Positions 1 through 64,000 of a stretch of DNA of 64,000 bases are shown piece after piece. Every line of letters starts with the position of its first letter. Position 1 is the first letter of the stretch. The translations under genes were made by a program, and so were the position numbers. The DNA is from an uncultured Spirochaetaceae bacterium (GTDB lineage: Bacteria > Spirochaetota > Spirochaetia > Sphaerochaetales > Sphaerochaetaceae), in contig CALXLI010000142.1 of assembly GCA_944389155.1 (NCBI GenBank), positions 1-64,000 on the forward strand, in the 5' to 3' direction. The notes under the pieces were generated by a model that saw only the letters and a program-made list of their open reading frames with translations, had not been told where the DNA came from and searched no databases.

Positions 1-164
1 CCACTCGCGGCCGCTTCTGTGGCGGCGCGAGCCCCTGATTCCCATAATGATTCCATATTCAGAGGATATCATTTGATGACATTCCATTCCACTTCCTGTC
101 TATGGAAAAAATCCTGCAATAAAAAAATGGAGGCTAACATCTGGTAAAGGGCAGGGAATATTCT
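1..164. other. unassigned window start
   Basis: No reading frame or RNA could be recognised. The first 40 bases are much richer in G+C than the surroundings and include a NotI-type GCGGCCGC octamer. The rest is AT-rich and runs into the ATPase relic that follows. Confidence 0.3.
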
Positions 165-500
165 GGATTCCAATACAATTTATATTCTGAAGATATCGGA
201 TTGGGAAATGCAAAACTGGGATATGGACAACAAGAGCCAACGCATATCATGTGAAACAGATCAGCACAACACGTGAGATTGATTTCATAATCAATACAAC
301 GGAAAGAAGGATATATATCCAATCCACCTATGCAATACCAGATAAAGCAAAAATGAAAACCTATCCTTTCATACTTGCAGAGGATTCTTTTCAGAAGATT
401 CTTGTTCGTGGGGATATCTCAGGAAGACGGTATGATGAGAATGGATTCCTGAATATCGGTATAATAGATTTCCTCCTCGATAAGGCTATCTTTCAAGGCC
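165..500 (+). pseudogene. relic of DUF4143 ATP-binding protein (C-terminal part)
   Basis: Two frames together read like the C-terminal nuclease-like domain of the AAA/DUF4143 family. Near 192-250 the residues EDIGLGNAKL and then QQEPTHIM match the family's conserved D-I-G-L-R-N-A and R-Q-x-E-x-T-H-I-M stretch, and a TGA follows directly at 251. From about 275 another frame gives REIDFIIN, then YIQSTYAI, then YDENGFLNIGI and FLLDKAI, which match the family's E-V-D-F-V and Y-I-Q-x blocks and its end. The segment between the two blocks, about 25 residues in intact proteins, is missing, as is the whole N-terminal ATPase domain. It is therefore a truncated and frameshifted remnant. The family assignment comes from remembered family patterns, not a search. 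Confidence 0.6.
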
Positions 501-536
501 CTTGCAATTATTCCATAACAGCAAGCCCTTCTGTAT

Positions 537-632
537 TCATAGCAACGGTGACTGCCTTATCGTAGCAGAGTGCTCACCATCCGCTGTATAGATTATGGTA
601 TGAAGCAGGAACCTAGACACCAAGGTAGCTGT
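537..632 (-). pseudogene. relic of a lipoprotein 3' end, paralogous to 11516-12232
   Basis: On the minus strand this reads about 25 codons ending TIIYTADGEHSATIRQSPLL and a TGA stop. The same peptide, with E for A, ends the lipoprotein at 11516-12232. Positions 550-600 match 11529-11579 at 49 of 51 bases. The last four codons and the stop are written with different synonymous codons in the two copies. About 20 bases are missing near 612 relative to the intact gene, and upstream of this the similarity fades into the end of the isomerase gene at 638. It is a broken paralogue or a recombination scar, and it marks the left edge of the nine-gene island. Confidence 0.7.
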
Positions 633-637
633 TATAT

Positions 638-1879
638 TTATTTACCAAGCTTGTAGAACATTTCTTTCTTATAGGCTTCAACTCCGGGCTGATTGAAAGG
701 ATTTATACCAAGCATTCTTCCAGACAGATAACAAGAGAATTCAAAGAAATAAAAGAGTCCTCCAATAGTTCGTTCATCTATGCGTCCTAAATGAATCTGA
801 ATACATGGACAATGATTTGAATGTGCAATCAATGTCGCTTCCTGTGCTGCACGGTTCACATCTTCTATAGTCTTGCCGGAAAGATAATCGAATCCATCAT
901 CTATCCAGTCAGATGGTATACGCACAGAAGAACCAGGATCGATGACATCTAGCATTGTTTCGAACATAATAGGGCTTCCATCCTGAATGAACTGTCCAAG
1001 ACTATGCAGTTCCTCGGAAAATTCCGCAGCTATGGGGAATAGCCCTTTTCCATCCTTACCCTCGCTTTCAGCAAACAATTGCTCCCACCATTTATAAAAC
1101 CATCTTAATCTCGGTTCAAATGAAGAGAGGAGTTCTACTTTATATCCATCAGCATAAAACTTATTCCTCAATGCAGCATATATGAATGCAGGATTATTAT
1201 TGTAAGGCATAGAACAAAGCTTTTCGGCCATATAACGAGCACCTGCAGAGAGTGCTCGTATATCTGCACCACAGGCAGCCATTGGGAATAGATGGACCGG
1301 AGAAAGCGCTGTGTATCGGCCACCTATATCCGCAGGAAAAGGCAGTACAGCATACCCTTCATCCAATGCTAAGCTTTCAAACCTTGATGACGGTGTACAC
1401 GTACAGAAAATCCTTCCTTTCGCTCCGTTCCGTCCATATCGCTTCACCAGTATATCTCTGAAAACACGGAATGCAAGTCCCGGCTCCAAAGTCTCAAAGT
1501 TCTTTGCAATACAATCAATTACAAAATCGTGCCCCTCCAGCTTGCTGATGATTTTTTCATACTCATAAGCAGAAAGCGTGTTTCCGGCATATATTATATC
1601 CATACCGCTTTTCTTTTCCAAAGCTTCCAAAAGTGCACGGGTACTATTAACTGATCCTCCTATTCCAATCAATACAAATGTATCTGCAATAGAAGAAGCT
1701 TTTGCAGCAGCTTCTAAGCAATAATCAAGAATATCATCATTGGCCCATTCGGAGGGAGAAAGCCAGCCAAGGTTTTCTGAATAATCTGCTTCTCCTTGCT
1801 GAACGATAGTCAGCAATTCATTAAATTCGGAATATTCTTCAATATTTATCGTATTGCCACAAAGCTCAATATCAATCAT
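638..1879 (-). CDS. pgi: glucose-6-phosphate isomerase family protein
   Basis: This 413-residue protein matches the short bacterial phosphoglucose isomerases, which interconvert glucose-6-phosphate and fructose-6-phosphate. Visible landmarks in order are the SIS-fold phosphate loop GIGGSVNST, PGI signature 1 as IGGRYTALSP, the catalytic glutamate block LGQFIQDG...FET, the AHSNH histidine block and signature 2 as GINPFNQPGVEAYKK. All expected catalytic residues seem to be present. I prefer ATG 1879 because AAGGAA lies six bases before it; an in-frame ATG at 1903 overlaps the upstream gene and has no such site. It is the last gene of the island operon, ten bases after a sulfatase. That location is odd for housekeeping glycolysis, so its substrate may be the sugar product of the sulfatases (inference). 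Confidence 0.88.
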   Translation of the reverse strand: MIDIELCGNTINIEEYSEFNELLTIVQQGEADYSENLGWLSPSEWANDDILDYCLEAAAKASSIADTFVLIGIGGSVNSTRALLEALEKKSGMDIIYAGNTLSAYEYEKIISKLEGHDFVIDCIAKNFETLEPGLAFRVFRDILVKRYGRNGAKGRIFCTCTPSSRFESLALDEGYAVLPFPADIGGRYTALSPVHLFPMAACGADIRALSAGARYMAEKLCSMPYNNNPAFIYAALRNKFYADGYKVELLSSFEPRLRWFYKWWEQLFAESEGKDGKGLFPIAAEFSEELHSLGQFIQDGSPIMFETMLDVIDPGSSVRIPSDWIDDGFDYLSGKTIEDVNRAAQEATLIAHSNHCPCIQIHLGRIDERTIGGLFYFFEFSCYLSGRMLGINPFNQPGVEAYKKEMFYKLGK

Positions 1880-1889
1880 TCTGCTTTCC

Positions 1890-3359
1890 TTATATGTAAT
1901 CATTCAGGCCAAGACGCTCATACTGTTCAACAGGAGCCTCACTCTCCTTCATAAGAGCAACAAGATTTAAAATCATCTGCTCCTCAATTTTAGATTTGCC
2001 AATGAGGTTGTTTTCCTGCCCTGGATCATTTTCAAGATCAAACAGCATATCACCATACTGAAGATGGACATCATACATATGGTGCGTTCCATTGGGTACA
2101 TATTCTGTATTTGCAGGAATCTTAAGCATAGGCACATTGCCAGAGAATCTGAAATCACGTTCAAGACATTCCGTAAGGCGAAGCTCTTCTTTCTTGAAGA
2201 GAGATGCCAATCTAGTAGGCATGAGTGTATATTCATATAATTTAGAATTATCCCTAGCACATCTGAAATACGTATAACGACCATCGGTAATATTAACATG
2301 CTTGCCGAAATAACCATATAAGATATAATCGTGGACTTTCTCATCATTTTTTACGACAGGAATCAGACTGTGTCCCTGCATTGATGCTGGGATTTCTGCT
2401 CCAAAATACTCAAGAAGAGTCGGAGCTATATCAATTGACTGTGATAGTGCACTCCGATGAGATCCAGCGCATTCAGGAAAATCTGGATGATATATGAAGA
2501 ATGGAAGGTTTACCAACTCCTGATAGCAAGGCATATAATTCTTGGCCATGTAACCATGTTCTCCCAGCATATAACCATGATCGGTATTAACAATAAGAAG
2601 TGTATCTTTCCATAGATTATACTGATCAAAAATATCAAGGATGCGTCCTAAGTAATCATCACACATAGAAATACATGCCTTATAATTTATTATTGCATCC
2701 CTCACCTGTTTAGCATCCTCTACAGGACCATATACAGGCCAATCATATGGAATTGGTTCATCGGTATATAATCTTTTATATTTCTCAGGAGCATCAAATG
2801 GTTCATGAGGATCAAAATATTCAAGATGAAGATACCAATTATCTTCATTATGATTATTTACAAGAAAATCACGTGCTGCTTCGAAACATCTTGCATGGCA
2901 ACAGTCAGTACCTCTTGTGTATTCACGATTTATGGTATCCTGTCGTCTAGGATTTCGTTTGGTTTTAAAACCTGCAGCTCTAGCATGCCATTCATCACCT
3001 TCCTGCCCTCTTATAAATTCAAATGCAGAAAATCTCTGATGATAAGTCAATCCTCCATCTTGCCAATAATGAGCATGATCAGAAACAAATTGAGTACATA
3101 TTCCTGAATTAGAAAGGATCTCCGGACAAGAGTCATCAAACGGTTCTAAAGGCCCCCAGCTTCTATGAAGGAAATTATAACGCCCAGTCTGAATCTCTCT
3201 TCGCGCTGGCATACACGGCATGCTTCCACAATAAAAATTATCAAATGTGATAGAATGCTCTGCCAAACGCGCAAAATTTGGAGCTATGATATCTTTCATA
3301 CCATATGGGGGAAGATAACGTCTATTAAGGGAATCATACATTATAAGAACAGCTTTCAT
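1890..3359 (-). CDS. sulfatase (alkaline phosphatase superfamily), second copy
   Basis: A type I sulfatase of about 489 residues. The active-site motif C-x-P-x-R appears as CMPAR near residue 50. Its cysteine would be converted to formylglycine, as in other cysteine-type sulfatases. The metal-site block NTDHGYMLGEHGY follows in the middle of the protein. There is no signal peptide, so the enzyme is probably cytoplasmic. Start: ATG 3359 gives the family-typical MKAVLIMYDS; the in-frame ATG at 3371 overlaps the preceding sulfatase and lacks a binding site. The substrate cannot be read from the sequence: phosphonate monoester and phosphodiester hydrolases share this fold and motif. No maturation enzyme (anaerobic sulfatase-maturating radical SAM protein) is encoded in the window. 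Confidence 0.85.
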   Translation of the reverse strand: MKAVLIMYDSLNRRYLPPYGMKDIIAPNFARLAEHSITFDNFYCGSMPCMPARREIQTGRYNFLHRSWGPLEPFDDSCPEILSNSGICTQFVSDHAHYWQDGGLTYHQRFSAFEFIRGQEGDEWHARAAGFKTKRNPRRQDTINREYTRGTDCCHARCFEAARDFLVNNHNEDNWYLHLEYFDPHEPFDAPEKYKRLYTDEPIPYDWPVYGPVEDAKQVRDAIINYKACISMCDDYLGRILDIFDQYNLWKDTLLIVNTDHGYMLGEHGYMAKNYMPCYQELVNLPFFIYHPDFPECAGSHRSALSQSIDIAPTLLEYFGAEIPASMQGHSLIPVVKNDEKVHDYILYGYFGKHVNITDGRYTYFRCARDNSKLYEYTLMPTRLASLFKKEELRLTECLERDFRFSGNVPMLKIPANTEYVPNGTHHMYDVHLQYGDMLFDLENDPGQENNLIGKSKIEEQMILNLVALMKESEAPVEQYERLGLNDYI

Positions 3360-3361
3360 AG

Positions 3362-4858
3362 TTACATCCATTTAAAAACAGACTCTGCCAATCTCTTTTC
3401 ATAATTTGGAGATATTATCTGCTTGTCATACTTTATAGGAGAAAGCTTTCCGTTCTGTGCAAAAATACAGTCATCTGTATTCCACGAGGAAAGCTCTGCG
3501 ATTGCCTGCTGCCTGAATTCTTTTACCTTTTCTTCATATTCTTGTTCGTTGACAAGATTTGCTGTCTCCTTAGGATCTTTCTCAAGATCAAAAAACATTT
3601 CTGCTCCTGTCCTGAGAAAATAGATATATTTATACTTGCCATCTATCACGAAGAAATTATCCTCTTCAGGGGAATAACATTCGATATGTTCTCCTTCCAC
3701 AAACCGCCGATCCAATTTATCCCCATTGCAAGATCCTTTAAGGGATAATCCTTCACATTCGTCAGGGATTTCAGAGCCACAGATATCAAGAACTGTAGGC
3801 ATCACATCATATATTGATACTGGATCATTACAGGTTCTTACCTGTCCTCCTTCTTTCTGCAACGATTTAGGAAGCTTGACAATAAAAGGGATATGAGCAG
3901 ATCCCTCATATGCATATGTCTTCCTCATCAGATAATGATCTCCCATCATATCGCCATGATCAGAGAGAAACACAATCAACATCTCATCCAAGAGCTTTTG
4001 TTTGTTCAGGGTTGTCAGCATACGTCCAATCTGATAATCCGTCTGTGTAATCGACCCGAGATATCCGCACCATGCTTCATCTCGTCTAGCCTGTCCTATG
4101 TCACCATGCCATGCAAGAACAGATCCATCGAATGGCTTATACTTTTCAGACCATTCTCCATGAGCATTCTCAGGCTTTTCACGTCCACGATACTTATCAA
4201 AAAAATATTGGCTTGCATCATAAGGAGAATGAGGCCGCGAAAATGACATATTAAGGAAAAAAGGCATTGATGGATCCCTGTTTTTCAGATATTTAAGTGA
4301 TTCACTGACTGTCCAATTGCTGGGGTGATATTCCTCAGAAGCATGAAAAGGACGAGCCATCCATGAATTCCAATGTACTCCATGATCTGTAATATCATAC
4401 ATTTGGGGATTATTCTGCAGAAACCAGGTTTTATAATCAGACATGAAGTTCTTATCTTCTTCCCTTCCTGATTCATCAATCAGTGTATGGGAAAATCCCA
4501 TAAGGGATCTCTGAGGGAAAAAATGCATCTTCCCTATGCCTTCCGCATGATAGCCATTCTTTACCAGTTCTCCTGCAAGCGTATGTTTGAAATTACAGCC
4601 CATTACGCCACCTTTCTTATGAGGACCTGCAGAATTTCCAGTAAAAAGCACTCCAGTTGTCCAAGGCTTCTGTCCTGTCATCAAAGAAGCTCTAGCAGGA
4701 ATACAAGACGGAGATGGTGTGTAAGCATTGGTAAAGACAGTACCAAGAGATGCAAGCCAATCTATATTAGGAGTCTCTACCAATCCTCGGGATGAATAGC
4801 CCAGACAATCAAACCTGAGCTGATCCATCATTATCAAAAGACAGTTATATTTACCCAT
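3362..4858 (-). CDS. sulfatase (alkaline phosphatase superfamily), first copy
   Basis: A 498-residue sulfatase-family enzyme with the modification motif CIPARASLMTG near residue 52. The N-terminal metal ligand pair sits in LLIMMDQLRFD and the second metal site in LSDHGDMMGDH. The layout resembles choline-sulfatase and arylsulfatase-like enzymes of the COG3119 group. It is only moderately similar by eye to the sulfatase downstream, so the pair probably has different specificities rather than being a recent duplication. It lacks a secretion signal. Its stop region overlaps the alternative start of the next gene, which supports co-transcription. The substrate is unknown. Confidence 0.87.
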   Translation of the reverse strand: MGKYNCLLIMMDQLRFDCLGYSSRGLVETPNIDWLASLGTVFTNAYTPSPSCIPARASLMTGQKPWTTGVLFTGNSAGPHKKGGVMGCNFKHTLAGELVKNGYHAEGIGKMHFFPQRSLMGFSHTLIDESGREEDKNFMSDYKTWFLQNNPQMYDITDHGVHWNSWMARPFHASEEYHPSNWTVSESLKYLKNRDPSMPFFLNMSFSRPHSPYDASQYFFDKYRGREKPENAHGEWSEKYKPFDGSVLAWHGDIGQARRDEAWCGYLGSITQTDYQIGRMLTTLNKQKLLDEMLIVFLSDHGDMMGDHYLMRKTYAYEGSAHIPFIVKLPKSLQKEGGQVRTCNDPVSIYDVMPTVLDICGSEIPDECEGLSLKGSCNGDKLDRRFVEGEHIECYSPEEDNFFVIDGKYKYIYFLRTGAEMFFDLEKDPKETANLVNEQEYEEKVKEFRQQAIAELSSWNTDDCIFAQNGKLSPIKYDKQIISPNYEKRLAESVFKWM

Positions 4859-4902
4859 ATCACAAGAATATGACGATAAATCACGAAAACAAGTAGAATA
4901 TA

Positions 4903-6471
4903 TTATTCCACTTTGCGAACCTTCCTGACAGGAGAAGCTATAACAAAATCACCATTATCTTCAAATGCTCTTATATAGAAGCTATGATCATATGGAATAT
5001 CTATATTCTCTGCCAAATGACAACAACTTTCCCCTATCTGGACAGGAACTCCAACAAGAACAGCAGGTGAAACAAAACCATCAAGATACTCAACAACAGG
5101 GTTTATTATTTCAGAAACCCTGTAAGAATATCGTCTATTGATCTGCTTGCCATTATATGTTGCATTGATATCAATCAACACTATCGCAGAAGAAGCTTCA
5201 GATATGCAAAGCACGAGCCCCTGACCATTATCTGTAAGCGTATTCAGATTGCCATTTGAAAAAAAGTCAAGATTGATATGATTGCCACACAAAGCATATT
5301 CTATCCGATGACGATTACCAATATCATCAAGAGGAGCAACAACATCTTCACCTCTGAATCGTGGAGATGCTTCCAGAATATCCCCATATTCCACACATAT
5401 GTTTACTTTCCAGAAAGTTTCAATGTTTTTCTTTCCCCATCCAAATTCCAATGGTATCCATGTTATATCATCTGCAATTTCATGATGAGGATTATATATT
5501 GTACGTATTGTTCTATCATTGATAATAAAATCTACATGCGACAATCTGGAACAGCCGGCAATATAACAGTCCACAGTAGATGAAATCTTCTCAGACTCAT
5601 AAACAGTACCCATTGGATGACCATCTACTTTATAATCTATCTCAATAGGATCTCCAGACAAAGCAACCGTTCTTCGCTTAAGAAATGCATTCCATATACC
5701 ATCACGCGAACGTTCTTCTGCCCAAATTCCGGTACGGCCAAATCCATAACTTCCAGGAGAAGCATTATGATGATCGGTATTTCCTATAACGCCAAAGAAA
5801 AGGCCTGCTCTCAAACCTCCCTGCATAGTATTATTTCCACATCTAGGCCCCATGGTATGGAGATATCGGAATAGATTGTCATGGCTTTCAGCACAACCAT
5901 GCATGGAAACAATCTCAATCAGAGGAGTTGTCTTTTCATTAAATGCATTCCAATTTATCCCTCTGTACCCTGTCTTATATCCAATATGATGGGGAAAAGC
6001 CATTATGCCGGAAATAGCAGGATCATTTGTATCAATGAGCTCCTGTAGCCGCATGTCTTCAGTTTCGGAATCCGGATCAGGCGGCAACTCTGTATCTCGC
6101 TTTTTTGCTATTACAGTATAATCCCCTAAATCGAAATGATGATATTCATAAGAAGGAAACATTATCAGATCAGTATTCTTCTCCGCTAAAGCAATCTTAT
6201 TCAGATATTCAGGCCAAAGCCTGCGAAGCTTCTTAAACCCATTGATATGATATTCCATCACATCATCAGGAATCATCATTCCAGACTTGGACATATCGGG
6301 CTAGGCAAAATGTCCTGTTATACCAGCAAAATCAAGCTGTAATGATGCAAAATGAATTGCATCATCAATACTTCCATGTCCATAACTTATACCACAATGA
6401 TTATGTATATCCCCAATAAGGAATACATCAGACACACAAGCAATACCAAATATACGCTGTAATTTATTCAT
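4903..6471 (-). CDS. DUF3604 (PHP-like) protein interrupted by an in-frame TAG
   Basis: The full frame starts at ATG 6471, which forms an ATGA overlap with the stop of the response regulator, and runs 522 codons to 4903. Codon 57 (6303-6301) is TAG, in the context GHFA-stop-PDM, where I recall relatives carrying tryptophan (TGG). Before the stop is a PHP-type metal motif, GDIHNHCG. After it come FPSYEYHH, MAFPHHIGY, SMHGC, GPRCGN and GNTDHHNASPGSYG, typical of DUF3604. A downstream ATG at 6294 would give a 463-residue protein lacking the first HxH motif. Options are a recent nonsense mutation, a sequencing error, or a functional shorter form. The context (sulfatases, importer) suggests hydrolysis of a phosphate or sulfate ester, but the reaction is not known to me. 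Confidence 0.8.
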
Positions 6472-7160
6472 CGTTCTTCCAAATCCTCAAATATTAGGCC
6501 CTCTGCATTTATTTCCTTTATAAGAGCCACTATCTCCTTCGTCCGTTTCATCGAGAATTTCCTCAGAATATTTGTAATCTGCTTTTTGATTGTTATTGTT
6601 TCCACAAAGCGACATTCAGCAATCTCCTTCACGCTCCGTCCTTCATATAACAGCTTAATGATTTCCCGTTCTGATGGCGTAAGCGTGATAAATGTACGAT
6701 AAAGATTGTTTATTTCGTTCTTCTCTCTTCGCAGCTTCATGAACTCATTATGGATAAGCTTGTTGATATCCGAATCAAACACTATGTGATTATCAATAGC
6801 CTTCCTTATATGGTTTATGAGATTGTTGCAATTAGCTTCCTTTACCACATAATCAACTACACCTGAGTCAAAGGCCTTCAGAATAAGATCTGACTCTTCA
6901 TGAACCGTCAGCATTATTATTCTTGTATCGGGAAGCTCTTTCAGTATTTTATGGCTATAGACAATTCCAGAATCTAATTCCTCCATTTCCATATCCATAA
7001 CTACAATATCCGGCATAAGTCTGAGGGATTCCCTGTAAGCCTCATAACCAGAAGAGGCCGCATACACAATCTCGAAATCATCTTGCTTGGAAAGCCATGA
7101 AACTACATTATTTCTAAGAATTTCTATATCATCGGCAATCAATATCCGTATAGCCATCAT
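6468..7160 (-). CDS. NarL/FixJ-type response regulator
   Basis: A 230-residue regulator. Residues 1-125 form a receiver domain with the acidic pair near the start (ADD), the phosphoacceptor aspartate in IVVMDMEME near residue 55, the threonine in MLTVHE and the lysine in VVKEA. Residues about 160-220 form a LuxR-type helix-turn-helix, beginning LTPSEREIIKLLYEG. The gene overlaps the end of the kinase gene by ATGA and the start of DUF3604 by ATGA, so it is translated in a chain with both. It probably controls the island operon in response to the kinase (inference). Confidence 0.9.
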   Translation of the reverse strand: MMAIRILIADDIEILRNNVVSWLSKQDDFEIVYAASSGYEAYRESLRLMPDIVVMDMEMEELDSGIVYSHKILKELPDTRIIMLTVHEESDLILKAFDSGVVDYVVKEANCNNLINHIRKAIDNHIVFDSDINKLIHNEFMKLRREKNEINNLYRTFITLTPSEREIIKLLYEGRSVKEIAECRFVETITIKKQITNILRKFSMKRTKEIVALIKEINAEGLIFEDLEER

Positions 7161-8656
7161 CTCACCCTGTTTTTAGGAAGCATAACCATAAATTCTGTCA
7201 ATTCTGGGTTGCTTTCAAGCTGTATCTCTCCAAAATGCATCTTGATTATCATATGCGTATAGAAAAGTCCGAGCCCCCAGTTGCTGCCAGTATTTTTCGT
7301 AGTCGTGAAAGGCTGGAATAATTGTTGTTGTATTTTTTCTGGAATAGCGGGACCATTATTACGAATTGATATCATGACACGGGCACGGAGGGCTTGCACC
7401 CTGACTTCTACATGAGGATGTTCAATTCCTTTAGTTGCCTCTATTGCATTATTGATGATGTTATATATAGCCTCGCTTAGAAGTTCCTTATCAGCAATTA
7501 TCATCGAATCCTCAATATCATATGAAATCAACGAATCAGCATCCAATGGAAGCTTAGAACGACAGGCTTCTATTAAATCTGATATGGACAAACGTACAAG
7601 CTTAAGCTCAACATTCATAAATGATTTATATATCACATCCAATCGGCTACGTATGATTGATATCTGATTAGAAAGCTGCTGGATTTCTGCGTACGCATCA
7701 GGCATATCATCTTTGCATTTATCAATCTGTTCAGATAGTTCTGCAACCAGTATCTCCGCGACTATAATCTGATTCTTCAATCCATGTACAAGAACAGAGG
7801 AGGAACCTCCAAAATCCTTTCCTCTTCGACTTATTGAAAGCTCATTCCGACTTCTATTATACGTGTAACGATAATACTTTAAATTCTGTATTATGATAGC
7901 AACCAACAGCACAAGGCAGCTTGATAATACAAACCACCACCGCATATATGCATTATATCCTTGTACAGGAATAACTGATGACGAATATACTCTTACGGTT
8001 CTGTAATCCTGAAACACTGTTACAGGATTAAGACTGGCAAAGAAGAAAAAAACAATCGTGAGAAGAAATGCAGAAAGCATGAGATTTCTATGATATGCGC
8101 GTATCACGGGTATACCTATATCTTTGTATTCAACCAAAAAGAACAAATATGAAATAAATAATGATAATAACATCAATATATCCGAAGCCTTCACCGCAAT
8201 ACGCTGGCTATGGTAGTCAAAAGAAAAAAGCAGGACAAACACTTTAGGCTGCATTATTACAAGTATGAACAGAAGGGGAACCAATATGCCACAATAAGCC
8301 AGCTTATGCTCGAGGAAGAAAACCCTCATGGTATAGTTACATGATAAGGAATAGAAAAAGAACAATATGCAGAATGAAATCCTCAGGGCAGTCATGATAG
8401 ATGCCATGACATCCGCGCTCATCGGATATGACTGAAAATACGAAACAAGCCAAACAGGACCTAAAAGCGTTGATTTTTCCCTTATAGTCAAACCGCCCGT
8501 TTTTGCAAAATACATCGCGAAAAGCACAATATATATAATCACTAAAAAATGAAGGAGAGACGGAAGGATCATCTTCCTTATGGAGGAAAATATCACAATC
8601 ACAATAATTGACAGTATCAGTGAAAGCAATATCAGGCTAAGCATACTCCTCCTCAA
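7157..8656 (-). CDS. membrane sensor histidine kinase
   Basis: A 499-residue kinase. The first about 265 residues contain roughly eight hydrophobic helices, with a short extracytoplasmic segment near 215-245 and no PAS or HAMP domain. A cytoplasmic kinase core follows: H-box LVHGLKNQ near residue 294, N-box SEAIYNIINNAIEA near 400 and G-box NWGLGLFYTHMIIK near 460. The H-box style (HGLKNQ) and N-box fit the small HATPase_c kinases that pair with LuxR-type regulators. The stop overlaps the regulator start by ATGA. It lies directly after the binding-protein gene, so the sensed signal is probably the imported compound or its product (inference). Confidence 0.87.
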   Translation of the reverse strand: MRRSMLSLILLSLILSIIVIVIFSSIRKMILPSLLHFLVIIYIVLFAMYFAKTGGLTIREKSTLLGPVWLVSYFQSYPMSADVMASIMTALRISFCILFFFYSLSCNYTMRVFFLEHKLAYCGILVPLLFILVIMQPKVFVLLFSFDYHSQRIAVKASDILMLLSLFISYLFFLVEYKDIGIPVIRAYHRNLMLSAFLLTIVFFFFASLNPVTVFQDYRTVRVYSSSVIPVQGYNAYMRWWFVLSSCLVLLVAIIIQNLKYYRYTYNRSRNELSISRRGKDFGGSSSVLVHGLKNQIIVAEILVAELSEQIDKCKDDMPDAYAEIQQLSNQISIIRSRLDVIYKSFMNVELKLVRLSISDLIEACRSKLPLDADSLISYDIEDSMIIADKELLSEAIYNIINNAIEATKGIEHPHVEVRVQALRARVMISIRNNGPAIPEKIQQQLFQPFTTTKNTGSNWGLGLFYTHMIIKMHFGEIQLESNPELTEFMVMLPKNRVR

Positions 8657-8687
8657 AGGGCCACTTCAAAGAAGCGGCCCAATAAAT

Positions 8688-9692
8688 TCAATTATTTACA
8701 GCATTCTCCATATATTCCCAATGTATGTACGTGTCGAGATCAACCATCTCTGAAATCTTGCCTGTATCATACATTGACTGCTGCTGAACATAATAATACT
8801 GTTCGATATTGCCGTTCTCCAGATTTTCCTTAAGCTCAGCCTTATCAAAGAAGAAAACTGTTCCTATCTGATCTTTGATATTCTGTGGATCAGAATCCAA
8901 AAGTTCAGCAACCAGTCCTGCTACTTCTTCCTCATGTGTTTTCCAATAATCCATGCTCTTCACAACAGCATTCACGAAATGCTGAACCACTTCAGGATTC
9001 TCATCAATATATGACTGTGTCGTAAGCCAGCTTGAGACAGAAGCATACTTATCACCAAAATCGGATGTCCTTGTCAATGCAAGGAAATTATCTCCTAGTT
9101 GTTGTCTGACTGTTACAAGATAACTTCCCCATACGCATACAGCATCAACTCTGCCCGCAATGATTGCAGTAACACAACCTCCCATATCCATATTGATAAG
9201 TTCCACATCATTTCTGGAAAGTCCCGCTTCCTCTAATGCAAGATTGACAATATTTTCACCGGAAGTACCAAGAGTCGTAGCAATAGTCTTTCCCTTAAGA
9301 TCCTTAATACTATTGATACCAGAATTCTTATTTACAACTATAACTTCATTATCTCCAAGATTCTGATAGCAAACAACCTCTACATCTCCCTCAACTGCAA
9401 GTGTTGTTGCTCCCGAGCCAATATAGCCAAACTGAAGATCTCCGCTGACAAGGGCTGCAACTTCAGTAGGGCCGGATGTAAAAGGAACAGGTTCAACAGC
9501 TAAACCTTCTTCTTCAAAAAAGCCCTTCTCAAGACCAACAGCCATCACAGCAGCTCCTGAATAACCAAGATGATGAGCTACCTTTATCTTGGTCAAGCCA
9601 TCATCCGTAGTAGACCCTTCTTGTGAACCACCTGCAAAAACAGACTGCAAAGCAATAAGCAGAACAAGTGTCAAGATAAAAACTTTCTTCAT
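8688..9692 (-). CDS. ABC transporter substrate-binding protein, SsuA/TauA (NMT1) type
   Basis: A 334-residue secreted binding protein. A signal peptide occupies about residues 1-20 and is followed by GGSQEG, a spacer common on spirochaete binding proteins; no lipobox cysteine is present. The mature part has NMT1/periplasmic-binding-II landmarks: KVAHHLGYSG, GLEKGFFEEEGL, GDLQFGYIGSGA, LKGKTIATTLGTSGENI and GRVDAVCVWGSY. Known members bind sulfonates, taurine, nitrate, aromatic compounds or thiamine precursors, and residues alone do not decide which. The gene follows the ATPase gene by 18 bases with a good Shine-Dalgarno site (GGAGGAGA), so all three importer genes belong to one operon. Confidence 0.9.
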   Translation of the reverse strand: MKKVFILTLVLLIALQSVFAGGSQEGSTTDDGLTKIKVAHHLGYSGAAVMAVGLEKGFFEEEGLAVEPVPFTSGPTEVAALVSGDLQFGYIGSGATTLAVEGDVEVVCYQNLGDNEVIVVNKNSGINSIKDLKGKTIATTLGTSGENIVNLALEEAGLSRNDVELINMDMGGCVTAIIAGRVDAVCVWGSYLVTVRQQLGDNFLALTRTSDFGDKYASVSSWLTTQSYIDENPEVVQHFVNAVVKSMDYWKTHEEEVAGLVAELLDSDPQNIKDQIGTVFFFDKAELKENLENGNIEQYYYVQQQSMYDTGKISEMVDLDTYIHWEYMENAVNN

Positions 9693-9710
9693 TCTATATC
9701 TCCTCCTTTT

Positions 9711-10523
9711 TTACTTTCTAACCTCAAGATATTCCTCATAAACCTGTCCCCAGACATAGTTCTTGATTTTCTGATATTCTTCAGTCATTTTCGTTGACTG
9801 ATCTCTTGGATGAGGTATATCCACATTGACGATATCCTTAATCCGGCCAGGTCGTGCACTCATTATTACGATCCTAGATGCAAGAATTACAGCTTCATCA
9901 ATATCATGGGTAATAAAAAGACATGTCTTCTTTTCTTGTTCCCATGTTTTTATAAGTTCACTTTGAAGCTGTGTTCTTGTCTGAGCATCCAATGCACCAA
10001 AAGGCTCATCAAGGAGCAGAATCTGAGGATTCACCGCATAAGCACGGGCAATAGCAACTCTCTGTTTCATACCACCAGAAAGCTGTTTGGGATATGAATT
10101 CGCAAAATCCTCTAACTGGACAAGATTCAGATACTTATCTACGGTTGTATCTATCTCCTTTTTATCAAGCCCCTTTTTCTTTCCATTGCTATCGATGACT
10201 CTGATCTGCTTGAGTCCAAATTCGATATTCTTTCGTACAGTAAGCCACGGGAAAAGCGCATATTGCTGGAATACTACACCTCTTTCAATACTAGTTCCTT
10301 CGACTTCCTTTCCCTCAAACAGAACTTGGCCAGATGTTGGCGGGAAAAGGCCTGCAAGCATATTGAGCATTGTGCTTTTACCACAACCTGAAGGTCCGAC
10401 GACACAGATAAACTCATTTCTGGAGATATCAAGATTAACTCCATTAAGGGCGATTGTTGTACCGTTCTTCGTATGATATTCCTTAACTACATTTTTAAAC
10501 TGAGCAATAACATCACTGGTCAT
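9711..10523 (-). CDS. ABC transporter ATP-binding protein, SsuB/TauB type
   Basis: A 270-residue ATPase that would energise the importer. It has Walker A GPSGCGKST, a Q-loop in VVFQQYALFPW, the signature LSGGMKQR, Walker B ILLLDEPFGALD and a switch histidine in LFITHDIDEA. The sequence style is that of the nitrate/sulfonate/bicarbonate importer ATPases. Its start lies one base after the permease stop, which is typical of translational coupling. Length is normal for the family. Confidence 0.92.
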   Translation of the reverse strand: MTSDVIAQFKNVVKEYHTKNGTTIALNGVNLDISRNEFICVVGPSGCGKSTMLNMLAGLFPPTSGQVLFEGKEVEGTSIERGVVFQQYALFPWLTVRKNIEFGLKQIRVIDSNGKKKGLDKKEIDTTVDKYLNLVQLEDFANSYPKQLSGGMKQRVAIARAYAVNPQILLLDEPFGALDAQTRTQLQSELIKTWEQEKKTCLFITHDIDEAVILASRIVIMSARPGRIKDIVNVDIPHPRDQSTKMTEEYQKIKNYVWGQVYEEYLEVRK

Positions 10524-10524
10524 A

Positions 10525-11319
10525 TCACCCCTCCTCCACTATTGTGTCCTGCCAGTCTGCTACCCGTTTTTCAAGCATACGGACTAACTTCTGAAGAATA
10601 AGGCCCAACACTCCTATTACAAGAATTCCCATAAGGACTATATCCATTCGGAAATACTGACTTGAAGATTGAATCATAACGCCCATTCCCCTAGCAGCAC
10701 CTGTCATCTCCGCTGCAATAAGCGTCGTAAGAGCTGAAGAGAGTCCGAGCCTCATGGCCGTAATGATAAACGGGGAAGAAGCTGGAACTACAACCCTTGT
10801 GAAAATCGTAAAATCATTCGCCCCTAGAACCCTTGCAGCTTTTATAAGGGTACTATCTACATTTTTCACACCCTGAAATATCGTTATCGTCATTGTTAAG
10901 AAACATGCAATAAAAATAACGACTATCTTTGACTCTTCTCCAACACCTGCAGCAACAACAACGAGAGGAATATATGAAATAGGCGGTATGTTCTTAAGGA
11001 ACTGAATCCAAGGCTCTACAATAGTACAGATAGTTTTATACCATCCTAATATGAAAGCAACTGGCAACGAACATATGAAAGCTAAAAGAAAACCAATTAT
11101 TATTCGTTTCAGGCTTGCCCAAAAATTTTGCAGAAGAGATCCTGATTTCAATGATTCCATCATAGATCCCATTACTTCCATAGGTGAAGCAAACACTTTT
11201 CCACCAGATGGAGAAAGGCTTATAAGCCACCAAAGGAACACAGCAATCACCAAAGATAATAAAGCGCCTTGCCATTTTGAAAGAACATGCCCCTTTTTCT
11301 TCTTGAAAGAGTTGCTCAT
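10525..11319 (-). CDS. ABC transporter permease, SsuC/TauC type
   Basis: A permease of about 264 residues with six or so membrane helices. It has the inner-membrane transport signature near residues 160-180 (VKNVDSTLIKAARVLGAND), matching the EAA-loop of sulfonate/nitrate permeases. ATG 11319 is chosen because AAAGGAG stands ten bases ahead of it; an in-frame ATG 39 bases further upstream lacks a binding site. It is the first gene of the nine-gene island operon, and the operon promoter must lie in 11320-11515. Confidence 0.9.
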   Translation of the reverse strand: MSNSFKKKKGHVLSKWQGALLSLVIAVFLWWLISLSPSGGKVFASPMEVMGSMMESLKSGSLLQNFWASLKRIIIGFLLAFICSLPVAFILGWYKTICTIVEPWIQFLKNIPPISYIPLVVVAAGVGEESKIVVIFIACFLTMTITIFQGVKNVDSTLIKAARVLGANDFTIFTRVVVPASSPFIITAMRLGLSSALTTLIAAEMTGAARGMGVMIQSSSQYFRMDIVLMGILVIGVLGLILQKLVRMLEKRVADWQDTIVEEG

Positions 11320-11515
11320 TAGAAATTCTCCTTTTATAAAATTCAGCTTAAATGGCAAATGAGAATTTCAAAGTCGAAACTTACATACTACCTTTATTCC
11401 CTCTTTCACTGAAAACAAAATTTCAAAAATATCATTTTATATAAATGAAGTTCCTTTTAATTTTCAGGAAATCCGTTATGTTGTCTTCCTGATAAAAAAA
11501 AGATGTTTATTATCC
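11320..11515 (-). promoter_or_regulatory. AT-rich leader of the island operon
   Basis: This gap between the lipoprotein gene and the importer permease must carry the operon promoter. I see no convincing -35/-10 pair. There are TATAAA-like stretches near 11440 and an imperfect pair TTTCAG-N18-TAGTAT. An inverted repeat, TCAGGAA with TTCCTGA 15 bases apart, lies at about 11463-11492 and could be an operator. Expression may depend on the operon's own response regulator. Confidence 0.35.
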
Positions 11516-12232
11516 TTACAGTAAAGGCGACTGCCTTATCGTAGCAGAGTGCTCGCCATCCTCTGTATAGATTATGGTAAGAAGAAGTGACCTTTCTTTC
11601 TCTATATAGCGATAGACACCTGGATAGATATCGAAAAGGATCTCCTCCCCGCTCCATTCAACGGAAAATGATGGATTCTCATAACGCTCTGAAATCCATT
11701 CTCCTTCGGGAATTGAATCAAAGGCAATATTCCCTTTTGCGTACCTTGTTATTGTATTCGGATTCAGCTTTCCATCGAAAAGAGCTGTAAGGAATGCAGT
11801 CTGGTCAATCTCTGAAAGATCCCTGTTTGCTTCCTTCACCTTTTTCATGGAAAGCCTTGAGACCGCATCTGGCCTGTATTCAAATGCAGAGAGAAGAATG
11901 TCTGCAAATTCACCTTCTTCGCTTATAAGAGCGACATGGCTGTCATCCCCTGGTTCGAAGAAACCTCCTATCGCACCAAGCTCTCCAAGAGGCTTCATGA
12001 CGAACATCCTCAAACCGCCAGAGTACACCTGGACAGTCACATCCCTGATTCCCGGGGCTATATGCACGGTCTTTGTCTCACTTCCATCAGTATATGAGAG
12101 TTCATACCACATATCCTTTCCATAAAGCTCTTCAAAAGGATGTTCTTCGGCAATTGACAGGGTTACTGGAATCGTGGACTCAAACGTACATGACGATAAT
12201 GCAATCACAAACAGCACAAGCAGAATACTCAT
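11516..12232 (-). CDS. predicted lipoprotein of unknown function
   Basis: A 238-residue protein. Residues 1-15 form a short lipoprotein signal ending in the lipobox LSSC, so the mature protein should be anchored to the membrane by its cysteine. The rest is soluble and looks rich in beta strands, with no family I recognise. It lies 14 bases after DUF4416 and is the last gene of the aromatic-synthesis fusion/DUF4416 operon. No Shine-Dalgarno site is evident. Its final 25 codons have a homologous copy at 537-632, on the other side of the island. Confidence 0.7.
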   Translation of the reverse strand: MSILLVLFVIALSSCTFESTIPVTLSIAEEHPFEELYGKDMWYELSYTDGSETKTVHIAPGIRDVTVQVYSGGLRMFVMKPLGELGAIGGFFEPGDDSHVALISEEGEFADILLSAFEYRPDAVSRLSMKKVKEANRDLSEIDQTAFLTALFDGKLNPNTITRYAKGNIAFDSIPEGEWISERYENPSFSVEWSGEEILFDIYPGVYRYIEKERSLLLTIIYTEDGEHSATIRQSPLL

Positions 12233-12246
12233 ACTATTTATACGCT

Positions 12247-12780
12247 TTAATCCGTTGTTTTTGCCAACTTCCTGATTTCCTTATATCTATTCCGCAGGTT
12301 ATATAGGACATTCTGTACCCTCTCCGATCGATAATCAGCATATGTCCATGGGAATGATACATAGTGTCTGTTCTGATAAACAAGCGTGAGCTCAGCGTAA
12401 AGAGAAAGCCCTATGGCTATCCTATGCGCCCTGTTCTTGGTCGTCGCAAGTATTATAGAAGACTCTGAAAGAAGGCCTGGATCTAGATTGATGCGCCTTT
12501 TTCCATCATCCGCCCACGCCTTCTCGATCTCATTTGTCTTCTCTTTTATAGAAGCAAGTGTATCAGGAGAGACAAGATTCCTGAATGATATGAAGAAACG
12601 TTCTATCCCTTCACCCATCTCAGGGACATAGTAATCCGTGAAATCAAAAGGAAAAGGCTCTGTTATGATATCTATCGGACCGAATTCCGCTTCAAGTTCG
12701 TTTTTGAGAGCATCTGGGAATCCCCTCACAGAGAGGACTCCCATGAAAAGCATCACATCATCGTATTCTTTCTTGTTCAT
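12247..12780 (-). CDS. DUF4416 family protein
   Basis: A 177-residue protein with the DUF4416 pattern: a start around MLFMGVLSV, FGPIDIITEPFPFDFTDYY followed by EMG, then NLDPGLL, the ATTKNRAHRIA block and WTYADYRSE near the end. I know the family from deltaproteobacteria and spirochaetes but not its function. The start overlaps the stop of the upstream fusion gene by ATGA, so the two are translationally coupled. Confidence 0.85.
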   Translation of the reverse strand: MNKKEYDDVMLFMGVLSVRGFPDALKNELEAEFGPIDIITEPFPFDFTDYYVPEMGEGIERFFISFRNLVSPDTLASIKEKTNEIEKAWADDGKRRINLDPGLLSESSIILATTKNRAHRIAIGLSLYAELTLVYQNRHYVSFPWTYADYRSERVQNVLYNLRNRYKEIRKLAKTTD

Positions 12781-14681
12781 CTTGCAGATGTATATGTACC
12801 AAGAAGACGGAACGAAACTGTCTTTTCCTTCATCTCATCGACAAACTTCTCAAAGACACTCTCCTCAGGAAGCCCACATTCCACGAAGAACAGATATTCC
12901 CAAGGCTTTCCAGGTATAGGTCTTGATTCAAGCTTTGTCATATTCACATTGTTTTCAGAAAAGACAGAAAGTGCCGAGGCAAGGGAACCAGGCTCATTGG
13001 AAACAGAGAATGACAGCGTTGCCTTATCCTGCTTTCCCTCTGAACGGTAAACAGCTGCATTCTCCTCACGGGCTATCACATAGAAGCGGGTAAAGTTTGA
13101 AGCATCTGTCTCTATATTCTCCCTGAGGATCTTCATGCCATAGTATGCAGCAGCTGGCTCTCCTGCTATAGCAGCTATGCTTTTGTCTTTCTTCTCTGCA
13201 ACATACTCGACAGCTCCTGCTGTATCAAAGAACGGCACGGCCTCTACATCGGGAAGCTCTTCAGAAAGGAACTTCCTGCACTGGGCAAGTCCCTGTGGAT
13301 GGGTATACACCTTCTTGATATCAGAAAGCTGGGCATCTGGAAGAGAGATAAGATTATGCACTACACGTATAAGCGCCTCACCTACAACCGTGATCTCTGG
13401 ATGCATTGCCAGCAGATCAAGCGTATCATATATGGTTCCGCCTAGTGTATTCTCAATAGGAACAACAGCATACTTGGCCTTTCCTGAAGATACTGCATCG
13501 AACGTATCTGCAAATGTATGGCATGGAAGAAGCTCAATGTTGTCATCGAATGAACGCTTTGCAGCAAGTTCAGAGAAAGCACCTCTGACTCCCTGGAAAG
13601 CAACAGTCATGGCAGATGATGCGTCGGCATTGTCATCTGCCTTCTTTGCTTCAGCCGCCCTTGGCACTCTTTCAAGGCTCTTTCCGACAACAGGGCACAA
13701 AGCCTGGATATCATGGACAAGCTTGTCAAACTGTGAAGGATAGAGCGATTGAGGTCCATCAGAAAGAGCGCACTCTGGACAATTATGCACCTCAACGATG
13801 ATTCCTGAAGCACCTGCAGCTATAAGTGCAAGGCTCATAGGAGCAACCATATCGCGTATGCCTGTTGCGTGTGATGGATCTCCTATCACAGGAAGATGCG
13901 TCAGTTTCTGGACAACAGGGATCGCAGAGCAATCAAGTGTATTCCTCGTTGCTTTTTCATATGTCCTGATTCCCCTTTCACAAAGCACAACCTGATCTGT
14001 TCCGGATGCCATGAGATACTCAGCAGCCATCAGCCATTCCTCAATGGTTGCAGCAAGTCCACGCTTCAGAAGCACAGGCATGCCTGTCTTTCCTACTTCC
14101 TTCAGAAGCTCGAAGTTCTGCATGTTCCTTGCACCGATCTGGAACATATCTATATAACCAGCCATCATCTCGACATCACGAGGAGAAACCACCTCTGTCG
14201 TTATAGGCATATCGAATGCATCTCCTGCCTTGCGAAGCAGCTTCAGGCCTTCTTCACCGAGGCCTTGGAATGAATAAGGGCTTGTCCTTGGCTTGAACGC
14301 GCCACCGCGGAGGATCACAGCGCCTGATTCCCTTACAGATTCGGCAATGGTCATTATCTGATCATAGCTCTCAACAGCACAGGGACCAGCCATTACAACT
14401 ACCCTGTTGCCACCGATCTTGACCTTTCCGACAGATACTATCGTATCTTCCTTCTTCATTTCCCTGGAAGCAAGCTTATAAGGCTTTGAGATCGGGACTA
14501 CGGAACTGACACCGGGAAGGACCTCTACTGTCCTTATATCTATGCTGGCCTTGCCTACAGCTCCAAGGACTGTATCTTCCTGTCCTACGATTTCCTTGAC
14601 AATGAAGCCCTTCTCTTTGAGAAATGACTTCACTTTATCTTTTTCGACTTGTGTTATACCCTTCTTAAGAATGACAATCAT
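12777..14681 (-). CDS. DAHP synthase - prephenate dehydratase fusion
   Basis: A 634-residue two-enzyme protein. Residues 1-345 are a type I-beta (AroF/AroG-related) 3-deoxy-D-arabino-heptulosonate-7-phosphate synthase: an N-terminal ferredoxin-like domain, then MAGPCAVES, RGGAFKPRTSPYSFQG, the lysine in LLKRG, GDPSHATG and EVHNCPE. A linker rich in A, D and K (about 340-365) follows. The rest is prephenate dehydratase (AFQGVRGAFSE, VVPIENTLGG, the SNFTRFYVI threonine block) with a C-terminal ACT domain containing a variant of the phenylalanine-binding ESRP motif as LESRPIPGKPWEY. It would catalyse the first shikimate step and a phenylalanine-branch step, with phenylalanine possibly inhibiting both. 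ATG 14681 gives the family start MIVILKKG. Confidence 0.9.
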   Translation of the reverse strand: MIVILKKGITQVEKDKVKSFLKEKGFIVKEIVGQEDTVLGAVGKASIDIRTVEVLPGVSSVVPISKPYKLASREMKKEDTIVSVGKVKIGGNRVVVMAGPCAVESYDQIMTIAESVRESGAVILRGGAFKPRTSPYSFQGLGEEGLKLLRKAGDAFDMPITTEVVSPRDVEMMAGYIDMFQIGARNMQNFELLKEVGKTGMPVLLKRGLAATIEEWLMAAEYLMASGTDQVVLCERGIRTYEKATRNTLDCSAIPVVQKLTHLPVIGDPSHATGIRDMVAPMSLALIAAGASGIIVEVHNCPECALSDGPQSLYPSQFDKLVHDIQALCPVVGKSLERVPRAAEAKKADDNADASSAMTVAFQGVRGAFSELAAKRSFDDNIELLPCHTFADTFDAVSSGKAKYAVVPIENTLGGTIYDTLDLLAMHPEITVVGEALIRVVHNLISLPDAQLSDIKKVYTHPQGLAQCRKFLSEELPDVEAVPFFDTAGAVEYVAEKKDKSIAAIAGEPAAAYYGMKILRENIETDASNFTRFYVIAREENAAVYRSEGKQDKATLSFSVSNEPGSLASALSVFSENNVNMTKLESRPIPGKPWEYLFFVECGLPEESVFEKFVDEMKEKTVSFRLLGTYTSAR

Positions 14682-14719
14682 ATCAGGGAAAAAGCTAGCT
14701 TTTCCACTTGATTTGGTCA

Positions 14720-15394
14720 ATGAATACAACTATGGACGAGAACTACTTCGATAATATATTCACACTGTTTTCCGACCGTCTTGCCGATTTCGGCTCTCCG
14801 CTGCCATCTGTGAGCACCATAGCTGAAGAGGATAATGATCCATATAAGGTTCTTGTATCAACGATAATAAGCCTAAGGACAAAGGATGCTGTAACCATTG
14901 AAGCCTCAAGGCGACTGTTTGCAATTGCCCCTGATATAAGAACACTAGCCTCTCTTGACAGCGCTGTGATATCCGAAGCCATAAAGCCAGCAGGCTTCTA
15001 CAAACGCAAAGGAGAGCAGCTTAGGAAAATCGCCGAGATCATAAGGGATGAATACAATTCAGAGGTTCCTTCTGACATGGATACGCTTCTATCTCTCCCC
15101 GGAGTAGGACTCAAGACAGCGTCCCTTGTACTGAATCTTGGATTCGGCATAGATGCGATATGCGTTGATTGCCATGTACATGAGATAGCAAACAGAATAG
15201 GCTGGGTATCCACAAAGACACCTGAAGAAACGGAAAAAGAACTGAGAAGAATACTGCCCATGCGTTTCTGGATACCGCTCAACGAGCTCCTTGTACGCTA
15301 TGGGCAGCTTGTCTGTACGCCTGTCTCCCCCAAATGCTCTATCTGTCCGATAAACGACAGCTGTGGGAAGAAAGGTGTTGAGAAATCAAGATGA
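14720..15394 (+). CDS. nth: endonuclease III
   Basis: A DNA glycosylase/AP lyase for oxidised pyrimidines. The helix-hairpin-helix LPGVGLKTASLV carries the catalytic lysine, the aspartate is in CVDCHVHEIANR, and the iron-sulfur loop has the family spacing C-x6-C-x2-C-x5-C at the C-terminus. The start is uncertain between ATG 14720 and ATG 14732; neither has a clear Shine-Dalgarno site. It diverges from the DAHP synthase fusion with only about 40 bases between starts, so the promoters must overlap. Confidence 0.9.
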   Translation: MNTTMDENYFDNIFTLFSDRLADFGSPLPSVSTIAEEDNDPYKVLVSTIISLRTKDAVTIEASRRLFAIAPDIRTLASLDSAVISEAIKPAGFYKRKGEQLRKIAEIIRDEYNSEVPSDMDTLLSLPGVGLKTASLVLNLGFGIDAICVDCHVHEIANRIGWVSTKTPEETEKELRRILPMRFWIPLNELLVRYGQLVCTPVSPKCSICPINDSCGKKGVEKSR

Positions 15395-15805
15395 TTACTT
15401 GTTTCCGAGCTGCTTTACAGCTGGAGATGCTACACGATATACGCAGTAGAGAATCAGAAGATGATAGACAAGATTCTCAAGCCACAGGAACCATTCCTTT
15501 TCATCAACTCCCCTGAGTCCATATACGAAGTCTGCAAGCACGATGTAGATAATCCATGCTACAAGAACAATCAATGTAGATACTTTTACAAAGGACTTCT
15601 TGATTCCTCCGATGAATGAAGGAACAATCATCAGCAGTCCTGCTACGAGAAGAACAACACCAACGATTATCCTAAGCGTCTCATCAAGTTTCTGATAAAG
15701 ATCATTTCCACCGAAATTAGCTATACCCTCGATTCCGATAACGACAAAGAGGATACCTACAAGCAGCTTGAGGAGAAAATCCCCACTTACTTTGCTAGTT
15801 GCCAT
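15395..15805 (-). CDS. small four-helix membrane protein of unknown function
   Basis: A 136-residue protein with four hydrophobic segments at about residues 10-31, 43-67, 73-97 and 105-127, and basic residues at both ends. It resembles no family I can name. Its stop abuts the nth stop tail-to-tail with no spacer. The start ATG 15805 is preceded by GGAGGCAA, a usable binding site. Confidence 0.6.
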   Translation of the reverse strand: MATSKVSGDFLLKLLVGILFVVIGIEGIANFGGNDLYQKLDETLRIIVGVVLLVAGLLMIVPSFIGGIKKSFVKVSTLIVLVAWIIYIVLADFVYGLRGVDEKEWFLWLENLVYHLLILYCVYRVASPAVKQLGNK

Positions 15806-15857
15806 ATTGCCTCCAAAAGCATTTATTGCGTGTATATTCTAGCGTTTTATCAGTGGC

Positions 15858-15885
15858 TTGACCATATTTCCATTCCCCATAATAC
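15858..15885 (+). promoter_or_regulatory. pth promoter, leaderless arrangement
   Basis: TTGACC (15858-15863), a 16-base spacer and TAATAC (15880-15885). Only seven bases separate the -10 from ATG 15893, so transcription would begin at or one base before the start codon. No Shine-Dalgarno site is present. Confidence 0.6.
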
Positions 15886-15892
15886 TCTCGAT

Positions 15893-16417
15893 ATGATCAA
15901 ACTCATGGCTTTTCTGGGAAACCCCGGAACAGAGTACAGGAACACCAGGCATAATGCGGGCTTCATGCTTGCAGATTTCCTATATCCTTCTGCATCCTGG
16001 CAGGTTAAATTCCATTCAGCTTATCTTTCCCTTCCGGATGCAAAGGTCATCAAGCCAATGACGCTGATGAATCTTTCCGGAACAGCTGTATCGGAAGCTG
16101 CAGCCTTCTTCAAGCTGAAGCCAGAAGAGCTGCTTGTGATATGTGATGATACTGAGCTTCCATTGGGAAAGGCAAAGCTGCAGAAAGGAGGGGGACTGCA
16201 GGGACATAAAGGGCTCAGAAGCATAAAGGAGAGAATCGGAAGCGATTCTTTCTACAGGCTGAGGATCGGAATCGGGCGCCCAAAGCATGGCGATCTTGCG
16301 TTATTCGTGACATCTCCTTTCACAAAGGATGAAATGATAGCCCTCTCTTCCCTTTTCACTATCTGCAGGACAGCGCTGGAAACTCCTGAAAAGGAGCGTG
16401 AAATAAGCATATTCTGA
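15893..16417 (+). CDS. pth: peptidyl-tRNA hydrolase
   Basis: A 174-residue enzyme that frees tRNA from stalled peptidyl-tRNA. It has the family start LMAFLGNPG (asparagine), the catalytic histidine in TRHNAGF, the aspartate in VICDDTELPLG and the substrate loop GHKGLRSI. ATG 15893 is chosen because it places the LGNPG block a few residues from the start; the frame is open further upstream but that part has no family similarity. Likely leaderless. Confidence 0.92.
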   Translation: MIKLMAFLGNPGTEYRNTRHNAGFMLADFLYPSASWQVKFHSAYLSLPDAKVIKPMTLMNLSGTAVSEAAAFFKLKPEELLVICDDTELPLGKAKLQKGGGLQGHKGLRSIKERIGSDSFYRLRIGIGRPKHGDLALFVTSPFTKDEMIALSSLFTICRTALETPEKEREISIF

Positions 16418-16430
16418 CAAAACCGCCAAA

Positions 16431-16453
16431 CTGATTAGATTATCAGCTTTTTT
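16431..16453 (+). terminator. rho-independent terminator of pth
   Basis: Stem CTGAT/ATCAG with a six-base loop, followed by C and seven T, 14 bases after the pth stop. Confidence 0.65.
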
Positions 16454-16507
16454 TCTCTCTCTTTCCCTCTCCGTTATATGCTAAAATTGCAGAATATGGA
16501 GGTGCGT

Positions 16508-19500
16508 ATGAAAAAAAGGGATTTAAGGATAGCTGAACCAACTAGGCAGAAGATAAAACTTACAGGAACCATATTCCCCACCGATGAGAGCCTGGACATG
16601 CTCTATAGGGATGCTGCAACCATTGCGTTCCAATACAACAGCAAGATAAAGGAAGAAGGGAAAAGCGAAGGTTTCATCTCACCTGGAAAACTCCATGCCT
16701 CCGCTGTCCTTCACCTTATATACCAAATAGTCCTAACAGCCAGAATGGAAGATGGTCATATGGATTTCTTCACAAGGAGAATCTCCCCTGTTGTCTCCAA
16801 CGAGGAGCTTTTCTCAACTCTTCATTTTTTCTCCAGGACCTTCCCTTCTCCAGCACTTGATGAAAGCAAACCGAATGATACCGAAAGAATCGCAGAGGAT
16901 ATGAGAGGATTCTTCATCCATCAGCTTCTGCTGCAGAACCCTGCACTCCTAGCTGCATCCAAGCCACTTGTATCGCCTGATGAAGTCATATACCCAGAAG
17001 GGATGAAAGCTCTCTCTTCTATCCTCTCATCATTCCCCAAGGATGATCTTAGGGATGGAAAGCCAAACACTGACGATATATTCACGATGCTTCAGCTTCC
17101 TGCACGGCTGTATCCGAACTCGCTTGAAGAGCAGATAAAATACATCCTGAGGGAATGGAGGGCATTCCTTCCTGAAGCTCTCATAATGCTTCTTGAAATC
17201 TCAATCGATTACATACACGAGGAAGAGAAGGACAGAGGAGGTGTCGGTGGAGGCGGTGGCCCTACCCATGTGATTGATTATTCTGAGAGTGACATGTATG
17301 AATATGAGGCATTCTCAGATGATTCCAACTGGATGCCTCGTGTTGTGATGATGGCAAAATGCACGCTTGTCTGGCTCGATCAGCTATCAAAGCAGTACAA
17401 GAGGGATATACATCGCCTTGACCAGATACCAGATGAAGAGCTTGATCTTCTGAGAGACAGGGGCTTCACAGCGCTTTGGCTTATCGGATTATGGGAAAGG
17501 TCCGACGCATCAAAGAGGATAAAGAATCTCTGCGGCAATCCGGACGCTGAGGCTTCCGCCTATTCCTTGAAGGATTATGATATTTCGGAGAATATCGGAG
17601 GATGGGCATCTCTTGAGAATCTGAGGGAACGATGCAAGGCAAGGGGTATACGTCTTGCCTCTGATATGGTTCCAAACCACACGGGAATCGATGGCAACTG
17701 GGTATATGAGCACCCTGATTACTTCGTACAGCAGGATTGGCCTCCATTCCCTTCCTACACATACAACGGTCCGGATCTCTCAACCAACCCTGATTTTGAG
17801 ATAAAGATCGAAGATCATTACTATGACAGGACAGATGCAGCCGTAACGTTCCGCATGATCGAGAAGAGAACTGGACGCTGCCGTTATATATTCCATGGAA
17901 ACGATGGTACATCAATGCCCTGGAATGACACAGCTCAGCTTGATTACCTGAACAGCGAGACAAGGGAAGCTGTAATACAGAAGATAATACACGTTGCCAA
18001 GAACTTCCCTATCATAAGATTCGATGCGGCAATGACGCTTGCTAAACGCCATATCCAAAGGCTGTGGTATCCAAAGCCTGGACGAGGCGGTGATATAGCA
18101 GGAAGAGCTGGATACGCGATGAGCGATGAGGAGTTCAACAGAAGGATACCACAGGAGTTCTGGAGAGAGGTTGTCGACAGAGTTGCTGTAGAAGCACCTG
18201 ATACCCTTCTCCTTGCCGAGGCTTTCTGGATGATGGAAGGCTACTTCGTAAGAACGCTTGGAATGCACCGCGTCTACAACTCCGCTTTCATGAACATGCT
18301 TAAGAATCAGGAAAACCAGAAATACAGGCTTGGAATAAAGAACACGCTTGTGTTCGAACCAGAGATTCTAAAGCGCTATGTCAATTTCATGAACAACCCT
18401 GATGAAGAGACAGCTATTGCCCAATTCGGAGATGGAGACAAGTATTTTGCCGTATGCACGCTTCTCGCAACCCTTCCAGGCCTGCCGATGATAGGACATG
18501 GCCAGATTGAGGGATATAGAGAGAAATACGGAATGGAGTATAAGAGGGCTTATTACAACGAAACTCCGAACTCCTGGCTTATCGGAGAGCACTATAGAAG
18601 GATATTCCCTCTTTTCAGAAGGCGCTATCTATTCTCAGGTGTGGATAATTTCCAGCTTTATGACTGCTATAACAGCGGCGGCGGTGTAGAAGAATCAGTT
18701 TATGCTTTCGTAAATGGAGCTGGAAATGAAAGAACGCTTGTGCTGGTGAATAACCAATATGAGAGAACAGGCGGAACGATAAGCGTTTCTGTTCCAAAGC
18801 TCAAGAAGGGAGATAATGGCAAGATCACGGTAACGACAAAGCTTGCGGAAAATCTCGGACTTACATTCGGAGGCAGAAGCTTCGCGCTTTTCGACAACTT
18901 CTCTGATGGCCTTACATACATCCTTCCATCGATTCTTATCTATGATGAGGGATTCTCTTTCTCGCTCGATGGCTATGAAGCAAAGGTCTACTGGAATATA
19001 AGGGAAGTGGAAGACATAGACGGAAGCTACGAACGAATATGGAAGCAGTTTGGAAGAAAGGGAATAAGGAACATAGCAAGGGCTGTCGCGCTTCTGCGCC
19101 TTGAACCTCTCTACAAGGCAATCAATGGACTTAGAAGCGAAGAATCCCTTAAGATCGCATCACATATTGCAGATGGAACCATCACAAAGGAAGAAGAAAG
19201 AGAGATCCTTCTGACCATTGCAGAGTGCTATTCCACGATTCCAGAGGTCTATTCATCACTTGATGAACCGGCAAAAGGACAGATTGCTGTAAAGCCTGCA
19301 GAAATTGAGCCAAAGCCGATGATAAAGCTGATCCGTTCCCTCTGTCAGACATTCAAGGGCAAGAAAGGAAAGGCAATGTCTGCATGGGCAGCATCTGACA
19401 GATCGATTCCTCTTCTCATCCTATCTGCATTGGCTCTCCATCCTTTCACTGCGGCAATGAAGCCAAGGGAAGCTATGGAAGAAGCGGACAGGCTTATCCT

Positions 19501-19876
19501 TGATGCATTCTTCGACGATGCTTTCTCCAAGCTTGGCTATGACAGTACAGAACGCCGGGTTGTCACGCATAGCGCAGCACTCCTGACTTCTGCAGTGAAC
19601 TGCATTTCGGCAAAAGCAACAGGAGAAGAGATCTTCAATGCTATCGCAAACGATGAAGGGGTAATGGATCTTGCTCAGTGCAATGAGTATCAAGGGGTGA
19701 TGTGGTACAACAAAGAGGAGATGCAGAGGGTCATACTTATCATAGCGCTCACGCTCTCCATTACGCAAAGTCCGCGGTCTTTTGATACAGATGCATTTGT
19801 CAAAACCATGTTGGAAAAAGAATTAAAGAGCGGATACAAGCTCGACAAGCTTCTTTCTGACAACTCTGATAATTGA
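16508..19876 (+). CDS. large GH13 alpha-amylase family protein
   Basis: A 1122-residue protein with a GH13 catalytic barrel in the middle and long flanking regions. The four conserved regions are visible: DMVPNHTG near residue 388, the nucleophile in IIRFDAAM near 505, the acid in LLAEAFWMMEG near 572 and the second aspartate in MNNPDE near 632. Residues 1-230 are helical and unassigned. A glycine-rich linker GGVGGGGG near 245 leads to the barrel. The C-terminal about 250 residues are also helical. There is no signal peptide, so it is cytoplasmic and perhaps acts on glycogen, maltodextrin or a glucosyl phosphate. The start is ATG 16508, with GGAGG seven bases ahead. Similar long proteins exist in treponemes as I recall them, without an assigned substrate. 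Confidence 0.8.
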   Translation: MKKRDLRIAEPTRQKIKLTGTIFPTDESLDMLYRDAATIAFQYNSKIKEEGKSEGFISPGKLHASAVLHLIYQIVLTARMEDGHMDFFTRRISPVVSNEELFSTLHFFSRTFPSPALDESKPNDTERIAEDMRGFFIHQLLLQNPALLAASKPLVSPDEVIYPEGMKALSSILSSFPKDDLRDGKPNTDDIFTMLQLPARLYPNSLEEQIKYILREWRAFLPEALIMLLEISIDYIHEEEKDRGGVGGGGGPTHVIDYSESDMYEYEAFSDDSNWMPRVVMMAKCTLVWLDQLSKQYKRDIHRLDQIPDEELDLLRDRGFTALWLIGLWERSDASKRIKNLCGNPDAEASAYSLKDYDISENIGGWASLENLRERCKARGIRLASDMVPNHTGIDGNWVYEHPDYFVQQDWPPFPSYTYNGPDLSTNPDFEIKIEDHYYDRTDAAVTFRMIEKRTGRCRYIFHGNDGTSMPWNDTAQLDYLNSETREAVIQKIIHVAKNFPIIRFDAAMTLAKRHIQRLWYPKPGRGGDIAGRAGYAMSDEEFNRRIPQEFWREVVDRVAVEAPDTLLLAEAFWMMEGYFVRTLGMHRVYNSAFMNMLKNQENQKYRLGIKNTLVFEPEILKRYVNFMNNPDEETAIAQFGDGDKYFAVCTLLATLPGLPMIGHGQIEGYREKYGMEYKRAYYNETPNSWLIGEHYRRIFPLFRRRYLFSGVDNFQLYDCYNSGGGVEESVYAFVNGAGNERTLVLVNNQYERTGGTISVSVPKLKKGDNGKITVTTKLAENLGLTFGGRSFALFDNFSDGLTYILPSILIYDEGFSFSLDGYEAKVYWNIREVEDIDGSYERIWKQFGRKGIRNIARAVALLRLEPLYKAINGLRSEESLKIASHIADGTITKEEEREILLTIAECYSTIPEVYSSLDEPAKGQIAVKPAEIEPKPMIKLIRSLCQTFKGKKGKAMSAWAASDRSIPLLILSALALHPFTAAMKPREAMEEADRLILDAFFDDAFSKLGYDSTERRVVTHSAALLTSAVNCISAKATGEEIFNAIANDEGVMDLAQCNEYQGVMWYNKEEMQRVILIIALTLSITQSPRSFDTDAFVKTMLEKELKSGYKLDKLLSDNSDN

Positions 19877-19901
19877 CTGTAGCAAAGTGGTGCTGTAAGC
19901 T
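19873..19901 (+). promoter_or_regulatory. symporter promoter, leaderless arrangement
   Basis: TTGACT (19873-19878), 17-base spacer, TAAGCT (19896-19901), then seven bases to ATG 19909. No Shine-Dalgarno site. The -35 overlaps the stop codon of the amylase gene. Confidence 0.55.
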
Positions 19902-19908
19902 TTATTTC

Positions 19909-21156
19909 ATGAAAACGTGGATTACATATATTACCGCGCTCCTCATGGGACTGGCTACAGCACTCATCTTTGGTGACAGCCATGCAGCCCTATCAGTTCT
20001 CAGCGGATTATCATCATTCATGGTAAACCTTGGAGTATGCATTGCAATTCCGGTTATCGCGATAACTTTCTCTTCCGGGATAGCCTCACTCCGAAAGGAC
20101 AGGAAAGGAGGAAAATGCGTATCTGCCAATATTCTGTGGGCTATTGCGACAACGATCATATTATCCCTTATCGCTGCAGCAGTCTCAGCTTTCTTCCCTA
20201 CCTCATTTCCGGTAACAAGCACAGCAGGTAATCCACAGGAGATGCTGTCAAGCCATGTCTCATATATTCTCTCAAACGGATACAGCGCACTATATCCAAG
20301 AAATGCATTCCTGACGCTGGCTTCATCTACATATTTCATAGTACCTGTAATGATCGTTTCATGGATACTTGGACTGGCTCTGAAACCATCTTCAGATATA
20401 ATAAGGCCAGCCTATACCACAATGAACTCATTTTCTGAGGTAATGTACAGGATTTCACGTACTTGCGCTGTATATGGATTCTTCCTTGTATTTGCCTCAT
20501 CTTCATATTCTTTCCTATCTCTGTATCAGGAAAAGACAATACAGGCAGCTCCACGCTTTGCGATAATGCTTTGCATAGGAGCTCTTGTATCTATACTGAT
20601 CGTCATTCCTCTTCTATTTGCCGTGTTTACAGGATTCAAGAAGAATCCATACAAGATCCTATACAGATCAATACCATCAGCAATCTCGGCTTTCGCTTCC
20701 TGCAACAGCGTTTCAATACTCACAATCGAGGAAAGCGTTGCAAGATACAGCCTGGGTGTACAGAAAAGGATTTCATCTGTTTCCGTTCCTTTCCTTTCAA
20801 TCATCGGAAAAGGAGGTTCTGCTTTCGTATCTGCAATCGCCATAATCTCACTGTATCAGGCAACAACAGGAAATACGGCCTCGCTTTCCGTGATGCTTAT
20901 CACAGCGGCTGTTTCAGCTCTCATCTCGTTCATATCATCACTTGCAGTCGGCACAGAGGTTATCTTCATAACGGTATTGACGCTGAGAATGCTCGGAATA
21001 AACCTATATGGAGCGGAAAATGCCATTATAGCGTTTATTCCACTCATAAGCGGGATTGGGGCAATGCTTGATGCATTCATCGCAACAATGGGAAGCAATG
21101 TAGCTGCATCATTTGTCGACACAGACATTGATGTGCCTTATAAGGATACTCTCTGA
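19909..21156 (+). CDS. SLC1/DAACS-like dicarboxylate or amino-acid symporter
   Basis: A 415-residue membrane protein with eight or more helices. It resembles sodium/proton:dicarboxylate symporters: a serine-rich hairpin (ASCNSVSIL), a second hairpin (SSLAVGTEVIF) and a C-terminal helix with aspartate and asparagine (LDAFIATMGSNVAASFVD). The substrate-site pattern departs from glutamate carriers, having IIGKGGSAF where NMDGT is usual, so substrate and coupling ion are open. ATG 19909 starts a typical first membrane helix; the frame is open upstream through the promoter. Its stop overlaps the next start (TGATG), so a two-gene unit is likely. Confidence 0.7.
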   Translation: MKTWITYITALLMGLATALIFGDSHAALSVLSGLSSFMVNLGVCIAIPVIAITFSSGIASLRKDRKGGKCVSANILWAIATTIILSLIAAAVSAFFPTSFPVTSTAGNPQEMLSSHVSYILSNGYSALYPRNAFLTLASSTYFIVPVMIVSWILGLALKPSSDIIRPAYTTMNSFSEVMYRISRTCAVYGFFLVFASSSYSFLSLYQEKTIQAAPRFAIMLCIGALVSILIVIPLLFAVFTGFKKNPYKILYRSIPSAISAFASCNSVSILTIEESVARYSLGVQKRISSVSVPFLSIIGKGGSAFVSAIAIISLYQATTGNTASLSVMLITAAVSALISFISSLAVGTEVIFITVLTLRMLGINLYGAENAIIAFIPLISGIGAMLDAFIATMGSNVAASFVDTDIDVPYKDTL

Positions 21157-21923
21157 TGGCTGACGAGAATAAAAAGAAAAGCGGAATAGCAGCTCTTATA
21201 CTTCAGCTTCTGATCTCCCTTGTATATGGGGCGATGCTTGTACATACCACGGTCATCCTGATATCGAACAGAAGGCAGGGATGGATTATCTCTTTGATAT
21301 CATATCTGCCGCAGCTTGTGATAATAATAGCATCCGTGGTCCTTCAGTTCATACTGAGGATAAGACACCGCTCGCACTCACAGGAAGGTTCGCTGCTTCC
21401 TCTCCTCTTCACGTTCATTGCGCTTGAAGCAACTTACATACTGCCTCTGTATCAGGAGGTTACAGGATACACGATACTTGCACCCACAGCTGTCATCATA
21501 ATAGCCCGTTTTGCAATGATCTCAACAGCAGTGATATTCCTATTTGCTTCCGTTCAGTTCTATGGAATGAACAACTCAAGGAACAAGCTATACCTCATCC
21601 TTTCGCTTCTTGCTGCTCTCTTTGTCTCAATTGCGGCACCTGTAAGCACAGACAACTACGGTACAACGCTTTTCACATCCTCATACGATGCTTATCTTTC
21701 AACGACAATCGGCCTGATCTACATAGCAAGCTCCCTTACCTACATTGTCGCTGTGATAAAGGACAGAGCAACGCATACGCCTGGACGTGCTGTCAGCTAT
21801 ATACTGCTTATGTCCGGGAATTTCATATCTCTAGGCACTGGATTCATATCAGCAGGGATATCGATGGCTTTATACATAATAGGTGTTGCCATGCTCTCCG
21901 TATCATCAAGACAGACTTTCTGA
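21156..21923 (+). CDS. polytopic membrane protein of unknown function
   Basis: A 255-residue protein with about eight hydrophobic helices spread over its whole length and short loops. It is translationally coupled (TGATG) to the symporter, which hints that it works with it or in the same membrane process. I recognise no family. It ends convergent with, and overlapping by a few bases, a decayed gene on the other strand. Confidence 0.6.
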   Translation: MADENKKKSGIAALILQLLISLVYGAMLVHTTVILISNRRQGWIISLISYLPQLVIIIASVVLQFILRIRHRSHSQEGSLLPLLFTFIALEATYILPLYQEVTGYTILAPTAVIIIARFAMISTAVIFLFASVQFYGMNNSRNKLYLILSLLAALFVSIAAPVSTDNYGTTLFTSSYDAYLSTTIGLIYIASSLTYIVAVIKDRATHTPGRAVSYILLMSGNFISLGTGFISAGISMALYIIGVAMLSVSSRQTF

Positions 21924-22745
21924 TGCAAATGCTTCGCTGCTGGTTACATACCTCTGATAATGGCTCTGTGGTTTATCAGGGAGTGTCATCTGCAGATATC
22001 CTTTATCAAGCAAAGGACGCAGATATCGTCTTGTGAAAGTCCTTTGCTCTTTGTATCCCAGATGGTCCATGATTTCCTGTTTCGAACGTGGCTCTTTACA
22101 GAATCCAAGAATCTCTTCTAAAAGCCATCCATTTACATCATGGGTGCTAATCCGTAAAGCCTTTTCTGGACCAACCTTCCCTACAGCAATTGCGGACAGA
22201 GGAATTATTATGCGAAAAGTATCTCCCTCTATGAATTCAGGATCTCCTTCTGAATAGAGCCTTGAATACTTGTATGTATTCTTCATTCCCGATCCTAGTT
22301 CATCGGCTAATCCAATTTCACGGAAAACCTTTGAAATCGAATAGTTCTTTGAACTTATATACCATGACCTTTCCTGATTATAATAATCAAAGTTCACATA
22401 TATTTTAGATTCTTGCATTTTGCAACATAATTAATTCTTAAATAACATAGCTCACAAACTATCGAATATCCTTCAGGAACTTGGATCACCAACAAGCTCC
22501 GTCCATCAACAATACATTCTTCAGGATCAAGATAAAGAGGAGGATAGATTTTATTTCCATTATTGATAGAAGTTACAAAATCCCTTTTCATCCTATCAAC
22601 AGCATCAGGAGAAACACCGACAATATTTCCATTGTCCTTAACACCTAAGATGATTATACCGCCATCCCTATTTGAGAATGAGCAGACCGTATCATATACA
22701 TCCTTAGGCATCATGCCAGCTTACTTGACGTAAAGAACCTATCGA
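21906..22745 (-). pseudogene. broken Schlafen/AlbA_2-domain ATP-binding protein
   Basis: The N-terminal part (about 22745-22430) reads QVSWHDA in one frame, then MPKDVYDTVCSFSNRDGGIIILGVKDNG in the next, the divergent AAA_4/AlbA_2 core followed by LLVIQVPEG. A second frame (22418-21906) carries the C-terminal half: FREIGLADELGSGMKNTYKY, typical of COG2865 proteins, then a winged-helix segment. Intact relatives are roughly 400-550 residues. Here the middle of the protein is lost and at least two frameshifts are present. It is a pseudogene, possibly of phage-defence or regulator type. Confidence 0.72.
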
Positions 22746-22814
22746 CCTTGCACTATATCAACAGCATATATTGCAAATATACTATTGTCAATTAATTATT
22801 TACACATCTGCTTT

Positions 22815-22843
22815 GAAAAACGACCTCCCTTTCGAGAGGCCGT
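22815..22843 (-). terminator. rho-independent terminator of gpmI operon
   Basis: On the minus strand ACGGCCTCTC-GAAA-GGGAGGTCGT pairs almost fully and is followed by five T (GTTTTTC). It lies nine bases after the gpmI stop. Confidence 0.85.
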
Positions 22844-22851
22844 AAATGCTT

Positions 22852-24501
22852 TTAGTTCAATGTAACTATGCTCTTATCGTAATCAGCTGGTGGAACAAAT
22901 CCAAGAAGCGTCATGCATGTTGCTGCGATTGATGATATCCCCAAGCCCTCTTCAAGCTTGTCTGAATACTCTCCCTTGTACTCTGGATCATAGATGATGC
23001 ATGGTACAGGATTGAGGGAATGCGATGTCTTTGCCTTAGGCTCTCCATCATCATACTTCTTCACAGATCCATCCTTTCCATGCTCATACATATCATCAGC
23101 ATTTCCGTGGTCCGCTGTAATGACCATGACACCGCCAGCCTTCTCTACAGCTTCCTTGATTCTTCCGATCTGAAGATCCATACCTTCCATTGAGCAGACA
23201 ACAGCTTCAAACACACCTGTATGTCCAACCATATCTCCGTTAGGGAAGTTAAGCTTTATGAAATCCCACTTTCCGCTCTCAATCTCAGCTATCACGCGGT
23301 CTGCGATCTCTGCGCACTTCATCCACGGTCTCTGCTCAAACGGAACCTTATCAGAAGGAATCTCAACATATTCCTCAAGCTTCGGATCGAACATACCTGA
23401 CTTATTGCCATTGAAGAAGTATGTAACATGTCCGAATTTCTGAGTTTCGGAAATAGAGAACTGCTTTACGCCAGATGCACAGAGATATTCTGCCATCGTC
23501 CTATCTATGGCAGGAGGAGAAACAAGATACTGATGAGGAATATGAAGATCTCCATCGTATTCCATCATTCCAGCATATTCGACGGATGGATATCTCTTTC
23601 TGTCGAATTCCTTGAATTCCTTCTCATCGAAAGCACGTGAAAGCTCTATAGCCCTATCTCCACGGAAATTGAAGAGGACAACGGAATCACCATCCTCGAT
23701 AGTTCCTACAGGCTTTCCATCCTTAGCGACAACAAAAGGAGGAAGATCCTGATCGATAGCTCCAGTCTCAGCCCTGAGCGTCTCTATTGCTTCATGTGCG
23801 CTTGCAAACTGCCTGCCCTCACCAAGGACATGTGTATACCATCCCTTCTTCACCATATCCCAATCTGCATTGTAGCGGTCCATTGTTATTACCATTCTTC
23901 CACCGCCGGATGCAATCTGGGCATCGAATGTGCCATCTGCTGAAAGCTCTGCAAGATAAGAAGCAAATGGATCGAAGTAATCAAGCGCTGAAACCTCTCC
24001 TACATCCCTTCCATCAAGAAGAGCATGTACTCTTACCTTCCTGACACCTTCTTTCTTGGCTTCTGCAACCATTGCCTTCAGATGATCGATATGTGAGTGC
24101 ACATTTCCATCTGATAGAAGTCCTATGAAATGAAGCGTTGAATCATTGTCCTTGACATTCTTCACAAGCTTCTGCCATGTAGCACCCTTGTACATATCGC
24201 CGGATGTGATAGCGTTTGATACAAGCTTAGCACCCTGTGCAAAAACCCTTCCAGCACCCATTGCATTATGGCCAACCTCACTGTTTCCCATATCTGCATC
24301 AGAAGGAAGCCCTACAGCAACACCATGTGCCTTGAGCTTTGTCCAAGGACATGTTGAATAGAGTTTGTCCAGATTGCCAGTGAGAGCTGCAGCAACAGCA
24401 TCTCCTTCCTTGTATTTTCCGAATCCGACACCATCCATGATGACAAGAACAACTGGTCCTTTACGTTCAATCCTGCCATTTCTCTTCAATGGTTCAACCA
24501 T
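22852..24501 (-). CDS. gpmI: 2,3-bisphosphoglycerate-independent phosphoglycerate mutase
   Basis: A 549-residue manganese-dependent enzyme converting 3- to 2-phosphoglycerate in glycolysis. It has the first metal site VLVIMDGVG, the catalytic serine in DMGNSEVGHNAMGAG, RVHALLDGRDV, and the second metal site VITADHGNADDM. It is a little longer than the Bacillus enzyme because of insertions in the middle and C-terminus. AGGAGG lies seven bases before ATG 24501. It follows the aminopeptidase gene after 15 bases, as third gene of lgt-pepP-gpmI. Confidence 0.95.
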   Translation of the reverse strand: MVEPLKRNGRIERKGPVVLVIMDGVGFGKYKEGDAVAAALTGNLDKLYSTCPWTKLKAHGVAVGLPSDADMGNSEVGHNAMGAGRVFAQGAKLVSNAITSGDMYKGATWQKLVKNVKDNDSTLHFIGLLSDGNVHSHIDHLKAMVAEAKKEGVRKVRVHALLDGRDVGEVSALDYFDPFASYLAELSADGTFDAQIASGGGRMVITMDRYNADWDMVKKGWYTHVLGEGRQFASAHEAIETLRAETGAIDQDLPPFVVAKDGKPVGTIEDGDSVVLFNFRGDRAIELSRAFDEKEFKEFDRKRYPSVEYAGMMEYDGDLHIPHQYLVSPPAIDRTMAEYLCASGVKQFSISETQKFGHVTYFFNGNKSGMFDPKLEEYVEIPSDKVPFEQRPWMKCAEIADRVIAEIESGKWDFIKLNFPNGDMVGHTGVFEAVVCSMEGMDLQIGRIKEAVEKAGGVMVITADHGNADDMYEHGKDGSVKKYDDGEPKAKTSHSLNPVPCIIYDPEYKGEYSDKLEEGLGISSIAATCMTLLGFVPPADYDKSIVTLN

Positions 24502-24516
24502 ATATATCCTCCTAAA

Positions 24517-26244
24517 CTATACCGTTTCAACTATCGGAGATGTTGCCTCTTCAAGATAATCAAGCGCTTTTCCCTCAAGATAAGGCGAAAGAGCGTTCCT
24601 TACCATATCATGATAGCAATTTATCTGATTAATTTCTTCCCTTGTAAGGAGTGATGCATCAATAAGCCTTTTCTCATAAGGAACCAATGTGAGAACCTCA
24701 AATCTATAGAAATCACCGAACTCAGTCTTTCTGTCATGAATCACCGTGATAAGATTCTCTATCCTTATCCCATATCTTCCCTCTTTATATAGCCCAGGCT
24801 CATCTGAAATGACCATTCCTTCCTTAAGAGGAACATCTATCAGTGCCGATGAAATCCTCATAGGCCCTTCATGTACGGAAAGATGGCAGCCGACGCCATG
24901 TCCTGTTCCATGGAAGAAGCTCTCACCTTCATTCCATAAGAACTGCTTGGCAAGCACATCAAGCTGCACGCCTCTGGTACCTTCTATGAAATGTACCCTT
25001 GATAGAGCAAGATGTCCCTTGAGGACCAGAGTGTAATCTCTCTTCTCATCCTCAGATGCATCACCGAACAAAAGCGTTCTTGTTATATCTGTAGTACCGA
25101 ATTCAAACTGCGAACCGGTGTCCAGCACCAGAAGGCCGCTGCCATCAATCGTTGCATTGCTTTTATCTGAGAATGAGTAATGGACAACAGCACCATGTTC
25201 TTTCCATGCAGAGATAGGATGAAAAGATGGCTCTATATAACCTGGCATCTTCCTTCTCTCTTCCTCAAGTCTTTCCGCAATCTCCTTCTCCGTATACTTT
25301 CTGTTTCCATCTATCGATGAAAGGAAATTCACATAGGCAGCTCCATCAAGAAGATGAGCCTTTCTCATTCCCTCCATCTCTGCCTTGTTCTTGCAGGCTT
25401 TCAGATCCGTTGTGATATCACGTCCTGAAATGTATTCATTGCAGATAGAAAGGAATGTTGCAGCTGTCTTGGACTTGGATACGTAACCGACGCCTTTCCT
25501 AGCCTTGACTGTATCCCACACTGCTTCATACGGCTTGATATCAAAAGAGAAAGATACATCATCTGCAAAGCGTTCCCTGTCAGTGAAAAGAATTGCCTCA
25601 TCCTCCGATATATAGGCATAGGAGATGAAAACAGGATTATACGGGACATCGCCAGAGCGAAGATTGAAAAGCCAGGCTATATCATCAAGGGATGATATAA
25701 GTGTCCAGTCCGCTCCTTTTCCCTTCAGCGCAGCCCTAACCTGTCTGATCTTCTCTTCTGTGCTTTTTCCTGCATATTCCAAAGGAACAGGAACTATTCT
25801 GGAAGAAGGAAGCGCTGGCCTATCCTGCCAGACAGCAGATAGAAGATCATCTGTTATCTCAATATCTGCCCCTGCCTTCTTAAGCCTCTCATATTCCTCT
25901 ATCGATATCGTGCTTCCATCAGCTCCTGTCTTAAGCTTTCTCTCACTGAGCCACTCTCTGGGAGATGGCACTCCGACATCCCCATCTCTCATGAGCTTGA
26001 TACCTGTCCCCTCAAGCTCCGCCTTTGCCTGTATCCAATATCTGCTGTCAGTCCAGAGAAGAGCCTCTGATAACGTGACGATCACAGTGCCAGCTGAGCC
26101 TGTGAATCCTGATATGAACTCCCGGCTTCTCCACCTTGGAGCTACATACTCGCTCTGATGTGGATCCGTACCTGTTATCATATAGGCTTCAAGCTTTCTT
26201 TTTTCCAGTTCCTTTCTTAGCCGATCCAGCCTTTTTGTTATCAT
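24517..26244 (-). CDS. pepP: Xaa-Pro aminopeptidase (M24B family)
   Basis: A 575-residue cytoplasmic metallopeptidase with two creatinase N-terminal domains followed by the pita-bread catalytic domain, the arrangement of large aminopeptidase P enzymes. Metal ligands are visible in VLDTGSQFEFGTTDITRT, the histidine block HGTGHGVGCHLSVHEGP, DEPGLY and YGIRIENL. ATG 26244 is preceded by AGGAGAAGCTC. The start lies 56 bases inside the 3' end of lgt, a long overlap for an operon. Confidence 0.9.
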   Translation of the reverse strand: MITKRLDRLRKELEKRKLEAYMITGTDPHQSEYVAPRWRSREFISGFTGSAGTVIVTLSEALLWTDSRYWIQAKAELEGTGIKLMRDGDVGVPSPREWLSERKLKTGADGSTISIEEYERLKKAGADIEITDDLLSAVWQDRPALPSSRIVPVPLEYAGKSTEEKIRQVRAALKGKGADWTLISSLDDIAWLFNLRSGDVPYNPVFISYAYISEDEAILFTDRERFADDVSFSFDIKPYEAVWDTVKARKGVGYVSKSKTAATFLSICNEYISGRDITTDLKACKNKAEMEGMRKAHLLDGAAYVNFLSSIDGNRKYTEKEIAERLEEERRKMPGYIEPSFHPISAWKEHGAVVHYSFSDKSNATIDGSGLLVLDTGSQFEFGTTDITRTLLFGDASEDEKRDYTLVLKGHLALSRVHFIEGTRGVQLDVLAKQFLWNEGESFFHGTGHGVGCHLSVHEGPMRISSALIDVPLKEGMVISDEPGLYKEGRYGIRIENLITVIHDRKTEFGDFYRFEVLTLVPYEKRLIDASLLTREEINQINCYHDMVRNALSPYLEGKALDYLEEATSPIVETV

Positions 26245-27199
26245 ATGAGCTTCTCCTAAAGAATATGAAGGCAAGGAGCAACATCCCTGCAGCGATCATA
26301 AGAAGACAGAATATCTGCCCTTCAGATATATTCAGAAACGATTCAAATAAAGCAATGTTGCCATCCCCGCTTCCTGCATTTATCACATAGCCTATGTTGC
26401 TGTCTGGCTGTCTGCAATACTCGATGAAGAATCTGAAGAGGCCATATCCTATAAGATAGAAAGAAAAAACGAATCCATGCGGCATACCTTTCCTTATCTT
26501 TATCGGCCGGATTATGAAGAACAGGATAAGAAAGAGGATAATACCTTCAAAAAGCGCCTCATAAAGCTGGGATGGATGACGTGGAAGGTTTATAAGGCTA
26601 TGTGGAATGTACTCAAGTCCGACCTTATCAGCTATTTCAGCAACCCAGCTCTCATCTGCTGAGAAAAGCGGAGCTGTCGGGAAGATCATTCCCCATGGCT
26701 TTGTCGTAACCCTTCCATAAAGCTCTGCATTTATGAAGTTTCCGAGGCGTCCGAATGTATATCCAAGAGGTATTCCAGCAGTTACGATATCAGTAAGCTG
26801 CAGAAGACTGCGCTTATGCCTCCTTGCATAGATGTACCCACCAAGGATACAGCCAACAACACCTCCATGATAGCTCATTCCAGGCAGTCCGACGAACTGA
26901 CCATCACGGAAAGGCCAGAATATAAGCCAAGGATGCGTAAGGTAATATACAGGATCGGAATAGAAGAATACAGAAAACAGCCTTGCGAATATCAGAAGGA
27001 ACAGGATTGCTATGAAGAAGAAATCCTGGCTTTCCGATGCGTTCATATCTATAACGCCATCATGCCAGCATTGATACCTGAAGAGAATATATGCAATGAA
27101 GAACGCTACAAGGTACATTACTGCATACCATCTGATAGGCAGTCCATTTATGACATATGGATCGATCCATTCCGGATATCCAACGAAAAGCGTGAACAT
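26189..27199 (-). CDS. lgt: prolipoprotein diacylglyceryl transferase
   Basis: An integral membrane enzyme of 336 residues that attaches diacylglycerol to the lipobox cysteine of prolipoproteins. It has about seven helices, the conserved YHGGVVGC and the Lgt signature GRLGNFINAELYGR. The C-terminal tail is very basic (KKGTGKKKA) and overlaps the pepP start. Upstream TATAGA ends eight bases before ATG 27199 and no Shine-Dalgarno site is present, so it may be leaderless. It diverges from the S41 peptidase gene. Confidence 0.95.
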   Translation of the reverse strand: MFTLFVGYPEWIDPYVINGLPIRWYAVMYLVAFFIAYILFRYQCWHDGVIDMNASESQDFFFIAILFLLIFARLFSVFFYSDPVYYLTHPWLIFWPFRDGQFVGLPGMSYHGGVVGCILGGYIYARRHKRSLLQLTDIVTAGIPLGYTFGRLGNFINAELYGRVTTKPWGMIFPTAPLFSADESWVAEIADKVGLEYIPHSLINLPRHPSQLYEALFEGIILFLILFFIIRPIKIRKGMPHGFVFSFYLIGYGLFRFFIEYCRQPDSNIGYVINAGSGDGNIALFESFLNISEGQIFCLLMIAAGMLLLAFIFFRRSSYDNKKAGSAKKGTGKKKA

Positions 27200-27260
27200 G
27201 AGAAAAATCTATACGCTTGAAGAGATGATTGCAAGTCGGTGATGTACTATAATCAGCCAT

Positions 27261-28685
27261 ATGAAGAAAACATTAGCTGCTTTATCTGCGTTTATCATCG
27301 CTCTGCCCATATTCTCTGGAGGAGACATGGAATTCACGCCTGTTTCATTGCAGGCGAAACAGGAGCTTTCAGCAAAAAGCACTATAGAACGTTCAGTGAG
27401 CATATCAAGCATGCTGTATTCGCTAGGAAACCTATATTCATTCCTTGATACATACTTTCTCGGAGAAATCGACAATAAGGCAATGGAAGAAGAACTTGTC
27501 TCTGCAATGATTGATTCTCTTGGAGATGAATATTCATACTATATCCCTTCAAGCAGCACGGAAGAATTCGAGGAATTCTCAGAAGGAAGCTATATAGGAC
27601 TTGGTCTTTATCTTACCAAGATGAATCCTTCATACATCGATATGGAAGATCCAAGATCATATATGATCATAATCCAATCTCCATTCCCCGGAGGGCCTGC
27701 TGACAGAGCGGGTCTGCGTCCTAATGATATGATAAGCCACATAAACGGAGAGGATGTATCACAGCTCAACGCTGTCGATGCATCAAAGAAGCTGAGAGGA
27801 ACCCCTGGAGAGGATATAACCATCACAGTACATAGAGGTGATGCTGTATTTGATGTAACGCTAAGACCAGAGCGTGTGACAAATCCATCGACATCAGCGA
27901 CAATGCTTTCCGGCAATATAGGTTATATAAGGATATACAGCTTCTCACAGACAACTGCTGACAGCTTCTCACAAGATCTTGAAGGCCTCATTGCTGATGG
28001 CATTGACTCACTTATAATAGACCTGAGGAACAATGGCGGCGGAATAATAGACAGCGCTACAAGGATAGCTGACCTTTTCCTTGATGATGGCGTGATACTG
28101 AAAATAAGGTTCAAGGAAGGATCAGGAAGGAAAGAAACCATAATCAATGCGACAAGAGGTACAGCTGTACCTTTGGATATGCCTATCGCCATCCTGATAA
28201 ACGGAGGAACAGCTTCCTCAAGCGAGATACTCACTGGAGCTCTTTCGGACAATGACCGTGCAATAACAGTCGGATCCAAGACGTTCGGCAAGGGGATATC
28301 ACAGGAAGTGCGTCCATTCAGCGAAGGCTATGTCCAGATAACAACTGGCCATTTCTATACCCCATCGGACAGCGACATACACCATATAGGGATTTCTCCT
28401 GATATCCCTGTTGAGGAAGAAGAATTCAACGAAGATGATATGAAGGCATACAGCCAGTTCCTGAATGATAATGACATCGATGATTTCATCTCCGCCAATC
28501 CTGATTACAATTATGGGAATGTGGAGAAATTCGTTGATGAGAACAGTGAAAGCGGCGTTCCCTCTTCCCTGCTGGAGCTTCTTATCAGAAATGAATATAT
28601 CTACAGAATGGATTGGGATGACCGTCCTGTCGCTGAGCCTGAATATGATGAGGCATTGACAAAAGCTATGGAGGCGCTGAATTGA
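27261..28685 (+). CDS. S41-family carboxy-terminal processing peptidase
   Basis: A 474-residue secreted or membrane-anchored serine peptidase. It has a signal peptide at residues 1-20, a PDZ domain around residues 95-190 with FPGGPADRAGLRPNDMI, and the catalytic serine in GGTASSSEI with the lysine in FGKGISQEV. An acidic C-terminal extension of about 90 residues has no known domain. TATAAT (27248-27253) ends seven bases before ATG 27261, with no Shine-Dalgarno site, again a leaderless arrangement. The stop overlaps the rsmE start (TTGA). Confidence 0.9.
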   Translation: MKKTLAALSAFIIALPIFSGGDMEFTPVSLQAKQELSAKSTIERSVSISSMLYSLGNLYSFLDTYFLGEIDNKAMEEELVSAMIDSLGDEYSYYIPSSSTEEFEEFSEGSYIGLGLYLTKMNPSYIDMEDPRSYMIIIQSPFPGGPADRAGLRPNDMISHINGEDVSQLNAVDASKKLRGTPGEDITITVHRGDAVFDVTLRPERVTNPSTSATMLSGNIGYIRIYSFSQTTADSFSQDLEGLIADGIDSLIIDLRNNGGGIIDSATRIADLFLDDGVILKIRFKEGSGRKETIINATRGTAVPLDMPIAILINGGTASSSEILTGALSDNDRAITVGSKTFGKGISQEVRPFSEGYVQITTGHFYTPSDSDIHHIGISPDIPVEEEEFNEDDMKAYSQFLNDNDIDDFISANPDYNYGNVEKFVDENSESGVPSSLLELLIRNEYIYRMDWDDRPVAEPEYDEALTKAMEALN

Positions 28686-29416
28686 GAGTATTCCTTCTTT
28701 CAGGAAAGAGAGAAAATGGCATATATAAACTGAGCCAGAAAGAGCGAAGGTATCTTTTTTCCGTACTGCGCCTTTCCATAAATGATGTATTCACAGCAAA
28801 GGATAAGGATGGAAACTATTACAAGGCATTCCTGTTTTCAGAGGATAGCATAACGCTTGAGGATACCGAAAACCCAGAGGAAACACTGCTGGATTCCCTC
28901 TCACAATACAAAAAGCCTCTTCTCCCGATAACTATGATGATCTCTGTTCTGAAGAACAGGAAAAACGAAAGCGAAGTGAGAATGCTGACGGAAATGGGAG
29001 TCAAGAGGATAATACTGATGAAAACAGAATTCACTGAAGGATCTCTCAACGCACATCAGCTTGAACGTCTTGAACTCATAATGAGGGAAGCTGTACAGCA
29101 ATCCGGAGCAGATCTGCCAGATCTCATCGGACCTGTGGCATTTGATGAAGCTATCAAGATGAAGGAAGGAAAGCTTATAATACTTCATCAAGGGGTGCTT
29201 TCCTCTTCCATTTCATTGCCAGCTTCGATTGAGAATGCTGAATCTGTCACTGCCATGATAGGACCCGAGGGAGGATTCTCGGAAAAAGAATGCAGAAAGG
29301 CTGAGGAAAACGGAGCAGTGCCGGTACTGCTCAAGACAAACATACTCAGGTCAGAAACAGCTGCTGTATATGCTGCATCAGCTATACAGGTAATTCTTCA
29401 GGAAATGCAGAATTAA
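28682..29416 (+). CDS. rsmE: 16S rRNA m3U1498 methyltransferase
   Basis: A 244-residue SPOUT methyltransferase that methylates U1498 of 16S rRNA. It has an N-terminal PUA-like domain, then the catalytic domain with SVLKNRKNE, REAVQQSGA and the SAM knot MIGPEGGFSEKE...LLKTNILRSETAA. It starts with TTG, overlapping the stop of the peptidase gene as TTGA; no other start codon lies near. Confidence 0.93.
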   Translation: MRVFLLSGKRENGIYKLSQKERRYLFSVLRLSINDVFTAKDKDGNYYKAFLFSEDSITLEDTENPEETLLDSLSQYKKPLLPITMMISVLKNRKNESEVRMLTEMGVKRIILMKTEFTEGSLNAHQLERLELIMREAVQQSGADLPDLIGPVAFDEAIKMKEGKLIILHQGVLSSSISLPASIENAESVTAMIGPEGGFSEKECRKAEENGAVPVLLKTNILRSETAAVYAASAIQVILQEMQN

Positions 29417-29479
29417 AGAACATTTTGTTTCTATTTCTATTCATTATCCCAAATTACCTATGAAAAACAAAACATTTTA

Positions 29480-29507
29480 TTGACATCTCATAGATTCAGG
29501 TTATAAC
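29480..29507 (+). promoter_or_regulatory. promoter of the sigma-54 activator gene
   Basis: TTGACA (29480-29485), 16-base spacer, TATAAC (29502-29507). The predicted start near 29514 leaves a short leader with GGGGGAG before ATG 29541, an ordinary leadered unit. Confidence 0.6.
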
Positions 29508-29540
29508 TAAACTACAATATAGCAAGGCAATGGGGGGAGT

Positions 29541-30593
29541 ATGTTGATCATATTTAACTTGAAAAACAATCAGATAATGCAGAATCTAGAAGATGAATTG
29601 AAAGATAAGGAATGTATCTCATGTTCATCCTTGGAGAAGCTGAAAGCCCTCATCTCAAATAAGAATGATATCATCATCCTGGATTATAAGGACATACTGC
29701 CGATTACTGTTAATAATGCTACGGCAGCAATACATTCGACAATTGCGTTATATGACAGATCGATAAGTGAAATACCTGCTTTATTGAGTTATCAGCATAC
29801 AGTCTATCTTCCATATGACCATAGCGAGGAAGAGCTATCCAAGGCACTTTCAATAGCTGAGAATACAGCAGAAGAAATCGGAACCATAAACGATATAATC
29901 GTTGGAGACTCACCTGTCATGGAAGCTCTGAGGAATACGATAAAGCTCATAATAAAATCAAGGACTCGTGTTTTCCATATATCAGGCGAGACAGGAACAG
30001 GAAAGAACCTCGTTGCGAAATTCATCCATGCAAGTATGTTCTCAAAGAATAAGAAAAGCATCTATGAATTATGCAGTGCACTTGATGGAGAGCTTGCCGA
30101 ATCAAGATTCTTCGGCCATGCAAAAGGAGCATATACAGGTGCAACTGAAGAGATAAATGGAATTGTCTCATTCGCAAATGGAAGCTCACTGTTTCTTGAT
30201 GAGATCGAGGACCTGTCATTGCCGATGCAGTCAAAGCTGCTGCATCTCATAGAAACAGGGGAATACAGATCAATAGGCGATGATAAGATGAAGAAATCAT
30301 CTTTTCTATTCATAACAGCCTCAAACATCAACCTTGAGGAACTCGTAAAGACAAAAAGGATGAGAAGAGATTTCTTTCATAGGATATCCGGAGTGACTAT
30401 AAGGATGCCAAGCCTTTCTGAGCATATGGAAGATATTCCCAGGCTCATCGAATTCGAAGAAGAGAGGCTGGGGAAGAATGTGACAGAACGCATAATCGAC
30501 TTTACCCCATTCATGAAGCGCGAATGGAAAGGCAATGTCAGGGAGCTCTTCAGCGCAGTCGAACGTTATCATCTTGGAATGCTTTTCAGATAG
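29541..30593 (+). CDS. sigma-54 interacting AAA activator lacking a DNA-binding domain
   Basis: A 350-residue protein. Residues 1-115 look like a degenerate receiver (aspartate in IIILDYKDI). Residues 120-345 form the sigma-54 AAA+ domain: Walker A GETGTGKNLVAK, the sigma-contact loop GAYTGA (GAFTGA variant), Walker B SLFLDEIED and the arginine finger in RRDFFHRI. The protein stops soon after WKGNVREL, where the family normally continues into a Fis-type helix-turn-helix; no remnant of one is visible downstream. It would have to act from solution on sigma-54 polymerase, as some HTH-less activators do, or be truncated. GGGGGAG precedes ATG 29541. Confidence 0.85.
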   Translation: MLIIFNLKNNQIMQNLEDELKDKECISCSSLEKLKALISNKNDIIILDYKDILPITVNNATAAIHSTIALYDRSISEIPALLSYQHTVYLPYDHSEEELSKALSIAENTAEEIGTINDIIVGDSPVMEALRNTIKLIIKSRTRVFHISGETGTGKNLVAKFIHASMFSKNKKSIYELCSALDGELAESRFFGHAKGAYTGATEEINGIVSFANGSSLFLDEIEDLSLPMQSKLLHLIETGEYRSIGDDKMKKSSFLFITASNINLEELVKTKRMRRDFFHRISGVTIRMPSLSEHMEDIPRLIEFEEERLGKNVTERIIDFTPFMKREWKGNVRELFSAVERYHLGMLFR

Positions 30594-30678
30594 AGCACAC
30601 TAGATTGGAAAGCAGCCTTTTTCGTATAATTTGATTATCCAATAGCAATTACATCAAAAACCATGGAAATCCGCAATC

Positions 30679-30928
30679 GGTGGAAAACCTGTGGAAAACT
30701 CAACGTTTTCCGGGTTTAAAAAAGTAATGCAAAAAGTTTTCCACATATTGGATTTCTATATAGAAAGCATTGTCTTATTATTTATAAGATTCAAATTATT
30801 TCCTTTTATTGTATGAAATTATCTTAGCAATATCATACTGGCTGAATATATCTTCCAAACCGTTGAAAAAACAGTTTTCCACTACTTTCCACAAGATATA
30901 CACAGCATTGTGGAAAACCTGTGGAAAA
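30679..30928. other. second DnaA-box cluster with AT-rich core
   Basis: Inside the 378-base gap between the activator and the kinase gene lie TGTGGAAAA at 30690, 30909 and 30920, a variant GGTGGAAAA at 30679, TTTTCCACA at 30737, TTTTCCACT at 30875 and CTTTCCACA at 30885. The 19-mer GTGGAAAACCTGTGGAAAA occurs exactly twice, at 30680 and 30910, as two boxes in tandem. An AT-rich stretch of about 55 bases (30776-30830) lies between. The boxes match the TGTGGAAAA type that dominates the oriC between dnaN and dnaA. It could be a DnaA titration or regulatory site, or an auxiliary or relic origin. Confidence 0.65.
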
Positions 30929-30971
30929 ACTATATCTAGCGTACATTGATTTCAGTCATTATAATCGAGTC

Positions 30972-31967
30972 ATGTCGTATGTATATGGAATCGGAAACCC
31001 ACTGATAGACTGTCTTTCCAAAGTCAGCGAAAAAGAAATCGAAGAACTTTCACTGACAAAGGGAACAATGCTTCTGATCGATCAGGAAAAGAGAGAGCAG
31101 ATACTGAATCTAATAAAGGAAAGAGACACAAAGTACTCATGCGGAGGTTCCTGCCCCAACACAATGGTAACTCTTAGAATGCTTGGTATAGATACAACCC
31201 TTGCTGGTGGAATAGGAAAAGATGAAGAAGGCAGGATATACAGGGAAAGACTGAAAGAAAGCGGAGTAAACGATGAGCTGGTCTCATTTGACAGCCCAAC
31301 AGGAACATCGATAATCCTCCTGACAGAGGACAGGGAAAGAACTATGAATACATACCTTGGTGCAAACAGGATGTTTGACAGTTCTTTCGTTGATGTAGAT
31401 ACAGCAGCAAATGCATCATTATTCTATTTCACTGGCTATATGTGGGATACAGAGAGCCAAAGGAGAGCTGTAAGGAAAACACTCGAGATAGCCAGGGAAA
31501 ACAACATAACAGTAGCTTTTGACATTGCAGACCCTTTTGCAGTCGCAAGATACAGGAATGACTTTCTTGAGATAATAAGGAACTATGCATCCATAGTTTT
31601 TGCAAACAGTGAAGAAGCGCGATTCCTTTTTGATAACTACGATCCCTATGAATGCGCAAAATCAATGGGGAAGCTTACGGATATAGCGATAGTGAAGAAC
31701 GGAAAGCACGGATCTTATATATCAAACAAGGGCGAATTGCTTTCAATACCGCTTTATGGAACCATCAAACCTGTAGATACAACAGGAGCAGGAGATACAT
31801 ATGCTGCTGGCTTTCTCTTTGGATATCTTTCAGGATGCTCCGTAGAAGACTCAGGAAAGATCGCTTCTTTCCTTGCTGGTGAAATAATAAGCCATATAGG
31901 AGCTCAGTTCGATAACGATGATATGCACAGGATAAGGGAGTGCATAAGAAATGAATTCAGAATATAA
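30972..31967 (+). CDS. PfkB-family sugar or adenosine kinase
   Basis: A 331-residue ribokinase-fold kinase, closest in style to the adenosine kinase branch. It has the N-terminal GNPLIDCLS, the glycine-rich lid block CGGSCPNTM...GGIGKDEEG, and the catalytic anion-hole signature DTTGAGDTYAAGF. Substrate (adenosine or a sugar) is not settled. ATG 30972 gives the family-typical start; TATAAT at 30960-30965 ends six bases before it and no Shine-Dalgarno site exists. The DnaA-box cluster directly upstream may regulate it. Confidence 0.85.
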   Translation: MSYVYGIGNPLIDCLSKVSEKEIEELSLTKGTMLLIDQEKREQILNLIKERDTKYSCGGSCPNTMVTLRMLGIDTTLAGGIGKDEEGRIYRERLKESGVNDELVSFDSPTGTSIILLTEDRERTMNTYLGANRMFDSSFVDVDTAANASLFYFTGYMWDTESQRRAVRKTLEIARENNITVAFDIADPFAVARYRNDFLEIIRNYASIVFANSEEARFLFDNYDPYECAKSMGKLTDIAIVKNGKHGSYISNKGELLSIPLYGTIKPVDTTGAGDTYAAGFLFGYLSGCSVEDSGKIASFLAGEIISHIGAQFDNDDMHRIRECIRNEFRI

Positions 31968-31968
31968 T

Positions 31969-31992
31969 GCCCCCATGATTCCTCACAGGGGC
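31969..31992. terminator. possible bidirectional terminator hairpin
   Basis: GCCCC/GGGGC stem around a 14-base loop between the convergent kinase and rubrerythrin genes. The T-run is poor on both strands, so this is weak. Confidence 0.35.
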
Positions 31993-32000
31993 TAAGCTTC

Positions 32001-32540
32001 TTAGTAGTTCTGTCCAACAAGCTCAAAATATGCCTGTGGATGTGCACATACTGGGCATATTCCAGGAGCCTTCTTGCCAACTACGATATGACCGCAGTTT
32101 CTGCACTTCCAGATCATCTCACCGTCTCTTGAGAATACAAGACCCTCCTCAACGTTCTTGAGAAGTGCAAGATATCTCTCCTCATGATGCTTCTCAATAG
32201 CTGCAACGCCTCTGAACTTCGCTGCGATTTCCTTGAATCCTTCTTCCTCAGCAACCTTAGCGAACTCAGCATACATATCTGTCCACTCATAGTTCTCGCC
32301 CTCAGCTGCTGCCTTGAGATTCTCTGCTGTTCCCTTTATGTCGCCGCCCTCAAGATACTTGAACCAAAGCTTTGCATGCTCTTTCTCATTCTCAGCTGTT
32401 TCGAGGAAGATAGCAGCAATCTGCTCATAGCCTTCCTTCTTTGCCTTTGATGCAAAGTATGTGTACTTGTTCCTTGCCTGGCTCTCACCAGCAAATGCCG
32501 TCTGAAGATTCTTTTCAGTCCTTGATCCCTTCAGTTCCAT
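32001..32540 (-). CDS. rbr: rubrerythrin
   Basis: A 179-residue peroxide-reducing protein of anaerobes. The N-terminal diiron four-helix domain has the E-x2-A-R-x2-Y pattern ([12 protein letters not shown]), the NEKEHAKLW block and EKHHEERY. The C-terminal rubredoxin domain has two cysteine pairs, CRNCG and [17 protein letters not shown] precedes ATG 32540. The start lies inside the end of the Fur-family gene, so the regulator and rubrerythrin form one operon. Confidence 0.96.
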
Positions 32541-32940
32541 AGCTACTCTCCTTATTCCTGCAATCGCTGCAGATTCCTTCGAATATCAGATCATGAGAGA
32601 AAAGCATGAATCCTTTCTCCATAGAAACTGCTACATCAACCAAATCCATGTCATATTGTACATCAACATCAACAACCTTGCCGCATTTTATGCAGATTGC
32701 ATGGCTATGATGATCTGTACGATGATCATAATGTGCTTCAAATCCCAATATAGAAGGAACTTTTCCAATCTTTCCCTCATCAAAGAGCATATTGAGATTA
32801 CGATAGACTGTCGCCTTCGATATCGTGCTGTACTTTGATGATATGACCCTATAGATATCCTCTGCGCTGGGATGCCCTGGGTATGAGAGAACAACTTCAT
32901 AAGTCAATTCCCTCTGCATTGTGTTTCTTCTATCTTTCAT
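32515..32940 (-). CDS. perR: Fur-family regulator, PerR-like
   Basis: A 141-residue metal-dependent repressor. It has a winged helix with GHPSAEDIY and [10 protein letters not shown], then the metal site [19 protein letters not shown] and a second cysteine pair CSDCRN near the end, the structural zinc pattern C-x2-C...C-x2-C. The link to rubrerythrin makes peroxide sensing (PerR) more likely than iron. ATG 32940 is preferred; the frame is open further upstream but that part overlaps the promoter. It probably represses its own operon. Confidence 0.85.
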
Positions 32941-32951
32941 AATAATATTGG

Positions 32952-32988
32952 TTATCAATAAGTTATCATTATTGATTATTTTTGTCAA
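32952..32988 (-). promoter_or_regulatory. perR-rbr promoter with overlapping palindrome
   Basis: On the minus strand TTGACA (32988-32983) is followed by a weak -10 around TGATAAC. An exact inverted repeat, ATCAATAA and TTATTGAT separated by seven bases (32954-32961 and 32969-32976), covers the -10. Its size and AT composition fit a Fur/PerR operator, which supports autoregulation (inference). Confidence 0.6.
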
Positions 32989-32990
32989 AT

Positions 32991-33015
32991 AAAAATGGAC
33001 CGCATAGGCGATCCA
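32991..33015 (-). terminator. terminator of the rpmH-jag unit
   Basis: Minus-strand stem TGGAtCGC/GCGgTCCA with a CTAT loop, followed by five T, eight bases after the jag stop. Confidence 0.75.
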
Positions 33016-33022
33016 TCTGGAA

Positions 33023-33694
33023 TCAGTTTTCCTTTGGTATGATCCTTACCTGCTTATAAAGCCCCTCACCTTCACTCTTTGTCTCAACCCCTTCGAAATC
33101 ATTGAGTGCGGTATGTACGAGCCTGCGCTCAAAAGGATTCATAGGATCGAGAAGCTTTGATCTGCCAGTGCGCCTTACTGATTCAGCAACCCTGTAAGCT
33201 GATCGTATTATCTGCTCCTCATGCCTCATCCTGTAATTCTCGCTGTCAATCACAACCTTTATATCTGGATCGATATTTCCAGCATATACATTGGTTACAA
33301 GCTGTATAGCATCAAGATTCTTGCCTTTCCGTCCGATGATTATAGAAGAATCAGGGCTATCTATGGAAATTCCTATCTTGCTCTCCCTTCTATAGCTTAT
33401 CGATGCCTCACCTTCATAACCCATCTTGCTGATAAGAGCATCTACGAAATCAAGAACCTTTCTCTCAACATCACTTTCAGGTGTACCTGCATTATTCTCA
33501 TTATCAGCTTCCTCATAGTCATCATCGCTATCATCTCCGTAATAAACACGGATCTTTACGCTGCCCTTCTTGAATAGACCTTTCTTTGATGTCTCTATTA
33601 CCTCAACATCAAACTGATCACGTTCAAGATTCAATGACTCTATTGCCTTATCTATAGCTTCCTGCTCTGTTCTGCCTTCAAATTCGCTTTGCAT
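33023..33694 (-). CDS. jag: Jag/KhpB RNA-binding protein
   Basis: A 223-residue protein with the Jag N-terminal domain (EFEGRTEQEAIDKA...KKGLFKKG), an acidic linker near residues 52-70, a KH domain with IIIGRKGKNLDAIQ and a C-terminal R3H domain with MNPFERRLVHTAL. It binds RNA and in other bacteria affects cell-wall and division gene expression. It follows yidC by two bases, the usual neighbour. Confidence 0.94.
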   Translation of the reverse strand: MQSEFEGRTEQEAIDKAIESLNLERDQFDVEVIETSKKGLFKKGSVKIRVYYGDDSDDDYEEADNENNAGTPESDVERKVLDFVDALISKMGYEGEASISYRRESKIGISIDSPDSSIIIGRKGKNLDAIQLVTNVYAGNIDPDIKVVIDSENYRMRHEEQIIRSAYRVAESVRRTGRSKLLDPMNPFERRLVHTALNDFEGVETKSEGEGLYKQVRIIPKEN

Positions 33695-33696
33695 GA

Positions 33697-35487
33697 TTAT
33701 TTTCTCCTGTTCTTCCTCTTTGCTTCTTTCTTAGCTTCCTTGACAGCATCCTTCTCTGCAATTTCCTTTGCATAGACATCCTTCTTCTTCCTGTTCACAA
33801 GCATCTGCTGTCCAATGGAGATGATATTGACTGTACTCCAATAAAGAAGAAGGCCTGAAGGTGCATTGTACATGATAAAGAAGAATATGATAGGCATTCC
33901 ATATGTCATGAACTTGATCATCCCTGCCTGTGATCCCGCTGTATTCGTACTCTGCGTTATCTTCATGGAGAAGATCATTGAGATTACATAGAGAATAGGA
34001 AGCAGATGTATCTGTGCACCTATGAAAGGTATTGAAAATGGCAGGGTATAGATTGTATCAGGAACAGATAGATCAGGTATCCAGCCAGGTATGAACATAG
34101 ATCCCCTGAGATCGAAATTTGTATTCAGAAGGCCATACAGGGCTATGAAGATAGGAAACTGTATGAACATAGGAATACATGATCCCATCGGGCTTATCTT
34201 CTCTTCCTTATAAAGCTTTGCCATCGCAGCATTCTGTGCTTCAGGGTTATCAGGGAACTTCTGCTTTATCTCCTCAATCTTAGGAGCAAGTGCGCTCATC
34301 TTTGCTGTTGAGTCCATTCCCCTCTTTGCAATAGGCTGAAGAAGAAGCTTGATGAGTATAGTAAGAAGTATGATAGCAACACCATAGTTAGGGATGAGCC
34401 TATAGAAGAGCTGGAGTATCCACTTGAGTATTGACTCAAGCCATGAAAGCCAATTGCCATCAATGACTTCATCAAGATTCATATCTGAAAGATCGAATAC
34501 ATTATCAGATGCATTATCATAGAGCCTGAGGTTCTCAGCTACCTTCGGTCCTGCATATAGATAGAATGTATCGTTTATCTCAGATGAAGTACCTCTGCTT
34601 GATATATAGACAGTATCTTTCTGGGATATTCCTTCTTCATTCATGCTCTGATCTGCACCGGCAGAGAGAATATCCACATCCTCAGGAATCAGGATGAATG
34701 AGAAATACTTGCCAGAAATAGCAAGCCAATCGATTGTCTCCTCAGGATCTGCTGTAAATACACCGTCCCTGCTGAAACGCGCATTGCTCTTATTTCCGTT
34801 GTCTTCGTATTTGACTTCTACCCTGCGGTAGTCATAGTTGCTTCCAAGAGATTCGAAAGCCGGTCCGATCTGAGGTCCAACGGAGATTGTATATCCCCTA
34901 TCAAGAGGCAGAGCTGAACCATCTTCTGTATATGCCCTTACATCAAGGCGCATCATATACTCATCTGTATTTGGTATCGTATAGCTCTTCTCAAGCGTGA
35001 ACCTTCCGCTTCCATCAGCTTTCTCAAAATCACGGGTGAACATGATCCTTCTCAGATTGCCATCCTCTGATGTCTGAGTGCTATAGCTGAATGGAACGTT
35101 GACCTCAAAGCCATCACCTTGACCATAATAAAGGGCAAAAGCATCAGGATCTCCTGTTTCCTTGAACAAAAGCTCAACAGGATTTCCATTCTCAAGATGC
35201 TTGAGCGTCTTTATAGATGAGATTGTTCCGCCGTTTGGATTGAACGTGATATCAAAATTCTCAGTCTGTATGCTAAAAGGCGAAGTATCATCAACTACGC
35301 CAACCGCAAATAGCTCTATATCATCACTCTGCTGTATAAGCTCTGTATTGTCTGCACTTTCAGATACTTCAGCACTTGCTGCTGCAGCTGCCATCTGAGG
35401 CTCCATGAAAAGTGTCTGGAGCGTCATACCGACAACTATGACGATAACAGAAAGCACTATTGCTATAATGGTATTCCTATCCATCAT
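33697..35487 (-). CDS. yidC: membrane protein insertase YidC
   Basis: A 596-residue insertase that places proteins in the inner membrane alone or with Sec. It has an N-terminal membrane helix, a large extracytoplasmic beta domain (about residues 60-350), then the five-helix core (LLQPIAKRGMDSTAKMSALAP, MGSCIPMFIQFPIF, LYWSTVNIISIGQQ) and a lysine/arginine-rich tail that can bind ribosomes. The length is like diderm homologues, consistent with a spirochaete. The residues before the core match the conserved family. Confidence 0.95.
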   Translation of the reverse strand: MMDRNTIIAIVLSVIVIVVGMTLQTLFMEPQMAAAAASAEVSESADNTELIQQSDDIELFAVGVVDDTSPFSIQTENFDITFNPNGGTISSIKTLKHLENGNPVELLFKETGDPDAFALYYGQGDGFEVNVPFSYSTQTSEDGNLRRIMFTRDFEKADGSGRFTLEKSYTIPNTDEYMMRLDVRAYTEDGSALPLDRGYTISVGPQIGPAFESLGSNYDYRRVEVKYEDNGNKSNARFSRDGVFTADPEETIDWLAISGKYFSFILIPEDVDILSAGADQSMNEEGISQKDTVYISSRGTSSEINDTFYLYAGPKVAENLRLYDNASDNVFDLSDMNLDEVIDGNWLSWLESILKWILQLFYRLIPNYGVAIILLTILIKLLLQPIAKRGMDSTAKMSALAPKIEEIKQKFPDNPEAQNAAMAKLYKEEKISPMGSCIPMFIQFPIFIALYGLLNTNFDLRGSMFIPGWIPDLSVPDTIYTLPFSIPFIGAQIHLLPILYVISMIFSMKITQSTNTAGSQAGMIKFMTYGMPIIFFFIMYNAPSGLLLYWSTVNIISIGQQMLVNRKKKDVYAKEIAEKDAVKEAKKEAKRKNRRK

Positions 35488-35553
35488 CTCTCCTTGAGGA
35501 TTTATGTATCTGGGAAGCTGGAATAGGAAGACTCTGCTGATGAGGAAAAGGAA

Positions 35554-35916
35554 CTATCTCCGGTCGTTCCTGTCCAAAAGCTTTATAAAGCTGGACTCAA
35601 GCAAGGAAAAATCAGAGACCTTCCCAGGATACACTATCAAGGCCAGATCGTGACCTTTTCCCTCTACGGGTTCGGATGAGCTTATTCTCTTTTCGTAGCA
35701 TCTGAATATTTCCTTGGCTCTGCGCCTGAGGAGATTCCTATCAACCGCACGGCCATAATGCTTAGCTGGAATGACTATAAAACGATCAAAGCCCAAACCG
35801 TTATCAAGACTAATCAATCGCATTCCAGGCATGTAAGATGACTTACCGCATCTGAATATACGATTGATATCCTCTTTCTTTCTGATGATCTCTGTCTTAG
35901 TAAGGCTTCTTCTCAT
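35554..35916 (-). CDS. rnpA: ribonuclease P protein component
   Basis: A 120-residue basic protein that assists the RNase P RNA in tRNA 5' maturation. The conserved RNR-type block appears as [19 protein letters not shown] 35916 is preferred because it gives the family start ([21 protein letters not shown]); it lies inside the end of rpmH in another frame, an overlap of 20 bases. The frame is open to 35976, but that would overlap rpmH much further. Confidence 0.9.
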
Positions 35917-36064
35917 CGCTTGCCGTGAGGCTGTATCTGCCCTTGGCTCTGCGGCGTGCAAGAACCTGACGGCCACCCTTTGTAGCCATTCTTGCGCGGA
36001 AACCGAACTTTCTTGTTCTCTTCATCTTGCTTGGATGATAGGTTCTCTTTCCTTTGTAGCTCAT
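35897..36064 (-). CDS. rpmH: 50S ribosomal protein L34
   Basis: A short 55-residue gene. It starts [16 protein letters not shown] and continues with [15 protein letters not shown] and ARRRAKGR, the full L34 pattern; the C-terminus has an extra tail ending DEKKPY. TTGGAG lies eight bases before ATG 36064. It stands in the classic rpmH-rnpA-yidC-jag order. Confidence 0.93.
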
Positions 36065-36134
36065 ATCGATTACTCCAATTTCAACGCTGTAAAGCGGTTA
36101 TTTTTCAAGCAAAGGGCATATACCCAGCTTTCGG

Positions 36135-36164
36135 ATTCTATCAAAGTGTAGTCTAAACCGTCAA
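36135..36164 (-). promoter_or_regulatory. rpmH promoter
   Basis: TTGACG (36164-36159), 18-base spacer, TAGAAT (36140-36135). It overlaps the stop of the DUF721 gene and leaves a leader of about 60 bases with a Shine-Dalgarno site. Confidence 0.55.
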
Positions 36165-36445
36165 GACATACGGACAGTACGTATTGCTTTTATCTTATGA
36201 TCAGGAAAAGCAGTATTGAAATCCTTTATTATCCTACGTGAATTGAGGTTTACCAGATTCCTTGCCGACGAGCTTCTGACTCTCAGATAAAGAGTCTCAT
36301 CTTCTACTTTCCAGAACTCGGTGACACCATATAACTGACTTCCGGCAATGCCAGGCCATGCGGATATCATACGAAGAGTACCGTTGTTCCTCAATTTCTC
36401 CATATATTTATCCAGAAGCTCATTTATCTGTACAACACCTTTCAT
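36161..36445 (-). CDS. DUF721/DciA-like protein
   Basis: A 94-residue protein with the DUF721 pattern: AWPGIAGSQLYGVT, then LYLRVRSSSARNLV. The related DciA proteins help load the replicative helicase in bacteria without DnaC, and the place beside recF, dnaN and dnaA fits. Its start overlaps the end of recF by 26 bases. Confidence 0.8.
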   Translation of the reverse strand: MKGVVQINELLDKYMEKLRNNGTLRMISAWPGIAGSQLYGVTEFWKVEDETLYLRVRSSSARNLVNLNSRRIIKDFNTAFPDHKIKAIRTVRMS

Positions 36446-37526
36446 TTATGTCCTCTTTAAGCCTTCCATCCTCAACCTCATAATAAAGAGCATCACCTTT
36501 ATCTCCAAAATAGCTTTCCCTTGGAAGGAATGTATAGAAAGCCTGTGAGTAGTTATCAAGAACAGATAGGACTTTAGCTCTTTTCACATCATCAAGCTCA
36601 AGAAGAACATCATCAATAAGCAGAATTGGCTTTTTCCCAGTCATTTTCCTGAAATACTCTGCTTCAGCTATCCTGAATATTATAGAGCAAAGCCTTATCT
36701 GACCTGTAGAACCAATAGACTGGAAAGGACCATTCGGCGACATTACTGTGAATCTATCGCGATGTATCCCGCTTGTCGTGGTCTTCAGTATTATATCCCT
36801 ATCGACGTTATCCTCTAGATAACTGACGATGTCATCAGCACTTTCAAGTCCCGACCATGATGGCTGATACTTTATCTCAAGATCAATCGAAAGCCCGGAA
36901 ACTTCATTGAAAATATAAGGAAATATGGCGTTGAATCCGTAAACAGCTTCAGCACGTGCCTTCATTATTTCGATTCCAAATGATGCAAGCCGTCCGTTAT
37001 AAAGTGAAATGAGTGATTTATCTCCGGTTTTCACAGCAGCATTGCGTTGGATAAGGACAGCCCTGTAGGATCTCATATCATCAAAGAAGAACGGTGAATA
37101 AAGGCTCATCATCTGATCGAAGAATCTTCTTCTTTCCTCTGGCTCGCCCTTTATGAACTGTATATCCTCATGAATGAAGGCTATACAGGGAAAAATATAT
37201 ATAAGATCTTTCCTATCCTTCACTTCCTTGCCATCTATATATATCTTCCTCTTTCCTTCAGAAAATGATGTTGATATGCTTTCGACCTCACCATGATCAT
37301 TTTCAAATTCAGCGCTTATCCTGAATCCATCTTTGCCATGCATTACAGCTTCCCTCAGATGCTGCGTACGAAAAGAAGAGCCATAACAGAGCATATAGAT
37401 AGATTCAAGGAAGCTTGTCTTTCCTTGGCCGTTTGTGCCTATAAGCACTATATCCTCTGAATCAGTTGGGACTGAAATAGAGGATATATTCCTGAAATTG
37501 CTTATCTTTATGTTATTGAATCTCAT
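36420..37526 (-). CDS. recF: DNA replication and repair protein RecF
   Basis: A 368-residue SMC-like ATPase that loads RecA at gaps. It has Walker A GTNGQGKTSFLES, the RecF block PEERRRFFDQ, the signature STGQIRLC and Walker B ILLIDDVLLELD. The start overlaps the dnaN stop by ATGA. Confidence 0.95.
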   Translation of the reverse strand: MRFNNIKISNFRNISSISVPTDSEDIVLIGTNGQGKTSFLESIYMLCYGSSFRTQHLREAVMHGKDGFRISAEFENDHGEVESISTSFSEGKRKIYIDGKEVKDRKDLIYIFPCIAFIHEDIQFIKGEPEERRRFFDQMMSLYSPFFFDDMRSYRAVLIQRNAAVKTGDKSLISLYNGRLASFGIEIMKARAEAVYGFNAIFPYIFNEVSGLSIDLEIKYQPSWSGLESADDIVSYLEDNVDRDIILKTTTSGIHRDRFTVMSPNGPFQSIGSTGQIRLCSIIFRIAEAEYFRKMTGKKPILLIDDVLLELDDVKRAKVLSVLDNYSQAFYTFLPRESYFGDKGDALYYEVEDGRLKEDINERCCTDK

Positions 37527-38632
37527 ACCTGCATAGGCATAAGGACAAACAGATAATCCTTTTCTGGTTCGGGTTTGAACACCATTGCATTAAGAGGAGA
37601 TGTATACATAAGGCGGAACATCTCGCTTCCCATCTTCTTTATCGGGTTCTGAAGAACGCTGAAATTGAACGATATGGTATTTTCAGGACCATTGTAGTCA
37701 CATGCAAGATCCTGCTTGCTATCTCCGAATTCAGTATTCTCTCCAGAAACAGTTATCTCATTTGCATGAAGTGTTATGAATATTCTCTTTGAGTTATTCT
37801 CCGCGAGGATTGAAATAAGGGTTATTGCCTTTTCAAGATCCTCAGTCTTCATGACAAGGCTGTGCTCAAGGTTCTTAGGTATAACCTTCTCATAATTAGG
37901 ATAAGTTCCTGAAATAAGGGAAGAATATATCAAACGCGAATCGATCTTCACGAATATCCTGCCCTCATCTATAGCTATTGAGAATACGCCTTCTCCGCTG
38001 CCAAGGACTTTTATGAGATTGAGAAACCTTACAGGGATAATCGAAGGCTGGAAATCTGGAATATCCTGCTCAAACTGACGTTTGACACACGCAAGTTTCT
38101 TTCCATCTGTTGCGACAAGGACGAGCTTATCATCCTTTTTCTCCATATATACACCTGTAAGAAAATGCCTTGAATCATTCTCAGCAGCTGCAAATGTCGT
38201 CTTATCGATCATATCAAAGAAATCACGCTGGGTGATTGAAAAGAAATAATCATCATCTACAGTTTCGAGAGGCGGAAATTTTGAAGCATCTATGGTCTTT
38301 ATGTTTATTGTGAAATCAGAAGTGCTTCTATCAGAAGGGGAAATATTCAGGATTCCATTCTCTTCTGTGATGTCTATATCTGTATCAGGGATGTTCTTCA
38401 GGACAGCCAGGAGCTTTTCGCAGAATACAGTCGTTTTTCCTGGAACTATTACAGATACAGCTATCGATGAAGTATATCCGATGTTGTTGTCTGCGGCTTT
38501 TATCGTAAGAACATCATTTGAAGCATCAAGCAGAACATTGCTTGAGATTGAGAGTGAGTTCTTTGAGCTTGAAAAGTTATTTGCGTACTCTATTTCCTGT
38601 CTTAGGTTCTTTCCTGAGCATTTGAATTTCAT
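37523..38632 (-). CDS. dnaN: DNA polymerase III beta sliding clamp
   Basis: A 369-residue clamp with three repeated clamp folds. It has the conserved ATDGKKLAC in the middle and ends YLFVLMPMQV, close to the usual MPMR-type end. GAAGGA precedes ATG 38632. A TATAAT at about 38661-38666 in the adjacent origin could be its promoter. Confidence 0.95.
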   Translation of the reverse strand: MKFKCSGKNLRQEIEYANNFSSSKNSLSISSNVLLDASNDVLTIKAADNNIGYTSSIAVSVIVPGKTTVFCEKLLAVLKNIPDTDIDITEENGILNISPSDRSTSDFTINIKTIDASKFPPLETVDDDYFFSITQRDFFDMIDKTTFAAAENDSRHFLTGVYMEKKDDKLVLVATDGKKLACVKRQFEQDIPDFQPSIIPVRFLNLIKVLGSGEGVFSIAIDEGRIFVKIDSRLIYSSLISGTYPNYEKVIPKNLEHSLVMKTEDLEKAITLISILAENNSKRIFITLHANEITVSGENTEFGDSKQDLACDYNGPENTISFNFSVLQNPIKKMGSEMFRLMYTSPLNAMVFKPEPEKDYLFVLMPMQV

Positions 38633-38640
38633 GATAGTAG

Positions 38641-38933
38641 TCCTTCTATAGTTATTAATATTATATCATATTAAAAAAATGTAGCAGTAGTAATAGTCTT
38701 TGTGGAAAAGTGGAAAAACTTCTTATTTTCTTTTTCCTCAACATTTTGTATTGTGGATAAACATGTGGAAAACCATTCTTCGTTTTCCACAGTATCCACA
38801 GAGTCTGCAGAATCATGTTTTCCGGCTGTGGATAACTCCTGTCTTTTCCACAGTTTTTCAAACAGTGATGAACATCTTTTCAACATGTTATACACAGGGT
38901 TTTCCACAGAGTTTTCCACAGCCTGTGGAAAAC
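38641..38933. other. oriC: oriC between dnaN and dnaA
   Basis: Eleven DnaA-box-like 9-mers lie within 235 bases. Two are perfect TGTGGATAA (38752, 38827). Others are TGTGGAAAA or its complement TTTTCCACA (38701, 38764, 38783, 38844, 38900, 38912, 38924), plus GTATCCACA (38792) and TTATACACA (38888). An AT-rich stretch next to the dnaN side (38650-38680) would be the unwinding element. Leading-strand logic agrees: dnaN to jag run leftward and gyrB-gyrA rightward from here. Confidence 0.85.
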
Positions 38934-40283
38934 TCAGAATCCAGTCAGATCGCTTTCGATTGCCGAAACAGCTGTCTTTACAGATTCATCTGTCTCCAGA
39001 AGCGACTTTATCCTATCTACTGAATGCATGATGGTCGTATGATCCTTTCCATTGAGGAACTTGCCTATTTCGCTCAATGAATAAGATGTGAGTTTGGATG
39101 CAAGGTATATAGAGATATGACGTGCAAGTATTATGTTCTTGTTCCTGCTTTTGCCTTTTATATCGTAATCAGTCACATTGAAATAATCAGCAGTTTCCCT
39201 GATTATCTCATCAATCGTTATGTCATTGTTCTTTATTGCAGGGGAAACAATGAAGTTCTTAAGCTGTTCTTTTGCTATATCTATGGTTATAGGCTTGCCT
39301 ACCAAGCTTGCGAATGAGCTTAGCGTAGTGAGGGCTCCTTCAAGATCCCTGATGTTCGTATCTATATTCTGGCATATATATTCAAGGACCTTATTATCTA
39401 TTGTGTAGTTCTTTTCCCTGCATTTCTGCATTGCGATAGCAACCCTGGTTTCATATGCAGGTGGCTGAAGATCGACATTGAGACCCTTTCTGAATCTTGT
39501 CTTGAGCCTGTCTGTTATATCAGTAAGTTCTGTTATGGGCCTATCACATGTAAGGACTATCTGCTTATGATTGTCATACAGTTCATTGAATGTATGGAAC
39601 AGTTCTTCCTGTGTCTGGTCCTTTTTCTGAAGGAAGTGGATATCATCAATGAGAAGGACATCGACATTCCTGTACTTTGTCTTGAAAGCGCTAGTCTGGT
39701 TTGCAGATAGAGAGTTGATGAACTCATTGGTGAAGCTTTCAGCTGTAACGTATATGATCTTCATCTTTGGATTGTGTTCATCTATGTAGTTTCCTATTGA
39801 TTGAAGAAGATGTGTCTTGCCAAGTCCTACCCCTCCGTATATAAGGCAGGGGTTGAAGCTTATTCCTGGATTCTGAGCTATCACTTTTGCTGCATTGAAT
39901 GCAAAGCTGCTGTTATCACCGGATATGAAGTTATCAAAGGAATATGCTTTGTTGAGCGTTGTGTTTCTTGAAGCAGGTGCTTCTATGGTTTTCTGTGGTT
40001 TTGCTGCTGCTGTTTTCTTCTTAGATGCTGGCTTTGCATTGCTGTCTACAATGAAAGCTACTTCTATTCTTTCATCTGCTATAGCTTCTATTGTGTTCCT
40101 TATCTCTTCTCCGCAGCTTTTCTCTGCGTTGTCTTTGAAGAATTCAGATGGAAGTGAAAGAATGAGCTTTCCGTCATTCTCCCCACAGTATGAAATTCTA
40201 TCGAACCACTGTCTTTTTGCAGCTGGTAATGATTCCTCAAGGCGCTCTTCCGCCTCTTTCCAGATATTCTCAAGATTTGCCAT
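38934..40283 (-). CDS. dnaA: chromosomal replication initiator DnaA
   Basis: A 449-residue initiator. Domain I is at residues 1-90, a short linker with AKPQKT follows, then the AAA+ domain with Walker A GGVGLGKTHLL, LLIDDIHFL and the DLEGAL region, and domain IV with the DNA-binding signature KDHTTIMHSV. No Shine-Dalgarno site precedes ATG 40283; TATACT (40298-40293) ends nine bases before it. Confidence 0.97.
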   Translation of the reverse strand: MANLENIWKEAEERLEESLPAAKRQWFDRISYCGENDGKLILSLPSEFFKDNAEKSCGEEIRNTIEAIADERIEVAFIVDSNAKPASKKKTAAAKPQKTIEAPASRNTTLNKAYSFDNFISGDNSSFAFNAAKVIAQNPGISFNPCLIYGGVGLGKTHLLQSIGNYIDEHNPKMKIIYVTAESFTNEFINSLSANQTSAFKTKYRNVDVLLIDDIHFLQKKDQTQEELFHTFNELYDNHKQIVLTCDRPITELTDITDRLKTRFRKGLNVDLQPPAYETRVAIAMQKCREKNYTIDNKVLEYICQNIDTNIRDLEGALTTLSSFASLVGKPITIDIAKEQLKNFIVSPAIKNNDITIDEIIRETADYFNVTDYDIKGKSRNKNIILARHISIYLASKLTSYSLSEIGKFLNGKDHTTIMHSVDRIKSLLETDESVKTAVSAIESDLTGF

Positions 40284-40418
40284 ATCGCTGTGAGTATATC
40301 ATACATATCGACAATGGTAACGCCGCATATTCATCCATATACCCAAAAAGCTTTGAATATGCTCCGCAATTATATGTTTTGAAAAAAATTACATATAAAA
40401 TCATTTTATTTTGCCAGC

Positions 40419-40447
40419 TTGATGAAAAAACAGATGAAATGTATAAT
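40419..40447 (+). promoter_or_regulatory. gyrB promoter
   Basis: TTGATG (40419-40424), 17-base spacer, TATAAT (40442-40447). Transcription from about 40454 gives a leader of about 65 bases with GGGAG before ATG 40519. The rest of the 235-base dnaA-gyrB gap shows no other feature. Confidence 0.65.
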
Positions 40448-40518
40448 ATAAAAGCTGCAACATTTCCTTTTGCTGTGTGTTGTCAGCCCTTTTTAGCGTC
40501 ATGAACTGAGGGAGAAAT

Positions 40519-42558
40519 ATGAAAGACGAAGAATTTAAGATCGCTGACCATGATAAAGCTGAACTTGAAGCTGAAATCAAGGCTAGCGAAGATTATAATT
40601 CCAGCGGAATCACAGTACTGAAAGGGCTTGAAGCTGTACGGCTCAGACCTGGAATGTACATTGGTTCTACTGGAATAGATGGACTTCATCATCTTGTATA
40701 CGAGGTTGTAGACAATGCAATTGATGAAGCAATGGCTGGATACTGCAATAATATCAAAGTCTTTCTTGATGAAGGACCAGATGGAGAGATATGTACAGTT
40801 GAGGATAATGGAAGAGGTATTCCTGTAGATATTCATCCTGAGGAGGGAAAGAGCGCTCTTGAGGTTGTGCTTACCCAGCTTCATGCTGGAGGAAAGTTCG
40901 ATCATAACGCATATAAGGTATCCGGAGGACTTCATGGCGTTGGTGTATCGTGCGTAAATGCCCTTTCATCCTGGATGGAAGTCACTGTACATAGGGCTCC
41001 GAATGTATATAGGCAGGTATATCACAAGGGCGTTCCAGAGAAGCCTGTTGAGATTGTAGGCACAACAGACAGAACAGGTACTATCGTAAGGTTCACTCCA
41101 GACTTTGAGATAATGGAGCCGAATTCATTCAGCTACGATACGCTCTCTGCCCGCTTCAAGGAACTTTCATATCTCAACAAAGGTGTGACGATATCCATAA
41201 CCGATTCACGTGGAATCGAGGAAAAAAGCGAGACATTCCATGCTGAAGGAGGTCTTGCCTCGTTTGTAAAATACCTTAATGAGTATAAGACTGTTCTTTT
41301 CGATCCTATTTCATTCGAGTGTCAGAAGGAAGAAGTCTCTGTTGAGGTTTCCCTCCAGTACAACGATAAATATGATGAGAAGATCTTCACATTCGTGAAT
41401 AATATCAATACACGTGAAGGCGGTACTCACCTTTCAGGATTCAGGGCTGCCCTTTCAAGATGCCTGAATAATCAGCTCAAGAAGAGCGTGAAGTACATGA
41501 AGAAGTACTCTGAAAGCTTAGAGAGCTCTGATATCTCCGAAGGCCTGACAGCTGTGATTTCAGTAAAGCTTCCAAACCCTCAGTTCGAGGGCCAGACGAA
41601 GATGAAACTCGGAAACTCGAATGTCAAAGGCATTGTTGATTCCCTTGTATATGAGAATCTTACTAATTACTTTGATGAGTTCCCTGATTCAATAGATAAG
41701 CTTCTTGATAAGGTTACCAATGCTGCTCTTGGCAGAGTCGCAGCACGTAAGGCAAGAGAGAATATAAGAAAGAAGAGCGAAGGTGGCGGACTGCCTGGAA
41801 AGCTAGCGGACTGTACGGAGCGAGATCCTGAGAAGTGTGAGGTTTTCATCGTTGAGGGTGATAGTGCTGGCGGATCTGCAAAACAGGGACGTGACAGGCA
41901 GTTCCAGGCTATCCTTCCGCTTTGGGGAAAGATGCTCAACGTTGAGAAATCACAGGAAGCAAAGGTGCTCAACAATGATAAGCTTCAGCCTGTAATACAG
42001 ACAATCGGTGCTGGCATCACACGCTATAATGATATGGGTGGTGGTGAAAGCGATGATGAAGATGATGGCTCAAAGAAGGAGAAAACATTCGATTTGAGCA
42101 AAGTCAGATATCATAAGGTCATCATTATGGCTGATGCTGATGTTGATGGGTCTCATATCAGAACTCTTCTCCTTACATTCTTCTTCAGATATATGCGTCC
42201 TCTTATCGAAGCTGGTTATGTGTATTTTGCAATGCCTCCTCTTTACAAGATCACTATAGGAAAGAAGATTTTCTATGCCTATGATGAGGTTGATAAGAAG
42301 AAGATACTTGCAGAGCATGCAGCGGGTGTTGATGAGAACAAGATACCTATACAGCGATATAAGGGTCTTGGAGAGATGAATCCTGAGCAGCTTTGGGAGA
42401 CAACAATGAATCCTGAGACCAGGATGATAAGCAAGATATGCCTTTCTGATGCAGAAGAAGCAGATCGTGTATTCTCCATGCTTATGGGTGAGGAAGTCGA
42501 GCCTAGGCGAGCCTTCATCGAAGATAATGCGACCTTCGTAAGGACGCTTGATATATAG
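40519..42558 (+). CDS. gyrB: DNA gyrase subunit B
   Basis: A 679-residue ATPase subunit. It has the GHKL site ([33 protein letters not shown]), the transducer, and the Toprim domain with [16 protein letters not shown] and [19 protein letters not shown]. An acidic insertion ([11 protein letters not shown] near residue 505) sits between the Toprim blocks, in a region of variable length. gyrA follows after eight bases. Confidence 0.96.
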
Positions 42559-42566
42559 GAATTCAT

Positions 42567-45062
42567 ATGGAAGACAATCAGGAACTCACTGGACGTGTCA
42601 TCAATGCTGATATCTCGGAAGAGATGCGTACCAGTTATATAAATTATGCAATGTCCGTAATAATCAGCCGTGCTCTCCCTGATGCCAGAGATGGCCTGAA
42701 GCCAGTACATCGCAGAATTCTCTACGATATGTGGGAACAGGGTATCAGGTACAATACGCAGAATAAGAAGTGTGCGCGTATTGTCGGAGATGTTCTCGGT
42801 AAATACCATCCGCATGGAGATGCATCTGTCTATGATGCCCTTGTGCGTCTTGGCCAGGATTTCTCGCTGCGCTACCCTGTTGTATCCCCTCAGGGAAACT
42901 TTGGTTCAATTGATGGCGATCCACCGGCTGCAATGAGATACACTGAGGCAAGGATGAGCCGCATCGGAGAGGAAATGCTCTCTGATATACAGAAGGATAC
43001 TGTCGATTTCGTCCCGAACTACGATGAATCAACAACAGAACCTTCTGTTCTTCCAGCTGCTTTTCCCTTCCTTCTCACAAATGGTTCATCAGGTATTGCC
43101 GTTGGTATGGCGACAAATCTTGCGCCGCACAATCTCCAGGAGGTTGTTGATGGCATCTGTGCCTATATTGATAACCCAGATATCACGATACCTGAGCTGA
43201 TGAACTACATAAAAGGGCCTGACTTCCCTTCATATGGCATTATCTGTGGCAAGAAAGGCATTATGGATGCCTATACTACAGGAAAGGGAAAGATTGTCAT
43301 CCGTTCACGCTATGAGATTGAGGAAAATGACCGTGGCCATGATTCGATCATCTTTACAGAGCTTCCTTATCAGGTAAATAAAGCAGAGCTTGTAAAGAAG
43401 ATTGATGATCTGCGAAAGGACAATATAATACCTAATATATCCCAGGTAAGGGATGAAAGCGGCAGAGATGGCATACGTGTCGTTATTGAGCTTAAGCAGG
43501 GAGCTGTCCCAAAGATAGTTCTCAATATGCTTTTCAGCCGCACTGCCCTTCAGAGCAATTTCAATGCATATAACCTTGCTCTGGTAGAAGGCAAGCCTGT
43601 CCTTATGACGCTCAAGGATATGGTTTCAATCTATGTAAACCATAGAGAAGAGGTCATTGAGAGACGTACAAGATATGATCTGAAGAAGGCTGAAGAGAGA
43701 GCTCATATCCTCCTTGGTCTCAAGATAGGCCTTGAGAATATCGATGAAGTCATAAGGATAATCAAGGAAAGCGAAGATAATAATGTAGCTTCACTTGAGC
43801 TTCAGAAAGCATTCCAGCTTACAAAGATACAGGCTGATGCAATCATCGATATGAAGCTTGGAAGGCTTTCGCATCTTGAAACTGACAAGATACTGAACGA
43901 ACTGTCAGATCTCGAGGCCAAGATTGCATATTATAAGGATCTTCTTTCAGATAGGAACAAGATCTTGGGCGTTGTCCGTGATGAGATCAGGAAAATCGGT
44001 GAAGACTACGGTGATAGAAGGCGCACTGAAATCATTGAGCAGGAGCTTGATGATGCATCACCTGAAGATTTCATCAAGAAGGAAGATGTTGTCATAAGCA
44101 TATCAAAGAAGGGATTTGCCAAGAGACTGAGCACGAGTGAATATAAAGCACAATCCAGAGGCGGAAAAGGCACTATTGGTGCAAAGCTCGTAGATGGTGA
44201 CTATGTCGATCATCTATTCATCTGCTCTTCCCATGATATCGTCATGTTCGTAACAGACTTTGGAAAGGCTTATTATATAAAGGCTTTTGAGATTCCGGAG
44301 GGTGCTAAGAACACAAAGGGAGCTAATATAAAGAACTTCCTTCAGATTGAAAACAATGAGAAGGTAACATCCGTTATCACCTTCCCTGCTTTCTCTGATG
44401 ACATGTATCTGCTCATGGTTACGAAGTATGGCGTTGCAAAGAAAGTGATGCTTAATGATTTCCGTAATGCTAAGGTCAGAGGTGTCAAGGCCATAATCCT
44501 TGATGAAGGTGATTCTTTGCAGTCTTCGATCTTTGTTAAGAATGATGACGATGTAATGATTATCACACGTGGTGGAAAAGGTCTTAGGATTCATGCTGAT
44601 GATGTCAGGACAATGGGTAGATCTACTCATGGAGTCAGAGGCATAAGGCTGATTGGAGACGATGAGGTTATCGGTGTAGTCGCTGTTGACGATTCAAAGA
44701 GAATCCTCATGGTAACAGACAAAGGCAAAGGCAAGCAGGTCCGATTCGATCAGTTCAATGTACATGGCAGAGGGACAATGGGCCAGAAGATCTACACTGT
44801 TGAGGATTCTGGTCTTGTTGGTGCTGTATCTGTTGATGACAACTCAGATGTTGTATTCATCACGATGAAGGGCCAGACAATAAGAGTCCATGCTAAGGAT
44901 ATTTCCATCCAGGGCAGAGCTGCTATGGGCGTTAAAGTAGCATCTTTCAAGAAAAAGGATGATACAGTAAATGCTGTTGCAGTTACGATCTATCAGGAAG
45001 AAGAGGAAATTACTGAAGATCCAGCTGAAGCTGAGGAATCTCACGAAGAGACCAAAGAGTAA
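42567..45062 (+). CDS. gyrA: DNA gyrase subunit A
   Basis: An 831-residue cleavage and wrapping subunit. The catalytic tyrosine is in [10 protein letters not shown] at residue 125. The C-terminal beta-pinwheel carries the gyrase box as QSRGGKG, confirming gyrase rather than topoisomerase IV. In the quinolone region [10 protein letters not shown] has alanine (residue 86) where E. coli has serine 83, with the aspartate kept at residue 90. The acidic tail ends EESHEETKE. Confidence 0.96.
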
Positions 45063-45083
45063 AAGCAAGCTGTAGATTTCAGA

Positions 45084-45121
45084 GGCTGCAGAAGGATAAC
45101 CCCTGATGTAGCCTTTTTTAT
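45084..45121 (+). terminator. rho-independent terminator of gyrBA
   Basis: Stem AGGCTGCA/TGTAGCCT with a 16-base loop, followed by at least six T, 21 bases after the gyrA stop. Confidence 0.7.
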
Positions 45122-46226
45122 TAAGCAATATTCAATCAGCATAGTTATGACTGGTTTCTTAAAATCCAGAATTGACTGTTCATACTGATTCTGTATGGCT
45201 CCGGTGTATAGGATTGTACTATATCCGTTCATTACCCTGGATCTGATCATAGTAACTTCAAGCTAATCATTTCTCTGTATACATTAACGATTGACCTATG
45301 CTTTCTTTTGGCAAGAGAGGGACAGTCAATTCCAAGAGTCCTATTTGATATTCCTTTTGCCCTTGTGTCCTTGGTCTCTTCTTTTTCATATTCTTAGTCC
45401 GCAGTCAGACACCTTCCTTCCGAAAGCCTTATTATCTGTATCATGCGTCTCTTTGAACGAAGAAAATATGTTGGCCTATCGCTTTATCAGCACAAATTGC
45501 ATTCAAGAAAAGTACGAAGCACTTATATTTCCAACGACATCAGGTATACCCAAATATGCTTTGTAAAATGTGTTTAACGTATCTTGTATTTTGCATTTAG
45601 TGATATTTCAGGCTTTGCTGTCCTAACATTGCAGCTAATAGTGTTGTGTGGCGGAATGATATACCATCTATCATGAATATCTAGAAGTGAATATATGTTC
45701 GAATCCCTTTCTTATCAATCATACTATGTTGCCAAGAAACTAATAGGTCAAAATGCGGATTATTATTCAAATATCTGATAAATTAGTATAATTTGTTGTA
45801 TTATAAATAAATATCTTTATGACAGAATTTTAACGAAAAACAACCCATATATCAACATCTAAAGGATTCTGTTTCTTTTTATGAAAGCGCAAAAAACAGC
45901 GAAAAATAGCGATTCAGAAGAAATAAAATTTCATTTTACTTTCATGTTTTCAGAGTTGTTGGAAACTGTAAAAATCCTCCCTATTTAATGGGGTTAAACA
46001 TCATAAAATGTAAAACGATTCTGTATCTATATATAGTAATTTGCTGTCAAAAAACCGCAAATGCCGCGTTTATTTGGGGTTTTTGGGGCAAAGATGTCTG
46101 AAAAATCCCAAGTTCAGAAATGCGAAGACGATACCTTGCCTTTCAAATAAAATCTTATTTAAAATAAGGCAAAAGTCAACAGGAAATTGCAGCTGAATTA
46201 ATCCGATTTCAGTTGTAGAAATGTAG
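45122..46226. other. gene-poor AT-rich tract, left part
   Basis: No reading frame here has a recognisable product; the longest, 91 codons at 45291, has low-complexity composition and no binding site. The minus strand at 45560-45150 gives broken frames that could be an old gene, but none can be named. Simple AT repeats increase toward parS. Confidence 0.4.
45642..45720 (+). pseudogene. tRNA-like relic, possibly leucine type
   Basis: GTGGCGGAATGATATAC at about 45647 resembles the D-arm of tRNA-Leu (GGTGGCGGAATTGGCAGAC), and GTTCGAATCC at 45697 is a perfect T-arm core at about the right distance. A CTA/TAG pair could be an anticodon stem remnant. The acceptor stem does not pair and no CCA follows, so it is not a working tRNA. 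Confidence 0.3.
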
Positions 46227-46242
46227 TGTTTCACGTGAAACA
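46227..46242. promoter_or_regulatory. parS: parS site 1
   Basis: Perfect 16-base palindrome TGTTTCACGTGAAACA, the ParB recognition site, 3.5 kb from parAB and 7.3 kb from oriC. Confidence 0.93.
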
Positions 46243-46436
46243 ATAAACCTAAATCTTAGAAGCTTTATTAAATGCAGTTAGGTTTATATGTAGTTTATTA
46301 AGTATGAAGATTTGTTTTGGGCTGGCTGCTTTTGATTTTATTTGCATATATTAGGTAGATATTATTTTTTTTAGTGCTTGTGTTTATGGAAGAGGCTTTG
46401 TATTCTTTTTATTCTGGTTTGGTGATAGATATATTA

Positions 46437-46452
46437 TGTTTCACGTGAAACA
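46437..46452. promoter_or_regulatory. parS: parS site 2
   Basis: A second identical TGTTTCACGTGAAACA, 210 bases from site 1. Confidence 0.93.
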
Positions 46453-46529
46453 TTCGTTTTTTGTTAATCCTGTTTAGTTGTGTTGCAACGATTATATTCA
46501 CTTTCCTTAAAAATTGAAATTAATTTGTT

Positions 46530-46557
46530 TTGACAATCCATCTGTAAAAATTATATT
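46530..46557 (+). promoter_or_regulatory. orphan promoter in the gene-poor tract
   Basis: TTGACA (46530-46535), 16-base spacer, TATATT (46552-46557). No coding gene with a binding site follows. The predicted transcript begins in an 11-base repeat, TTGTACGGATG (46561 and 46701), and could end at a run of nine T near 46905 after a TCAGAT/ATCTGA stem. Confidence 0.4.
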
Positions 46558-46999
46558 TTGTTGTACGGATGGTAAAACTCGTTTCTCGGGCTACTTTCTG
46601 TTTTCAGTAAAATTATTGCAAATGCACTGAATCATAAAATGTGAAAGTTTGTTTGCTTTTTGGCTGTTTGCACTGTTTTGTATATTCAAAATCCTTTAAC
46701 TTGTACGGATGTAATGTGGTAAGTTTTTTAGATTTTAAACATATTGATATTAAAAGCCTGGTTGTCATCAGATGCATGGAATTTGAGGTTTGCTATATGA
46801 CTGTAAAAACACTGAGACCGCTAAGTGTGTTTTCTTTGTCCTTGGGTGTCAGATCATAAAATAGAAATAGTTGAAACTTAGCATCTGATGTGGATTTTTT
46901 TTTGGATGGCGGGTGTTTTGTGAAAAACTTTTATGAACAAATGAATGCACCCATAACAGGATGCCCCGCGGGGATTGAAGATTGTAGGGGTCGCGCATA

Positions 47000-48028
47000 T
47001 TAATTGAGCCCAGAAAAACATGCTGCAGTGTTTTCTACATGTGCTTTGCCTTCACTCTGCTGTGATCCTTGGATCCTTGCATAGCTCCTTCTTTCTGTGG
47101 TGCGTTCATTCGAGGGCTAGAGCCGCTATATGGACTACGATGATAGACTCTTCCTTGTGTTTTTTTCTTAAGAGAATGCCATTTGTCCTTGATTCGGCCT
47201 TGAGTGACTAAATGTTCTATGCGCTCTATGTGATGTTCTTCCCTCAGACTTGCATTCTCTTTATGATACATCGCTCTGGGAGCATGCATCTCTGGACCGC
47301 TGGTTCGCATTGGTTCAAAACATATAGTTGCGCCTGAACTGGGGAGACGTGTCTTCCTTCTCCGATGTAGGCAAGGAGTGAGGTTGCAATGATGGTCCTT
47401 GTTATAGTAATGACAGCCGTATAAGGGATACATCTGGATGATCAATCAGAGTTTTCATCATAATAGTGATATTAATCATTAATTTGCTTCTCTAATGGTA
47501 CAGGTACCTGAAGTAGGTCATTCAGATATATTGTGATGTTTTCTATTCTGTCGCTGTTTTCCTGGAGATCTGTCTTCTTGAGGATTTGTATATCCCATTC
47601 TGATTGAACGTGGCATGGAGCTTGTTGATTTTCATTGTCCTGTCCTTATTTGTAAGACTTATAGGAGTTGATGACTGTATCATAAGGACTCTTCGTTTGC
47701 CTCACATAGTGCGTAATCCTGACCGCATCGAGCCTGTTAGCCTTGTCCTGCGCCTCGAAAGCCTTGTGGAGCTTGCTAGAATTGAGGACAGCTATCGCAG
47801 CCTCCGAGTATTTCATGATTTTCCTTGCAAAATTTAAGAAATATCATCGGCCTACACGAACTTGGTATGAAATGTAACCTTCCATCAGGATCCATCTCAT
47901 CAGTGAAGATCCTCCTGCCTTCGAAGTCATTCTCCCTTGTGAGTATGCAAGCCCTTGAATGTCTTCTTTGACAGGGCAAGGCCAATGATGCGTCCATGCT
48001 GCCCGATGTCTTTTGACGTATCTTTCAT
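47000..48028 (-). mobile_element. decayed IS110-family transposase
   Basis: N-terminal part: ATG 48028, with AAGGAGG before it, starts MKDTSKDIGQHGRIIGLALSKKTFKG; one extra T then shifts the frame to CILTRENDFEGRRIF. Later, at about 47800-47646, a frame reads AVLNSSKLHKAFEAQDK then ANRLDAVRITHYV, matching the RuvC-like DEDD domain of IS110 transposases. C-terminal part: about 47400-47340 gives TIIATSLLAYIGEGRHVSP (Transposase_20 type), and 47160-47050 resembles the usual C-terminus (IIVVHIAALALE then RKKELCKDPRITAE). The segment between is lost. No terminal repeats are expected in this family. Confidence 0.75.
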
Positions 48029-48240
48029 AGAATGCCTCCTTGATTGTATTCAGCCAAGAGAACCGATCCATTCATCGTGGAAGTGAGCAACGCCCATTTC
48101 AGTTTTATTATTGGGCTCTGTCCTGCGGCTATGTCGCGCTGGCCAGTCTCCCTGAATAAGTAATCGATGAACTGAAGCGGCCTATTTTTTAGAAAGGGTA
48201 GAGCCTTAGGTGTTTCATCACTAAAAACCATGACTTGCCT
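48029..48240 (-). ncRNA. possible IS110 left end / bridge RNA remnant
   Basis: IS110 elements encode a structured bridge RNA in the noncoding end next to the transposase. The 200 bases upstream of the decayed transposase are unusually GC-rich for this tract and can form stems, for example GCCCA/TGGGC around a 15-base loop at about 48090-48120 and the palindrome CTGGCCAG at about 48142. No protein is supported here, although a 68-codon frame is open. Assignment is by position only. Confidence 0.3.
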
Positions 48241-49473
48241 CTTTTTTTTATCGTCACCAAAAAATTAGCATCACTTCTCTTCAGCTGAGGATATCTTAAT
48301 TTTTCTATCTTCGGAAATTTCGATAATAATGATTAAATGCTATTGTTTTTTTTGTGATGTTTTTATTTATTAGTTGGTGATTGATATTGCTGTTAGTTAT
48401 GAATGAGTTTGCTTTTTAAGAGATTCCCTGTTTAGAATTACGGGATCTGTTATATATCTTCAAACATGGCTTAAAACTTAACTTAGAAGATTATAGTATG
48501 TACCTTTGATGTTTTAATACTAAACCATGAAACATAGATGGTTATATTGCCTTATTAAAAATGGCAATAGAGGAGGCCGTATTCTATTCAATAACAGCGG
48601 TGTCCTCGATAATGATGGCATAGGGTTTTGGTATTGTCCTCTGTGATGATTCTATAAAACGTATGAGGCCAAACAAGCGCAATAGCAAAAACCAAGGAAT
48701 ACTACTAAAGACTGTGAGACAGGTTTGACCACATGTAGCAATGTAAATTCGAAGGTTTCTATACAATTGAAAACATATGATCTAGTGAGAGATATCATTA
48801 AATCTTTTTAATTGTGTATTTGTCTTATTATGACAATTCTGGAAAACGGATTCGTCAATATGTTTATCCGTGAATATCTTCTGATTATGGAAAGACGGCA
48901 GCGTTTTTGATGGTCTTGCATTTAATGCAGTCTTAAGCATTGATAGCAGTAATTAAAAACTCATTGAATTATTTCGTAGCATTTCATTTTATTATTCTTT
49001 GAGGGCTGTTTCTTTTTGCGAATAAAAATATGCTTGAATGGATAATATCTAAAAGAATGTCTGACGGTGTTTTAAAACCATTTGGTACCGTGCTGCCAGG
49101 GCTTAAAGATGAATGGATTGTTCTTTTGCTGTGCTGTAGAAATTTGATCAAAGACCATTTGCGATGCGCATTGATATAGAATCATTATTTTATGGAGTTT
49201 CATGAGATAGTTTGATGGTTGAGTTATTGTGTGATATGTGAGTGACGTTGGATGGGTTGGATTTAGGAAGTGAGAAAGCTTGGAACTGTTTTATTAGTGC
49301 TTTTTGAATAGCATCTTGAGTTAAATTTTGAAATGTTGATTCGTTTGAGGCTGTTGAACGTATATTTTTTGATGGATATGTTCAACTATGATTATTCTGT
49401 TGATGTAATCATATTATTGAAGGGTTCTGGACTTTTAGAACTTATGTGTTGTTTTTGCTTGTCTTGCTGATAA
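48241..49473. other. gene-poor AT-rich tract, right part
   Basis: I see no gene, RNA or repeat array here. Short frames lack binding sites. A TATTGCC/GGCAATA inverted repeat occurs near 48546. The segment around 49030-49160 has a short frame on the plus strand with coding-like composition but no recognisable family. Confidence 0.4.
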
Positions 49474-49507
49474 AAAAAGAAAAGCAGCGGAAGACCGCTG
49501 CCTTTTT
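49474..49507. terminator. bidirectional terminator beside nfu
   Basis: Perfect stem GCAGCGG-AAGA-CCGCTGC (49484-49501) with CTTTTTG after it on the plus strand and a T-rich tract after it on the minus strand. It would end nfu transcription leftward. Confidence 0.85.
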
Positions 49508-49509
49508 GT

Positions 49510-49758
49510 TTAAAGCTGATTGTCATTTATAACCGTAATATCTTTATCTACGGTCTCCCTGACGTATCTTTGTACGCCGTTTGTCAGTGTGAGCTGGCTC
49601 ATAGGACAACCCGCACAGGCTCCAACGAGCTTCACGTGTACGTTTTTGTTCTCTACATCATAACTGATGAATTCGATATCACCACCATCGTTTTGAAGAG
49701 CAGGCCTGATAGCATTGATTGCATCTTTGATTGCCTGTTCGTTAGGAATATTTTCCAT
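49510..49758 (-). CDS. NifU-like iron-sulfur scaffold (Nfu domain only)
   Basis: An 82-residue single-domain Nfu protein. LQNDGGDIEFISYD and the cluster-binding GACAGCPMSQLTL with C-x2-C are present. Such short proteins carry or deliver iron-sulfur clusters. AAGGAG lies eight bases before ATG 49758. It is a monocistronic gene facing away from parA. Confidence 0.93.
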   Translation of the reverse strand: MENIPNEQAIKDAINAIRPALQNDGGDIEFISYDVENKNVHVKLVGACAGCPMSQLTLTNGVQRYVRETVDKDITVINDNQL

Positions 49759-49950
49759 GGTTCAAACTCCTTTTATCTTTTGGAAATAAGATTGCCTTTT
49801 CCAGATATTCAATGCATCCGATTAGAATAACTATGTACAAGGAAATCTTTTCCTTTCTTTAATTTAACATGCTTTTATCACACCATCAAGCCATGGGATC
49901 ACCTGGCGTTTATTGTTTAAGATAAATGTTTCTTTTCGACTATAATTCGG

Positions 49951-49978
49951 GTGACATGTTTTTCTTATTTTGTATAAT
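49951..49978 (+). promoter_or_regulatory. parA promoter, leaderless arrangement
   Basis: GTGACA (49951-49956), 16-base spacer, TATAAT (49973-49978), then seven bases to ATG 49986. A second, weaker option is TTAAGA-N18-TATAAT ending at 49946. Confidence 0.5.
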
Positions 49979-49985
49979 GGAAGGT

Positions 49986-50744
49986 ATGAATGCGCATAAG
50001 ATTATATTCTATAATCAGAAAGGAGGAGTTGGTAAGACAACTTCCTGCGTCAATTTGGGATCCGCATTGTCTTCTTTAGATAAGAAGGTGCTTCTTATTG
50101 ATTTTGATGCTCAATGTAATCTCACAGGCGCTGTTTCTGGCAATCCCAAGAAAGCTAATATATATCAAGTAATAACAGGAGATGTACCTGCGGCTAATGC
50201 AGTACAAAGTACTATATTCAAGAATCTGTATTTGATTCCTGGTTCTGTTGATGTCTCTGGATTGGCGATTGAACTTGTTAATGAGAATAATAGGGAATTC
50301 CTTCTTAAGACTGTTCTTGAGCCTCTGAATGAGGATTTTGATTATATTCTCTTGGATTGTTGTCCATCTCTTGGACTTGAAACTATGAATGCTCTTGTTT
50401 GGGCAGATTCCATAATCATTCCTCTCCAGTGTGAGTATTTTGCCATGGAGGGGCTGAATCTTCTCATGAGAACCATAACAAACGTGAGAAGGGAACTTAA
50501 TCCAAATCTAAGGGTATTGGGTATTCTTTTCACAATGTATAAGAAACGTGCGTTGCTGAATGAGCAAGTAATAGAAGATATAACGCAGTTCTTTGGTGAT
50601 ATGGTATTCAAAACCGTTATTCCTAGAAATGTTAGGCTTGCAGAAGCACCATCGCATGGGCTTCCTATAAATTACTATGATAAGAGCAGCAAAGGATCAA
50701 AAGCTTTTGCTGAACTGGCAAAGGAGGTGATTGATCGTGCCTGA
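49986..50744 (+). CDS. parA: chromosome partitioning ATPase ParA (Soj)
   Basis: A 252-residue deviant Walker ATPase. The P-loop KGGVGKTT with its signature lysine is at residues 12-19; also LLIDFDAQCNLT, DYILLDCCPSLG and PRNVRLAEAPSHG. It binds DNA nonspecifically and works with ParB at parS to segregate origins. ATG 49986 is chosen for the family start; no Shine-Dalgarno site is present, and the -10 lies seven bases ahead. It overlaps parB by eight bases. Confidence 0.95.
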   Translation: MNAHKIIFYNQKGGVGKTTSCVNLGSALSSLDKKVLLIDFDAQCNLTGAVSGNPKKANIYQVITGDVPAANAVQSTIFKNLYLIPGSVDVSGLAIELVNENNREFLLKTVLEPLNEDFDYILLDCCPSLGLETMNALVWADSIIIPLQCEYFAMEGLNLLMRTITNVRRELNPNLRVLGILFTMYKKRALLNEQVIEDITQFFGDMVFKTVIPRNVRLAEAPSHGLPINYYDKSSKGSKAFAELAKEVIDRA

Positions 50745-51735
50745 TAAAAAACATGGATTGGGAAAAGGCATGGGAGCCTTGTTTGGCAATTTCGATTATG
50801 ACGCGGAGGAAGAGCTTGTAGAGAAAGTTTCGAAATTATCTGAGCCTAGTCCATCTGCTAAGAAAATCTCAGATAAGAAAGAAAAACAGGCTGTTTCGAC
50901 AACAGTGAAAGAGGAAAAGACTGATGCTGATACAATCAGGGCTATTTATGTGCCTGTTTCTTCGATATCACCGAATCCTAATCAGCCGAGAAAGACATTT
51001 GACGAAGAAGCTTTGAATGAACTTGCTGCTTCCATAAAGGAGCAAGGAGTTATCCAGCCTCTTGTCGTAGAAGAAATCGTACCAGGACATTATTCAATAG
51101 TTGCAGGAGAAAGGAGATTCAAGGCTGCACAGATTGCAGGGCTTGATAAAATACCTGTGATAATCAAATCTCTGTCAGAGCTGCAACGTATACAAATGTC
51201 TTTGATTGAGAACATTCAGAGAGAAAACCTGAATCCAATCGAAGAGGCATATGCATATCAATACCTGATGCAAAGATCGAATCTTACACAGGAAGAGGTT
51301 GCGACAAAAGTCGGAAAATCAAGATCTGCGATTGCAAATGCAATACGATTGCTTTCTCTCTCAGATAAGCTTAAAGATGACGTGATTTCCGGACAGCTTA
51401 CAGCAGGCCATGCACGAGCAATCCTTTCCCTGGTCAATCCAGCTGATCAGCAGCTTCTGCGAGAGAAGATCGTAGAAGGCGACCTTTCTGTCCGGGAGGC
51501 TGAAAGGCTTGCTGAAGAATATAACAAAGGCCACAAGATTGAACCAAAGAAAAAAGGCAAGGAAGAAGATCCGGAAGTTTCTGAAGTTGTTGAAAAGTTT
51601 GTATCAGCAATCGGTTCAAGGTGTGAGATCAAGGGAACGTTGGATAAAGGAAAGCTCTTGATAAAATTCAGGAATCAGCAAGATCTCGAAAGGATATATT
51701 CTTTATTGTCCGGCGGATCAAGCTTGTTTAATTAA
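50737..51735 (+). CDS. parB: chromosome partitioning protein ParB (Spo0J)
   Basis: A 332-residue CTP-dependent clamp. A basic N-terminal start GLGKGMGALFG (ParA-stimulating), then PNPNQPRKTF, the CTPase motif GERRFKAA, ENIQRENLNP, a helix-turn-helix with TQEEVATKVGKSRSAIAN, and a C-terminal dimer domain. GTG 50737 is the start, because AAGGAGGTG is seven bases ahead; an upstream in-frame TTG would be too close to that site. Confidence 0.95.
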   Translation: MPDKKHGLGKGMGALFGNFDYDAEEELVEKVSKLSEPSPSAKKISDKKEKQAVSTTVKEEKTDADTIRAIYVPVSSISPNPNQPRKTFDEEALNELAASIKEQGVIQPLVVEEIVPGHYSIVAGERRFKAAQIAGLDKIPVIIKSLSELQRIQMSLIENIQRENLNPIEEAYAYQYLMQRSNLTQEEVATKVGKSRSAIANAIRLLSLSDKLKDDVISGQLTAGHARAILSLVNPADQQLLREKIVEGDLSVREAERLAEEYNKGHKIEPKKKGKEEDPEVSEVVEKFVSAIGSRCEIKGTLDKGKLLIKFRNQQDLERIYSLLSGGSSLFN

Positions 51736-51740
51736 AATCA

Positions 51741-51777
51741 ATTCCTCTGTGTTTCACGTGAAACATAGAGGATTTTT
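51741..51777 (+). terminator. parS: parS site 3 inside the parB terminator hairpin
   Basis: TGTTTCACGTGAAACA at 51750-51765 is extended by CCTCT/AGAGG into a near-perfect hairpin (CCTCTG...TAGAGG) followed by ATTTTTT. The same sequence thus reads as ParB site in DNA and as a terminator in RNA, 14 bases after the parB stop. Confidence 0.85.
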
Positions 51778-51805
51778 TATGCTATAGTGTATGCAGGAGT
51801 TTCAA

Positions 51806-52756
51806 ATGGATAAATCTAAATTTAAAGATGGAATTTATGCGATTATTCATACCGATAAGGGTGATATCACATTAGAATTGGAATATAAAAGATGCCCAAT
51901 GACAGTCTGTAACTTTGTAGGCCTTGCTGAAGGTTCTTTGAATATGTCTGATCTTGGTACGCCATTTTATGATGGTCTTAACTTTCATAGGGTCATCAAA
52001 GATTTCATGATTCAGGGTGGTTGTCCTAAGGGGGATGGAACAGGTGGTCCAGGGTATCGATTTCCTGATGAATTCAACCCTGAACTGAAGCATGATGGAC
52101 CAGGTGTGCTATCAATGGCCAATGCTGGTCCTGGTACGAATGGAAGCCAGTTTTTTATAACACATGTTGCAACACCATGGCTTGATGGCAAGCATACAGT
52201 CTTTGGACACGTTATCGATGGCCAGGATGTTGTGAATAAGATTGAACAAGGTGATCGTATCAATAGTGTTGAAATTGTCAGGGTTGGTGAAGATGCCGAG
52301 AAATTCGATACGTCCGGTGATGCTTTTGCGTCTCTTGTTGATTCTGTAGAGAAAAGGGAACAGGAAGCCTTGAAGGAAGCTCGTGCAAGAATAGAGAAAG
52401 AGATTGAGAATAGATATCCAAATGCTGAAATTACCCCTACGGGGCTTAGGTATATAATTACAAAAAATGGTACAGGAAAGGAAAGCCCTAAGATGGGACA
52501 TCCTGTAAAGGTGCATTATCAAGGACAGCTTCTCAATGGGAAGATCTTTGATTCTTCTCTTGTCAGAAAAGAACCTGCGGTGTTCAATATAGGGCAGGTC
52601 ATTGAAGGTTGGAATGAAGCCTTGATGACTATGAAGAAAGGCGAGAAGAGAACGCTTATCATTCCACCTGAACTAGGATACGGTGAGTATGGATATCCAG
52701 GTGTAATTCCACCGAATTCATACCTCATCTTTGATGTTGAGCTTCTCGATTTCTAA
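51806..52756 (+). CDS. dual-domain peptidyl-prolyl isomerase (cyclophilin-FKBP)
   Basis: A 316-residue protein. Residues 10-160 form a cyclophilin domain ([54 protein letters not shown]). A charged helix of about 50 residues joins it to an FKBP domain at 205-316 ([47 protein letters not shown]). Both isomerase families catalyse proline turnover, and the fusion is a known rare class including spirochaete examples as I recall. No signal peptide. CAGGAG lies six bases before ATG 51806. Confidence 0.93.
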
Positions 52757-52765
52757 GGGGGCGAT

Positions 52766-54130
52766 GTGAAGGATAACGCTGTCAGGTATGTATGTTCAGA
52801 GTGCGGGCATGTAGAGACGAAGTGGAATGGGAGATGCCCTGAGTGCGGCAGCTGGAACACTTTTGTCGAGGAAAAGGTTGTACCAAAGCAGAAAGGGAAG
52901 GTTGAGAGTGCACCAGTCATTGATGAAAGTGTCCGGAAGCTTTCTGATATCCCTTATGAGAAATCCATGCGTGTCTCATCTGGAATCAATGAGCTTGACA
53001 GAGTCCTTGGGGGAGGGGTCATGCGCCCCTCTTCTGTCCTTGTCGGCGGAGAGCCTGGCATTGGAAAATCAACAATCATGGAGCAGATGCTTTCAAACCT
53101 TTCGGAGAATGCAGAAGTCCTGTATGTCTCTGGAGAAGAGTCTCCTTCTCAGGTAAAGCTGAGAGCGGAACGCCTGGGACTTAGAAGTGACCGCATCTCA
53201 ATCTTCTGTGATACACGTCTGGAATCACTTTCAGACGTCATTGAGCGAGTCAGGCCAAGTTATATAGTGATTGACTCGCTGCAGACGCTTTATAGCGCAT
53301 CTGTGGCGTCTATGGCAGGCTCTCCTAATCAGGTCAGAGCCTGTTGTATGGAGCTTTCGCTTTTAGCTAAGAAGATAGGCAGTGCAATCTTCTTCATTGG
53401 CCATGTGACAAAGGATGGCAATATAGCGGGGCCTAAGATCGTTGAGCATATGGTCGATACTGTTCTTTACTTTGAGAGCGTTGAATCTGGCATGAGACTG
53501 CTTAGGGCAAGCAAGAACCGATTTGGATCTGTTGATGAGATAGGCCTTTTCACGATGTGCGATAAAGGCTTGCAGGGCATGAGCGATCCAACGGGAGCAT
53601 TCCTTTCTGCAAGAGACGGGAATGAACTGCCTTCCGGCATAGCTTTTACTCCTGTCGTCGAGGGGACAAGGGTATTTACCGTTGAGATACAGGCCCTTGT
53701 CGTTCCGGCAAAATCCAATCTTCAGCGAATATACTCAGAGCGTATCGATAGCGCACGTGTAAGCCGTGTTGCTGCTATACTCCAGCGCCACGCAGGGCTT
53801 CAGCTTTCTGATCAGGATATATATGTCAACGTAGCTGGCGGAATGAGGCTCTCAGAGGTCTCTATTGAGCTTGCTCTCGCTCTTGCTTTGTATTCCTCTC
53901 GTCAGGATATCCCTCTCGATAAGAATATAGCAGCTTTTGGTGAACTGTCTCTTGCGGGAGAGGTCAGGCCTGTTGCTTTTCATGATAGACGTGTGAAATC
54001 ATTAGTAAGCCTTGGTTATAAAAGGGTGATCGTTGCAGAATCGCATCCTGGCGATAAAATCGAGGAAACTGTCGCTAAAAACATAAAAACCGCATTAATT
54101 GCGGCTTTTGGCAGGAAAAATAATAAATAA
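52766..54130 (+). CDS. radA: DNA repair protein RadA
   Basis: A 454-residue RecA-like branch migration ATPase. The N-terminal zinc finger is CSECG...CPECG, Walker A is GEPGIGKST, the RadA-specific motif is KNRFG (in KNRFGSVDEIG), and the C-terminal Lon-like domain has LSLAGEVRPV. It starts with GTG 52766 behind AAGGGGGC. The neighbouring isomerase gene ends nine bases earlier. Confidence 0.95.
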   Translation: MKDNAVRYVCSECGHVETKWNGRCPECGSWNTFVEEKVVPKQKGKVESAPVIDESVRKLSDIPYEKSMRVSSGINELDRVLGGGVMRPSSVLVGGEPGIGKSTIMEQMLSNLSENAEVLYVSGEESPSQVKLRAERLGLRSDRISIFCDTRLESLSDVIERVRPSYIVIDSLQTLYSASVASMAGSPNQVRACCMELSLLAKKIGSAIFFIGHVTKDGNIAGPKIVEHMVDTVLYFESVESGMRLLRASKNRFGSVDEIGLFTMCDKGLQGMSDPTGAFLSARDGNELPSGIAFTPVVEGTRVFTVEIQALVVPAKSNLQRIYSERIDSARVSRVAAILQRHAGLQLSDQDIYVNVAGGMRLSEVSIELALALALYSSRQDIPLDKNIAAFGELSLAGEVRPVAFHDRRVKSLVSLGYKRVIVAESHPGDKIEETVAKNIKTALIAAFGRKNNK

Positions 54131-54143
54131 GCACTCCTGATTA

Positions 54144-55334
54144 TCATAGTCTTGCAATAAGCAGGGGGAATGCGACGAATGTGCCGAGCATGCTTCCAAG
54201 CGAGCTTAGGAAGAATACAAGGAGACAATGCAGTATCCTGTTCCTATACCAGCCTTTCAGTGTCATTGCCTCATCATTGAGCGTTTGGAAATCCCTGACC
54301 TTTGGCTTTCGGAATGATGCCTCAAGAATGCCGCCAAGCATACCCACACCCAGAACAGGATTGAGGGCAAAGAAGGGCGCTGTGATGGCACAGATGATTA
54401 TATTAAGCGGATGTGCTGCTGCTATGGCTGTCGCTACGAAAGTACATCCTGCATTTACCAATATCCAGTAAAGGAATGTCCTTAGGCCTTGATCCCATCC
54501 ATTTGCGAGGATCCCGTACAGGATCAAAGCTGCAATCAGAAGGGGAATAAGATAACTTACAGCTTTTCCAAAACCTTTTGACTGAGGGATTTCCTCGAGG
54601 GATTGTGTTGAAGCGACATATGCATCTGCTTCAAGTTTCTCGAATGTGGCAAGCACGCCCTTTGTATGGCCTGCTCCGATTACTGCAAGCTTCTTTGATC
54701 CAGGAGCCGCATATATCTTTGATGCCAGATATGTATCACGCTCATCGATAAGAACCTCTTTTATAGATGGAAGTTCCTTTGCAACTTCATTGAGCATGCC
54801 TTCCAGTGTTTCCTGTTTCTTGAGTTCCTCAAGTTCCTCCGGTGTGATTTCCTCATTCGAGAAAGCAGCTGAAACAAGAGTGCCCAGGAGCTTGCACTTA
54901 TTCCAGAAAGAGCTTTTTGCCCATGCTCTGCGGAAAGTTGTCTGTATATCCCTGTCGCATAGAGATACCGGTATGCCTTTTTCTTCAGCTAGCTTTGCAG
55001 CTCCAAGGATCTCATCACCAGGATTTGCCCCCGTCTGGGCACCAAGTCTTCTCTGGAAGGAAGCAAGAGCTGTATTGGCAAGAAGCAGGAAGCCTTTCTT
55101 TTCCTTGAAGACCTTTCTGATATCCATATCTTCCCAGTTGTTTTTCTTCGTTTTGCTGGCAAGTCTGGAGGCATCGAGTTCAATGCAAACCCGATCTGGC
55201 GATTCATTTTCTATTATTGTAGCGACCTCTTCGACGCTTGTCTTCGAAACATGGGCTGTTCCTACAAGGAGAACTTGGCTGCCGTTTGAGAAGATTACGC
55301 GATGAAAGGTATCACTGATGGTTTCAATCTGCAT
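54144..55334 (-). CDS. TraB/GumN-family membrane protein
   Basis: A 396-residue protein. Residues 1-220 form the TraB domain (LVGTAHVSKTS, CIELDASR, DERDTYLA, VIGAGHTKGV), followed by about four membrane helices. Metal-dependent protease activity has been proposed for this family, not shown here. TTGCCC-N17-TATACT (55369-55341) ends six bases before ATG 55334, so the gene is probably leaderless. It faces radA tail-to-tail. Confidence 0.87.
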   Translation of the reverse strand: MQIETISDTFHRVIFSNGSQVLLVGTAHVSKTSVEEVATIIENESPDRVCIELDASRLASKTKKNNWEDMDIRKVFKEKKGFLLLANTALASFQRRLGAQTGANPGDEILGAAKLAEEKGIPVSLCDRDIQTTFRRAWAKSSFWNKCKLLGTLVSAAFSNEEITPEELEELKKQETLEGMLNEVAKELPSIKEVLIDERDTYLASKIYAAPGSKKLAVIGAGHTKGVLATFEKLEADAYVASTQSLEEIPQSKGFGKAVSYLIPLLIAALILYGILANGWDQGLRTFLYWILVNAGCTFVATAIAAAHPLNIIICAITAPFFALNPVLGVGMLGGILEASFRKPKVRDFQTLNDEAMTLKGWYRNRILHCLLVFFLSSLGSMLGTFVAFPLLIARL

Positions 55335-55375
55335 GATAAAAGTATACTTATGGGAAAACTTAAGGGCAACACGCG

Positions 55376-55786
55376 CTATCGGGGAAAGAAGAACTGCATA
55401 ACGGTTTCGAATGCGTTTTCATGGAAAAGGCGTATATAGACAAAGCGGTTCTTTGCGGCATATGGCAGAATAAGCCTGGCAATATCCTTCTCTTCGAATA
55501 GAGCTGGAAGCTGTTCGAAATCATAAGTGCCTGATGGAATGATGAAAGTCTCATCTTCTTTTGGCACTGGCGGCATGCCTTTCTCTATCTGTTCCTTTTC
55601 GTTTTCCGTGTATCCATATCTTTCGCCGCATCCAATCCTTTTGAGGATGAGGATATCATCAAGCTTGATTTCGTATAGCATGGCAGCATCATAGCCAGGG
55701 GCCGCAGATGCGGCCTTGGCTGATAAATCATCAAAAGAGCTTTCCGTTGGTTTATACGAAAGGGGAGATGAGAGTGTAAGCTTCAT
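55376..55786 (-). CDS. hypothetical protein after PepD
   Basis: A 136-residue soluble protein that I do not recognise. It contains no signal or helix of membrane type. Its ATG overlaps the PepD stop (ATGA), so it is coupled to that gene. The middle (YGYTENEKEQIEKG) is charged and the C-terminus ends in FFFPR. Confidence 0.6.
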   Translation of the reverse strand: MKLTLSSPLSYKPTESSFDDLSAKAASAAPGYDAAMLYEIKLDDILILKRIGCGERYGYTENEKEQIEKGMPPVPKEDETFIIPSGTYDFEQLPALFEEKDIARLILPYAAKNRFVYIRLFHENAFETVMQFFFPR

Positions 55787-57210
55787 TTCAGCAGTGGAAG
55801 CAGCTCTTTCACGAACTCACAGATCCTCTCTGCTGATGCAACGTTGAGATTCTCGTTTACAGAGTGGACATCCCTGAGTTCTGGGCCGATTGAAACAGAG
55901 TCCATACCCTCGATGCGGTCATTTATGATTCCGCATTCAAGCCCTGCATGTATTGCAGTTACGACAGGCTTCTTTCCCATGATCTTTGAATACGCCCTTG
56001 AAACTTCCTTCGTAAGCTTGGATGCAGGATTCGGCTCCCATGCAGGATAGCTCCCTGTCGCCTTTGTCTTGAATCCGATATTCTCCGCGATTGTCTGGAT
56101 CTCATACATCAGAAGCATCTTCCTTGAATCCACGTTGCTTCTTATCGAATAGCTTACGATAGCCTTTCCATTCTCAAGACGAACCTTCGCAAGATTGTCG
56201 GAAGTTTCGACAACGCCGCTTATTGTCGTGCTCATCGATTTTACTCCGTGCGGAGATGTGAAAAGAAGATCGATAAGCTTCTGCCCTTTCTTTTTCCTCA
56301 TCGTTACAAGGGGCATTTCCGTATCTTCAACAGTGATCTTTACTCCAGGATCAGATACTTTGTATTCATTTGAAAGTTCTACCTGCAGTGCCTGTGCTGT
56401 TGATATCGCGATGTCCCTATTGTCTGTTGTGATGACGGCAGTTGCTATTGACGGTATTACATTATGTCTTGTGCCGCCTTCTATGGAAGCAATTGAAACA
56501 GAAGGGAGCCTGTTCAGATATCTGGCAAGGATCTTTATCGCGTTTCCTCTCTCTTTGTGTATCTCTCCACCGCTGTGTCCTCCAAGCAGGCCTGATACGG
56601 TGACCTTCAAAGGTGTGCCGGTTGCTGTTTCAGTCTTGTATTTCATCGATGCCTCAAGATCCAGGCCGCCTGCGCATCCGATATAGATCAGTCCTTCTTC
56701 CTCACTGTCGAGGTTTATAAGGCGTCTTGCCTTCACGAGTTCTGTATCAAGGCCATATACACCAGCAAGGCCTGTTTCCTCCTCCACTGTGAATATAGCC
56801 TCTACAGGGCCATGCGCTGCTTTCGGATCTGAGAGTATTGTCAGTATCATGGCTATGGCTATTCCATTATCTGCACCAAGAGAGGTTCCTTTTGCCCTTA
56901 TGGTTTCACCATCTGTTGTTATAGTGATGGGATCTGCAAGGAAGTCATGCTTTGAGCTAGGCTTCTTCACGCATACCATATCCATATGTCCCTGAAGGGC
57001 AACAGGGGGAAGCTTTTCGCATCCTTTTGTTGCTGGAGCATAGATTACAACATTCCCTGTCTGGTCTTTCTTTGCCTCGAATGAATGTTTTTCAGCCCAT
57101 GAGAGCAGATAGTTCCTTATACCTTCCTCGTTTCCGCTTTCCCTTGGATATTTTGATATCTCATTGAATTCTTTCCAGAGAGCCTTGTTGTTGAGTTTGC
57201 TATACCACAT
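55783..57210 (-). CDS. pepD: aminoacyl-histidine dipeptidase (M20 family)
   Basis: A 475-residue zinc dipeptidase. Metal and catalytic residues are in LQGHMDMVC, LGADNGIAIAM, VEEETGLAGVYG, LDSEEEG and, at the C-terminus, AIHAGLECGI. The dimerisation lid lies between. The order matches PepD of other bacteria. Its start overlaps the nagA stop by 11 bases, so nagA-pepD and the small gene after it form one operon. Confidence 0.93.
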   Translation of the reverse strand: MWYSKLNNKALWKEFNEISKYPRESGNEEGIRNYLLSWAEKHSFEAKKDQTGNVVIYAPATKGCEKLPPVALQGHMDMVCVKKPSSKHDFLADPITITTDGETIRAKGTSLGADNGIAIAMILTILSDPKAAHGPVEAIFTVEEETGLAGVYGLDTELVKARRLINLDSEEEGLIYIGCAGGLDLEASMKYKTETATGTPLKVTVSGLLGGHSGGEIHKERGNAIKILARYLNRLPSVSIASIEGGTRHNVIPSIATAVITTDNRDIAISTAQALQVELSNEYKVSDPGVKITVEDTEMPLVTMRKKKGQKLIDLLFTSPHGVKSMSTTISGVVETSDNLAKVRLENGKAIVSYSIRSNVDSRKMLLMYEIQTIAENIGFKTKATGSYPAWEPNPASKLTKEVSRAYSKIMGKKPVVTAIHAGLECGIINDRIEGMDSVSIGPELRDVHSVNENLNVASAERICEFVKELLPLLK

Positions 57211-58333
57211 ACTCTTTTCCTCCGATTATTACTTTGCTTATCTCTAGATTATTGTCAAGGAGAACTATATCTGCACGCTTGCCGCACTCAAGGCTTCCTC
57301 TATCTTTCATGTTGTAGATAGCTGCCGGAGTCGTAGATGTAACCTCTACAGCTTTCTCTATCGGAAGTCCCCAGCTGACTAGGTTCTTGAAAGCCTTATG
57401 CATATTGAGGGCTGAACCTTGGATAAGATCCCTGTTGCCTTTTGTCACCCATAGGCCATCTCCCATCTCAACCTCTACGCCATTTGCGGTAAGCGCGCCG
57501 CTTGTCTGATTTGTCGGACGGAGAGAATCAGTGATGATTGCAACCTTGTCCGGACCTTTGACTTTTATGACAAAAAGGACAATGTCCTTATGGACATGCT
57601 TGCCGTCTCCTATGATCTCGACAGTGGCCTTGTCGTTTATCAGGGCAGCTCCTACAGCTCCTGGATGTCTATGCACAAGGCCTGTCATGGCATTGAAGAG
57701 ATGAGTAGTATGCCTTATTCCAAGATCTATGCCTCTCACAGCTTCTTCATATGTTGCATCAGTATGTCCCATAAGCAGCACGACAGAGGCTTTTTCTGCT
57801 TCTTCCGTAACCTTTTCTATGCCGCTTAGCTCTGGGGCGCATGTCATAGCCTTCACATATCCATTTCCCTTATCTATGATCTTCCTGAAAATCTCAACAG
57901 AAGGATCTTTCCGTCCAAGAGGATTCTGGGCGCCTATTTTGTTGGGGGAGATAAATGGGCCTTCGACATGGATACCTCCGATCACGGCTCCTTCTTCCTT
58001 TCCTATTGCATTGACAATGGCTTCTTCATCCATGAGGATCCTATCCATCGTGTCAGTGTAGATCGTTGGAAAGAATGTAGTCACTCCGACGCGTCCAAGA
58101 TATTCTGACATTGTCAGGATAGCTTCCTCGCTTCCATCCTCAGTTCCCTGTCCACCAAAACCATGGATGTGGGTATCAATGAAGCCTGGAACTGCAAGAA
58201 GCCCTTCTGCGTCGATTGTCCTGTCAGGGGAAGTGGAAGGTTTTTCGATTATGATTCCGTCCTGGAAGAACAGATCTGTCTGCACTATCTGTCCTTTCGT
58301 TACAGCTTTTGTATTCTTTATGCACGTCAACAT
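57200..58333 (-). CDS. nagA: N-acetylglucosamine-6-phosphate deacetylase
   Basis: A 377-residue amidohydrolase removing acetyl groups from GlcNAc-6-P in amino-sugar recycling. It has the first metal site DTHIHGFGG, then HVEGPFISPNKIGAQNP, GHTDATYEEA, HLFNAMTGLVHRHPG, the catalytic aspartate in IITDSLRP and LADIVLLD-like end (RADIVLLDNN). The frame is open to 58540 but homology begins at ATG 58333. TATACT (58346-58341), preceded by TGC, ends seven bases before it. Confidence 0.93.
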   Translation of the reverse strand: MLTCIKNTKAVTKGQIVQTDLFFQDGIIIEKPSTSPDRTIDAEGLLAVPGFIDTHIHGFGGQGTEDGSEEAILTMSEYLGRVGVTTFFPTIYTDTMDRILMDEEAIVNAIGKEEGAVIGGIHVEGPFISPNKIGAQNPLGRKDPSVEIFRKIIDKGNGYVKAMTCAPELSGIEKVTEEAEKASVVLLMGHTDATYEEAVRGIDLGIRHTTHLFNAMTGLVHRHPGAVGAALINDKATVEIIGDGKHVHKDIVLFVIKVKGPDKVAIITDSLRPTNQTSGALTANGVEVEMGDGLWVTKGNRDLIQGSALNMHKAFKNLVSWGLPIEKAVEVTSTTPAAIYNMKDRGSLECGKRADIVLLDNNLEISKVIIGGKEYVV

Positions 58334-58340
58334 GGTTTTG

Positions 58341-58349
58341 AGTATAGCA
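58341..58349 (-). promoter_or_regulatory. nagA extended -10, leaderless arrangement
   Basis: TGC-TATACT reads as an extended -10; seven bases separate it from ATG 58333. No good -35 is present. Confidence 0.5.
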
Positions 58350-58424
58350 CGTGAGCGAAAATAGTGCTTGTATTCGTGTGTTTTTATTGCAGGGGGGCAT
58401 TCCAAGTGATATATTTTTTCCGTC

Positions 58425-59366
58425 ATGCTCGAAAAAGATATCCTCCTGATCATAAATCCGAATGCATCAAAAGGCCGTGGGCGCAAGAAAGCGCATGAAA
58501 TCAAAGATGCATTCCAACGCAATTCACGGCAATGCACCATTGCTTATACAAATGGTCCGAACCATGCTGCCATGCTTGCGAAGAAAGGAGTTCTTTATGA
58601 GTATAAGGTCATAGTGGCTGCAGGAGGGGATGGCACTGTAAATGAAGTCCTTAACGGTATAATGTCAGCTGAAAACCATGAGAATGTGACAATGGGTATC
58701 ATCCCGATAGGACGTGGCAATGATTTTGCATGGCAAGCTGGAATACCGGGCAATATAATAAAGGCCGTCGATCTTATATTGGCAAACAAGGCTGATCGTG
58801 TTGATATAGGGCTTTGCGTCGGGACTGGGCATAAGAATGGCCTTTATTTCTTCAATGGAGCCGGTTTCGGCTTTGAGCCAGCTGTCAATTTCCGGGCTAT
58901 GGGATACAGACATCTGAATGGAATGCCGAGCTATATTGCTGCATTCATCTACATTCTGTTTCATTTTCCATCTCCTTATCATATCAGGATGGTGATAGAT
59001 GGCGATGAGAGGATCCTGGACACGCAGCAGATTTCCGTATGCAATGGCCGCAGGATGGGTTCTGCTTTCATGCTTGCTCCAAATGCAAGCATAGCAGATG
59101 GGTACTTTGATGTTATGTATACCAACCATCCTCTGGATAACATGAAGGATATACTGAAGACGGTCTTTGCTTTCCTGCGAGGTTCGCATGTTTCAGATAA
59201 AGAGGTGTTTTCATACCAGAAGGCAAAGAATGTCATAATAGATTCGGAAGAAGCTGTCGTTGAGGCGCATTGCGACGGGGAGGTGTTTTCACGCAGCGGA
59301 AAGCACTTTGAATTGACGCTTCTGCCCTCTGCCCTGAAACTGATACATGGCAAAGAAAAATGTTAA
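58425..59366 (+). CDS. diacylglycerol kinase family lipid kinase
   Basis: A 313-residue soluble lipid kinase of the DagK/YegS fold. It has the nucleotide motif GGDGTVNEV, the start LLIINPNASKGRG, IPIGRGNDFA and NGRRMGSAFMLAPNASIADG. Such enzymes phosphorylate diacylglycerol or related lipids; the exact lipid is not predictable. TTGCAG-N17-TATATT ends nine bases before ATG 58425, with no Shine-Dalgarno site. Confidence 0.9.
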   Translation: MLEKDILLIINPNASKGRGRKKAHEIKDAFQRNSRQCTIAYTNGPNHAAMLAKKGVLYEYKVIVAAGGDGTVNEVLNGIMSAENHENVTMGIIPIGRGNDFAWQAGIPGNIIKAVDLILANKADRVDIGLCVGTGHKNGLYFFNGAGFGFEPAVNFRAMGYRHLNGMPSYIAAFIYILFHFPSPYHIRMVIDGDERILDTQQISVCNGRRMGSAFMLAPNASIADGYFDVMYTNHPLDNMKDILKTVFAFLRGSHVSDKEVFSYQKAKNVIIDSEEAVVEAHCDGEVFSRSGKHFELTLLPSALKLIHGKEKC

Positions 59367-59413
59367 TTTGATAATTTCTTTGATTGCAAGAGAAAGCAGA
59401 TGATAAAATTAGT

Positions 59414-59440
59414 TTGACTTATCAAAGCCTCTGCTATAAT
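59414..59440 (+). promoter_or_regulatory. promoter of the glycosidase gene
   Basis: TTGACT (59414-59419), 15-base spacer, TG-C-TATAAT (59435-59440), an extended -10. The leader of about 55 bases carries CGGAGA ahead of GTG 59503. Confidence 0.55.
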
Positions 59441-59502
59441 ATGTATGATGAGATTCAAGGACAAAAATCAGGGTTTTTTCCTTCGAAAAACGGAGAAAAA
59501 CG

Positions 59503-60924
59503 GTGGTTAAGGATTTAGTTCCACGCATTCATTTCTATGATCAGGATTTTGTCGATATGTATGACAGGACCTGGGTGTGGCTGGATGAGATCTGGCATAA
59601 AGGGGATAAGGACAGCCTTTTCCCTGATGGTTATTTCACACATGCTGACAGTGGCATCGTCAATCTTTTCGATGCTTCGATTTCATCACTCTTCTTGGTA
59701 TATAGCAATCAGTCATATAATCCATACTCCCTTATAGATTATTTCTATTCGAAGCAGAGCGAGGAAGGCCAGATTGCCGAGTGTTATGATATAGCGACAG
59801 GAGAGCCTGTGCTGACGGATGATAATCCTGCAGGGCTTACGCTTCCTCTTCTTTCTTATGTGGAGTTCGTGTTCTATCATAAGATAGGAAACAAGAAGAG
59901 GCTGAAGGATGTCCTGCCGTATCTTGAGAAGTATTTTGCCTGGGTGCAGAAGACGGCAATGATGCCTAATGGCCTTTACCGTGTTCCTTATTCTGCTACC
60001 CATATGGGAAATCTTCCACGTGAGAACGCTGTATATACAATTGATTACAACTCAGCAATCGCTATCTTCGCGCTTTATATGTCAAACATCGGGGATATCC
60101 TCAATGATAAGGAACTTGCATTCAGATATAAGCGAATCTATTTCTCTGTGAAGACGAGAATAAATTCGATGATGTGGGATAGCGAGGATAGGTTCTACTA
60201 TGATCTTGATGAGAAGGAGAACCGCATAAAGAACAAGCACATCGGTGCATATTGGACGCTTCTGGCTGAAATCCCGAATGATGAGTATGCTTCATATCTT
60301 ATAGAACAGCTCAAGGATGAGAATGAGTTCGGTACGGAAAATCCATTCCCGACAGTGCCTCGCTCCTCTTCGTACTTCTCCGAAGATGGCAATGGCTATC
60401 GCGGAGGTGTGGTATCGTTCTGCACGTATATGGTAGTGAAGGGGCTCATAAACTATGGTTCCTTTGTCTTTGCGCGTGAATGTGCGATAAGGCATATGTA
60501 CTTCATCCTTGATACATTGCATCCGGATGCGGAAAAGCAGGGGGATGCCTGGGAGATATACAAGCCAATGGGAGAGGGGGCTGCCTCATCTGCAGAGGGA
60601 TGTGAGAACAAGAGGCGTTATCTTCCTATGCTAGGGCTTGTGACGATAACTCTCGTGATTGAGAACATCATCGGGCTTGAGATATCGCTGCCAAGGAAAA
60701 CGGTATATTGGACTATGCAGTCTTTGGAAGAGATGGGTATAGAGGATCTTTCCCTGAAGAAGAACAATATAACCATCCTGTCCAATAAGAATGCAAGGGG
60801 CTGGGAAATCAGGCTTGAGAGTGAGAAGCTTTATTACTTCACGATCCATCTTCTCGAAGAGGATAAGAAGAAGACGCTTCCTATTCCGTCTGGAAAGTGC
60901 TCGATGCTTATAGACAAGCTGTAG
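59503..60924 (+). CDS. (alpha/alpha)6-barrel glycoside hydrolase, trehalase/GH63-like
   Basis: A 473-residue protein with the alternating-helix composition of GH37/GH63/MGH-type barrels. It has SFLFP-like substrates sites such as DGYFTHADSGI, a PNGLYRVPYSATHMGN segment, DYNSAIAIFAL and, near the C-terminus, EIYKPMGEGAASSAEG. No signal peptide, so it is cytoplasmic. The substrate (trehalose, a mannosylglycerate or a glucosyl unit) is not decided. GTG 59503 follows CGGAGAAAAACG. Confidence 0.7.
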   Translation: MVKDLVPRIHFYDQDFVDMYDRTWVWLDEIWHKGDKDSLFPDGYFTHADSGIVNLFDASISSLFLVYSNQSYNPYSLIDYFYSKQSEEGQIAECYDIATGEPVLTDDNPAGLTLPLLSYVEFVFYHKIGNKKRLKDVLPYLEKYFAWVQKTAMMPNGLYRVPYSATHMGNLPRENAVYTIDYNSAIAIFALYMSNIGDILNDKELAFRYKRIYFSVKTRINSMMWDSEDRFYYDLDEKENRIKNKHIGAYWTLLAEIPNDEYASYLIEQLKDENEFGTENPFPTVPRSSSYFSEDGNGYRGGVVSFCTYMVVKGLINYGSFVFARECAIRHMYFILDTLHPDAEKQGDAWEIYKPMGEGAASSAEGCENKRRYLPMLGLVTITLVIENIIGLEISLPRKTVYWTMQSLEEMGIEDLSLKKNNITILSNKNARGWEIRLESEKLYYFTIHLLEEDKKKTLPIPSGKCSMLIDKL

Positions 60925-60952
60925 AATTGGAATAATGTTTCAATTTTGCTTG

Positions 60953-60981
60953 TTGCGGTATAGGTAGTTGTGGTTTAGAAT
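60953..60981 (+). promoter_or_regulatory. promoter of the SDR gene
   Basis: TTGCGG (60953-60958), 17-base spacer, TAGAAT (60976-60981), with AGGAGG in the leader. Confidence 0.5.
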
Positions 60982-61016
60982 AAATCTTGGTCGCCTTCGG
61001 GCAGGAGGTATTGTTT

Positions 61017-61802
61017 ATGGAAATGAAGGATTTTTCCCTGGAGGGAAAGGTTGCATGGATTACCGGAGCTTCTTACGGTATCGGATTTGCTATCGCAACA
61101 GCTATGCATAAGGCTGGAGCTAAGATTGCTTTCAACGATATCAAGGAGGAGCTTGTAGAGAAAGGTCTTGCTGCATATAAGGCAGAGGGCATTGATGCAA
61201 AGGGTTATGTCTGTGATGTAACAAATGAAGAGCAGGTTCAGGAGACAACACAGAAGATCATCAATGATCTTGGAAAGATCGATATCCTCGTAAACAACGC
61301 AGGAATCATCAAGAGAATTCCGATGGTTGAGATGACGGCAAAGGAATTCCGTCAGGTTGTCGATGTAGACCTCAATGCACCTTTCATTGTATCAAAGGCT
61401 GTTATTCCTGGCATGATCAAGCAGGGCCATGGAAAGATCATCAACATCTGTTCAATGATGTCTGAGCTTGGACGTGAGACAGTAAGCGCATATGCTGCAG
61501 CAAAGGGCGGCCTCAAGATACTCACCAGGAACATCGCTTCTGAGTATGGTGAATACAACATCCAGTGCAATGGAATCGGGCCTGGATACATTGAGACACC
61601 TCAGACAGCACCTCTCAGAGTACCTGGAAATCCTTTCAATGAGTTCATCCTTGCAAAGACTCCAGCTCACAGATGGGGAAAGACAGAGGACCTTATGGGA
61701 CCAGCTGTATTCCTTGCTTCTGATGCTTCGAATTTCGTCAACGGCCATGTTCTCTATGTCGATGGCGGAATCCTTGCCTATATCGGAAAGCAGCCTCAGT
61801 AA
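61017..61802 (+). CDS. gluconate 5-dehydrogenase-like SDR oxidoreductase
   Basis: A 261-residue short-chain dehydrogenase. Rossmann motif TGASYGIG, VNNAG at the expected distance, the catalytic Ser near SMMSELG, YAAAKGG (Y and K), and the IETPQT loop. The C-terminus VNGHVLYVDGGILAYIGKQP is typical of gluconate 5-dehydrogenases and the related 2-deoxy-gluconate dehydrogenases. It interconverts a sugar acid and its keto form with NAD(P). ATG 61017 has AGGAGG upstream. Codons favour AAG, ATC and GGA, suggesting high expression. Confidence 0.88.
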   Translation: MEMKDFSLEGKVAWITGASYGIGFAIATAMHKAGAKIAFNDIKEELVEKGLAAYKAEGIDAKGYVCDVTNEEQVQETTQKIINDLGKIDILVNNAGIIKRIPMVEMTAKEFRQVVDVDLNAPFIVSKAVIPGMIKQGHGKIINICSMMSELGRETVSAYAAAKGGLKILTRNIASEYGEYNIQCNGIGPGYIETPQTAPLRVPGNPFNEFILAKTPAHRWGKTEDLMGPAVFLASDASNFVNGHVLYVDGGILAYIGKQPQ

Positions 61803-61810
61803 GATATATG

Positions 61811-61856
61811 AAGAGGAGAAAGAGCCAAGGTTATCCTTGGCTCTATTTTGTTGATG
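61811..61856 (+). promoter_or_regulatory. hairpin between SDR gene and binding-protein start
   Basis: AGAGCCAAGG-TTAT-CCTTGGCTCT (61821-61844) is a perfect ten-pair stem followed by ATTTTG, so it can act as a terminator for the SDR gene. It also lies between AGGAG (61814-61818) and ATG 61854; when folded it leaves 11 bases between them, which would act as a structured ribosome-binding site. Confidence 0.75.
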
Positions 61857-63335
61857 CGTAAATATATCATTTTATTTCTATCCTTCGTTTTTCTTTTCTC
61901 ATGCTCCTCTGAAAATGATGACAGTGCTCTGGACATAGCGCTTGCACAGGAGCCTCCAACACTTGATGTGCAGGTCAATTCCTCTATATCCGGGAAGATG
62001 ATTGCTGTAGGCAATATCTTTGAAAAGCCTGTGGATATTGACGAGGATGGCGAGATAGTCTGCCGCCTTGCTTCTTCTTATTCCCTTTCTGATGATGGAA
62101 GGCATCTTGTATTTGAAGCAAGACAGGGGGTTCTTTTCCATGACGGCAGCGAGATGGATGCTGATGATATGGCATCTTCCCTCAATCGCTGGCTGGATGT
62201 TTACGCTGCGGCAGATGAGGCTGCTGGCGGCAATAGGTTCAGCGTGGATGGAAATACTGTATATATTGATTCAGATGATTCCCTTCTCATGCTTCTTATG
62301 ATGATTGCATCAGCTCCACAGAGCGCGGTGATAATGCCGAAAGAGGTATTTGAGAGCGATGATTATCTGATCTCTGAATATATCGGGACAGGGCCTTATC
62401 TGATTTCGCAGTGGTATCCTGGTGATTATATAGAGATTGCGAGGTTTGAGAATTATGAGCCGTATGGATATGATAAATCCTCAGGTCCTGATACTCTCCG
62501 CTATTTCTTTGTACCCGATGGTACGACACGGCGTATGGGGCTGGAGAGCGGGCAGTACGATGCTGTTGACTGCATACTCTCTGATGATATCCCAGCTCTT
62601 TCAGAGAACGATGATATAAAGCTTCTGCAGGGAGATGAGAGCGGTACGATTGCACTTGTCCTCAATAAGAGAAGCGGTATCTTCACTGATGTTGAAATGA
62701 GGCGCGCCCTGTCCTTGCTTATAGACAGGAATGAGCTTATGTCTGCATGTTATGGTGATTATGGCTATTCCATAGATTCAGCTTATATGGAGAAGGAGTC
62801 GCCTTGGTATGTTTCGCCGGAGGACGATCCATATTCTATCAGGGATGAGCAGAAGGGGAAGGAAATACTATCTTCATATGAAGGGCCTATACGTATTCTT
62901 TCCTCAAATACATCGAACCTCGATAAGATAGCCATTGCGCTCTCCTCTGAACTTGAGAAGCATGGCATAAAGACAGAGGTGATCGTGCTTGACTGGGCTT
63001 CCTTCATAGAAAAGCGCAGGGATGCTTCTTCCTGGGACGTGTTTATATCGGCATATACCAAGACTGCTCTTGCTCAGATGAAGTCATATCTCTCGGATGC
63101 AAACCCAGGATGGCTTGAAGATGAAAAGGCATTGCTTATGCTCGATGCGCTCAATAAGGCAGAAAGCCTTGAGGAAGCATATGGCTTATGGAATGAGACA
63201 CAGCGTTATCTTTGGGATATCGTTCCTGCGATAGTTCCTGGACATTATTCGACAGTATATGGGATAAGAAGCGATCTTGAAGGTGTGATACTCAGAGAAG
63301 GTTTTTATTTCTGGTCTTCCTCTTTATCACGATGA
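61854..63335 (+). CDS. ABC transporter substrate-binding lipoprotein, family 5
   Basis: A 493-residue solute-binding protein of the peptide/nickel type. The signal peptide ends with the lipobox FLFSC, so it is a membrane-anchored lipoprotein. The mature part follows the family pattern: LAQEPPTLDVQ, then NIFEKPVDIDEDGEIVCRLASSYSL, then ARQGVLFHDGSEMDADD, and later VEMRRALSLLIDRNELM. ATG 61854 is preferred over the two TTG codons before it. It is followed by a permease gene. Confidence 0.9.
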   Translation: MRKYIILFLSFVFLFSCSSENDDSALDIALAQEPPTLDVQVNSSISGKMIAVGNIFEKPVDIDEDGEIVCRLASSYSLSDDGRHLVFEARQGVLFHDGSEMDADDMASSLNRWLDVYAAADEAAGGNRFSVDGNTVYIDSDDSLLMLLMMIASAPQSAVIMPKEVFESDDYLISEYIGTGPYLISQWYPGDYIEIARFENYEPYGYDKSSGPDTLRYFFVPDGTTRRMGLESGQYDAVDCILSDDIPALSENDDIKLLQGDESGTIALVLNKRSGIFTDVEMRRALSLLIDRNELMSACYGDYGYSIDSAYMEKESPWYVSPEDDPYSIRDEQKGKEILSSYEGPIRILSSNTSNLDKIAIALSSELEKHGIKTEVIVLDWASFIEKRRDASSWDVFISAYTKTALAQMKSYLSDANPGWLEDEKALLMLDALNKAESLEEAYGLWNETQRYLWDIVPAIVPGHYSTVYGIRSDLEGVILREGFYFWSSSLSR

Positions 63336-63351
63336 GCCATATACTCATGCT

Positions 63352-64000
63352 GTGTTGAAGAGAGCTGCAAGATATTTCCTTATCATGATACTGACTTTCC
63401 TCTCTGTCTCCTTTCTTGTCTTCTCATTTCTCGATATGGCAGAAGGCGATAGCTCTGCATATGTCCTTCCGGAAGATGCAGCAGAAGAGGAGATTGCCGC
63501 ATATAGGGAAGCACAGGGGCTGAACAGGCCATTCCTTGAACGGTATTCAGGGTTCATGCTTTCGTTCATGAAAGGAGAGTGGGGGATATCTGCAGCAGGG
63601 CATGATATAAAAAGCATGATTGCCCATAGTGTGCCTGTTACCATCTCCATCGCTTTTTCATCGATTTTCCTTGCTCTTCTCATCTCTGTCCCCCTCTCTA
63701 TTGCCGCTGTGAGGCGCAAATGGATCGGCTGCGGAGTTTCAGTGCTGTCGACAGTCCTGATGATAATGCCGTCGTTCCTTCTTTCCATGGTTCTTGTCCT
63801 TCTCTTCTCTGTTTATTTCAGGGTGTTCCCCGTTGCTGGCTATGTTCCGCTTTCAAGGGGATTCATTCTCCATGTCAGATCTATATTCCTTCCTTCTCTG
63901 ACGCTGGCGCTTCTTCATTCATCGCTTTTCATGAGAGTATTCAGGAAAGCGCTTGCTGCTGGAGCGGAAAGCCAGTATTCGCTTTTCGCATTGTCTACTG
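63352..64000 (+). CDS. ABC transporter permease, DppB/OppB type (partial)
   Basis: The frame is open to the window end. It reads an N-terminal membrane helix (YFLIMILTFLSVSFLVF), a loop with EAQGLNRPFLERYSGFM, GEWGISAAG, then several helices (VPVTISIAFSSIFLALLISVPL, LSTVLMIMPSFLLSMVLVLLF) and the conserved LPSLTLALLHSSLFMRV. This is the peptide-permease pattern. The start is uncertain: GTG 63352 or TTG 63355. It would be the second gene of the import operon. Confidence 0.85.
   Translation, partial: MLKRAARYFLIMILTFLSVSFLVFSFLDMAEGDSSAYVLPEDAAEEEIAAYREAQGLNRPFLERYSGFMLSFMKGEWGISAAGHDIKSMIAHSVPVTISIAFSSIFLALLISVPLSIAAVRRKWIGCGVSVLSTVLMIMPSFLLSMVLVLLFSVYFRVFPVAGYVPLSRGFILHVRSIFLPSLTLALLHSSLFMRVFRKALAAGAESQYSLFALST

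Follow-up and report, generated by a model that had tools for sequence, protein, structure and literature searches.

A nine-gene operon in the window (the whole 64,000-nucleotide stretch of spirochaete DNA that we analysed) carries a second, divergent phosphoglucose isomerase, PGI2, which is not the glycolytic enzyme and is part of a larger paralogous glycolytic cassette. From the observed gene content, conservation, pocket changes and co-occurrence, we infer the identity of the C6 group of the substrate and every reaction of the pathway. On this basis we give an even chance to the reading that the operon takes up and senses sugars and feeds them into a parallel glycolysis, in which they keep a sulfur group at C6, most likely a 6-O-sulfate, in the place that phosphate has in normal glycolysis.

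Gene families of the operon

The nine genes share the minus strand and run from 11319 to 638, with junctions (permease to PGI2) of +1, +18, +31, -4, -4, +44, -10 and -14 bases. A gap of ~160-200 bp bounds the operon upstream, and a plus-strand ORF (251-565) bounds it downstream. The single strand and tight spacing described in the initial annotation were borne out, as were its family assignments, which agree with Pfam and NCBIfam profile matches, that of DUF3604 in the window being only below the NCBIfam cut-off. Its three ATGA couplings reduce to two (both -4 junctions, the second at 6468-6471); two further overlaps are longer (-10 and -14).

The importer comprises a TauC/SsuC-like permease (10525..11319; PF00528, 1.5e-24; NCBIfam TauC, 3e-46, below cut-off), a nitrate/taurine-type ATPase (9711..10523; PF00005, 2.4e-36) and an SsuA/NMT1-type substrate-binding lipoprotein (8688..9692), which scores 163.9 bits against TIGR01728, just past the cut-off of 163.5. 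The operon combines the SsuA-family binding protein and SsuC/TauC-like permease expected of an SsuA-type aliphatic sulfonate importer, and the closest solved chains to the binding protein are the taurine/sulfonate-binding proteins 6ssy, 3uif and 2x26. A membrane sensor histidine kinase (7157..8656; PF02518, HATPase_c, 8.4e-18) and a NarL/LuxR-type response regulator (6468..7160; PF00072, Response_reg, and PF00196, GerE) follow.

The next gene (4903..6471), a DUF3604 or CehA-McbA-type metallohydrolase, is interrupted. Because of an in-frame TAG at 6301-6303, codon 57 of the frame 6471-4903, the ORF that continues downstream lacks the first metal-binding motif; the initial annotation missed this codon. 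The window copy has no Pfam match, lacking both PF12228 and an intact frame, while uninterrupted relatives in loci L043 and L046 both match PF12228.

SulfA (3362..4858; PF00884, 6.5e-42) and SulfB (1890..3371; PF00884, 1.4e-32) are cytosolic sulfatases of type I (FGly), with the C-x-P-x-R motif present as CIPAR and CMPAR, respectively. SulfA is S1_46-like; its nearest solved chain is 7oz8 (BT1918), at 40% identity over 491 columns. BT1918 is a 3-O-sulfatase acting on 3S,6S-GlcNAc and yielding 6S-GlcNAc (PMC10154620, PMC10154612). We found no sulfatase-maturing enzyme (anSME) at the family cut-off in the window's genome (G000), whose assembly is 89% complete, so that either SulfA and SulfB may be inactive or the anSME gene may be absent from the assembly. 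Among the other cassette carriers of the genus, 11 of 13 encode one (E<1e-80).

A paralogous glycolytic cassette

PGI2 (638..1903; PF00342, 2.2e-19) scores 396.7 bits against NCBIfam PRK14097, under the cut-off of 443, and a canonical PGI is encoded elsewhere in the same genome, on contig C38. The PGI2 phosphate loop reads AKNFETLE, the canonical SKSGTT having become AKNFET. All 25 PGI2 sequences carry AK[ND]F, compared with SKSG in the solved PGI 3ff1, and the canonical SK[ST].TT pattern is absent. The active-site motifs GGS, GGR, E, H and K are retained in PGI2, and the catalytic motifs GGRY/F, ESEGK, AH and GVE.YK are kept in nearly all of the 25. These features support and sharpen an earlier suggestion of an analogue as the possible substrate of the isomerase.

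In relatives, PGI2 is accompanied by NagB2 (deaminase), NagA2 (deacetylase), PFK2, FBA2 (class II aldolase), TPI2 and LarA2. Loci L044 and L046, from two related genomes, read together in the order NagB2-NagA2-DUF3604-ABC-HK-RR-ROK-PGI2-FBA2-PFK2-TPI2-LarA2-SulfB; the SulfB relative directly 3' of LarA2 in L044 is 66% identical to ours. The window's own genome has PFK2-NagB2-FBA2-TPI2-LarA2 on contig C77. With the remaining pathway genes on another contig, the operon is not self-contained. We reject a closed pathway ending in glucose-6-phosphate, given the canonical PGI and the glycolytic paralogues that accompany PGI2.

The companions are altered as well. The NagB2 phosphate loop changes from TGSSP to VG--P (33 of 34 sequences) and GHNKA becomes R[ND]WHR; in TPI2, YGGS becomes YGGG (66 of 66) and GG becomes AL, just ahead of a conserved TRF. 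In FBA2, Ala takes the place of Ser at the C6 end, with metal and C1-phosphate motifs intact. The C6/C3 site has retained or acquired basic residues (TRF in TPI2, R.WHR in NagB2, NVDTDIR/FDPR in FBA2), and Arg, whether new or retained, favours an anion. The altered PGI2 loop contains a Glu, which counts against the 6-O-sulfate reading. The PFK2 motifs, GGN[GD]S with PKT.DND, fit neither PPi nor ATP use decisively.

LarA2 is a single-histidine LarA-like nickel enzyme with Asn at the second catalytic His and with Lys and the first His kept; the pattern GLH ... NPYGGYSGGYK occurs in 74 of 76 sequences. With 843 bits over its own full length to PDB 9q3j, it is a close member of the LarA-like His-to-Asn subfamily, of which LarA_Bw (9q3j) and LarA_Sp (9q2u) have been solved (Gatreddi et al. 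2025, PMC12611868). We tried co-occurrence with LarC (nickel-pincer cofactor synthesis) as proof that LarA2 uses the nickel pincer, and it fails: only 6 of the 14 LarA2-positive genomes of the genus carry LarC.

LarA2 is encoded at more than 500 loci of gut Clostridia and spirochaetes; cultured carriers of the cassette include Hungatella hathewayi and Blautia wexlerae. We inspected 80 of these loci, and the cassette recurs in them, in many cases together with an SsuA-type ABC/two-component set like that of the operon. This module accompanies the cassette across Spirochaetota and Bacillota: the order PERM-ATP-SBP-HK-RR recurs, and the operon ATPase is 60-64% identical to those adjoining LarA2 cassettes. 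Some inspected loci contain sulfatases or TauE-type sulfur exporters, although most of the 80 have neither; TauE lies near LarA2 in about 14 of the 80, compared with about 2.4 such exporters in a whole genome of 4.6 Mb. When we compared 14 LarA2-positive with 34 LarA2-negative genomes of the same genus, in counts that ignore kinship, PGI2 was present in 7 and 0, respectively, and a SulfB-type sulfatase in 11 and 2, with a median of 5.5 sulfatases against 0. All nine families are found on a single strand in the relative locus L043, which indicates that their grouping is more than chance, but the exact nine-gene order was found nowhere else.

Candidate pathway and its alternatives

The most likely candidate substrates are the 6-sulfates of glucose, glucosamine or N-acetylglucosamine, with mucin or glycosaminoglycans as their source. 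Intestinal mucin is commonly capped by 6-O-sulfated GlcNAc, which glycosaminoglycans also contain, and a 6-O-sulfatase is thought necessary for bacteria to use this sugar. In the proposed route, the sulfated sugar would enter through the SsuA-type ABC transporter and be sensed by the two-component system. SulfA, probably a 3-O-sulfatase, and SulfB would strip other sulfates in the cytosol, leaving the 6-O-sulfate in place. Fructose-6-sulfate would then arise through PGI2 (from glucose) or NagA2/NagB2 (from GlcNAc or GlcN), to be phosphorylated at C1 by PFK2 and cleaved by FBA2. Of the two cleavage products, DHAP would join normal glycolysis, whereas the C3 sulfate, glyceraldehyde-3-sulfate, would pass to TPI2 and LarA2. 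More speculatively, the TPI2 enediol might lose sulfate to give methylglyoxal, which LarA2 might convert to lactate by a hydride shift; a shift on one face would need just one catalytic His. That 6-O-sulfated (amino)sugars are catabolised in full by a route widespread in the gut and without earlier 6-desulfation, sulfate standing in for phosphate at the isomerase, deaminase, kinase and aldolase steps, TPI2 freeing it from the C3 fragment and LarA2 acting as a hydride-shift isomerase, is a tentative and unlikely proposal. We found no catabolism of GlcNAc-6-sulfate or glucose-6-sulfate by such a route in the open-licence literature.

It is unlikely, though worth weighing, that the substrates are instead C6-sulfonated sugars (sulfoquinovose or a sulfo-hexosamine), with PGI2 as the SQ isomerase, PFK2 and FBA2 comparable to SqiK and SqiA, and sulfolactaldehyde as the C3 product. 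TPI2 could then release sulfite from the sulfolactaldehyde, and TauE could carry it out of the cell. SqiK (PF00365) and SqiA (PF01116) of sulfo-EMP2 belong to the same families as PFK2 and FBA2 (PMC9594981), sulfo-EMP clusters contain TauE and ABC genes (PMC8873060), and our binding protein resembles sulfonate binders. However, sulfatases cannot cut C-S bonds, yet they are present in the operon and correlated with the cassette. No YihS/SqvD-family SQ isomerase was found in the cassettes, the operon isomerase being of the PF00342 PGI family, and we recognised nothing like a sulfolactaldehyde reductase or dehydrogenase among the annotated cassette genes, some of whose neighbours, SDR and Zn-ADH genes among them, are only partly annotated. 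NagA2 and NagB2 are also commoner than PGI2, and no amino-sulfonate sugar is known to us to be abundant in the gut. Free sugars with a hydroxyl at C6 would pass from glucose or glucosamine through fructose and fructose-1-phosphate to DHAP and glyceraldehyde, the latter going to TPI2 and LarA2. The loss of phosphate-site residues fits this scheme, and the ketohexokinase-family gene (PF25270) found in place of PFK2 in the Lacrimispora-type loci L140, L141 and L143 would suit a free sugar; the basic residues at the C6/C3 site speak against it, and it leaves the sulfatases, TauE and SsuA-type binding protein unexplained, making it a slim prospect.

The initial annotation had proposed that a sulfonated or sulfated sugar derivative is imported, which our results support and sharpen, and that ester cleavage and entry of the sugar into glycolysis follow, an order for which we find no support as the main route given the dedicated paralogues: full desulfation and phosphorylation would make PGI2, PFK2, FBA2 and TPI2 unnecessary. 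Scavenging of this kind, with complete cytosolic desulfation and PGI2 as a redundant glucose-6-phosphate isomerase, is improbable. Sulfatases do stand beside an SsuA-like importer and PGI2 does keep its catalytic residues, but the genome already has a canonical PGI, the phosphate loop is altered in every PGI2, the operon has no hexokinase, and the NagB2 and LarA2 that travel with PGI2, like the other paralogues, go unexplained. We consider it very improbable that separate pathways merely share the operon, the sulfatases and importer serving sulfur supply and PGI2 being a hitch-hiker. PGI2 does occur in a different, carbohydrate-ABC setting in genome G037 (L041), with a sugar ABC, GFO/IDH and a TIM-barrel isomerase, and we did not find the exact gene order outside the window; against this, L043 repeats all nine families and the ABC/two-component module recurs with the cassette in both phyla.

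Relation to known systems

If the proposed 6-O-sulfate pathway is correct, it would be a new type of sulfoglycolysis-like pathway and would account for the ability of Clostridia and spirochaetes to live on sulfated monosaccharides that others set free. The orphan single-histidine LarA subfamily, which has solved structures and no substrate, would gain a testable function; Glc6S, GlcN6S, GlcNAc6S and sulfoquinovose form a concrete, assayable substrate set. PGI, PFK, TPI, FBA and NagB neighbours of this subfamily have been reported without a substrate or pathway (PMC12611868); our analysis adds a link to sulfur, changes at the C6-phosphate sites and the ABC/two-component/sulfatase arm.

BT1918 (S1_46, PDB 7OZ8, Bacteroides thetaiotaomicron), the nearest solved relative of SulfA, is described as periplasmic with a 6-O-sulfatase acting next, whereas SulfA has no signal peptide and is encoded beside PGI2. 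The closest likeness to a known pathway is to sulfo-EMP2 (SqvD-SqiK-SqiA, PMC9594981), which shares an aldose isomerase, a PF00365 C1 kinase and a PF01116 class II aldolase, the last two found here as PFK2 and FBA2 in L044 and on C77 of our own genome; the products predicted here, DHAP and a C3 sulfur compound, are also the same, as are ABC import and TauE-type export. The sulfo-EMP2 isomerase is the FucI-like SqvD, while here the enzyme is of the PGI family, or of the NagB and apparently also the mannose-isomerase family. Amino-sugar entry is a further difference, TPI2 and LarA2 replace the sulfolactaldehyde reductase or dehydrogenase, and the associated sulfatases suggest an O-sulfate. The Nag and Embden-Meyerhof-Parnas pathways share the NagA, NagB, PGI, PFK, FBA and TPI folds and likely the reaction types, and differ in the C6/C3-phosphate sites, which are altered in PGI2, NagB2, FBA2 and TPI2.

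The operon and its PGI-family protein

The operon runs along the minus strand of the window from 11319 to 638 and encodes, in order, a permease, an ATPase, an SsuA/NMT1-type substrate-binding lipoprotein (SBP), a histidine kinase, a LuxR-type response regulator, a DUF3604 (CehA-like) hydrolase, two type I sulfatases (SulfA and SulfB) and a PGI-family protein, PGI2. Junctions between successive genes measure +1, +18, +31, -4, -4, +44, -10 and -14 bases. The nine genes on one strand described in the initial annotation are all there, with a correction for DUF3604. Its frame starts at 6471, in an ATGA overlap with the response regulator gene, and meets an in-frame TAG at 6301-6303 (minus strand), codon 57, where relatives have no stop; GDIHNHC, the first PHP-type metal motif, is missing from the reading frame 3' of the TAG. 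The gene is uninterrupted in the related loci L043 and L046; in the window it is either broken or affected by a point error of the assembly. Nearby, an ORF fragment at the contig end (251-565, plus strand), convergent with the operon and without a Pfam match, resembles by eye the C-terminus of a DUF4143-type ATPase, and a single ORF at 12777-14729 (minus strand) joins DAHP synthase (including a ferredoxin-like domain), prephenate dehydratase and an ACT domain.

Because a canonical PGI of 539 aa is present on contig C38 of the same genome, PGI2 is not the housekeeping isomerase. It is sporadic in the genus, found in 7 of 48 genomes by matches below 1e-80. Solved Bacillus-type PGIs (3ff1, 327 bits) align with PGI2 from end to end, and PGI2 retains their motifs GIGGS, GGRY, ESEGK, H and GVEAYK. 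In the phosphate loop, SKSGTTTEP has become AKNFETLEP, with AK[ND]F.TLEP in 25/25 PGI2 sequences. The nearest PGI2 (65%; L041, contig C108 of genome G037) adjoins a carbohydrate ABC importer, GFO/IDH oxidoreductases, an AP_endonuc_2 isomerase and a ROK regulator, with no SsuA-type importer.

A larger cassette and its distribution

PGI2 is a member of a larger cassette. In genomes G022, G013 and G005 (L043, L044, L046, L090), a single strand carries NagB2, NagA2, DUF3604, permease, ATPase, SBP, kinase, regulator, ROK and PGI2, then FBA2, PFK2, TPI2, LarA2 and a SulfB-type sulfatase, the full order being combined from L044 and L046 of two related genomes. The rest of the enzymes in the window's genome lie on contig C77 as LacI-PFK2-NagB2-FBA2-TPI2-LarA2 (L083). 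By Pfam/NCBIfam, FBA2 is PF01116, PFK2 PF00365, TPI2 PF00121 and LarA2 PF09861; NagA2 is TIGR00221 above cut-off, and NagB2 falls under the TIGR00502 cut-off and matches solved NagB chains.

A profile search of genome contigs with the LarA2 alignment found at least 503 related stretches, and the best 80, on which all locus counts are based, come from Clostridia, other Bacillota and Spirochaetota. Among these 80, LarA2 was present in 76, TPI2 in 68, PFK2 in 55, FBA2 in 47, the ABC ATPase in 46, NagA2 in 42, NagB2 and permease in 34 each, SBP in 27, kinase in 22, regulator in 20 and PGI2 in 17. The initial annotation had made its one-pathway reading depend on the genes co-occurring elsewhere. 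Operon genes 1-5 (permease to response regulator) stand in identical order beside LarA2 in both Bacillota and Spirochaetota, and L043 alone holds all nine families, but its sulfatases belong to other subfamilies. In other LarA2 loci PGI2/PFK2/FBA2 are replaced by mannose-isomerase-like genes (L116, L117, L147, L159, L166), ketohexokinase-family genes (L140, L141, L143, L161) or transketolase pairs (L159, L164, L166, L172), which suggests alternative entries to a common C3 endpoint. Genes related to a fusion of a chemoreceptor signalling domain with an NMT1/SsuA-type binding domain, checked against Pfam in L134 only, lie 3' of the cassette in L127, L129, L131, L134, L170 and L173; perhaps they sense the cassette's ligand.

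With 843 bits to 9q3j, LarA2 is a member of the His-to-Asn LarA subfamily, for which glycolytic neighbours were noted in Blautia and Streptococcus and a carbohydrate role was proposed; lactate racemisation was not found for LarA_Sp (PMC12611868). LarC, of nickel-pincer cofactor synthesis, is absent from 8 of the 14 LarA2 carriers of the genus, two assemblies at least 94% complete among them.

Altered phosphate sites and a proposed link to sulfur

One change is common to the paralogues, when residue roles are read from the canonical structures of PGI, NagB, TIM and class II aldolases. The NagB2 phosphate loop changes from TGSSP to VG--P in 33/34 sequences, and its phosphate-contact segment from GHNKA to R[ND]WHR. 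TPI2 retains the catalytic motifs N.K, H and E; YGGS becomes YGGG in 66/66, and GG at the phosphate end becomes AL followed by TRF in 64/66. At the C6 end of FBA2, Ser is replaced by Ala inside QGADLA (40/40), with the metal and C1-phosphate sites (HLDHG, EGELG, HGSS, NVDTD) unchanged. Judged by these residues, the changes fit a substrate with an added C1 phosphate and another, still anionic, group at C6 (C3 of the triose). A free sugar with a hydroxyl at C6 is disfavoured, as Arg residues are retained.

Several observations suggest a link between the anionic group and sulfur. Taurine or sulfonate binders are the closest solved relatives of the SBP, and SulfA is 40% identical to BT1918 (7OZ8), an S1_46 enzyme that takes the 3-O-sulfate off 3S,6S-GlcNAc to leave 6S-GlcNAc (PMC10154620, PMC10154612). 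Median sulfatases per genus genome are 5.5 in LarA2 carriers vs 0 in others (Mann-Whitney p 5e-6, which ignores kinship). SulfB-type sulfatases occur in 11/14 carriers vs 2/34 others, and PGI2 in 7/14 vs 0/34, p-values again ignoring kinship. The window's genome has 14 sulfatase matches; the sulfatase-maturing rSAM enzyme anSME has none there at the family cut-off and is present in 11 of the 13 other cassette carriers of the genus. TauE lies near LarA2 in approximately 14 of the best 80 of at least 503 stretches (12 in one cluster plus 2 more TSUP genes), against a genome background of only about 2.4 per 4.6 Mb. TauE and SsuA fit O-sulfate and sulfonate alike; the sulfatases favour an O-sulfate over a sulfonate.

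Proposed pathway and known systems

The best reading is a pathway in which the sugar would be imported and partially desulfated, converted to fructose-6-sulfate by isomerisation or deamination, phosphorylated at C1 and split by aldol cleavage, after which TPI2 and LarA2 may act on the C3 sulfate; this last step is the least certain. We found no description of such a pathway in the open-licence literature searched. The sulfo-EMP2 pathway uses SqvD (FucI-like), SqiK (PF00365) and SqiA (PF01116) (PMC9594981). The cassette kinase and aldolase are of the same two families; its isomerase, however, is of another family than SqvD, and TPI2 and LarA2 probably stand where sulfo-EMP2 has a sulfolactaldehyde reductase or dehydrogenase.
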